Made by a program: the position numbers and the translations under genes | NCBI GenBank assembly: GCA_024637055.1 | Contig: JAGXFZ010000076.1 | Location: 1-32,730 of the forward strand | Length of the DNA: 32,730 nt | Source: Gracilibacter sp. | GTDB taxonomy: Bacteria; Bacillota; Desulfitobacteriia; Desulfitobacteriales; Syntrophobotulaceae | Reading direction: 5' to 3' | The notes under the pieces: model-generated | The model's input: the letters and a program-made list of their open reading frames with translations, nothing else | What the model was told of the DNA's origin: nothing | The model's database searches: none | Part shown: piece by piece, positions 1 through 32,730 of the stretch | Position numbering within the stretch: the stretch's first letter is position 1 | Layout of the letters: every line of letters starts with the position of its first letter

Positions 1-14
1 GCAACTCTCCTTCA

Positions 15-31
15 ATACCCCCTTGGGGTAT
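15..31 (-). promoter_or_regulatory. CsoR-family-type operator palindrome
   Basis: A perfect 7-bp inverted repeat, ATACCCC-ctt-GGGGTAT, lies between a consensus promoter (42-70) and a Shine-Dalgarno-like AAGGAGAG (12-5 on the minus strand) that runs into the left window edge. The TACCCC...GGGGTA form matches the G-tract palindromes bound by CsoR-family repressors, which sense Cu(I), Ni(II) or Co(II), or sulfane sulfur (CstR type). It sits at about +5 to +21 of the predicted transcript, where a bound repressor would block RNA polymerase. The regulated gene would start just left of position 1 and is not visible, so the inducer cannot be chosen. The palindrome is seen directly; the regulator family is an inference. 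Confidence 0.6.
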
Positions 32-41
32 CTATGCTTTC

Positions 42-70
42 ATTATATGCCTCTATCCTTTTTATGTCAA
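42..70 (-). promoter_or_regulatory. consensus sigma-A promoter for a gene beyond the left edge
   Basis: On the minus strand TTGACA (70-65), a 17-bp spacer and TATAAT (47-42) form a perfect housekeeping promoter. Transcription should start near 35 and run off the left end of the window. It lies 68 bp downstream of the aspS stop, so it separates the next gene from the hisS-aspS unit. The palindrome at 15-31 is just downstream. I see no strong terminator between aspS and this promoter. Confidence 0.8.
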
Positions 71-137
71 TATGTTTTATCAATTCCATATATCCTATGA
101 GATAGAGATATTTGGAAAACACTTGGTTTATATCTTA

Positions 138-1907
138 TTATTTGACTTTTAGGTCTAATTTAATACTAAGATCTTTAAGTTGTTGTTGACTAACCTGGGA
201 AGGCGCTTGAGTAAGTAAACAACTGGCACTCTGAGTTTTAGGAAAAGCGATAACATCTCGAATATTATCTTTCATGGCTAAAATCATTATCAGTCTATCA
301 AGACCAAACGCAATTCCGCCGTGCGGTGGCGTGCCGTATTCAAAGGCATCTAGAAGATAACCAAACTTATCCTTAGCTTCTTCTGTACTGAGACCTAAAA
401 GTTGGAACATTTTTTCTTGGGTATCACGACGGTGTATCCTGATACTCCCTCCACCTAGTTCCATTCCGTTCAAGACCATATCATATGCTTTAGCTCTAGC
501 TTTCAGTGGCTCTGTATCAAGAATTTCGAGATCTTCATCCATCGGGCTTGTAAAAGGATGATGGATAGCTACGTATCTCTTCTCTTCCTCATCATATTCC
601 AGTAGCGGAAATCCTATAACCCAAAGGCAGTTTACTATATCGTCACGAATTAAATCTAGTCTTTTGGCAAGTTCTAATCTAAGATTGCCCAAAGCGTTGT
701 GCACAATCGCCTCTTTGTCAGCTACGAAGAAAAGTATGTCACCTGTTTCTCCGCCCATAGTAGCTATAAGATTCTTAATTTCATCTTCAGTGAAGAATTT
801 CAGAATCGGTGACTTTATGCCATCTTCTCCTATTACGATATAGGCTAAACCTTTAGCACCATATATATTTACATAATTAGTCAAGGCATCTATCTCTCTA
901 CGCGGCATACCAGCACAACCTTTAGCACAAATACCCTTGACTCTTCCGCCCTTAGCTATCACATCAGCGAATACTTTGAAGCCAGCATTCTTAACGATAT
1001 CTGCTACGTCTATTAGTTCTAAACCAAAACGAGTATCCGGCTTATCAGAACCGAATCTCTCCATAGCGTCATTATAACTTAAACGAGGGAAGGGTAGATT
1101 AATAGTCTTGCCTGTAATCTCCAGGAAAACTTTAGCTATCATTTCTTCCATAAGAGGCAGGATGTCATCCATATCAACAAAAGACATCTCTAAATCGATC
1201 TGAGTAAATTCAGGCTGACGATCTGCGCGTAAATCCTCATCTCTAAAACAACGGGTAATCTGAAAATACTTTTCCGTACCAGCAACCATTAATAGTTGTT
1301 TGAATAATTGTGGAGATTGCGGTAAGGCATAGAAACTTCCCTGATTGACTCTACTAGGAACTAAGTAATCTCTGGCACCTTCAGGGCTTGACTTCGTAAG
1401 CATTGGCGTCTCGATTTCAAGGAAATCTTGTTGGTCCAAGAAATTTCTTACCAACTGCATTACTTTATGTCTGATAATAAATATTTTTTGCATTTCTGGT
1501 CTGCGCAAATCTAAATACCTATATTTTAATCTTACACTTTCATCCACATCTACATTATCCTGGATATAGAAAGGAGGAGTCTTAGCCCTATTTAATATCG
1601 TTACACTCCCGGCCACTACTTCAATCTCTCCAGTTACCATATTTGGATTTTCTGAACCTTCTGGTCTCTTCCTTACTTTTCCTTCCAGAGATATAACATA
1701 TTCTGTGCGAATTTTTTCGGCTTCATCAAAACCAGAGCTAGTCATATCAGGATTAAAGACTGCCTGTACTAAACCAGAACGATCACGTAGGTCAACGAAG
1801 ATTACTCCGCCGTGGTCTCTTCTTGTTTGTACCCAACCATATAGATGTACGGTATCTCCCTCATTAGCTATAGTGAGATTACCAGCATTCGTTCTTTCTG
1901 CTAACAT
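138..1907 (-). CDS. aspS: aspartyl-tRNA synthetase, probably non-discriminating
   Basis: This class II synthetase charges tRNA-Asp in the cytoplasm. The chosen ATG (MLAERTNAG, 589 aa) has AGGAGGA seven bases upstream, which also overlaps the hisS stop codon (10-bp gap) and suggests translational coupling; a longer in-frame start at 1934 would lie inside hisS. Domains in order are the N-terminal OB-fold anticodon-binding domain (about 1-105), the catalytic core with motif 2 ([16 protein letters not shown]), a bacterial GAD insertion, and motif 3 ([13 protein letters not shown]) near the C-terminus. Length is normal for bacterial AspRS. Residues His32 (in RRDHGG) and Gly84 (in RPEGSENP) match, at the same 52-residue spacing, the His31/Gly83 pair linked to non-discriminating enzymes that also charge tRNA-Asn. 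Identity is certain; the relaxed specificity is inferred. Confidence 0.97.
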
Positions 1908-1917
1908 TTTAGTCCTC

Positions 1918-3198
1918 CTATAATAAAAATTCACTATTCTTTCGTTTTTCTAGCAAGTAATTTAGAATCTTATCTCTCGGTATTTCGGTCTGGTCACCCA
2001 GACTCATATCCCGTACGATTACGATGTTCTTGGTCAATTCTTCTTCTCCCATTATCAGCACGTATCTTGCACCCTGCCGATTAGCAAATTTCATTTGATT
2101 TTTCAGGCCTCTACCCATCAAATCCATTGTTGTGGAGATTCCTGCTTGTCTTAGTTCTGTGGAAAGTTTAAAACCTTCCTGTTGTGCTAAGTCCCCAAGG
2201 GCAGCTACTACAACTCCTCCTTCTGCGTCCTCTTCAAAATCTTTTTCTTGATTTTCGAGTACAGCCAATATTCTTTCTATTCCCATGGCAAAACCAATAC
2301 CCGGAGTTGTTGGACCTCCTATTTCTTCTACTAACCCATCGTAACGGCCTCCGCCACAGATTGCACTTTGTGCTCCTATCCCCTCGGCGATGACTTCAAA
2401 AGCGGTTTTTTGATAATAATCCAACCCTCTAACCATCTTCGGATTGATATGATAATCTATCTCTGCCATAGTCAGTAACTTCTGTACTTTAGTAAAATGT
2501 TCAGCACATTGTCCACAAAGAGTATCCAAGGTCGTAGGTACATCAGTTACTATAGCCTGACAAGATGGATTCTTGCAATCAAGAATCCTCATCGGATTTT
2601 TTTCAAATCTTACCTGACAATCATGACATAGGTCGGTCTTTTTGTCCTGTAAGAATTCCTGTAATTTATCACGGTGTTCTACCCTGCATACCGAACATCC
2701 CACTGAGTTGATATGTACTTTAATATTCTTGACACCTATTCTCCTAAAAAATTCCCAGATTAAGTGAATAACCTCTGCATCTACTAATGGGTTGTCTCCT
2801 CCTAAAACTTCGGCGCCAAATTGATGAAACTGACGAAATCGTCCTGCCTGAGTATTTTCATATCTGAACATTGGTCCTAGGTAATACAGTTTAATTGGTT
2901 GAGGTTGACCATATAGCTTGTTCTCCACATAGGCTCTACACACTGAAGCCGTCCCCTCTGGCCGTAATGTAATAGACCTATTGCCCTTATCCAAAAAAGT
3001 ATACATCTCTTTATTAACTATATCTGTAGTTTCCCCGACCCCCCTCTGAAACAATTCAGTTGCTTCAAATATTGGGGTCCTTATTTCTTGATACCCATAA
3101 TCAGAGCATATTTTTCGTATTTCATTCTCAAGATACTGCCATTTCTCAACACTACCTGGAACAATATCCTGAGTACCTTTAGGTCGTTTAATAGACAT
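1918..3198 (-). CDS. hisS: histidyl-tRNA synthetase
   Basis: HisRS attaches histidine to tRNA-His. The 426-residue protein begins [15 protein letters not shown], the usual N-terminus, behind a strong GAGAGGAGG ribosome site. Motif 2 ([15 protein letters not shown]), the HisRS-specific [12 protein letters not shown] loop and GGGRYDGL are present, followed by a C-terminal anticodon-binding domain. A Cys-rich insertion with several CxxC pairs (about 165-235) is usual in clostridial HisRS. It is followed 10 bp later by aspS, the classical Firmicute hisS-aspS pair. In many Firmicutes this pair has a T-box leader; I find no T-box GGUGGNACCGCG-type sequence in the 477 bp upstream, which is occupied by structured repeats instead. 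The near upstream region is AT-rich with a possible TAAAAT -10 but no clear -35. Confidence 0.98.
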
Positions 3199-3289
3199 AT
3201 TCTACCTCCTCTCAAACTATCATTTTACTACATTTTCTGCAACTTTTACAGTTTGTCATTTAAATTATTTATTTTTATTCAGCCCAACA

Positions 3290-3320
3290 CCCCAATGCTA
3301 TCAAAGCTACACTGTAGCTC
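3290..3320 (+). repeat. internally deleted copy of the structured repeat
   Basis: It starts CCCCAATGCTATCAAAGCTA, nearly the same as the start of the full copy at 3488, but the outer arm AGCTACA (3305-3311) is followed after one base by its complement TGTAGCT (3313-3319). The whole interior seems to be missing, leaving only a 7+1+7 palindrome. Confidence 0.6.
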
Positions 3321-3327
3321 TTGCCTT

Positions 3328-3449
3328 CATGCAAGTAGGGTAGCTGCACTGCAGTATGCACTCTCCGGCAATAACGCCCTCCTGGCGTTAACTGCCGCGC
3401 TCCGCATCCGTGCTCCGCTATACCGTGCATACTGCAGCACATCTACCCC
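3328..3449 (-). repeat. full structured repeat, copy B
   Basis: Its outer stem is a perfect 13-bp inverted repeat, CTGCAGTATGCAC (3349-3361) with GTGCATACTGCAG (3425-3437), weakly extended by GGGTAG/CTACCC (3338-3343 and 3444-3449). An inner hairpin (3366-3397) reads CGGCA, a, TAACGCC, loop CTCCT, GGCGTTA, ac, TGCCG. It is followed by GCGCTCCGC and GTGCTCCGC, a short direct repeat. The orientation is opposite to the copy at 3488-3620. Confidence 0.8.
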
Positions 3450-3487
3450 ATGAAAGTAGGAGCAAGCGGAGCACGGAAAGTCCAAAA

Positions 3488-3620
3488 CCCCAATGCCATC
3501 TAAGCTACACCTCAGCATTAACGACAAGCGGAGCATGGATTGCGGAGCGCGGCAGTTTGCGACAGGAGGTCGCAATTGCCGAAAAGTTTATGCTGAGGTG
3601 TAGCTCTCACTTGCATTAAT
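3488..3620 (+). repeat. full structured repeat, copy C
   Basis: Its outer stem is a perfect 16-bp inverted repeat, AGCTACACCTCAGCAT (3503-3518) with ATGCTGAGGTGTAGCT (3590-3605), extending three more pairs after one mismatch. The inner hairpin (3550-3581), read on the minus strand, is CGGCA, a, TTGCGAC, loop CTCCT, GTCGCAA, ac, TGCCG. Loop and flanks equal those of copy B, while the stem differs at three positions per arm, each compensated. Confidence 0.8.
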
Positions 3621-3628
3621 CGAACCTA

Positions 3629-3667
3629 CTGCCGAAAAGTGCTTGCTACGTTATAGCTCTCACCTTG
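3629..3667 (+). repeat. right-half fragment of the structured repeat
   Basis: The stretch from TGCCGAAAAGT to TAGCTCTCAC closely matches the right half of copy C (3577-3610) but has no left half. It ends 9 bp before the hemZ stop codon, so it lies in the immediate 3' region of hemZ. Confidence 0.6.
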
Positions 3668-3675
3668 AGAATACA

Positions 3676-5169
3676 TCAATTAAAAGCCTGCCTAACTTTA
3701 AAATGCACATCCTCGTAACCCTGCATATATGTTCTTAGATCTATAGGATGATAGATGTTCTTATGAGTAGCGTTCTCGAAATTCATTATTTTAGTTACTG
3801 TACCCGCCCCAACACCAAATATATTCTGCTTCTCTTCAATAATAGCGATATTATAATGACATTCATTTCCCGGTGAAGCATAACCAATATTTTCTAGGTT
3901 ACCTACAATGTATTTTTGCCTATAAAGATAATATGGTATCAACCCTCGACTAGTAATACTCGTATGAACATGTTTCTGGATTTCAAGCCAATGCTTTAGA
4001 GAATTAGAAGTATAATTATCTGCCCAAGCATTCGAACCTTTTTTTATGGCCAGAGAATGGACAGTAATATTGTCAGGATTTAATTCTAGTACTTTATTTA
4101 AGGTATCATCAATCTCTCTAAACCCTTCCCCCGGTAATCCAAGAATTATATCCATATTGATTATCCAATTTCCGTTTTTCCTAGCAAGTTCATAACATTT
4201 ATATACATCTTCAACCGTATGTCCTCTGCCAATTCTTTGCAAAGTTGCGTCTTGCATAGTTTGGGGATTGATACTTATTCGATTAACACTACATCGCTCT
4301 AGTATGCTAAGTTTTTCCTGATTTATAGTATCAGGTCTTCCAGCCTCTACGGTATATTCCAGCTTCTTATCTAAAGGAACGTATTTTTTAATAGCATCTA
4401 ATAGTTTTGCCAATTCTTGAGGATTTAGAACTGTAGGGGTACCTCCCCCAATGTAAACAGCATTGATCCTCAATCCTTTGTTCTTTAGCATTTCCCCTAC
4501 AAGTTCAAGTTCCTTTACGAGAACAGCCAAATATTTTTCTATATCAGAACTATCGAGTGTATTAGAAGGGAAAGAACAGTAATAGCAGCGGGTGGGACAG
4601 AAAGGGATGGATACATACAAAGAAGCGAGGTCTGTCCTTACTTTCATGTTCTGCAAAAAAGGTTTTTGAGCCTTAGCGACAGCCTGTAGAAGGACTATTT
4701 TATCACTATTAACCAAGTATATTTCTTCGAGTAGCCTTGTCTTAGTTACGTCTGGTATTCCTAATTCATCCATCTTTAGCATAAGTTTTCCCGGTCTTAT
4801 ACCAGTTAATATGCCCCAGGGAGCTATCTCTTTTGTATATTTGGTCAAAAAAGTAACTGTAGCTTGTTTTAACAATATTTGAAGAACAGATTCTTTCCCT
4901 GGCAGAGTCAATCTTTCCATTATTCCCATATCTGTACCTTGATGACTATAGGATTCAAGCATGTTAGCCTGGCTAAATATTTCAAACTTGAATACCGGCT
5001 GCGGTCTACAACCATTAAAATGTATTTTTAGTTTATATTTATAAGATTGCTGTTCCTTTAACGTTGCTTGAATCTTTTTGCCCGAAAAAAAAGCCGCTAT
5101 TAGTGAATGGCAGCTAAATAAAACCTTATCATCAATCGTATCGCTCTCGACTAATATAATCTCTATCAT
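3676..5169 (-). CDS. hemZ: HemZ-type radical SAM coproporphyrinogen III dehydrogenase-like protein
   Basis: This 497-residue protein belongs to the HemZ branch of the HemN-like radical SAM family, proposed to act in oxygen-independent haem synthesis. The radical SAM cluster motif is CPTRCYYC, with Cys191, Cys195 and Cys198 in the CxxxCxxC spacing. It is followed by the GGGTP SAM-binding motif (VYIGGGTPTVLNPQEL) and the VEAGRPDTI region. The long N-terminal extension (about 1-180) with GILTGIRPGKLM is a hallmark of HemZ and is missing in canonical HemN. Length agrees with Bacillus HemZ (about 500 aa). Its start is 2 bp after the stop of the upstream MBL gene, with only a weak GGGAA site, so it is probably translated by coupling. 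Biochemical activity of HemZ proteins is less certain than the family assignment. Confidence 0.92.
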   Translation of the reverse strand: MIEIILVESDTIDDKVLFSCHSLIAAFFSGKKIQATLKEQQSYKYKLKIHFNGCRPQPVFKFEIFSQANMLESYSHQGTDMGIMERLTLPGKESVLQILLKQATVTFLTKYTKEIAPWGILTGIRPGKLMLKMDELGIPDVTKTRLLEEIYLVNSDKIVLLQAVAKAQKPFLQNMKVRTDLASLYVSIPFCPTRCYYCSFPSNTLDSSDIEKYLAVLVKELELVGEMLKNKGLRINAVYIGGGTPTVLNPQELAKLLDAIKKYVPLDKKLEYTVEAGRPDTINQEKLSILERCSVNRISINPQTMQDATLQRIGRGHTVEDVYKCYELARKNGNWIINMDIILGLPGEGFREIDDTLNKVLELNPDNITVHSLAIKKGSNAWADNYTSNSLKHWLEIQKHVHTSITSRGLIPYYLYRQKYIVGNLENIGYASPGNECHYNIAIIEEKQNIFGVGAGTVTKIMNFENATHKNIYHPIDLRTYMQGYEDVHFKVRQAFN

Positions 5170-5171
5170 AC

Positions 5172-5798
5172 TTAAATATTCCCATTAATGAAAGGATTGG
5201 AACTCCTCTCTCTACCTATCGTTGTCCTAGATTCATGACCAGGATAAACAACCGTTTCATCAGGTAAATCCATTAGTTTATTCTGAATACTGCTTATAAG
5301 TACCTGCATATTACCTCCTGGAAAATCGGCTCTTCCAACCGATCCATCAAAAAGTGTATCTCCACTAATAAGCCCATCATCTGTTAAGATACAGATGCCC
5401 CCTGGTGTATGTCCTGGAGTATGAATCACCTTAAGGGTAATTCCACCTACTTCTAGTTCTTGGTTATCTTCAAGTAAGATTTCGGCAGGAGACAGCGCCA
5501 TACCCTTACCTAAAAAGCTAGAAAGGTTCTTGGTTGGATCTGTTAACATCTCAGCGTCATCTTTATGGATAGCTACTTCAGTATTAAGCTCTTTCCTTAG
5601 ATATTCCACAGACCCAATGTGATCGTAATGTCCATGAGTCAGTAAAATATTCACTATTTCAAAGCCCTTATCCTTGACCCAGCTTTCAATCATTTTGCTA
5701 CCTGCACCAGGATCAATTAAAATCGCTTTTTTTGTTTGTTCACAAGCCACCAAATAGCAATTCACTCCCATCCCTGGAGTTTTAATGCTTTCAATCAT
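5172..5798 (-). CDS. MBL-fold metallo-hydrolase (glyoxalase II-like)
   Basis: This 208-residue protein is a compact metallo-beta-lactamase-fold hydrolase of the glyoxalase II-like group. The metal motif THGHYDH gives His55, His57, Asp59 and His60, and further ligands are expected in HTPGHTPGG, SGDTLF and YPGHES. I chose the ATG of MIESIKTPG because GAGGTG lies six bases upstream; a GTG three codons earlier would overlap that ribosome site. It sits between dtd (22 bp) and hemZ (2 bp) in the rel-dtd-MBL-hemZ string, an arrangement frequent in Firmicutes. It lacks the C-terminal glutathione-binding domain of true glyoxalase II, so its substrate is unknown. Confidence 0.9.
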   Translation of the reverse strand: MIESIKTPGMGVNCYLVACEQTKKAILIDPGAGSKMIESWVKDKGFEIVNILLTHGHYDHIGSVEYLRKELNTEVAIHKDDAEMLTDPTKNLSSFLGKGMALSPAEILLEDNQELEVGGITLKVIHTPGHTPGGICILTDDGLISGDTLFDGSVGRADFPGGNMQVLISSIQNKLMDLPDETVVYPGHESRTTIGRERSSNPFINGNI

Positions 5799-5820
5799 AA
5801 AATACACCTCAAATTTCTTA

Positions 5821-6270
5821 TCAAAACTTCTTCATGCTATCTATCATTATTGTTACCGGTCCTTGATTGATGAGTTCCACATCCATATTTGCTTGGAATT
5901 CGCCTGTTTCTACCTTAAAACCGTTAATTCTAAGATATTCAACTAGATTTCCAAATAGTTCTTTCGCTAGAATCGGTGGAGCTGCATCGGAAAAGCTAGG
6001 CCTTTTACCCTTACGACAATCGCCAAAAAGCGTAAACTGAGAAACTAAGAGTAATTGACCCTGAACATCAACAAGAGACAAATTGAATTTACCTTCCTCG
6101 TCCTCAAATATCCTCAATCCTACTATCTTATCTGCCATCCACTTGATATCGGTTTCCCCATCATCCTGGCCGATACCTACCAGAACCAGTAATCCTTTAT
6201 TTATCTCACCAACAGTTTGACCCGCTACAGTTACCGAAGCCCTTTTGACTCTCTGGACCACACAGCGCAT
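5821..6270 (-). CDS. dtd: D-aminoacyl-tRNA deacylase
   Basis: DTD hydrolyses D-aminoacyl-tRNAs (and glycine mischarged on tRNA-Ala), protecting translation from D-amino acids. The 149-residue length is normal. The two family signatures are visible: [17 protein letters not shown] in the middle, and [10 protein letters not shown] at the C-terminus, which contains the Gly-cisPro motif that rejects L-amino acids. The N-terminus [15 protein letters not shown] is typical. Its ATG overlaps the rel stop codon by one base (TAATG), so the two genes are translationally coupled, the usual rel-dtd arrangement. Confidence 0.97.
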
Positions 6271-8432
6271 TAATGATTTCCTCCGCTTTGGATTCTTTCT
6301 ACAACAGTTATATCCTTAATTCTTCGTATTTTCTGCAGAACAAAGTTTAGATGTTCCAGATTACGTGCTTCGATTTTCAGGTTAACATAAGATACATTAT
6401 CTTTACCAACTCGTGCATTTATGGCCAACATATGCGTTCTAGTCTCCATTATAACACTCATTATATCAGTTACAAAGCGTTCCCTATCCATGCCGATGAT
6501 TTCGATATCTACTGGATATACTGAATCGATATCCTGCTCCCATTCTACTTCCACTAGTCTTTCCTGGTCCTCTGGAGCCATACCGAAGAGTTCATTACAG
6601 TCTTTACGATGAACTGAGACTCCTCTTCCTCTAGTAATATAGCCAACTATGTCATCACCAGGAAGTGGATTACAGCATCGAGAAAAGCGGACAAGAATAT
6701 TATCGACACCTTTCACCCTAACTCCATGAGAAGACTTACTAGGAGGCCGTTGTTCACCCTGTTGCAAATGATTTACTTCTACTTCTTCCTTAATAATATC
6801 ATCCTTTAACCGACCAAGTGCTCTTTTAAAGGTAATGGCACCGTCGCCCAACGTAGCATATAGATCGTCATTGCCGTTAAAGTTAAAACTTTTAGCAAGT
6901 TTTTGGATATTCTCATTCTTCAAGGCTGTAGAAGGTTCCATTCCCATCTTACGTGCTTCCTTCTCTAGACCATCGCGACCTCTCAAAATATTCTCTTCTC
7001 TTTTTTCTTTGCGGAACCATTGTCGGATTCTATTTTTGGCCTGAGACGTTTTAACAAGACAAACCCAATCCCTACTCGGTCCGGTTGGATTCTTGTTTGT
7101 CAAGATTTCAATAATATCACCGTTTTTTAATTTGGTATCAAGGGTTACGATACGTCCATTAATTTTGGCACCAATACAACCATGACCAACATCAGTATGG
7201 ACACGGTAGGCAAAATCAATAGGGCAAGAGTCTGCTGGCAGTTCAACTACATCACCTTTTGGGGTAAAGACAAAGACGGTATCAGCAAAGAGATCCAATT
7301 TCAAGGACTCCATGAATTCCCCGGCATCGCGTGAATCATGCTGCCACTCCAATAGTTGACGAAGCCAAGAGAGCTTCTGCTCAAAATTATTCTCAACTTT
7401 TTTGCCTTCTTTATATTTCCAATGGGCTGCAATTCCATACTCTGCTGTTCGATGCATCTCCCACGTTCTGATTTGGATCTCAAAAGGTTCACCGTGGTTA
7501 CTAATTAAAGTTGTATGAAGTGATTGATACATATTGGGTTTAGGCATCGCAATATAGTCTTTGAACCTGCCTGGAATAGGTTTCCACAAGGTATGAATAA
7601 TTCCTAAAGAGCCATAACAATCGTTCACAGTTTCAACAATAACTCTAATCGCAGTCAGGTCAAATATTTCACTTAAATCTTTACCTTGGTTAAGCATCTT
7701 TTTATATATACTATAGAAATTCTTCGGTCGCCCAGCAATATCCGCTTCTATCCCTACTTCTTCAAGTTTAACTTTCAGCACCTCTATGACTTCGTTAATC
7801 TGTTCCTGTCTTTCTTTTCTTTTAAAAGCTATCCCTTCAACCAAATCATAGTATTCTTGCGTATTAAGAAATCTGAATGCTAAATCTTCTAATTCCCATT
7901 TGATCCGAAAAATCCCGAGTCTATTAGCTAGAGGGGCATAAATCTCTAGTGTCTCTTGTGATATTTCCTTTTGTTTTTTTTCTGATTGGAATTTTAAAGT
8001 CCTCATATTATGCAAACGGTCAGCTAGCTTAATTAATACTACCCTGATATCTTTAGCCATAGCTAAAAACATCTTGCGTAGGTTTTCAACCTGGACTTCC
8101 ATTTTACTTTTGTATTCTATCTTTCCTAATTTGGTTACTCCATCGACCAAGTCGGCAACTTCCGGACCGAAAACTTTACGGATATTTTCAAGTGTCTTTT
8201 CTGTATCTTCGGCAACATCATGAAGCAGTGCTGCAATAATTGTTGAATCATCCATCTCTAATTCAGCTAAGATAGAGGCGACCTCAAGGGGATGATTAAT
8301 ATACTCTTCGCCAGAATTACGCCTTTGGCCACTATGGGCATCTTGGGCATAGCGATAAGCCTTTTCAATTTTTTCAAAGTTATACTGAGCATTATTAAAT
8401 AATAATTTATCCTTGAGTGCCTGGATATCCAT
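6270..8432 (-). CDS. relA: bifunctional (p)ppGpp synthetase/hydrolase Rel
   Basis: This 720-residue protein makes and degrades (p)ppGpp in the stringent response. The N-terminal HD hydrolase domain is intact (His47, His71-Asp72, then Glu75-Asp76 in LLHDVAEDT). The synthetase domain (about 235-345) has [11 protein letters not shown], the RFKD motif at 289-292 (the RXKD form of bifunctional Rel enzymes) and [12 protein letters not shown] domain (about 385-445), a Cys/His conserved region with [10 protein letters not shown] and HRKDC, and a C-terminal ACT/RRM domain (about 650-717) follow. It starts 8 bp after recJ and overlaps dtd by one base. With both catalytic halves intact it is a single long Rel, also called rel or spoT. 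Confidence 0.97.
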
Positions 8433-8440
8433 AAGTCACC

Positions 8441-10468
8441 TCAAATTGTTTTGCTTAGAATTCTGTATCGTAAAGAGCGATTCAAATCTGTTTTATCAAT
8501 CTTATTTACCTTTAGATAAAATGGCCCCGTTCCTCCCACCCAGCTTATAAGGGCTAACTCTTCAAAGACCTTTACTAAATTCAACTCTGATTCTACTATT
8601 TTTTCATCCGGTTGCCAACAAAAACTATCAGCATCCTGAGCCATCTCCTTCAGACGTTTATAAAAGTTTACAAGCATCTCGCGGGTGAGAGAGAAGTCTT
8701 CCTCTGTTTCGCGACCAACAAGTTCTCCTTTTTCTTCTTGCTCTTCTACGGTGCTCGCTATCTCAGGTAAGCTAGAGCTTACTGAATCACGATAATCCTT
8801 AATGATAGCCTGTAATTTTTCTTCTCCAGTAAAAGAGTTAGATTCAAGGTAATATATAATATCAATATTATCAATTTTTCTCAATCGTTCAAGTTCATTG
8901 CCTTTTTTAAAGGCAAGAGCTTCTAGAGTCTTATCTTTCTCTTCTATAATTAACTTAAGGTGGTCCTTTTCTTTGCCTATAGCGAATATCTTACTAATTT
9001 TTAATCCACAAGACATTAACATAGGTGCTGGATTACCTGCTCCAAAAGGGGCCATCTGCTCCAATCCTTTAAGCAAATCTATACTTAGCTCATTCCAGGA
9101 TACCCTAGAATCAACATTGTAGGTAACTGCAAATGATAGATCATCAGTCTTGATCATTTTGTTAAGTTCATTTCTCAGAGAGTCTATATTTTTCACTGGT
9201 AATGAAAAGCCTGCTGCTTGCTTATGTCCTCCGTACTTATCTAACAAGTGAGCCTGCTGATCCAATTCTTTGATAACATTGTAATCGGGAACGCCTCTAG
9301 CTGAACCTTTGGCAGTTTCTCCATCTTCCGTAATCAGAAAAACTGGACGATGGTACCTTTCAACAAGCCTTGACGCAACTATTCCAATTACGCCATGATG
9401 CCAAGTTGCTGAAGATAATACAATTACATTGGGTATCTCTTCGAATTCTAATTGTTCTTGTATCTCAGCAAAGATTTCCTTTTCGACAGTTTGACGCAGA
9501 GAATTTTCCTTACTTAAATCCTTAGCAAAACTTTGGGCATCCTGAAAATCTTCTTCTAATAATAAATTTAAGGCCATTTGTGCCGTATCCATCCGACCTG
9601 CTGCATTAATTCTGGGTGCTACAATAAATGATATTTGTCCCGATTTCAGCGATTTTCCCCATAACCCACATTCTACCAGCATTGCCTTTAAACCAGGATG
9701 CATCGTATTTTCCATCTTCTGTAAACCAAACTTGACAATTATTCTGTTCTCACCGGTTAATGGAACAATATCGGCTATAGTCCCTAAAGCAACTAAATCA
9801 AGATAGTCTAGTTCAGAAGTGGTATCGTCTAGAGACTCTCGGAAATAGCTGAACAGGGCCTGAACCAGTTTATAGGCTACTCCTACTCCTGCGAGGTATT
9901 CATAGGGATATCCTGAATCCTTTACTTTTGGATTGAGGATGCCTACAGCATCAGGTAGTTCTGCTAAGGGTTCGTGATGATCGGTAATAATAACATCTAT
10001 ACCTTCACTGGCTGCTAATTGCGTTTCCTTTATAGCCGTAATACCGCAATCTACTGTTACAATCAAATCAACCTTACTTCCCATAGCCTTTTTAATTATT
10101 TCAGTATGAAGACCATATCCTTCTTCTCTACTGGGGATATGAACCACCACATTAAAACCCAATCTTCTAAACACTTTATACAATAAGGCTGTACCAGTAA
10201 CTCCATCCGCATCGTAATCACCATAAACAAGAACTTTCTCCTCCAGCTTGTGAGCTCTGGCCAGTCTTAGCACTACTCTCTCCATGTCCTTAAAAAGAAA
10301 AGGAGAATGAAATTCAAATAATGAGGGTTGTAGATATTCAAGAATACTAGTTAACGAAGTATACCCTCTCTGGAAGAGAATATCTATTAGGATTGAAGAA
10401 ATCCCCACTTTTTGCAAATTATTAATAGTTAGCTCTCTTTTTTGTGATAAAACCCACTTATTACTCAA
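8441..10468 (-). CDS. recJ: single-stranded-DNA-specific exonuclease RecJ
   Basis: RecJ degrades single-stranded DNA 5' to 3' in recombination and repair. The DHH-family core is clear: DYDADG (Asp84, Asp86, Asp88), VDCG (Asp140), DHHEP (Asp163, His164, His165), and later GVAYKLVQAL and the DHHA1 motif around YGGHKQAAGFSL. An OB-fold-like region follows the DHHA1 domain. The protein is 675 aa, somewhat shorter than many Firmicute RecJ proteins (often over 750 aa), because the C-terminal extension is reduced; about residues 580-640 are acidic and low-complexity. It sits 15 bp after the LapA-domain gene and 8 bp before rel, forming a lapA-recJ-rel-dtd run. Confidence 0.95.
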   Translation of the reverse strand: MSNKWVLSQKRELTINNLQKVGISSILIDILFQRGYTSLTSILEYLQPSLFEFHSPFLFKDMERVVLRLARAHKLEEKVLVYGDYDADGVTGTALLYKVFRRLGFNVVVHIPSREEGYGLHTEIIKKAMGSKVDLIVTVDCGITAIKETQLAASEGIDVIITDHHEPLAELPDAVGILNPKVKDSGYPYEYLAGVGVAYKLVQALFSYFRESLDDTTSELDYLDLVALGTIADIVPLTGENRIIVKFGLQKMENTMHPGLKAMLVECGLWGKSLKSGQISFIVAPRINAAGRMDTAQMALNLLLEEDFQDAQSFAKDLSKENSLRQTVEKEIFAEIQEQLEFEEIPNVIVLSSATWHHGVIGIVASRLVERYHRPVFLITEDGETAKGSARGVPDYNVIKELDQQAHLLDKYGGHKQAAGFSLPVKNIDSLRNELNKMIKTDDLSFAVTYNVDSRVSWNELSIDLLKGLEQMAPFGAGNPAPMLMSCGLKISKIFAIGKEKDHLKLIIEEKDKTLEALAFKKGNELERLRKIDNIDIIYYLESNSFTGEEKLQAIIKDYRDSVSSSLPEIASTVEEQEEKGELVGRETEEDFSLTREMLVNFYKRLKEMAQDADSFCWQPDEKIVESELNLVKVFEELALISWVGGTGPFYLKVNKIDKTDLNRSLRYRILSKTI

Positions 10469-10483
10469 AATACAATTCCCACT

Positions 10484-10810
10484 CTACTGTTTTTCTTTAG
10501 CCTGATTCTCTTCTTCGCATACTTTTGACTCTTCTTTTTGCTCAACTGATTCATTTGTAATATCAATTGGATCCTTATCTTTTGTTAATTTAATCTTCTT
10601 TTGACTAGCTTTATGACGTTTTTTGAAATCTCTCCACAGTGCTAAGCAAAACATTAGGAGAGCGCCTGCAAAAACAGCACAAAAAATTATAAGGACTAAA
10701 GGTAGTTCCATACTCCAGATAAAGAATTGAATAGGTACTATAGCAGCATTCTGTACTGCAAGGACAACAATGATTAGACCTATAATAATCGAAACCATTA
10801 AAATACCCAT
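10484..10810 (-). CDS. LapA-domain (DUF1049) small membrane protein
   Basis: This 108-residue protein has two predicted membrane helices (about 3-23 and 38-60) joined by a short loop with PIQFFIWSMELPL. A basic segment (DFKKRHKASQKKIKL) and a charged acidic tail follow. The two-helix LapA/YciM-partner layout with the conserved 'VPIQFFIW' region fits the lipopolysaccharide assembly A domain family; in a Firmicute without LPS its job is unknown. A GGAGGAA ribosome site precedes the ATG. It leads closely into recJ, a neighbourhood I have seen in other clostridia. Confidence 0.85.
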   Translation of the reverse strand: MGILMVSIIIGLIIVVLAVQNAAIVPIQFFIWSMELPLVLIIFCAVFAGALLMFCLALWRDFKKRHKASQKKIKLTKDKDPIDITNESVEQKEESKVCEEENQAKEKQ

Positions 10811-10867
10811 AGTTATTCCTCCATCTTTCTTCTCATTAATAATATTTTCGTCTTCTTTTTATAATTT

Positions 10868-10885
10868 CCCTTTATTTTTCAAGGG
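10868..10885 (-). terminator. weak hairpin after the small membrane protein gene
   Basis: CCCTT (10868-10872) and AAGGG (10881-10885) can pair around an 8-base loop, and on the minus strand the stem is followed by AAATTAT. The stem is short and there is no solid U-tract, so it is at best an inefficient terminator between the membrane protein and the LapA-domain gene. Confidence 0.25.
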
Positions 10886-10905
10886 TTATATTTTATATAT
10901 TAAGA

Positions 10906-11367
10906 TTAATACATAATATTACCCATTATAATCCACCCTATGGCAAAAATAAATCTAAATAATACCTGGATATATAGAAATTTGGATATGTTCCTATATG
11001 TGAATCCTAGCGGTATTCCAATTAATAATACCCAGATTAAAAGTGCCGGTGCAAGAGAAAAGAAAATTGGTGCTGTAAGTAGGGATGTTATAGAGCCGGT
11101 TGCTACTTTAACAACTCTTAATTGATCAGTTTTTTTATCTAAAACAAGGTTTACTAGAATTCCCACCAAAACCATAAGAATAATAATTAACTGCCATTCC
11201 CAAAAATTTGAATCGTTTAATATAAAATTCAGGATAGATATTATTATTCCAGAAATGAAAGTCCCTTTAACACCAGCAAAAAAAGATACTCCTGCCACAT
11301 AAAGAAGTAATAGCTCTAGCCCTAATAGTTTTAGAAATACCAAAAAACTCACCCAACTTTTTATCAC
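10906..11367 (-). CDS. small polytopic membrane protein of unknown function
   Basis: About 153 residues, nearly all hydrophobic, with roughly five predicted membrane helices: FLVFLKLLGLELLLLYVAG, a glycine-rich GTFISGIIISILNF stretch, WQLIIILMVLVGILVNLVL, a segment around TAPIFFSLAPALLIWVLL, and the C-terminal LFRFIFAIGWIIMGNIMY. A cytoplasmic-type charged loop (DKKTDQLRVVK) sits in the middle. The start is unsure: I prefer a GTG at 11367 with GGTGA five bases upstream. The longest frame begins with TTG at 11400, only a few bases from a likely transcription start (TATAAT at 11418-11413). I do not recognise a family. It lies upstream of the lapA-recJ-rel group, probably transcribed with it. 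Confidence 0.7.
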   Translation of the reverse strand: MIKSWVSFLVFLKLLGLELLLLYVAGVSFFAGVKGTFISGIIISILNFILNDSNFWEWQLIIILMVLVGILVNLVLDKKTDQLRVVKVATGSITSLLTAPIFFSLAPALLIWVLLIGIPLGFTYRNISKFLYIQVLFRFIFAIGWIIMGNIMY

Positions 11368-11412
11368 GTGGTTCACCAAGGCCAACAAGTGGCAAGGCAA
11401 CTCTAATCTAAA

Positions 11413-11418
11413 ATTATA
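11413..11418 (-). promoter_or_regulatory. possible -10 box of the lapA-recJ-rel unit
   Basis: A perfect TATAAT lies on the minus strand upstream of the small membrane protein. The -35 region about 17 bases away (ATTCTA) is poor and overlaps the palindrome at 11437-11458. It would start transcription near 11406. Only the -10 match is seen. Confidence 0.35.
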
Positions 11419-11436
11419 GTATTTCCTATTTTTGCT

Positions 11437-11458
11437 AGAATAATAAGATTATTATTCT
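11437..11458. repeat. AT-rich perfect palindrome
   Basis: AGAATAATAA-ga-TTATTATTCT is a perfect 10-bp inverted repeat between the ilvN terminator and the next gene's -10 box. It could be an operator overlapping the -35 region or simply a hairpin. A second AT-rich palindrome of similar base pattern occurs at 14643-14670. Confidence 0.5.
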
Positions 11459-11464
11459 TATTTG

Positions 11465-11497
11465 AAAAAAAGAACGTAATTCTACGCCCTCTTTTTG
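11465..11497 (-). terminator. probable rho-independent terminator of ilvBN
   Basis: On the minus strand an A-rich arm (AAAAAGA), then GGG, CGTA, loop GAAT, TACG and TTCTTTTTTT can fold into a hairpin with an internal bulge and a U-rich 3' side. It lies about 50 bp after the ilvN stop codon, where a terminator is expected. The core stem is short (4 bp plus the A/U arm), so the call is moderate. Confidence 0.5.
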
Positions 11498-11547
11498 AAT
11501 AACAATATCTATTTATAATATATTATAAAATTATTTAAGCTAGTATC

Positions 11548-12048
11548 TCAGTCCACTTCTTTGGCAGATTTAGGGCCTCGACACATAGCTATCTTCCCCG
11601 TTCTAACTATTTCCTTAATACCATAGTCTTTGAGAAGCTCACACATAGCATCGATCTTCATTTCTTCACCAATCAGTTCTATAATCATGGTTTCTTTGTT
11701 CACATCTACAATATGAGCTCTAAATATCTCCACAATATTGATGACATCAGCTCTTGTATCTGGTGTAGCAACAACCTTTATCAAGGCAAGCTCACGGTGT
11801 ACACGGTCTGTCCCGGTAAGGTCGATAATTTTTATGACATCGATCAATTTGGAAAGCTGATTAACCACCTGTTCCAATTCATATTGGTCATCAGCATCAA
11901 CCACAACTGTAATCCTCGTCATATCGTCTTCTTCCGTATAACCAGCAGCAATGCTTTCGATATTGAAAGCTCTTCTACTAATTAACCCAGAGATATGAGT
12001 TAAAACACCAGGTTTATTTTCTACTAAAACAGCTAACGTATGCTTCAT
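11548..12048 (-). CDS. ilvN: acetolactate synthase small (regulatory) subunit
   Basis: This is the regulatory subunit of acetohydroxyacid synthase, which stimulates IlvB and carries valine feedback inhibition. It is 166 aa, normal for the short bacterial type. The N-terminal ACT domain is plain (MKHTLAVLVENKPGVLTHIS, then SRRAFNIESIAAG and a DDMTRITVVV strand). A second ACT-like C-terminal domain contains VVDVNKETMIIELIGEE-type sequence (residues about 80-160). It begins 2 bp after the ilvB stop, so the two subunits are made from one message. A probable terminator follows, so the rest of the valine pathway is elsewhere. Confidence 0.97.
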   Translation of the reverse strand: MKHTLAVLVENKPGVLTHISGLISRRAFNIESIAAGYTEEDDMTRITVVVDADDQYELEQVVNQLSKLIDVIKIIDLTGTDRVHRELALIKVVATPDTRADVINIVEIFRAHIVDVNKETMIIELIGEEMKIDAMCELLKDYGIKEIVRTGKIAMCRGPKSAKEVD

Positions 12049-12050
12049 TC

Positions 12051-13745
12051 CTAGCTTCCTCCCATAATCATTTGGTCTAAGCGAGCACCTGCAGGAACCA
12101 TGGGTAAAACATCTTCGTCTTCAGGTATACGGATCTCAACCAAAACAGGGCCTTCTGTTTTTAATGCTTTTTCTAGTTGCTCGACCATTTCTTCTTTTTT
12201 ATCTATTCTAAGAGCTGGAACTCCCATAGCCTCCGATATCTTAACAAAGTCCGCCTTCGTTTTAAGGCAGGAATGGGCATAGTTCTTTTTGTAGAAAGAC
12301 CTTTGCCACTGAGCAACCATTCCCATATATTGATTATTAAGGATAATGATTTTTACAGGCAGATTCAAGTCTGCTATAGCCATCAGCTCCTGGCAATTCA
12401 TCATGAATCCACCATCACCACAGATACATACAACAGTCTTCTCAGGTTTACCTACTTGAGCACCTAAAGCCGCAGGAACACCATAGCCCATAGTACCTAG
12501 CCCGCCAGATGTCAAAAATGAACGTGGATTTTTAAAATCGAAAAATTGAGCTGTCCACATCTGGTGTTGACCAACATCAGTTACTATTATCGCTTCACCA
12601 TTCGTGATTTTACTAATACTTTCAATCACAGATTGGGGAAGTATTCTTTCGGAATCGCGCTTATAGCTGAGAGGTTTATCCTTCTTCCAAGCAACTATCT
12701 TCTCATACCAGGGCTTAAACTGCTCATGCCAATCTGCACTGGACCGATTCTTAATTTTTTCATATAAAGTACCTAAAGACCATTCAAGACTTCCAATAAC
12801 TCTTATATTGGCTCTTACATTCTTATTAACTTCAGCAGGATCAATATCAAAATGAACAACCTTGGCTTTGGGTGCAAATTCTTTCAATAAACCTGTCACT
12901 CTATCATCAAATCTTACGCCGAGACCGATCAATAAATCTGTTTCAGTAGTGGACATATTGCCACCATAGGTTCCATGCATTCCGATCATCCCAAAATAAC
13001 GAGGATCATCATGTGGAATACATCCCAGACCCATCAGACTGCTTACAACAGGTACACCTGTATGGGTTACGATCTCCCTCATGATTTCCGAAGTATCCGA
13101 TAGGTTTATCCCTCCTCCTACAAAAAAGAGGGGGGTTTTAGCGTTACTTAATTCCTGATATACTGCTTCAACTGCAGTAATATCACCTTCAGCAACAGGT
13201 TTATATCCGCGCATGTTTACTTCTTCAGGATATTCGAAATCTATTTCTGTTGCGAAAATATCTTTAGCAATATCTATAAGCACCGGACCAGGACGCCCAG
13301 TTCGAGCGATAAAAAAAGCTTCCTTAAACGCTTTAGGTAAATCATTAACATCTTTAATTAAATAATTGTGTTTAGTGACAGGTGTCGTTATTCCTCGTAT
13401 ATCCGCCTCTTGAAAAGAGTCTCTACCAATCAGAGAAACAGCAACCTGGCCAGTAATTGCTACCATAGGAATAGAATCCATATATGCTGTAGCGATGCCA
13501 GTAATCAGATTCGTTGCTCCAGGGCCAGAAGTTGCTAGGCAAACTCCAACCTTACCTGTTACTCTCGCATAACCATCAGCAGCATGTACAGCTCCTTGTT
13601 CATGTCGTGGTAGGACATGTGGGTATTTAGCTGTCTGAAGTGCGTCATACAAAGTTAGAACAGACCCACCTGGGTAACCGAATATGACTTCCACATTCTC
13701 TCGCTTTAAACATTCAATTATTGCTTGTGCTCCGGTCATTTTCAT
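12051..13745 (-). CDS. ilvB: acetolactate synthase large (catalytic) subunit
   Basis: IlvB condenses pyruvate with pyruvate or 2-ketobutyrate, the first common step of valine, leucine and isoleucine synthesis, using ThDP, Mg2+ and FAD. The 564-residue protein has the N-terminal ThDP domain with FGYPGGSVL and the catalytic Glu49 in PRHEQGAVHAADGYAR. The FAD-binding middle domain has GVRFDDRVTG. The C-terminal ThDP motif has GDGGFMMN and ends near LNNQYMGMVAQWQ, the anabolic AHAS pattern. AGGGGTGG precedes the start. It is upstream of ilvN (2 bp). No T-box leader is visible in the 56 bp before it, unlike many Firmicute ilv operons. Confidence 0.97.
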   Translation of the reverse strand: MKMTGAQAIIECLKRENVEVIFGYPGGSVLTLYDALQTAKYPHVLPRHEQGAVHAADGYARVTGKVGVCLATSGPGATNLITGIATAYMDSIPMVAITGQVAVSLIGRDSFQEADIRGITTPVTKHNYLIKDVNDLPKAFKEAFFIARTGRPGPVLIDIAKDIFATEIDFEYPEEVNMRGYKPVAEGDITAVEAVYQELSNAKTPLFFVGGGINLSDTSEIMREIVTHTGVPVVSSLMGLGCIPHDDPRYFGMIGMHGTYGGNMSTTETDLLIGLGVRFDDRVTGLLKEFAPKAKVVHFDIDPAEVNKNVRANIRVIGSLEWSLGTLYEKIKNRSSADWHEQFKPWYEKIVAWKKDKPLSYKRDSERILPQSVIESISKITNGEAIIVTDVGQHQMWTAQFFDFKNPRSFLTSGGLGTMGYGVPAALGAQVGKPEKTVVCICGDGGFMMNCQELMAIADLNLPVKIIILNNQYMGMVAQWQRSFYKKNYAHSCLKTKADFVKISEAMGVPALRIDKKEEMVEQLEKALKTEGPVLVEIRIPEDEDVLPMVPAGARLDQMIMGGS

Positions 13746-13773
13746 TCGTTCTATCCACCCCTCTCATATTGGT

Positions 13774-13779
13774 ATTATA
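13774..13779 (-). promoter_or_regulatory. possible -10 box of ilvBN
   Basis: TATAAT occurs on the minus strand 29 bp before the ilvB start. The -35 position reads GTGCAT, within a small hairpin (TGCAT, five T, ATGCA) at the end of the upstream MBL gene. Only the -10 match is convincing. Confidence 0.35.
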
Positions 13780-13801
13780 GTACAGATGCATAAAAAATGC
13801 A

Positions 13802-14533
13802 CTAAATTAAATACTCTCTATTAATTTCAGCTAGGTATATTGTTCCGCTAAAATACTTAGCAGCTTCGGTTGGCATGGTTGTAATATCACCGACATGTGG
13901 GAAATGTGTTAGCATAAGTTTTTTGGCCCCTGCACTTTGAGCCATTTCCGCGGTCTCTTTAGTAGTCATATGTCCAGGGACTAATCCGGATTCATGTTCA
14001 AATAGGCTAGTTTCGCAAATTATGAAATCCGCTCCTGTACAAAAAATTGCTAAATCTGTCTCAGGGCCAAGATCTCCTGTATAAATCAATACTTGACCGT
14101 TATATTCGAACCTCATGGCTAGATTGTACTCTCGATGAACAGTTTCCTTAAAACTTACCTTAAGACCATCCAAATCCAAACTAGTATTAGGACTGATTTG
14201 TTTACCCTCAGTATATTTCTCTAACGAAAGATCTGCGAAACGGTTAGACTTATTATTAGCATAGATAGGGAGAGGTATCGCTCTTTTTTTAAAAACCATC
14301 GCAAATTTACTGGCATATTGCAGACATCCTATATCTGAGGAATGATCATGATGAAAATGGGAAATGAATACTGCATCAAGATCTTCTTTATTTATACATT
14401 TGAAGAGGTTAACTAAAACTCCAGAACCACAATCTAGCAGAATGTTATGTTTATCGGTCTGAAGGAGATAACCCGAAGTAGCCTCCCCAGGTTTGGGGTA
14501 AGCTCCCCAACAGCCCAAAACCGTAATTTTCAT
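13802..14533 (-). CDS. MBL-fold hydrolase, RNase Z-like
   Basis: This 243-residue protein has the metallo-beta-lactamase fold of the RNase Z/YhfI-like group. The metal motif is SHFHHDH (His59, His61, Asp63, His64), with further ligands in YTGDLG (Asp) and LTHFPH. The N-terminus (MKITVLGCWGAYPKPGEATS) matches YhfI-type proteins rather than tRNase Z, and the long flexible arm of RNase Z is missing. GGGAGG precedes the ATG. It follows the secF terminator and ends 56 bp before ilvB. Its substrate is unknown; nothing in its neighbours explains it. Confidence 0.85.
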   Translation of the reverse strand: MKITVLGCWGAYPKPGEATSGYLLQTDKHNILLDCGSGVLVNLFKCINKEDLDAVFISHFHHDHSSDIGCLQYASKFAMVFKKRAIPLPIYANNKSNRFADLSLEKYTEGKQISPNTSLDLDGLKVSFKETVHREYNLAMRFEYNGQVLIYTGDLGPETDLAIFCTGADFIICETSLFEHESGLVPGHMTTKETAEMAQSAGAKKLMLTHFPHVGDITTMPTEAAKYFSGTIYLAEINREYLI

Positions 14534-14590
14534 TCAGAAAATACCTCCCTATGGGTTACTAAATCTTAATTGATGCAAATATTAAGGAAA

Positions 14591-14614
14591 GGCCTCGAGT
14601 TAACTCCCGAGGCC
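14591..14614 (-). terminator. rho-independent terminator of secDF
   Basis: On the minus strand GGCCTCG and CGAGGCC pair around a loop that itself contains AGTTAACT, followed by TTTCCTTAAT. This strong GC stem lies 62 bp past the secF stop and before the MBL gene. The U-tract is interrupted by CC, so efficiency may be reduced. Confidence 0.75.
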
Positions 14615-14642
14615 CCTTATTTATTATATTAACCTTTAACAC

Positions 14643-14670
14643 TTATAAATAATAATAATATTATTTATAA
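14643..14670. repeat. AT-only perfect palindrome after secF
   Basis: TTATAAATAAT (14643-14653) pairs perfectly with ATTATTTATAA (14660-14670) around AATAAT, six bases after the secF stop codon. It is made only of A and T and precedes the stronger terminator at 14591-14614. It may be a 3'-end stabilising hairpin. Confidence 0.5.
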
Positions 14671-14676
14671 ACAATA

Positions 14677-15666
14677 TTAGACTTTGGCGTCATTCTTCTT
14701 AGTAATGTTAATGTGGAATCTATTTTTAAGTTCAACCACAATCTGACTAGCAATAAAGATTGAGGAATAAGTTCCACTAATTACTCCAATAATCATGGCT
14801 AAGGCGAATACTTTGGTAGAAGCTCCTCCTAGAATAAAGATAGCAAACAGGGCAATTAGTACAGTTAGCGATGTTTTCACAGACCTTTCCATACTTTGCC
14901 AAACTGATTTATCTACCATGTCTTCAAAGCTGTCTCTTTTCTTCAGACGTTTTTCATTTTCTCTCATTCGGTCATAGATAACAACAGTATCATTGATCGA
15001 ATATCCAAAGACTGTCAGAATCGCTGCTATGAACGAAGCTTCAACCTGCCACTGGAAGATCGAAAATATTCCCAGAGTTATAATAACATCATGGACAAGT
15101 GCGATAATTCCACCTGCAGCATATATTAAGCGAAAACGGAGAGAAACATAAGCGAGGATAAGAATGGAGGCAACTATAAGAGCTTTAATAGCATTACTCT
15201 TCAATTCTGCCCCTATAGCCGGACCAACTAAATCTTCTTTAAGATTTTCCGAATCAAATTCTCCGGCATTCTCCCTGATAGCTGCTAATAAATCATCTCT
15301 CTTCTCAGGTTCCAGCGCTTCGGTTCTGATTAGGGCTTCTGTATCTTCTTGCGATAACTGAACTTGACCAGAAAGATCGACTGAATCTAAGGAATCAGTA
15401 ATCTGAGCTTGAGTAATTTGGTGATCAAACTTGATATCTAACATAGTACCACCAGTAAAATCTATCCCCAAGTTCAGACCTTGCACAATAAGTGAAATAA
15501 TACTAGGGATTAACAATAAAGCGGACAGAGCAAACCAAATATAACGTTTCTTAACAATATTAAAATACAGTTTATGCTCTTTTTGAATCTGTTCATAGGT
15601 GGCCACACCTGCTGCAGGAGTGTATTCTGCTTCATCATTCCTGTTTATCGTATTGTTATCAGCCAT
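14677..15666 (-). CDS. secF: protein translocase subunit SecF
   Basis: SecF works with SecD to use the proton motive force in late stages of Sec-dependent export. The 329-residue protein has a first membrane helix (about 43-65), the conserved GIDFTGGTMLDIKF motif (about 69-82), a small periplasmic-type domain (to about 150), and then five more helices with the RND-like segment FGYSINDTVVIYDRMREN. Its N-terminal 40 residues form a charged cytoplasmic extension. The ATG overlaps the secD stop by one base (TAATG). A terminator follows the gene. Confidence 0.96.
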   Translation of the reverse strand: MADNNTINRNDEAEYTPAAGVATYEQIQKEHKLYFNIVKKRYIWFALSALLLIPSIISLIVQGLNLGIDFTGGTMLDIKFDHQITQAQITDSLDSVDLSGQVQLSQEDTEALIRTEALEPEKRDDLLAAIRENAGEFDSENLKEDLVGPAIGAELKSNAIKALIVASILILAYVSLRFRLIYAAGGIIALVHDVIITLGIFSIFQWQVEASFIAAILTVFGYSINDTVVIYDRMRENEKRLKKRDSFEDMVDKSVWQSMERSVKTSLTVLIALFAIFILGGASTKVFALAMIIGVISGTYSSIFIASQIVVELKNRFHINITKKNDAKV

Positions 15667-16907
15667 TATATATCACCCCTAACTCCGAACAAAGATTTGC
15701 TCATACGTGGATTAATGCCTACTATCCAGCGCATAATAATCCTTGTGAAGGTTATTGCAGTAAATAAACTAGCGACTATTCCAATTATCAAAGTGATAGC
15801 AAAACCCTTAATCGCAGATGAGCCGAGTAGCAATAATGCTAGAGCAGCGAAGAGAGTCGTGATATTTGAGTCGAAAACAGTAAGAAAAGCTCTGCTAAAT
15901 CCAGCATCTACTGCTGCCCTTAAAGATTTTCCAAGTTTAATCTCTTCCTTAATCCTCTCAAAGACGATAATGTTAAGATCCACCGCCATACCGACAGAAA
16001 GTACGAGACCGGCTATACCGGGCAAAGTAAGTACAGTTCCTATCGCATATAGCAACCATAAAACGATTAAAGAGAATAATACAAGAGAAAAGTTAGCAAC
16101 CATGCCTGGTAAACGGTAGACTATCAACATAAATAAAAGGATAAGTACTGCAGCATAAACTAATGCTTGAAGACTTTGTTGAAGAGAATCTGCCCCAAGT
16201 TGTGCTCCAACCTGACGTTTTTCAGCTATGCTCATACTTACAGGAAGGGCTCCTGAACGCAAGAGGATAGCATATTCAGCTGCCTCTTCCAGAGAAGCAT
16301 ATCCTTGAATCTGGCCTTCACCACTTAGAATAGGAGTATTGACAACAGGATTTTGAATTCTTTCTTCATCTAGATAAATACCAATTTTTTGTCCAAGAAA
16401 ATCCGTTGTGATTTTGGCAAACTCTTTGGTCCCTTCTGAAGTAAAAGTAATATGAACAACAAAATCTGATCTTCCAGTGGAAGTGTCTACCCCAGCTTTG
16501 GCATCTTTAAGTTGTGTACCTTCGAGTAATATATTACCTTCTGCATCTCTGAATGTTAGTTTTGCTGTTGTTCTTAAAATATTTACAGCTTGATCGGGAT
16601 CTTCTATCCCGGCAAGCTCGACTATTATTCTTTTCTTCTCATAATCAGCTTGGATGTACGGCTCGGCTACACCTAATCCATTAACACGTTGGTCAATAAT
16701 AGCCTTCGCCTTGTCGATATCATCATCTGTTATAGGTTGACCATCTTTACTAGGTTCTGCTTGTAAGACAAGGTGAACACCACCACGTAAATCAAGTCCC
16801 AGCGGGATACCCGTATCAGGGTTCGTCAGGGGCTGGATAGAAAAGAAAACTGCAACTGCGACAAGTATAACTGTTATTGCGAGTTTAATAATGTTTCCCC
16901 GTTTCAT
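15666..16907 (-). CDS. secD: protein translocase subunit SecD
   Basis: SecD is the larger partner of SecF in the SecDF export-driving complex. The 413-residue protein starts with a membrane helix (about 8-25) and the conserved GLDLRGGVHLVLQAEP motif. An extracytoplasmic domain (about 45-240) contains the ELAGIEDPDQA and LRSGALPVSMSI signatures. Five C-terminal helices include GMAVDLNIIVFERIKEE, the conserved SecD segment with its acidic residue. It is shorter than E. coli SecD and normal for Firmicutes with separate SecD and SecF. AGGAGG precedes the ATG, and its own promoter is seen at 16954-16983. Confidence 0.97.
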   Translation of the reverse strand: MKRGNIIKLAITVILVAVAVFFSIQPLTNPDTGIPLGLDLRGGVHLVLQAEPSKDGQPITDDDIDKAKAIIDQRVNGLGVAEPYIQADYEKKRIIVELAGIEDPDQAVNILRTTAKLTFRDAEGNILLEGTQLKDAKAGVDTSTGRSDFVVHITFTSEGTKEFAKITTDFLGQKIGIYLDEERIQNPVVNTPILSGEGQIQGYASLEEAAEYAILLRSGALPVSMSIAEKRQVGAQLGADSLQQSLQALVYAAVLILLFMLIVYRLPGMVANFSLVLFSLIVLWLLYAIGTVLTLPGIAGLVLSVGMAVDLNIIVFERIKEEIKLGKSLRAAVDAGFSRAFLTVFDSNITTLFAALALLLLGSSAIKGFAITLIIGIVASLFTAITFTRIIMRWIVGINPRMSKSLFGVRGDI

Positions 16908-16953
16908 TCTCGTTCCTCCTAATAGAATACATCGGACATGCCATACAAATTTT

Positions 16954-16983
16954 ATTATATCCCCATAATACTTAAGGTGTCAA
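16954..16983 (-). promoter_or_regulatory. sigma-A promoter of secDF
   Basis: On the minus strand TTGACA (16983-16978), an 18-bp spacer and TATAAT (16959-16954) form a near-ideal housekeeping promoter 47 bp before the secD ATG. It lies directly after the yajC terminator, so secDF is an independent unit. Confidence 0.8.
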
Positions 16984-16991
16984 TTCACGTG

Positions 16992-17021
16992 AAAAGGCAA
17001 GTGTTTTAAGCACTTGCCTTT
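16992..17021 (-). terminator. rho-independent terminator after yajC
   Basis: On the minus strand AAAGGCAAGTG and CACTTGCCTTTT form an 11-bp stem around CTTAAAA, ending in a short U-run, 15 bp past the yajC stop. It probably ends transcripts from yebC-ruvCAB-queA-tgt-yajC. Because the stem is flanked by A and T runs, it may work partly in both directions. Confidence 0.8.
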
Positions 17022-17036
17022 AAAACCATTACTATG

Positions 17037-17417
17037 TTATCTTCTGTCGTTATCTTCTTCATATTCAGTTGGTACATCATCAGCATCATCGATAGCGGCA
17101 GAATCTTCTTTAGGTTTCTTATCTTTTTTACTTTTGCGATCTTCTTTATAATCTCTGTTTTCAATACTTTGTACTGCTGGTCTGATAAGTTCAATCTCAA
17201 CGTTATTGGCAATCTTTACTATGACAGTATCTTCGTTAATCTTAGTAATAGTACCATGAATACCGCCAATTGTTACGATATTATCCCTAAGCCTTAAACT
17301 GTCCAGCATGGACCTACGTTCTTTCTGCTGTTTGCTATTCGGTCTGATGATAATAAAGTATATAATCCCAAAGAATACTGCAAACCAAAGAACCATATTC
17401 ATCAAGCTTTGATCCAT
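17037..17417 (-). CDS. yajC: preprotein translocase subunit YajC
   Basis: YajC is a small accessory protein of the SecDF complex. The 126-residue protein has one N-terminal membrane helix (about 7-25), then IIRPNSKQQKERR and the conserved cytoplasmic segment LRLRDNIVTIGGIHGTITK. The tail from about residue 88 is highly charged and low-complexity (Lys/Asp/Glu-rich), which is variable in the family. GGGGGA lies upstream of the ATG. It follows tgt by 129 bp and precedes secDF, the common tgt-yajC-secDF order. Confidence 0.96.
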   Translation of the reverse strand: MDQSLMNMVLWFAVFFGIIYFIIIRPNSKQQKERRSMLDSLRLRDNIVTIGGIHGTITKINEDTVIVKIANNVEIELIRPAVQSIENRDYKEDRKSKKDKKPKEDSAAIDDADDVPTEYEEDNDRR

Positions 17418-17546
17418 TAGAATTGAATCCCCCTTTTTTTAAGATTTTTTTTGTTATCTTAATTTTATTAAGAATCAGTTGGTTAACCTTACCATGCATG
17501 ATTATATCATTTTTTCTGCCTTAAATCAGCATTTATTTTAAAAATA

Positions 17547-18689
<1,143 letters not shown>

Positions 18690-18721
18690 TTATTCACATT
18701 TTAGTTCTGATAATAACCATT

Positions 18722-19759
18722 CTATAATATTAACATACAATCGCCAAAACTAAAAAACCTATATTGTTCTTTAACAGCGGTTTCATAGGCTTTCATAATA
18801 ATATCTCTATTGGCAAAAGCACTAACCAGCATTATCAGAGTAGAACGAGGAAAATGAAAGTTAGTGATTAAACCATCTATAATCTTAAATTCATAACCTG
18901 GATAAATAAAAATATCTGTCCAGCCATCTGAAGGTGCTAGCTCTCCCTCTTGATTTAAACAAACTTTAGCAGCAGATTCTAAGGTTCTTACAACTGTTGT
19001 TCCAACAGCGATCACCTTACGTCCTTCTTTTTTGGCTAAGTTAATCCTTTCTGCTGAATGGTAATCAAGCCTGAAATACTCTGAATGCATCTCATGTTCC
19101 CGGATATCTTCTGTCTTTACAGGACGAAATGTTCCTAAGCCGACATGAAGTGTGATTTCCAGAACTTCAACGCCTTTTTTTCTAATTTTCTCCAGTAACT
19201 CCTTTGTGAAATGAAGACCGGCTGTAGGAGCTGCTGCTGATCCGTTTTCTTTGGCATAAACAGTCTGATATCTTTCCTTATCCTCAAGTTCGATGTGTAT
19301 ATATGGAGGTAAAGGCATCTTACCCAACTCATCAAGGACTGCTTCGAATAACCCTTCATATTGGAATCTTAGCAATCTATTGCCGTTGTCGTTGATACTT
19401 ACGAGTTCTCCCACAAGTAGTCCTTCCCCAAAGACAACTTTCTGTCCTACTTTAAGTCTTTTTCCAGGTCTAAGAATCACTTCCCAGAGATCTGTTTCTA
19501 ATCGGTTTAGTAGAAGTACTTCAATTTGGGCACCGGTTGCTTCTTTCTTGCCAAACAAACGGGCCGGAATAACCTTGGTTTTGTTTAGAACGAGAACGTC
19601 GCCAGCTTTCAATAGTGTATCTAACTGGGTAAATTGATAATGAAATAATTCACCTTTTGCTCTATCTATCAGCATCAACCGCGACCTATCTCTAGGTTCA
19701 ATAGGAACTTGCGCAATCAGTTCCTCTGGTAGATAGAAATCAAAATCTTTTAACTGCAT
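18722..19759 (-). CDS. queA: S-adenosylmethionine:tRNA ribosyltransferase-isomerase
   Basis: QueA transfers and rearranges the ribosyl moiety of SAM onto preQ1-modified tRNA, making epoxyqueuosine. The 345-residue protein begins [17 protein letters not shown], the family N-terminus. It shows [21 protein letters not shown], the TAGLHFT motif in the middle, [11 protein letters not shown], and [17 protein letters not shown] near the C-terminus. AGAGGAG precedes the ATG. It forms a queuosine pair with tgt downstream. No queG or queC-F genes are in the window. Confidence 0.97.
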
Positions 19760-19820
19760 CTGTATGTCTCCTCTTTAATCTGTCAAAATCAAGGACTGCT
19801 TAACTTCGTGTATATCCCAC

Positions 19821-21152
19821 TTACGACGAGGTAGTCCTAAGGATAATCGCAGCGTGATAATAGTGAAGTAGGATATCATCATAAGAATAACCTTGCTTGG
19901 CCATATTGTATGCCCCCCATTGGGACATCCCGACACCATGACCCCAGCCTCTTCCATTAAACACAAAAACTCCAAAATGTCGTGGTTCAGAGCTTATTCC
20001 TTCATTAGAACTGACTAATTTTGCTAAAACTGGTCCAGGTAATTTTTTCTTATTAGGGTCATAATCAGCTAATAGAAGCATTGACTGTTTTTGTTTATTA
20101 ACATAGTTTACATCAGGCAAAATAAATTCTACTTCGTATAACCTCCCGAGAAAAGAATTGCCGGTTATACCCCTACCATAAGGATAGAATTCTTGGACAA
20201 AGGCTCCCCCAGATATCGTCTTACTATTATCAAGCCAGTCTTGAAGAATAACTTCATATACTCTACCTGATTGATGAGCTTTTAACTCTATTTTTCTGAT
20301 CGGAGCAAGCTCAAAAGCTTTCCCCAAAGCATCAGCTGCAATCCAGAACTGCCATCTATCGACAATCCCTCCTACACCTTCAGAAAACGGATCAGGCCGC
20401 GAAGTATAGTGAGGGTCGTGACTTACCCAAACGTTTTGGGTTTCTTCCATATAGCCACCGTTATGGGCAGAATAGTAAACAGAAATAGGATTGCCTGTTT
20501 CTTTATCTACAAGTATTTCTCCCTCGGTCATTTCAACAGCGCGACTTGCTTCTCCCTCTACAGCCCTTCCAGCATAAGCCTGATGAACATTTGGTGAGTC
20601 CGTGATAATTCCATTAGAATCTACATTTTTGATCAAGTATGTCCTAGCCGTGACAGCTTGCGCTTTTAGCGCTTCAAAACCCGTTGCCGCCCACGCATTG
20701 CTCATCTCGATCGGGACTACACCTTTTAAGTAATCTTCGCTATCCAAGGTATTAAGTAGTTTCCAACGAATTCCTTGTTTAGCTATTTGGAGATTTCCTC
20801 TATAGCTCAACCAATCTTTCTCAGGTTCTCTGATTCTAAAAATACCATTATTAGTAGTAACCATATTAATATCTTTTTCGTCCAATATTATTAATTGGTT
20901 ATGTATTTGTAAGTATTTTGTCAGTCCGCTCTGTCCAAGTTTATAACTATCTCCAGTCTTTAATACCAGATTTGTTCCATTGTAGCTGAAATCATAGCTT
21001 CCCTGTCTTACCTCTACCTCGAGCCAGCCAGCCTCAGGAAACTTCCAGATAAGTTCTACTCCGATATTCTTAGCCAAGCATACTGAAGGAAATAACAACA
21101 AACCTAAAGTAATAATAAATAATAAGATTTTCTGTTTAACATAAAACTTCAT
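19821..21152 (-). CDS. secreted SpoIID/LytB-domain protein
   Basis: This 443-residue exported protein has an N-terminal signal peptide (about 1-27, hydrophobic core LLFIITLGLLLFPSVCLA). A beta-rich N-terminal region (30-130) is followed by the SpoIID/LytB amidase-enhancer domain (about 135-440). The likely catalytic glutamate of SpoIID-type lytic transglycosylases is Glu149 in GVVPIEMSNAW. The C-terminal signature GWGHGVGMSQWGAYNMA is intact, as are ALKAQAVTARTY and YYSAHNGG. These enzymes cleave glycan strands bare of stem peptides; SpoIID proper acts in forespore engulfment. This locus between ruvB and queA usually holds a paralogue rather than SpoIID itself, so I leave the symbol blank. 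It supports a spore-forming Firmicute but does not prove it. Confidence 0.93.
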   Translation of the reverse strand: MKFYVKQKILLFIITLGLLLFPSVCLAKNIGVELIWKFPEAGWLEVEVRQGSYDFSYNGTNLVLKTGDSYKLGQSGLTKYLQIHNQLIILDEKDINMVTTNNGIFRIREPEKDWLSYRGNLQIAKQGIRWKLLNTLDSEDYLKGVVPIEMSNAWAATGFEALKAQAVTARTYLIKNVDSNGIITDSPNVHQAYAGRAVEGEASRAVEMTEGEILVDKETGNPISVYYSAHNGGYMEETQNVWVSHDPHYTSRPDPFSEGVGGIVDRWQFWIAADALGKAFELAPIRKIELKAHQSGRVYEVILQDWLDNSKTISGGAFVQEFYPYGRGITGNSFLGRLYEVEFILPDVNYVNKQKQSMLLLADYDPNKKKLPGPVLAKLVSSNEGISSEPRHFGVFVFNGRGWGHGVGMSQWGAYNMAKQGYSYDDILLHYYHAAIILRTTSS

Positions 21153-21269
21153 TTTCTTACCTCTTCTTACCTAATTCAATATCTTTTAAATATCTTATTG
21201 TTAAACAGATTGCCCATATTTAAGAACCTATATTCAATATTTTTCCAAATAATTGACCTTAAATCTTTT

Positions 21270-22322
21270 TTAAATCTGATCTGTAAACAAACTGTTATGC
21301 TGTTGTTGGGGAGCTGTTATACCAAGATGAATATAGACCTGGTTCGTAACCACCCTTCCTCGGGGAGTACGCTGAATAAAACCCTGTTGAAGTAAAAATG
21401 GCTCCACAACATCTTCCAGCGTCTCTGCTTCTTCGCCAACAGTCGCTGCCAAAGTTTCTAGACCAACCGGACCGCCATCATACTTCTCAATAATCGTTAA
21501 TAATATCTTTTTATCTAAACTATCAAGTCCTACGGGATCCACCTCTAATTTATCCAAAGCCTTGGATGCAATACTTAAATCTATTACCCTACTTCCCCAG
21601 AACTCTGCATAATCCCTCACCCTTTTAAGTAACCTATTGGACACTCTCGGAGTACCTCTGGACCTTTTCGCTATTTCTTCCGCACCTTCACTAGATAACT
21701 CAACTTTTAGAATACGTGAAGTACGAAAAACTATTTCTAGAAGTTCCTCCGTCGAATAAAATTCCAACCTGCTTATGACACCGAATCTATCTCGTAAAGG
21801 AGAAGTCAGTTGTCCCGCCCTAGTGGTTGCTCCAATCAGAGTAAAAGGTGCTAGAGATAGTCTAACGGAACGAGCACTTGGGCCTTTCCCAATCATAATA
21901 TCTAGACAGTTATCTTCCATAGCAGAATATAGTATTTCTTCAGCCGTTCGGCTTAAACGATGTATTTCATCTATAAAGAGGACATCATTTGGTTCCAGAG
22001 AAGTAAGAAGAGCTGCTAAGTCCCCTGGTCTTTCTATAGCAGGCCCAGAGGTTGTTCTAATACTTACCCCCATTTCAGCAGCAATTATATTGGCTAAAGT
22101 TGTCTTTCCAAGCCCTGGAGGCCCATATAACAAAACATGATCCAAAGCCTCTCCCCTGTTTTGAGCAGCATGAATAAAGACAGTTAGGTTTTCTTTTACT
22201 TTAGATTGCCCTATATATTCCATTAGTCTATTGGGCCTAAGTCCCTCAGTCTCCCTATCTTCAAAATGTTCTGTGGAGCTTACGATTCTTTCACTGTCCA
22301 ATTCTTCCACACCCCCAATCAT
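21270..22322 (-). CDS. ruvB: Holliday junction branch migration helicase RuvB
   Basis: RuvB is the AAA+ motor that drives branch migration of Holliday junctions with RuvA. The 350-residue protein contains Walker [12 protein letters not shown], Walker [10 protein letters not shown], the sensor and arginine-finger region [18 protein letters not shown], and the C-terminal winged-helix domain with [10 protein letters not shown]. It overlaps the ruvA stop by four bases (ATGA type), so they are translationally coupled. The short tail after the winged helix (Gln-rich, then LFTDQI) is variable in the family. Confidence 0.98.
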
Positions 22323-22948
22323 CTATTATCCTTAGACATGGCCATATACCGTAAGGCTTCTCTTATCCGCTCTTCCATAGTACGTGTTTGATTTTTATCA
22401 ATTTTCTCTAAAGCTTCTCGCGCTTCTTGTCTACTAAACCCCAAGGCAAGCAAGTAGTCCAGTTCATCATTCCCTTGCCCGGAATATGCTATTGTACTGT
22501 CTATCTTATTATCAGTATTGTTTTGGATACTAACGTACATCTCAGCCTTTTCCTTTAGCTTTTCCTTTAACTCCAATATCACTCGTTTCGCTGTTTTACC
22601 ACCTATTCCAGATACTTCAGTGAGCATAGAACTGTTTTCTTGGACAATTGCCATTACAACTTGACGAACTGAAAAGGTTGATATTATTGCAAGCGCTGCT
22701 CTGGGGCCGATACCTGAAACCCCCAGTAATTGAATAAATAAATCCTTTTCTTCAACATTACTAAATCCATAGAGAATTAAGTCATCTTCGCGAACAATAA
22801 GATGAGTATAAAATATTTTTTCGTCTCCCACCTGGACATTAGCAGTGCAACTGGCAGTTGTATTTACAATATAGCCAATACCGTTAACATCTATGACCAA
22901 TTTATCCGGGCTGATAACCCAGACAATCCCTCTCAATAAACCTATCAT
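22319..22948 (-). CDS. ruvA: Holliday junction DNA-binding protein RuvA
   Basis: RuvA binds the four-way junction and loads RuvB. I place the start at the ATG of [10 protein letters not shown], six bases after AAGGAGG, giving 209 aa; the longer frame to 22990 would run into ruvC and lacks a ribosome site. The OB-fold domain (1-65) has YIVNT, and the two helix-hairpin-helix motifs are [14 protein letters not shown] and [18 protein letters not shown] flexible linker leads to the C-terminal RuvB-binding domain ([15 protein letters not shown]). The ribosome site overlaps the ruvC stop codon. Confidence 0.97.
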
Positions 22949-22959
22949 CTGTTTCCTCC

Positions 22960-23436
22960 TTAGATACGCCTCATACTGTGGGCATGACATATCGCTATAG
23001 CTAAAGCATCTGCGGTATCATCTGGTTTGGGAGTTTCCTTGAGGGCTAATAATGCCCTTACCATAAACTGAACCTGTTTTTTATCTGCTTTTCCATAACC
23101 AACCACTGCCTGTTTAACCTGTAAGGGTGTATACTCAAATACTTCTATATTATTTTTAGCAGCTGCCAGAAGTATCACACCCCTTGCTTGTCCTACAGTT
23201 AGAGCAGTTGTCGTATTACGATTAAAGAATAATTCTTCCACAGCCATCACATCAGGTGGACTTTCCCTTAAGAAATTATCAAGGGATTCATATATTATAA
23301 GCAACCTTTCAGTCATGGGCATATCCGACTTTGTTCGCCAACAAGAATAACTAACCGGAGTGATTTTGTGACCCTGCTTTTCAATCAAGCCATAGCCCAC
23401 TATCGCCGTTCCTGGATCAATTCCTAAAATTAACAT
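22960..23436 (-). CDS. ruvC: crossover junction endodeoxyribonuclease RuvC
   Basis: RuvC resolves Holliday junctions by paired nicks. The 158-residue protein has the catalytic acidic residues in place: Asp7 in LGIDPGT, a glutamate in AVEELFF, and the C-terminal aspartates in KPDDTADALAIA. Length is slightly short of E. coli RuvC, normal for Firmicutes. AGGAGA precedes the ATG. It is the first gene of ruvCAB and follows yebC by 24 bp. Confidence 0.97.
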   Translation of the reverse strand: MLILGIDPGTAIVGYGLIEKQGHKITPVSYSCWRTKSDMPMTERLLIIYESLDNFLRESPPDVMAVEELFFNRNTTTALTVGQARGVILLAAAKNNIEVFEYTPLQVKQAVVGYGKADKKQVQFMVRALLALKETPKPDDTADALAIAICHAHSMRRI

Positions 23437-23460
23437 CTTCTTCTCCTAGAACCAATTCTT

Positions 23461-24216
23461 CTATAGATCTTGATCCAAAAGGGAATCATCAAGATCAAAA
23501 TTAGTATACACCTTTTGAACATCATCATGGTCTTCCATTAAATCGATTAGTTTTATCACTTTTCTAGCTTGTTCTATATCCGAAATCTCTGACTTATTTT
23601 CTGGGATAAGGTTAATGCTTGCCACTTGAATAGGAACGCCACTATCTAAAAGGGTTTGTCTTACATCTTGCATATTGGGTGGCATTGTAAATATCTCATA
23701 GCTTTCTTCCTGGTTTTCCACATCTTCCGCCCCAGCTTCTAATGCTAAAAGTAAGAGCTCATCTTCCTTGGTCTGCAAGTCTTCCTTACGAACGGTTAGT
23801 TGTCCTTTTTCTGTAAACATCCAGCCTACACAACCGCTTTCACCCAGATTACCTCCGTTTTTAGAAAAGAGATGTCTCATTTCTCCTGCTGTTCGATTGC
23901 GATTATCTGTTAAAACAAGAGCCATTATGGCAACTCCACCAGGGCCATAACCCTCATAACGAAGCTCTTCGTAATTTGTTTCCTCTCCGTCTCCTGTACC
24001 TTTTTGAATTGCCCGCTGAATATTATCATTCGGCATATTTGCCGCTTTCGCGTTATCTATGGCTATCTTCAAGCGGAAATTTCCATTGGGATCAGCTCCT
24101 CCAGTTCGTGCCGCAACAAAAATTTCTCTAGCTATCTTCGTAAAAACCCTACCCTTGACAGCATCCGATTTCGCTTTTCTGTGTTTGATATTAGCCCACT
24201 TGGAATGACCGGCCAT
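23461..24216 (-). CDS. yebC: YebC/PmpR family (TACO1-like) protein
   Basis: This 251-residue protein belongs to the YebC/TACO1 family. Members were long annotated as transcriptional regulators, and more recent work links some of them to translation of proline-rich stretches at the ribosome. The N-terminus [18 protein letters not shown] is invariant in the family, and [28 protein letters not shown] and [11 protein letters not shown] are present. CAGGAGGG precedes the ATG. It directly precedes ruvC, an order conserved widely in bacteria. The exact role in this organism is open. Confidence 0.96.
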
Positions 24217-24244
24217 TACAATTCCCTCCTGAAATGATTATTAT

Positions 24245-24418
24245 TTTTAGAGTTCGTTTTACTGCATATACCCGCCCGTGCGCCAGAAAGCAATTCTTCT
24301 TGGTTTGCGGCTTCGGCGTTTATCTCCGCAGGAGACAAACGTACCACGCTCCAGGGCTATTCACTTGTCAACTCCGCTACCTCACCAAACCTGCACTCTT
24401 AAAAGCGAGGTTGTAAGG
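24245..24418 (-). other. GC-richer structured gap between hypF and yebC
   Basis: This intergenic stretch is visibly GC-richer than the neighbouring spacers. On the minus strand it contains a hairpin at 24317-24341, with arms CGTTTGTCTCC and GGAGATAAACG and loop TGC: 11 pairs including one G-U, which pairs only in minus-strand RNA. A second weaker stem uses AACCT/AGGTT near 24390-24415. A possible promoter (TTGCTT, 17 bp, TATATG) lies at about 24295-24268 on the minus strand and would serve yebC-ruvCAB. There is no U-tract, so the hairpin is not a standard terminator. Confidence 0.5.
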
Positions 24419-26821
24419 TTAGGATTTCTGTAAGCAAGCGTTAGCTATAAGAACTTGTCCGAGTGCTAGGCCACCATCTCCAGCCGGCAACATGGTTGGA
24501 TAATATATTGTTATACCAATTTCTTTAGTCAAGTTTAACAAAATCTCTGTTAGAAGTTTATTTTGAAAAACACCACCACTTATAACAATTTCTTTATTCT
24601 GTATTCCAATCAATAAGACCATTTCTAACATGGCAGAGGCTAAAGAGTAATGAAAACGGAAAGCTATTTCATCTCTAGATCTATGGTCAAGGATTTCTGA
24701 TACAATGCTCTTCAGTAATCTCCCTGGCTTAAGTACGAAAACCTCTGAATCTATATCGAATTCGAAAAAATATAGTTCTCGTTCCTTTAGCTTCTCAACT
24801 TCTGGATTATATCTGCATATTAACCTTGCATACGCTTCCTTTTTCATCCTTCTAACTTCTGGTGAATAATCCAACCCAAATATTGTAGCATAATCTTGAG
24901 CTGCGTTGTGCTTATTAATCTTTATTAGCCAAGATACTGCTTTACTTTCCAGTTCTATCGCCGCTTGCCCTTCATACGAGACCTCTGTGCAGATACCTAG
25001 TAATCCACTTACTACATCAAATAATCGTCCCGCACTAGATGTCTCATATATTTGAAATCCGCTCTTCAGTTGGCCATCTAGAATACTTTTTTCATGCATC
25101 GAAAGTTTATCCCATAAAGGCTCCGTTGTCATCCATTCATTTGAACTAAGTAGTTTACGCAAGTAAGCATAAGCAATTCTTAAAGGTTTCTTCGCCCCAG
25201 CGTCACCACCTGGTAAAGGTAGATATTCCAGATGTGCTCGGCGTTCATATCCGCTAGCATCGCCATATAGAAATTCAAATCCCCAGATTTTATCATCTTC
25301 ACCATAGCCAGTTCCATCACAAATAATTCCCAGGGTAGGCTTGCTAATTTGGTATTCTTCCATCACGCTTACCAAATGGGCATGGTGATGTTGTACTGTA
25401 CATTTGGAAGTTGTCATTTGTTTAGCCATTATCGTGGTCGCATATTCAGGATGAAGATCATAAGCCACTTTGTCCGGAATGATATTCGCTACTTTCTGAT
25501 AAGAATGGAATTCCTGTTCATACCTTTCGAAGTTCTCATACCCGTGCATATCCCCAATATACTGACTCATGAATGCTTTTTTTCCGGATGCTAGACAAAA
25601 AGCATTTTTCATCTCCCCTCCTAAAGCAGCTATGGATCCCTGAACTTCATTTTGTAAGAACATGGGTAGAGGGATATAACCTCTGGCCCTGCGCAGAAAT
25701 GTTGTCTTGCCCCCTATTATTTGAATAACTGAATCGTCGCAAGGATGAAATATATCTCTATCATGAAGCAAGAAATAATCAGCGATTCCGTGCAGGTCTC
25801 TAACCGCTACCTCATTATCATATATGAGAGGCTGCCCACTTAGATTTGCACTCGTCATAACCATGATATCTATGGAACCTCGAAATAATAAATGATGTAT
25901 TGGGGTATACGGCAGCATTGTCCCCAGAGTATGTATGTTAGGGGCAACATGACTGGAAACCCTACTAGTGGCTTTGTCCAACCATGGAAGTAAGACTATA
26001 GGTGAAGCAGGACTAGTTAAGACTCTTTTTTCCTCTTCAGATAAGAAGACTTCTTGAGATACGATATCTAGGTTACGTACCATAAGGGCGAATGGTTTAT
26101 GCCCACGTTCCTTAATCTCACGTAGTTTTTTTACTGACAGGTCATTATATGCATCACATACGAGATGGAACCCCCCGAGACCTTTGACAGCAATAATCGC
26201 ACCTGCTTCCAATAACTTTACGCTTTGTTGAATGTCAATTTCTTGACCTTCGGCATTTAAAAGCCTTAGTGATGGACCACAATCTCCACAAGCAACTGGT
26301 TGAGCATGAAATCTTCTGTTCAATGGATTTTCATATTCCTCTCGGCATTTAGCGCACATTTGGAAAGTATCCATAGTTGTTTTATCACGATCATATGGTC
26401 TATCACGAATAATTGTATAACGAGGACCACAATTTGTGCAATTGATAAACGGATAGAGATACCTTCTATCATCTTTATCAAACATTTCTTGTAAACAGTC
26501 AGGACATGTTCTAATATCTGGCGAAATAAGAACATCTGATTGAGCAAGGTTATCACTTTTTATTATATTAAAATCCGTATACCCTAGATATTCGGTAGTT
26601 CTTATATCCTTATAAATAATGGTTGCCAAAGCCGGAGTCTTATTTTGAAGAACAGAAGAAAACTTTTCAATATTTTCTCCCTCGGCATGAATATCCAAAC
26701 CGTCACTGGAATTCTTAACCCAGCCTTTTATATCAAGATCGCTCGCAACCTTGAAAACAAACGGTCGAAAACCAACCCCTTGAACAATTCCGTCAAAATG
26801 AATTTTTATTGCTTTTTTCAT
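24419..26821 (-). CDS. hypF: carbamoyltransferase HypF ([NiFe]-hydrogenase maturation)
   Basis: HypF converts carbamoyl phosphate into the thiocarbamate on HypE that becomes the cyanide ligands of [NiFe] hydrogenases. The 800-residue protein has all domains: an acylphosphatase domain (1-90) with GIVQGVGFRPFVF; zinc fingers with Cys106/109, Cys128/131, Cys156/159 and Cys178/181; a YrdC-like domain (about 195-375) with KGLGGFHL and TSANLSGQP; and a Kae1-like domain with HHHAH (478-482), CDGTGYGED and the C-terminal PAGDGGLALGQ. No catalytic motif is lost. The ribosome site is weak (AAGAGA). No other hyp gene or [NiFe] subunit is in the window; the neighbour upstream is an [FeFe] hydrogenase, which does not need HypF. 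Confidence 0.97.
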   Translation of the reverse strand: MKKAIKIHFDGIVQGVGFRPFVFKVASDLDIKGWVKNSSDGLDIHAEGENIEKFSSVLQNKTPALATIIYKDIRTTEYLGYTDFNIIKSDNLAQSDVLISPDIRTCPDCLQEMFDKDDRRYLYPFINCTNCGPRYTIIRDRPYDRDKTTMDTFQMCAKCREEYENPLNRRFHAQPVACGDCGPSLRLLNAEGQEIDIQQSVKLLEAGAIIAVKGLGGFHLVCDAYNDLSVKKLREIKERGHKPFALMVRNLDIVSQEVFLSEEEKRVLTSPASPIVLLPWLDKATSRVSSHVAPNIHTLGTMLPYTPIHHLLFRGSIDIMVMTSANLSGQPLIYDNEVAVRDLHGIADYFLLHDRDIFHPCDDSVIQIIGGKTTFLRRARGYIPLPMFLQNEVQGSIAALGGEMKNAFCLASGKKAFMSQYIGDMHGYENFERYEQEFHSYQKVANIIPDKVAYDLHPEYATTIMAKQMTTSKCTVQHHHAHLVSVMEEYQISKPTLGIICDGTGYGEDDKIWGFEFLYGDASGYERRAHLEYLPLPGGDAGAKKPLRIAYAYLRKLLSSNEWMTTEPLWDKLSMHEKSILDGQLKSGFQIYETSSAGRLFDVVSGLLGICTEVSYEGQAAIELESKAVSWLIKINKHNAAQDYATIFGLDYSPEVRRMKKEAYARLICRYNPEVEKLKERELYFFEFDIDSEVFVLKPGRLLKSIVSEILDHRSRDEIAFRFHYSLASAMLEMVLLIGIQNKEIVISGGVFQNKLLTEILLNLTKEIGITIYYPTMLPAGDGGLALGQVLIANACLQKS

Positions 26822-27080
26822 CCCATTATCTCTTAAACTCTCTTTATAATTTTATAATTTTATTCAATGCTATTTTACACGTATTATTGTTCAGAAACAA
26901 TTAAACGTATTATCTTAAATCATAAATTACCAAACTAAAAATAGTATTCCAATTAGGAAAATTGAATTTTCAGACTTTTTTAATTGGTCTGGCCATTAAT
27001 AATAAAATAGGGTAAAATATTTACGTGGAGTTGTATATTCTCATCTACTCCTCCTCAATATTATCTAACCCCTCTAATTG

Positions 27081-27109
27081 GCCCGATTTTATGTCGGGCT
27101 ATTTTTTTA
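27081..27109 (+). terminator. plus-strand rho-independent terminator
   Basis: GCCCGA and TCGGGC pair around TTTTATG and are followed by TA and seven T residues, a textbook terminator reading on the plus strand. On the minus strand the stem is preceded by A residues and followed by CAATTAG, so it would not work for the hydrogenase or hypF. All recognised genes here are on the minus strand, so it should end an unrecognised plus-strand transcript, or it is a relic. Confidence 0.7.
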
Positions 27110-27122
27110 TCTATTAACCCAT

Positions 27123-27167
27123 TAATCATAGAAGAAACTGCTAGATTTGCAGTTTCTTCTATGATTA
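27123..27167 (-). terminator. long perfect hairpin after the fused hydrogenase gene
   Basis: TAATCATAGAAGAAACTGC and its exact complement (19 bp each) enclose a 7-base loop, beginning 19 bp past the hydrogenase stop codon. The stem is long and perfect but lacks a U-tract on the minus strand. It may end or protect the 3' end of the hydrogenase mRNA, or be a small inverted-repeat element. Confidence 0.5.
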
Positions 27168-27186
27168 TCAGAGCATTGAAATTGAA

Positions 27187-30100
27187 TTAAATTGGATGGT
27201 GTATGCTTTTATAGATATCTTCAAGAATAGGTTCTGTTATCCGTTTCTCATCTAGGGTAATATAAATTCCCTCACCAGCATAAGCATGGTTTTCTTTCAG
27301 ACGAATTGTTTTTACTCTAACAAAAGCATCCATTTTCAGTTCAATTATTTTGTCGGTCAAATTATGGTACAGCTCTTTCGAACCTAGCGCAGTACAGATA
27401 TCACATGTGCAAATCGTGAACTCACGCGTCACAAATGCCGAGTCAGCCTTTTTGCGTACATTTTTGGCAACAGAATCACCATTTACAGGGCTATAATGTG
27501 TATGCAACAGTTTATGAGCCAGTTCCGAGCTGGGTTCTCCATAATAATCAGTATACAGCCTGAGGATATCAGGATTTTCTTGTGACTTGCGGTAGATAGA
27601 AGTCTTATCAATATCAATGAGAACCTGCTGACGTTTTTCCAGAACATCTATCTTTTCAGGAACTGGATGCCCCGCTCCGCATATACAGCCTCCCGGGCAG
27701 GCCATTACTTCAATTAGATCGTAGCCAACGTCTACACCTTTAATAATTTGTTCAATAATCGGCTCTGCATTGTGCAATCCACTTATGACAGCAACGTGTA
27801 CTTTATTGCCATGAGCTTCGACAGTAGCCTCTTTAACACCATCAAAGCCTCTAACTTCTTCAAAGTCGAGATGATCTGTAAGAACCTTCCCTGTAAGCTT
27901 CTCAACAGCCATTCGAAGAGCAGCCTCAGCAACGCCCCCTGAGGCACCGAAGAGAATTCCAGCACCAGAAACCCGTTTGTATGGATCACAGAAGTCCTGA
28001 GGAACAACTTCAGCAGGATCAATTTGTTTCTGGCTAACCATTTCTAACATTTCTGTCGAAGTCAGAACAGCATCTACATCGCGTATCCCCTCAGGTGCAA
28101 ACTCTGGGCGGGCAGCCTCATACTTTTTAGCAATACATGGAACTATTGAAACAACATAAAGATCTTTTTTGTCTATTCCCTCTAGCTCGGTAAAATGATT
28201 CTTTACCGTAGATCCCATCATCATTTGGGGAGATTTACAGCTTGAAAGGTGAGGGATAATTTCGGGGTAACGCCTTTCAACAAAATTAACCCACCCAGGA
28301 CAGCAAGAAGTAAATTGAGGCATAACCTCTTTCTTGGCTATACGCTTCAGGAACTCTGTTGTCTCTTCGACGATGGTTAAGTCAGCTGCAAATGTAAAAT
28401 CAAAAACTTTATGGAAACCCATCTTCTTAAGCATACCTGCCATAAAAGATGATGCCTCATTGAATGGAATTCCAAATTGAGAAGATACGACACTTCGTAC
28501 GGCCGGGGCAACAAAGGCAACAACAGTTTTATTTGGATCATTGATTGCCCTGAAAACTTTTCCTTTTTCGCTACGATAATCAAGAGCTCCACAGGGACAA
28601 GCATTCACACACTGGCCACAGCTGACACAATCCGTTTTTTCTAGAGGAAGACCACTCTTCGTGCCAACTAGTTGACGCCCATTTTTCATATAAAACGTGA
28701 GAACATCCGGGCCTTCAATTTCTGCACAGGCAGCAATACAACGTCCGCAGGATATACACTTATTATGGTCGCGAATAATAATAGAATGATCTTCAACTAT
28801 TGGAATAAGTGGGCGCTCATGTGATGGATTTGAATATTCAATATTATGAGCGCTTGCTTCATTTCTTAAATCACAGTCATAACGTTCATGGCAGCCACAT
28901 TTAAGACAACGACGAGCTTCCTCTCTTGCGATTTGCTCAGCGTATCCTAAATCAACTTCCTGGAAATTATTCTTACGTTCTTTGATTGGTATTGCAGGCA
29001 TCTCCGCTCGGTCAAATTTCGGAATTATCTCAAACTCCCATTTGGGAAGATCCTCCATAGATCCACGGCTACAACTATAATCAACATGTTGTTCCTTAAC
29101 ATACCCTTTCATTAGGAAGCTGTCCATAGCTTCAGCCGCGTGACGACCTGCCGCAACAGCTTGGATAACTGTTGCAGGCCCTGTAACACAGTCTCCACCG
29201 GCAAATATATTGATTTCGGAAGTCTGGGAGGTCTTGCCATTGATTTCGATATCTCCCCATTTATTCAACTTAACCGGTAGGTCATTATAGAGAAATTGGG
29301 TATTCGTGCTTTGACCTATGGCTCCAATAACTGTGTCTGCATCAAACTTTATTTCGCTACCTTCAATAGGAACGGGACGCCTACGACCGGATCGATCAGG
29401 TTCGCCAAGAGTCATCTGACTACAATGAAGCACCTTTTTACCATCCTTAGAAGCTATTTTAATAGGTGCTGTCAAAAAGAGCATTTCTACTCCTTCATGC
29501 AGAGCTTCTTCTACTTCATAAGCTTCGGCAGGCATATCTTCCTTGGTACGGCGATAGATAAGCTTAACCGATTTTGCTCCTTTACGAAGTGCAGTACGGG
29601 CACAGTCAATAGCCGTGTTTCCACCGCCAATAACTACAACATTATCTCCGAGCTCAATGTTCGCCTGTTTGGTTATCTGTTCCAGAAACTGTATCCCTAG
29701 CCACCCCCCTTCCAAATTTTCTCCTTCAATCTGTAAGGGAGTAGCACGCCAAGAACCAATGGCAAGATATACGGCATCAAAATCTTTGCGAAGATCCTCA
29801 AGATGGATATGTGTTCCAAGTACCTTTTTGGTCATAATTTTTACGCCAAGACTTTTTATCAAATCAATTTCTTGATCCAAGGTAGCTTCCGGCAGACGGT
29901 ATTCAGGAATTCCATACCGCATCATTCCACCTGCATAGTATTGTCTTTCAAATACAGTCACATCATGGCCTTCTATCGCACTGTAATAAGCCGCTGTAAG
30001 ACCAGATGGTCCAGCACCTACAACAGCGATTTTCTTACCGGTTGTAGCATTTATCCGTGGCTTCCAAGGCCGCTCATTCGCTAGATCCCAGTCTGCGATA

Positions 30101-30642
30101 AAACGTTTAACATTATTAATTGCTACCGCAGAATCTATAAGGTTACGGCGACATTGTGCCTCACAAGGATGAGGACAAACACGTCCACAGACTATTGGGA
30201 AAGGATTCTTTTCCTTAATAACCTGTATTGCTGCTTCAAAATTCCCGTTACCGGCATGGCGAAGGTAAGCCTGAATATCAATATTTGCAGGACAAGTCAT
30301 TACACAAGGAGCGATACAGTCTGCATTGTGGTCAGAAAGTATCTGTTCCAGCCGAATTTTGCGATAATGTTCAAGTTTAGGACTATTCGTGCATATCACC
30401 ATGCCCTCCTTAATTGGAGTATGACACGATTTTACATCACGTTGATCTTTTCCTTCCCCTAATTCAACTACACACAGTCCGCAGTTCCCATTGGAACGCT
30501 CGAGTCTTATATCATAACAAAGATGAGGGATATGGATATCCTCCTGAATTAATGCCTGCAGGATTGTCAAATCATCATATACTTCGGTTTGACGTCCGTT
30601 AACATTTACAGTAATCCGGTTATGCTTTGTGATTTTTTTCAT
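27187..30642 (-). CDS. single-chain NAD(P)H-linked [FeFe] hydrogenase fused to an NfnB/GltD-like flavoprotein
   Basis: This 1151-residue cytoplasmic protein should link NAD(P)H to H2. Domains: [2Fe-2S] ferredoxin (Cys42, 54, 57, 73); Cys-rich GltD-type N-terminal region (about 105-180); FAD-binding VVGAGPSGLTAAYY (207-220); pyridine-nucleotide-binding VVVIGGGNTAIDCA (335-348) and NIFAGGDC (478-485); a Cys-rich linker (Cys579, 582, 584, 590); two [4Fe-4S] motifs (Cys629/632/635/639 and 672/675/678/682); and the H-cluster domain. L1 is TSCCPGW (Cys780 proton shuttle, Cys781 ligand), L2 VPCIAKKYE (Cys836) and L3 ACPGGCICGAGHP (Cys982, Cys986). L2 has Val for the usual Met; L3 has GAGHP for GGGQP and an extra Cys988. 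The tail (about 1070-1135) looks like a thioredoxin-like ferredoxin with one Cys pair. AAGGAG precedes the ATG. No HydE/F/G maturases are nearby. Physiological direction is unknown. Confidence 0.9.
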   Translation of the reverse strand: MKKITKHNRITVNVNGRQTEVYDDLTILQALIQEDIHIPHLCYDIRLERSNGNCGLCVVELGEGKDQRDVKSCHTPIKEGMVICTNSPKLEHYRKIRLEQILSDHNADCIAPCVMTCPANIDIQAYLRHAGNGNFEAAIQVIKEKNPFPIVCGRVCPHPCEAQCRRNLIDSAVAINNVKRFIADWDLANERPWKPRINATTGKKIAVVGAGPSGLTAAYYSAIEGHDVTVFERQYYAGGMMRYGIPEYRLPEATLDQEIDLIKSLGVKIMTKKVLGTHIHLEDLRKDFDAVYLAIGSWRATPLQIEGENLEGGWLGIQFLEQITKQANIELGDNVVVIGGGNTAIDCARTALRKGAKSVKLIYRRTKEDMPAEAYEVEEALHEGVEMLFLTAPIKIASKDGKKVLHCSQMTLGEPDRSGRRRPVPIEGSEIKFDADTVIGAIGQSTNTQFLYNDLPVKLNKWGDIEINGKTSQTSEINIFAGGDCVTGPATVIQAVAAGRHAAEAMDSFLMKGYVKEQHVDYSCSRGSMEDLPKWEFEIIPKFDRAEMPAIPIKERKNNFQEVDLGYAEQIAREEARRCLKCGCHERYDCDLRNEASAHNIEYSNPSHERPLIPIVEDHSIIIRDHNKCISCGRCIAACAEIEGPDVLTFYMKNGRQLVGTKSGLPLEKTDCVSCGQCVNACPCGALDYRSEKGKVFRAINDPNKTVVAFVAPAVRSVVSSQFGIPFNEASSFMAGMLKKMGFHKVFDFTFAADLTIVEETTEFLKRIAKKEVMPQFTSCCPGWVNFVERRYPEIIPHLSSCKSPQMMMGSTVKNHFTELEGIDKKDLYVVSIVPCIAKKYEAARPEFAPEGIRDVDAVLTSTEMLEMVSQKQIDPAEVVPQDFCDPYKRVSGAGILFGASGGVAEAALRMAVEKLTGKVLTDHLDFEEVRGFDGVKEATVEAHGNKVHVAVISGLHNAEPIIEQIIKGVDVGYDLIEVMACPGGCICGAGHPVPEKIDVLEKRQQVLIDIDKTSIYRKSQENPDILRLYTDYYGEPSSELAHKLLHTHYSPVNGDSVAKNVRKKADSAFVTREFTICTCDICTALGSKELYHNLTDKIIELKMDAFVRVKTIRLKENHAYAGEGIYITLDEKRITEPILEDIYKSIHHPI

Positions 30643-30670
30643 TTGATTAACTCCTTTTCTATAAAGTCGT

Positions 30671-30700
30671 CAAGTACACTTGTTACATGTTCTAATTATA
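30671..30700 (-). promoter_or_regulatory. promoter and possible operator of the fused hydrogenase
   Basis: On the minus strand TATAAT (30700-30695) is preceded by TGT, giving an extended -10 (TGTTATAAT); the -35 position (CATACA) is poor. Transcription would begin near 30688. Just downstream is a short palindrome CAAGT-ac-ACTTG (30671-30682) between +1 and the ribosome site. TTGTTA/TAACAA arms also flank the -10 but are 13 bases apart, too wide for a Rex site. The regulator is unknown. Confidence 0.5.
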
Positions 30701-30755
30701 ACAAATTAAAGATAATTTGTATGTACCACAAAAAAACACGCACTGTTATGAATAT

Positions 30756-32330
30756 TTAGTCAATATCTGCCAGTATAAAGGCTTTACTTCTAACAGGATA
30801 ATTATTTGCCGTAAATATAAAAGCATTATTAAACCTATCATAAGAGCTACTATCTAGATGAATCATTGGAATCTCCAGTACCTTTTCAAAAATCTGTTTA
30901 TTGATATCGTAAATTCCAAATACCAATGTGTTTGTTTCTGTTTCTTCATATGAGAGTTCAGTTTCCCAGTAGAACAGCGTCCCTTCACTAGCAGGATAAT
31001 AAGATATGCGCTTATCCTTCGGAACATCCTTCACTAGACTAGTCTTTACACCAGTATCAATATTAAGTAGCATCGGTTGTTCGGTCTCGCTATAAGCAGC
31101 GCTACTGCTGTAGATCAATTTATCATCGTACCATTCAGTGAATACTCTTCCGTCTGTATCAGACTCGAAAAATCTGTTGTCTGATCCATCCACTTTTATT
31201 ACTCCCGTCCCTATCGACCACTCATATCCCACTATTCTATAAAGAATCTGAGTTGAATCTAAAGAAAAGACTGGGTATCTTGGCACTTCCGAATCCATCC
31301 CATGAGGATCATCCCCAATCATGGATTCTACTATCACCTTGCTGTTATCAAATCGGTTATCACAGACTACAAGTCCTTTTTTATTTGAATACACAATTGT
31401 TTTACCATCTGGAGAAATGTCCAAATCATCTGGTTGTACTGTCTCTTCATCAGGGTATTTTATTTCTTCTAACACCCCAAAACTTATGTTATCCAGTATT
31501 AATATCCTATCCACCAGCATCATGGCTATTTTATTTTCTTCCAATTGTCTTACCCTTATAAAACTATTTTCTTGGAGAGAAATTCCCGTATAAAAATCCG
31601 TATTATCTTGGGTATCATAGACATAGACCCTGCTCTCAGCATCATTACGATACACGATTAAACATTTGCCCTGTTCGAAGCTTATAATCCGAGTTACTTT
31701 TTCAAATCCATCATTAATAGCATTTCTTGCTTGGATGAGATACAGTTCCGGTTCCTTAACTTGTCCAGCTTTCCATATGGGGTAATTCATATTTCGGATT
31801 TCTTCCAGAGTTTCTCCATATACAGAACGGTATTGTTTATCTACTCTGGATATCTCATCATTTGGATAAGTTACTCCTCCCAGGATCTTATCTTTTTGAA
31901 AGAATACTTCAGCCACAGTCCTTTTATCTTCTAATAGTAAAATTATGCTTTTAAGGTTCACCTGACCATAGCCGTTTTGTTCACTAATATTTGAAACAGC
32001 ATTATTAAGGAAAGCATTCAACTTTTGAACATTAGTATCATAACTTAATATTTCCCAGGTTATCACCATATCCGAGCCTTCATTAATAACCTCGATTGGT
32101 TTTAATCCTTCATGGATTAAATAATCCATTGCTTCAGCTATTTGACCAGTATATTCTGGTTTAGGTTCAGTAATAACAGGTTCAGAATCTGGTACAGGCG
32201 GTTCAGCTTGCTCCTTACTACAGGATGTTAGCGAGAGGATTAACATAATTGTAAGAAGTAAGATACCAATACTTTTAAGTAAATTTTTACCATTATTCTT
32301 TTTGAAAAAGGACATGACTTCTATTATCAT
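30756..32330 (-). CDS. lipoprotein of unknown function with beta-propeller-like repeats
   Basis: This 524-residue protein carries a lipoprotein signal: basic N-terminus, hydrophobic core IGILLLTIMLILS, and lipobox LTSC with Cys37 as the modified residue. A Pro/Glu-rich linker (38-62) follows, then a globular part. From about residue 200 to the end it is rich in beta-strand-like repeats such as LDISPDGKTIVYS and FSLDSTQILYR, reminiscent of TolB/WD40-like propeller blades, but I cannot assign a family. The ATG at 32330 is preceded by AAGGTG at a long spacing; an alternative ATG five codons later (MSFFKKN) is possible. It lies 113 bp upstream of the fused hydrogenase, which has its own promoter, so no functional link is shown. 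Likely anchored on the outer face of the membrane. Confidence 0.8.
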   Translation of the reverse strand: MIIEVMSFFKKNNGKNLLKSIGILLLTIMLILSLTSCSKEQAEPPVPDSEPVITEPKPEYTGQIAEAMDYLIHEGLKPIEVINEGSDMVITWEILSYDTNVQKLNAFLNNAVSNISEQNGYGQVNLKSIILLLEDKRTVAEVFFQKDKILGGVTYPNDEISRVDKQYRSVYGETLEEIRNMNYPIWKAGQVKEPELYLIQARNAINDGFEKVTRIISFEQGKCLIVYRNDAESRVYVYDTQDNTDFYTGISLQENSFIRVRQLEENKIAMMLVDRILILDNISFGVLEEIKYPDEETVQPDDLDISPDGKTIVYSNKKGLVVCDNRFDNSKVIVESMIGDDPHGMDSEVPRYPVFSLDSTQILYRIVGYEWSIGTGVIKVDGSDNRFFESDTDGRVFTEWYDDKLIYSSSAAYSETEQPMLLNIDTGVKTSLVKDVPKDKRISYYPASEGTLFYWETELSYEETETNTLVFGIYDINKQIFEKVLEIPMIHLDSSSYDRFNNAFIFTANNYPVRSKAFILADID

Positions 32331-32620
32331 TCTTTTATCATCACCTTTTTAGTATTTAATGAACTTTACTTTGGATACTAATAATACACCAATTCACTAT
32401 TATTTTATATATTAAAATTACCATTGATAGATAATTATGGTTATGATTGTATCAAAATAAGTAAAGAGTATATGCGATAAAATCTTTTATCTTAGTTCTT
32501 TACTAGGATAAGTTTATTGTGTTAATACAGTAAAAACTCTGACAATCTACATCTCCTTGCCATCTATGGACTTCGCAACGACTTTAATGCATGTAAGGAA
32601 AGGTAAGTCGTCATTAATAT
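32331..32620. other. intergenic region between the lipoprotein gene and the group II intron
   Basis: No gene is seen. It contains a nested hairpin at 32460-32504, with outer arms AGTAAAGA/TCTTTACT and inner arms GATAAAA/TTTTATC around TC. A second stem, ACGACTT (32578-32584) with AAGTCGT (32605-32611), sits next to the intron junction. This side is the 3' exon of the intron. No convincing promoter for the lipoprotein gene is visible. Confidence 0.5.
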
Positions 32621-32730
32621 ATCGAGTAGCTAGAAAACAGGGTAACTAATCCTGTTTTCTTTGCTCTCACAGAACCGGACTTACGTTTGCCGTATCCGGC
32701 TCCTGAAATTTCTCACCAAATTAATAATAA
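32621..32730 (-). mobile_element. 3' end of a group II intron (domains V and VI), continuing past the right edge
   Basis: On the minus strand, domain V is at 32702-32672: GAGCCGGA pairs with TCCGGTTC (including the AGC triad and its G-U pair), an AG two-base bulge follows the upper stem TACG/CGTA, and the loop is GCAAA. Domain VI is at 32668-32624: GAGAGC pairs with GCT-A-CTC, leaving one bulged A (32627), with a 10-bp upper stem AGAAAACAGG/CCTGTTTTCT (32660-32651 and 32641-32632). The sequence after it, CTCGAT, gives a 3' end at 32621, which puts the branch A seven bases from the splice site, as in known introns. The intron-encoded reverse transcriptase would lie beyond the window. Confidence 0.88.

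What the first reader, a model, noticed from the sequence alone, without database searches (positions are those of the whole stretch)
15..70. Metal- or sulfur-sensing type operator with a perfect promoter at the left edge
A perfect TTGACA-17-TATAAT promoter is followed at about +5 by ATACCCC-ctt-GGGGTAT, then AAGGAGAG at the window edge. The palindrome has the G-tract form of CsoR-family operators (Cu, Ni/Co, formaldehyde or persulfide sensors). Its position after +1 suggests a block on elongation or promoter escape. The gene it controls, just left of position 1, is probably a copper exporter or chaperone, a sulfur-handling gene, or the regulator itself.
Basis: partly seen in the sequence, partly recalled or inferred. 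Interest (0 to 1): 0.5.

Follow-up and report, generated by a model that had tools for sequence, protein, structure and literature searches.

The report
CsoR-type switch before a thioredoxin operon
A very strong promoter with a repressor-binding palindrome just behind it sits at the end of this contig; in related bacteria the same switch controls a CsoR-family sensor gene and a thioredoxin gene, which points to a thiol or sulfur stress response more than to a copper exporter.

Summary
The window starts at a contig end, so the controlled gene is missing. In 47 of 61 genomes searched a CsoR-family repressor gene is found, in 43 of them within about 450 nt of aspS; 46 of 47 have thioredoxin next, 46 of 47 carry this palindrome closely (one with a longer spacer) and 43 a perfect promoter. 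Here, the gene that follows trx in the sister genome lies 194 bp from the end of contig C8, leaving a gap of about 0.87 kb that fits csoR and trx. Over 41 genomes the exact palindrome occurs 33 times (reversed control 0); 31 precede a short list of genes, mostly thioredoxin, ferredoxin, Fe-S, selenoprotein, sulfurtransferase or permease genes. No copper ATPase was seen near the 36 other sites checked. Best reading: autoregulation of csoR-trx through a type 2 CsoR operator. The effector is unproven: the window's family keeps the Cu(I) ligands but has lost the second-shell Tyr, and its neighbours suggest sulfur or thiol sensing; Cu(I) stays a live rival. Known kind of switch; I found no description of this operon or regulon.

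The parts
65..70 (-). -35 hexamer TTGACA
   Evidence: sequence; perfect -35/-10 pair in 43 of 47 orthologous promoters
42..47 (-). -10 hexamer TATAAT, 17 nt from the -35
   Evidence: sequence; conserved as above
15..31 (-). operator ATACCCC-AAG-GGGGTAT, type 2 CsoR form (TAC-N9-GTA), about +5 to +21
   Evidence: exact palindrome; same place in relatives; fits the published type 2 consensus
5..12 (-). ribosome-binding site AAGGAGAG of the missing first gene
   Evidence: sequence; in the sister genome the csoR start codon lies 12 nt after the palindrome, which would be next to base 1
138..1934 (-). aspS, the gene upstream on the same strand; the synteny anchor
   Evidence: tRNA-synt_2, GAD and anticodon-binding domains; ortholog next to csoR in relatives

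Best explanation
This is the promoter-operator of an autoregulated operon: a CsoR-family repressor gene followed by thioredoxin. A near-ideal vegetative promoter drives the operon. The encoded repressor binds the type 2 G-tract palindrome at about +5 to +21 and keeps RNA polymerase from starting or leaving the promoter. When a signal acts on the cysteine/histidine site of the repressor it lets go, and the regulator and thioredoxin are made, together with other operator-bearing genes of this genome (small ferredoxin at C70; SBF permease at C3 and a CC/Se-motif selenoprotein gene at C50, both with one mismatch; less surely a methyltransferase and a rhodanese). Shown from sequence: promoter, operator, conservation, neighbours, further sites. 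Inferred: that the missing gene is this csoR, the start of transcription, binding, repression, one regulator for all sites, and the effector. In the window's family I think a thiol-reactive sulfur species such as persulfide most likely (about 0.5 for that part alone). The confidence below is for the operon and the operator type, not for the effector.
For: Same palindrome 3' of aspS ahead of csoR and trx in G001, G003, G013, G023. Ortholog (E<1e-20) in 47 of 61 genomes; 43 of 47 within 446 nt of aspS and 46 of 47 with trx next; palindrome score 12-14 of 14 in 46 of 47, perfect promoter in 43 of 47, -10 to palindrome 10-11 nt in 39 of 47. In this genome the gene that follows trx in the sister sits 194 bp from the end of C8, a gap of about 0.87 kb that fits csoR and trx. 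33 exact palindromes in 41 genomes, 0 for the reversed control. The sister regulator is PF02583 (95.1 bits, cut-off 22.8). Gene types at the sites.
Against: The window's own csoR and trx are not in the assembly, so the target is inferred. No binding or expression data. Of the 47 operators 17 are identical and from one genus-like group, so they are not independent. In more distant Clostridia many orthologs lack this palindrome (24 of 79 score below 11) or trx (26 of 79). Exact sites also occur in two genomes without the ortholog (G028, G030), so another CsoR can use this palindrome. Outside the window's family the regulator keeps the full copper fingerprint, which speaks against a sulfur effector there. 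In this genome, counts at up to 2 mismatches are hardly above the control (11 against 9).
Confidence: 0.82

Rival explanations
1. Same operon and operator, but the signal is Cu(I): the regulator is a copper CsoR whose operon makes thioredoxin to protect thiols from copper.
For: All 47 orthologs keep both ligand cysteines and 46 of 47 the ligand His; outside the window's family 30 of 31 also have second-shell Tyr and 30 of 31 Glu, the fingerprint of Cu(I) sensors (PMC4235346, passages). The nearest solved chain is the copper CsoR 4m1p. The operator matches copper CsoR sites of Streptomyces.
Against: In the window's family 0 of 16 have the Tyr (13 have Cys) and 1 of 16 the Glu, with Asp in 5. 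No CopA-like gene near the 36 sites checked. This genome has a separate csoR-copA pair with another palindrome. PMC4235346 itself says the ligand pattern does not predict the metal.
Confidence: 0.27
2. The operon is as described, but a different CsoR paralog of the genome (for example the lone gene on C71) is the main repressor of these palindromes.
For: The genome has at least three other CsoR-family genes; no G-tract palindrome was found upstream of the C71 gene; G028 and G030 have exact sites without the ortholog.
Against: Exact sites occur in 18 of 29 genomes with the ortholog and 2 of 11 without (p 0.031, kinship not corrected). G005, G014, G018 and G022 have only a gene scoring like C71 and no site.
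Confidence: 0.12
3. The palindrome works as an RNA hairpin: a leader that stabilises or attenuates the mRNA, or a terminator for the opposite strand.
For: Window 1-35 minus folds into an 8-pair hairpin, -10.4 kcal/mol, z -2.55; the terminator scan flags it on the plus strand, with a poor T run.
Against: Across 47 relatives TACCC and GGGTA are fixed with no compensatory change, while the outermost pair is complementary in 7 of 47 and the innermost in 14 of 47. The same letters precede unrelated genes. No Rfam family reaches its cut-off in window 1-400; one chance-level match lies elsewhere.
Confidence: 0.04
4. Chance: an ordinary promoter next to a fortuitous palindrome.
For: Promoter-like hexamer pairs with 1-2 mismatches are common in this window.
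Against: Promoter and palindrome recur together at the same spacing in relatives; 33 exact palindromes against 0 for the reversed control.
Confidence: 0.01

Closest known systems
Type 2 operator of copper CsoR in Streptomyces lividans (PMC3902906, passages seen)
   Same: Consensus ATATACCCCTNAGGGGTATAT with TAC and GTA nine bases apart; the window has ATACCCCAAGGGGGTAT with the same spacing; one of the known sites also controls csoR itself
   Different: There the other targets are copZA; here the neighbour gene is thioredoxin and no copper gene was seen at the sites checked
ScCsoR, sulfane-sulfur sensor of Streptomyces coelicolor (PMC7533328, passages seen)
   Same: CsoR-like repressor, site ATACC-N6-GGTAT, controls a rhodanese; a site at -9 from the start
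   Different: Its circuit has persulfide dioxygenase and a sulfite transporter; thioredoxin and selenoproteins are not mentioned in the passages seen
CstR, persulfide sensor of Staphylococcus aureus (PMC5480029, passages seen)
   Same: CsoR-family repressor with two reactive cysteines at the places of C38 and C67
   Different: Solved CstR-like chain 7mq1 has Asn where this family has His; S. aureus CstR is said to control one operon with sulfide oxidation genes
TTHA1953 of Thermus thermophilus (PMC10318464, passages seen)
   Same: CsoR-family regulator of scattered sulfur genes; first gene of one target operon is a thioredoxin (SoxW)
   Different: Its site TACNNTACNNNNGTANNGTA lacks the G-tracts, and its targets lie far from its own gene

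Membership tests
Type 2 CsoR/RcnR operator | two short G/C tracts with 2-4 bases between them | tested here: met
   CCCC-AAG-GGGG; definition from PMC3902906
Type 2 CsoR/RcnR operator | TAC/GTA inverted repeat nine bases apart | tested here: met
   sequence; kept in 46 of 47 relatives, ten bases apart in L089
Type 2 CsoR/RcnR operator | bound by a CsoR-family protein | not testable with these tools
   needs purified protein
CsoR/RcnR (DUF156) family, the controlled gene | PF02583 domain over its cut-off | tested here: inconclusive
   met for the sister ortholog (95.1 bits, cut-off 22.8); the window's own gene is in an assembly gap
Copper CsoR subfamily | ligand triad Cys-His-Cys | tested here: met
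   16 of 16 in the window's family; 30 of 31 elsewhere
Copper CsoR subfamily | second-shell Tyr and Glu (or Asp) | tested here: not met
   window's family: Tyr 0 of 16, Glu 1 and Asp 5 of 16; elsewhere Tyr 30 and Glu 30 of 31
Copper CsoR subfamily | controls copper export genes | tested here: not met
   no CopA-like hit in 35 loci with 36 sites
CstR subfamily | two cysteines at the X and Z places | tested here: met
   47 of 47
CstR subfamily | no His at the Y place | tested here: not met
   His in 46 of 47; Asn in 7mq1
CstR subfamily | loses DNA on reaction with persulfide | not testable with these tools
   needs purified protein

The most novel reading that the evidence does not exclude
An apparently undescribed regulon of Clostridia: a CsoR-family sensor beside aspS, in the window's family with a Cys-Cys...His...Cys site that has left the copper second shell, senses reactive sulfur or thiol stress and controls thioredoxin, a small ferredoxin, IscA/HesB-like and CC/Se-motif selenoproteins, rhodanese, DsrE/DUF302 proteins and an SBF permease through one G-tract operator set behind an ideal promoter.
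Probability: 0.38. Interest if true: 0.6.

Novelty: new member of a known kind. Interest (0 to 1): 0.42.

Why it matters
It links a CsoR-family switch to thioredoxin in anaerobes and one operator to several genes of unknown role (selenoproteins with in-frame TGA, the small ferredoxin, the SBF permease), which gives those genes a shared, testable signal. The split in second-shell residues between two families that share the operon is a natural comparison for how copper and sulfur sensing part ways in this fold.

Tried and rejected
Chance: rejected. Known leader RNA: only a chance-level match on the other strand. Copper exporter as target: not seen (flanks read were at least 500 nt on the shorter side for L137, 1.0 kb for L062 and about 1.5 kb or more for the rest). 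NCBIfam: the regulator hits RicR, FrmR and RcnR models far below their cut-offs, so no subfamily name follows.

Own-genome sites at up to 2 mismatches are near the control (11 against 9), so I used only those with 0 or 1 mismatch (2 and 4); the 1-mismatch sites stay uncertain, the C108 rhodanese site most. One search chose wrong start codons for four orthologs (L102, L103, L104, L115) and missed their operators; its control (3 of 580 windows of 250 nt) may include those true operators and is an upper bound. One search repeated the counts without that fault. One search read the B and C places one residue off; one search corrects them.

Literature: searches for this operon or regulon (listings, one paper by passages) showed none; only open-licence papers are held. 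The one paper (PMC9768040) names CsoR, thioredoxin and Desulfitobacterium but was not opened. An exact scan of genome contigs for 28 bases of the window found nothing, though the tool may leave out the window's own records.

Full report
What is there. On the minus strand the window reads TTGACA (70-65), 17 nt, TATAAT (47-42), ten bases, ATACCCC-AAG-GGGGTAT (31-15), then TGAAGGAGAGTTGC to base 1. The palindrome is the only exact match in the window and the promoter the only 12/12 match with a 17-nt spacer. The upstream gene on the same strand is aspS, 138-1934. Base 1 is the end of contig C1 of a genome of 129 contigs, 84.9% complete, so the controlled gene lies in an assembly gap.

What the missing gene is. 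The same palindrome lies 3' of aspS in the sister genome G001 and in G003, G013 and G023. The CsoR-family gene and the thioredoxin with WCGPC behind it were read in L072, L066 and L068 and found in all four by tblastn. G001 contig C7 has the length and gene of LOEZ01000007.1, Gracilibacter sp. BRH_c7a. A search of 61 genomes (G000 and 60 relatives) with the sister regulator found the ortholog (E<1e-20) in 47; the window's genome has only three more distant CsoR-family genes and no close relative of the sister thioredoxin (best 34% identity). In 43 of the 47 the gene starts within 446 nt of the end of aspS (3 loci did not reach aspS, one gap is 1241 nt), and 46 of 47 have thioredoxin downstream; the exception is L119. 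In the sister the gene after trx is a 359-codon ORF; here its relative (78%) sits on contig C8, whose end is 194 bp beyond it. By the sister's spacing the gap between C1 and C8 is about 0.87 kb, the room for csoR and trx. This is inference from synteny.

Conservation of the switch. Of the 47 orthologs 46 have a palindrome scoring 12-14 of 14 upstream; L089 scores 10 because its TAC and GTA are ten bases apart instead of nine. A 12/12 promoter (spacer 16-18 allowed) is present in 43 of 47 and at least 11/12 in 46; L078 has none recognisable. The distance from -10 to the palindrome is 10-11 nt in 39 of 47. Seventeen of the 47 operators are identical, so they are not independent. TACCC and GGGTA are fixed, L089 aside, while the outermost and innermost pairs are complementary in only 7 and 14 of 47, with no compensatory change: a DNA recognition pattern rather than an RNA stem, although this leader can fold. 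In named genomes, 80 loci (the best of 248) were read; of 79 with enough upstream DNA, 64 have aspS upstream, 53 trx downstream, 54 a promoter of at least 10/12 and 55 a palindrome scoring at least 11. Many of these are the same species as the 47, and the more distant ones often lack the palindrome or trx.

A regulon. In 41 genomes the exact palindrome occurs 33 times, in 21 genomes; the pattern read backwards occurs 0 times. By the sites precede, within about 135 nt: csoR-trx 5 (the window's by inference), trx behind another csoR 2, small 4Fe-4S ferredoxin 7, IscA/HesB-like gene with in-frame TGA 3 (PF01521 over its cut-off), a relative of the C50 selenoprotein candidate 1, SBF-type permease 3, DUF302 or DsrE-like 3, DGC 2, RACo-type activator 2, rhodanese 1, C_GCAxxG 1, NapH-like 1; 2 sites are unassigned (G040 C14, G026 C15). 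DGC and DUF302 have no settled function, so 'sulfur and redox' is the drift of the list, not the label of each. The window's genome also has four sites with one mismatch: SBF permease (C3), CC/Se-motif gene with in-frame TGA (C50), ArsM-like methyltransferase (C89; 211 bits, under that model's cut-off) and, least sure, rhodanese (C108). No CopA-like hit fell in the 35 loci that hold 32 exact sites and these 4.

Which signal. The published fingerprint of copper CsoR is Cys-His-Cys with second-shell Tyr and Glu (PMC4235346, passages). The 31 orthologs outside the window's family nearly all have it (His 30, Tyr 30, Glu 30). The 16 of the window's family keep Cys-His-Cys in all 16 but have Cys (13), Ser, Pro or Gly in place of Tyr, and Glu in 1 or Asp in 5 at the other place. 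The same paper says that the ligand pattern does not predict the metal. Type 2 operators serve copper sensors (PMC3902906) and a similar site serves a sulfane-sulfur sensor (PMC7533328). So the operator names the family, not the effector. The genes around the sites favour sulfur, thiol or Fe-S stress; Cu(I) is not excluded, above all outside the window's family.

Which regulator. Exact sites occur in 18 of 29 genomes with the aspS-linked ortholog and 2 of 11 without it (p 0.031, kinship not corrected, G000 left out). The two exceptions, G028 and G030, are of a third family; in G028, and also in G026, one site lies between another csoR and trx. In the window's genome the csoR-copA pair (C25) and the csoR-like gene on C49, which is followed by an SQR-like flavoprotein, a DsrC-like and a DsrE-like gene, each carry a different G-tract palindrome behind a promoter-like stretch; none was found before the C71 gene.

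Mechanism. Shown: letters, positions, conservation, neighbours. Inferred: the start of transcription, binding, repression by occluding initiation or promoter escape at about +5 to +21, and release on a signal at the cysteines. An elongation roadblock cannot be told apart from occlusion with these data.

Noticed in passing
L021 (G000 C50) 2760-3044, minus: Gene with an in-frame TGA in a Cys-Gly-Ser-TGA motif, NCBIfam CC/Se motif family (seleno)protein (48.2 bits, cut-off 40), 17 nt behind a one-mismatch copy of the palindrome.
   Followed up: partly
L016 (G000 C49) 190-2744, plus: csoR-like gene without His at the ligand place, followed by an SQR-like flavoprotein, a DsrC-like and a DsrE-like gene; a different G-tract palindrome lies behind a promoter-like stretch.
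   Followed up: partly
L017 (G000 C25) 6902-9687, minus: csoR next to a copper-translocating P-type ATPase, with a longer-spaced G-tract palindrome upstream (ATACCCCC...GGGGGG).
   Followed up: partly
L132 (G028 C33) 2092-3049: Divergent DUF302 and DsrE/YedF-like genes with two exact copies of the palindrome between them.
   Followed up: partly
L023 (G000 C108) 8761 to about 9165, minus: Rhodanese-like gene whose similarity reaches upstream of its first ATG; no ATG, GTG or TTG was obvious at the expected start, perhaps an unusual start codon.
   Followed up: no
L133 2672-2965 plus, L134 2119-2412 minus, L125 2608-2895 plus: IscA/HesB-like genes with an in-frame TGA in a Gly-rich motif, each behind an exact palindrome.
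   Followed up: partly

Follow-up and report, generated by a model that had tools for sequence, protein, structure and literature searches.

Why do two hairpins that lie in opposite orientation between hemZ and hisS differ in their stems when every base outside the stems is the same? The locus belongs to a window of 32,730 nucleotides from Gracilibacter sp. (the whole stretch of DNA analysed here; its genome is named G000, that of a congener G001, and a Dehalobacter-like genome G013). The first hairpin reads CGGCA-A-TAACGCC-CTCCT-GGCGTTA-AC-TGCCG (positions 3366–3397, plus strand) and the second CGGCA-A-TTGCGAC-CTCCT-GTCGCAA-AC-TGCCG (3550–3581, minus strand). An earlier note had proposed that the fold, loop and flanks of this pair are constrained, and that it represents either a structured RNA or a hairpin recognised by a transposase-like protein. 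Both 32-nt hairpins are present as that note claimed, the six differing positions forming three compensated pairs and all 18 non-stem bases being identical. Their upstream neighbour is hemZ (coproporphyrinogen dehydrogenase; 3676–5169, minus strand; NCBIfam TIGR03994, 453 bits) and their downstream neighbour hisS (histidine–tRNA ligase; 1918–3198, minus strand; NCBIfam TIGR00442, 524 bits), and the second copy is located in the 3′ region of hemZ on the same strand, about 69 bp past the hemZ stop. An Rfam scan of the window gave no match above the gathering score in the hairpin region; the only Rfam match of the window was a group II intron domain (RF00029, 44.7 bits) near its right end (32621–32704, minus strand).

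The two hairpins proved to be only the tip of an element of approximately 107 nt, of which the earlier note had covered the apical part alone. Covariance-model matches placed the full copies at 3341–3448 (plus strand; 104.5 bits, E 5.7e-22, model positions 1–107) and, inverted relative to the first, at 3499–3606 (minus strand; 121.9 bits, E 2.8e-26). From the outside inwards the fold comprises an outer helix of approximately 20 bp, an asymmetric internal loop, a helix of 4–5 bp, the 7-bp stem and a TCC loop. The outer helix of copy 1 is the inverted repeat I2 (5′ arm 3338–3361, 88% complementary to the 3′ arm at 3425–3448, plus strand), and that of copy 2 is I3 (5′ arm 3586–3605, 95% complementary to the 3′ arm at 3503–3522, minus strand). 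The internal loop has TTTT on its 5′ side and approximately 26 nt with GCTCCGC-ATCCNT-GCTCCGC on its 3′ side; in copy 1 the latter (3398–3418, plus strand) consists of two GCTCCGC boxes flanking ATCCGT and is kept across genera. Between the internal loop and the 7-bp stem lies the helix CGGCA/TGCCG, and the stem is closed by CTCCT (3379–3383, plus strand, in copy 1), of which TCC alone is well kept among copies, with the variants ATCC, TTCC and CTCC(A/G)T. The left ends differ among copies and genera (GGGTAG, GGGCTG, GGTGAGAG and others). In a genome from another family of the order (G041) CGTCCC/GGGACG replaces CGGC/GCCG as the second helix, the loops being largely unchanged.

The element occurs as a short form of roughly 107 nt and a long form of 150–160 nt, exemplified by the 3′ flank of locus L010, G013:C1:898262-898420, 2119884-2120045 and other matches of 150–160 nt. 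The added block of the long form resembles GCTCCTTGCCATCCATGGCATCGC...GGCCATCCATGGCC and carries more TCC-loop hairpins. Since the long form was found in the genome of origin, in its congener and in G013, both forms are old. The pair in the window is itself located in a nest of elements. The 3′ tail of copy 2 (3479–3510, minus strand) is repeated directly (D2, 88% identity) at 3281–3312 on the same strand as a remnant of another copy, and a fragment at 3630–3663 (minus strand; direct repeat D1, 79% identical to 3577–3610) represents the 5′ end of a host element within which copy 2 is apparently nested.

Copy counting showed that the pair does not stand alone. The likeness of the two hairpins greatly exceeds what chance would give: the pattern CTCCT-N7-ACTGCCGCGCTCCGC, with up to three mismatches, had 34 matches in G000 compared with 0 for a reversed-pattern control. 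The covariance model R1 detected about 53 true copies, besides 17 weak matches, most of which were the same copies detected a second time, as palindromes, from the opposite strand. By covariance model G013 contained 63 copies, and a further genome (G012) 37. In a scan of the family 11 of 25 genomes were positive, including all five of the Dehalobacter-like genus g3 with 39–67 copies each, and genera g5–g9 and g11 had 0 copies. The order scan with model R2 was positive for 12 of 74 genomes, the other 62 being without the element; G041 had 36–37 copies and its congener G048 had 0. The G041 loci (L321, L337–L365) form a homogeneous GC-rich subfamily in which a partial left arm precedes most copies. 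When 398 genomes sampled evenly across the phylum were analysed with strict filters, only members of the family that includes G000 scored. A loose-pattern scan of named genomes returned mostly chance matches in GC-rich genomes, although contigs of two Peptococcaceae assemblies gave true ones, and the queries used found no copy in phage, plasmid and viral contig collections. Thus further copies do exist, with dozens per genome in several genomes. One contig end in G000 (C113, locus L032) carries the Nextera adapter sequence CTGTCTCTTATACACATCT, an assembly contamination.

We then used these copies to analyse covariation. Among 33 copies from G000 there were eight different 7-bp stems, every one with 7/7 Watson–Crick pairs. 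Across 80 copies from several genera 93.8% of the pairs in the structure were standard; two-sided changes filled 824 cells compared with 242 in shuffles, and the covariation score was 0.778, whereas shuffling gave 0.164 and sliding the partners no more than 0.109, the shuffle control leaving relatedness in, the slid-partner control keeping it, and all of these figures being somewhat inflated by an alignment fitted to the structure. An unfitted MAFFT alignment of the G000 copies gave the same picture (0.296 compared with 0.122). Mean column identity was 0.51 in the outer stem and 0.88 in unpaired columns. The proposed constraint on fold, loop and flanks is therefore borne out by the covariation in further copies, whose stem changes are compensated; uncompensated changes were the observation that the earlier note had named against itself.

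Perfect compensatory change is, however, by itself no proof of RNA. A structured RNA acting in transcripts, through 3′-UTR or intercistronic stability, processing or protein binding, would have its compensation driven by RNA folding. Strong covariation, constant loops and the stability of the window pair (folded as DNA, z −8) are in keeping with such a role, and so is the position of most G000 copies: of 34 copies with a same-strand gene upstream, 29 lie 4–85 nt past its stop codon by simple ORF calling. The mismatches point elsewhere. Structured RNAs normally carry many G·U pairs. In the element G·T made up 0.7% of pair cells and A·C 3.0%, so that the G·U intermediates expected of an RNA are almost missing; this near absence makes RNA folding of the given strand a poor driver of the compensation. 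On the strand read with most G000 genes, the mismatches in G000 were 32 A·C and 1 G·T. The bias was weaker in G013, with 67 A·C and 29 G·T, 17 of the latter being in one column that is apparently misaligned. Per column over both genomes, A·C exceeded G·T in 24 and the reverse held in five (p 0.0005; tallied by hand, with columns that are not fully independent). The bias would agree with a fold of the opposite strand, where A·C becomes G·T, as in strand-specific hairpins of single-stranded DNA. The patchy distribution, with presence and absence between congeners, and the lack of an Rfam match also speak against a structured RNA, which we consider unlikely.

The gene context bears on the same question. 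In G013, 24 of the 63 copies run along tandem genes and 20 against them, 12 lie between convergent and three between divergent genes, and the remainder have no gene call on one side under simple ORF calling. Most copies therefore lie in transcribed 3′ regions, and gaps that hold only promoters are avoided, but the orientation to tandem genes is balanced, which speaks against an RNA acting in transcripts. It also disfavours the idea, raised in the earlier note, that the CTCCT loop controls translation by pairing with a Shine–Dalgarno sequence. CTCCT is the complement of AGGAG, and the internal loop has two more CTCC motifs; nevertheless, TCC is the sole well-kept part of the loop, 20 of the 44 tandem-gene copies in G013 are on the opposite strand, so that nearly half of those transcripts would have AGGAG rather than CUCCU, and the 12 copies between convergent genes add to these. 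We regard this pairing as very improbable. Still less credible is an RNA sponge for CsrA on the opposite strand, where the loops would offer repeated GGA motifs (an AGGA loop and ANGGA motifs): CsrA was present in 60 of the 74 genomes of the order whether or not they carried the element, and the element-rich G000 and G041 (assemblies 85% and 91% complete) yielded none. As CsrA and the element did not co-occur, the sponge was rejected.

The arrangement of the copies resembles that of mobile DNA. Neighbours within 600 bp were all (+,−) pairs, 13 of 13 in G013 and 4 of 4 in G000, including the pair in the window, with exceptions to this polarity in other genomes. Nesting was common in G000, a complete copy interrupting the 5′ part of another copy inside its inner hairpin, and the pattern in G041 was similar. 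A T-box-like sequence (GGGTGGTACCGCGGGAGC...CTCGTCCC) adjoins one nested pair in G000, in the 5′ flank of locus L029 (C91, near 17.0 kb). Of four sites compared between G000 and its congener G001, two were empty in G001 (rplQ–truA, and the gap between a pyruvate kinase-type and a DeoR-type gene, the names being read from the sequence); of the other two sites, one held the long form and the other a degenerate copy. Two close Dehalobacter-like genomes had 11 of 15 sites in common, so that recent transposition is not demonstrated there. At least two intergenic sites, flanked on both sides by orthologous genes, also carry elements in both genera (G000 C93:22104 and G013 413132; C56:4209 and 605989), which suggests old shared sites or hot spots. 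Neither a clear target-site duplication nor an exact boundary of insertion was found. Insertion into pre-existing palindromes was tested through the complementarity of the flanks and was significant in G000 alone (permutation p below 0.0002; G013, p 0.19).

At conserved sites of the two Dehalobacter-like genomes the content nevertheless changes, with inter-arm deletions, extra copies and chimeric arms, and one orthologous copy differs by approximately 20% within far more similar flanks and shows several matched double changes. Observations of this kind, together with two-sided changes that lack G·T intermediates, are in keeping with matched arms of purely mutational origin, produced by fold-back template switching or by other copies converting entire elements, with no selection for the fold. 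Such templated correction alone leaves unexplained why unpaired boxes are constant across genera and families and why A·C exceeds G·T in the column tally. As a sufficient explanation it is a tentative possibility, somewhat better placed than a structured RNA; as a contributing process it can coexist with a DNA repeat.

We searched for an enzyme that could mobilise the element. RAYT/Y1 transposases are present in some element-positive genomes. None was found in the element-rich genomes G013, G017 and G023, and none of the Y1_Tnp loci fetched contains an element, leaving a RAYT/Y1 partner unsupported. This search, directed at RAYT/Y1 transposases, yielded no mobilising enzyme, and no parent transposon or insertion sequence was seen. 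The hairpin ends of IS200/IS605-type elements and the attC sites of integrons offer a different precedent, being single-strand hairpins that fold strand-specifically and in which the protein reads unpaired bases and not the stem sequence. By analogy, the unpaired bases of the element, rather than its stems, would be what a protein reads; unlike those systems, it is not linked to an HUH transposase or integrase, and no conserved cleavage motif was identified.

The closest likeness in lifestyle is to REP sequences and REPINs. REPs are palindromes of 20–40 bp belonging to GTAG and CGTC super-families; their stems have alternative complementary bases with compensatory changes and short kept loops, G·T being reported as frequent in GTAG stems, and some families are inserted in palindromes (PMC3733652, PMC3116915). 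In Pseudomonas fluorescens 93% of doublets are inverted with the tags outside (PMC3733652, PMC3116915). The element is likewise intergenic and palindromic, with tens of copies, alternative complementary stem bases and short kept loops, and it forms inverted doublets of one polarity in a comparable tags-outside arrangement (17 of 17 close pairs being (+,−) in two genomes; PMC3116915, PMC3733652). However, it measures 107–160 nt, has nested helices with a one-sided loop of 26 nt, and G·T pairs are rare in it, unlike in GTAG stems. We do not class it as a REP, because it has neither a consistent GTAG or CGTC tag nor a link to a RAYT (Y1) transposase. With MITEs and ERIC/RU-type repeats (PMC10969869, PMC2229807) it shares a non-coding, dispersed, palindromic and intergenic nature and a size of 100–160 bp, and, as for MITEs, copies are present or absent between close genomes. 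Its arms are inverted, but it departs from those repeats in that neither a target-site duplication nor a parent insertion sequence was found, and in that its arms are wholly different between subfamilies. The papers searched for palindromic repeats of Dehalobacter or Peptococcaceae contained no earlier description of it, and most likely it is a new family with a REP/REPIN/MITE lifestyle.

Taken together, our results favour, with a probability of roughly two in three, the reading that the two hairpins represent copies of a palindromic DNA repeat that is intergenic and non-autonomous, that lives like REP/REPINs and MITEs and whose hairpin, formed by one strand, is read by a putative enzyme. A dispersed and patchy distribution, nesting, inverted pairs, presence and absence between congeners and scarce G·T fit recognition of the hairpin by a transposase-like protein better than they fit a structured RNA. 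Of the two identities offered in the earlier note, the former is thus preferred, although its enzyme was not found, and the latter is the less likely. In this reading the unpaired boxes, which are constant (TTTCG, the TCC loop and the two GCTCCGC), would let a cellular or transposon enzyme recognise the hairpin on one of the two DNA strands, with the helices needing only to be complementary and not to keep a fixed sequence. Stems could thereby split into subfamilies whose arms match, and this matching may come from selection on the folded form, from arm-to-arm copying or from exchange among copies, which are not mutually exclusive. The location just past stop codons would mainly reflect what host genes tolerate, and 3′-UTR effects, as side effects on mRNA ends, are possible. 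A more speculative version, slightly less probable even than the structured RNA, is that the element is spread and repaired through a single-stranded hairpin by an enzyme other than RAYT, one arm being copied from the other in each cycle; if true, the replication mechanism itself would generate the complementarity.

Beyond this locus, scarce G·T pairs combined with an excess of A·C over G·T provide a simple test that separates DNA palindromes from RNA structure. With hundreds of copies and close genomes for comparison, the element also forms a dataset for measuring fold-back correction and hairpin recognition, and it is a marker family for Dehalobacter-like organohalide respirers.
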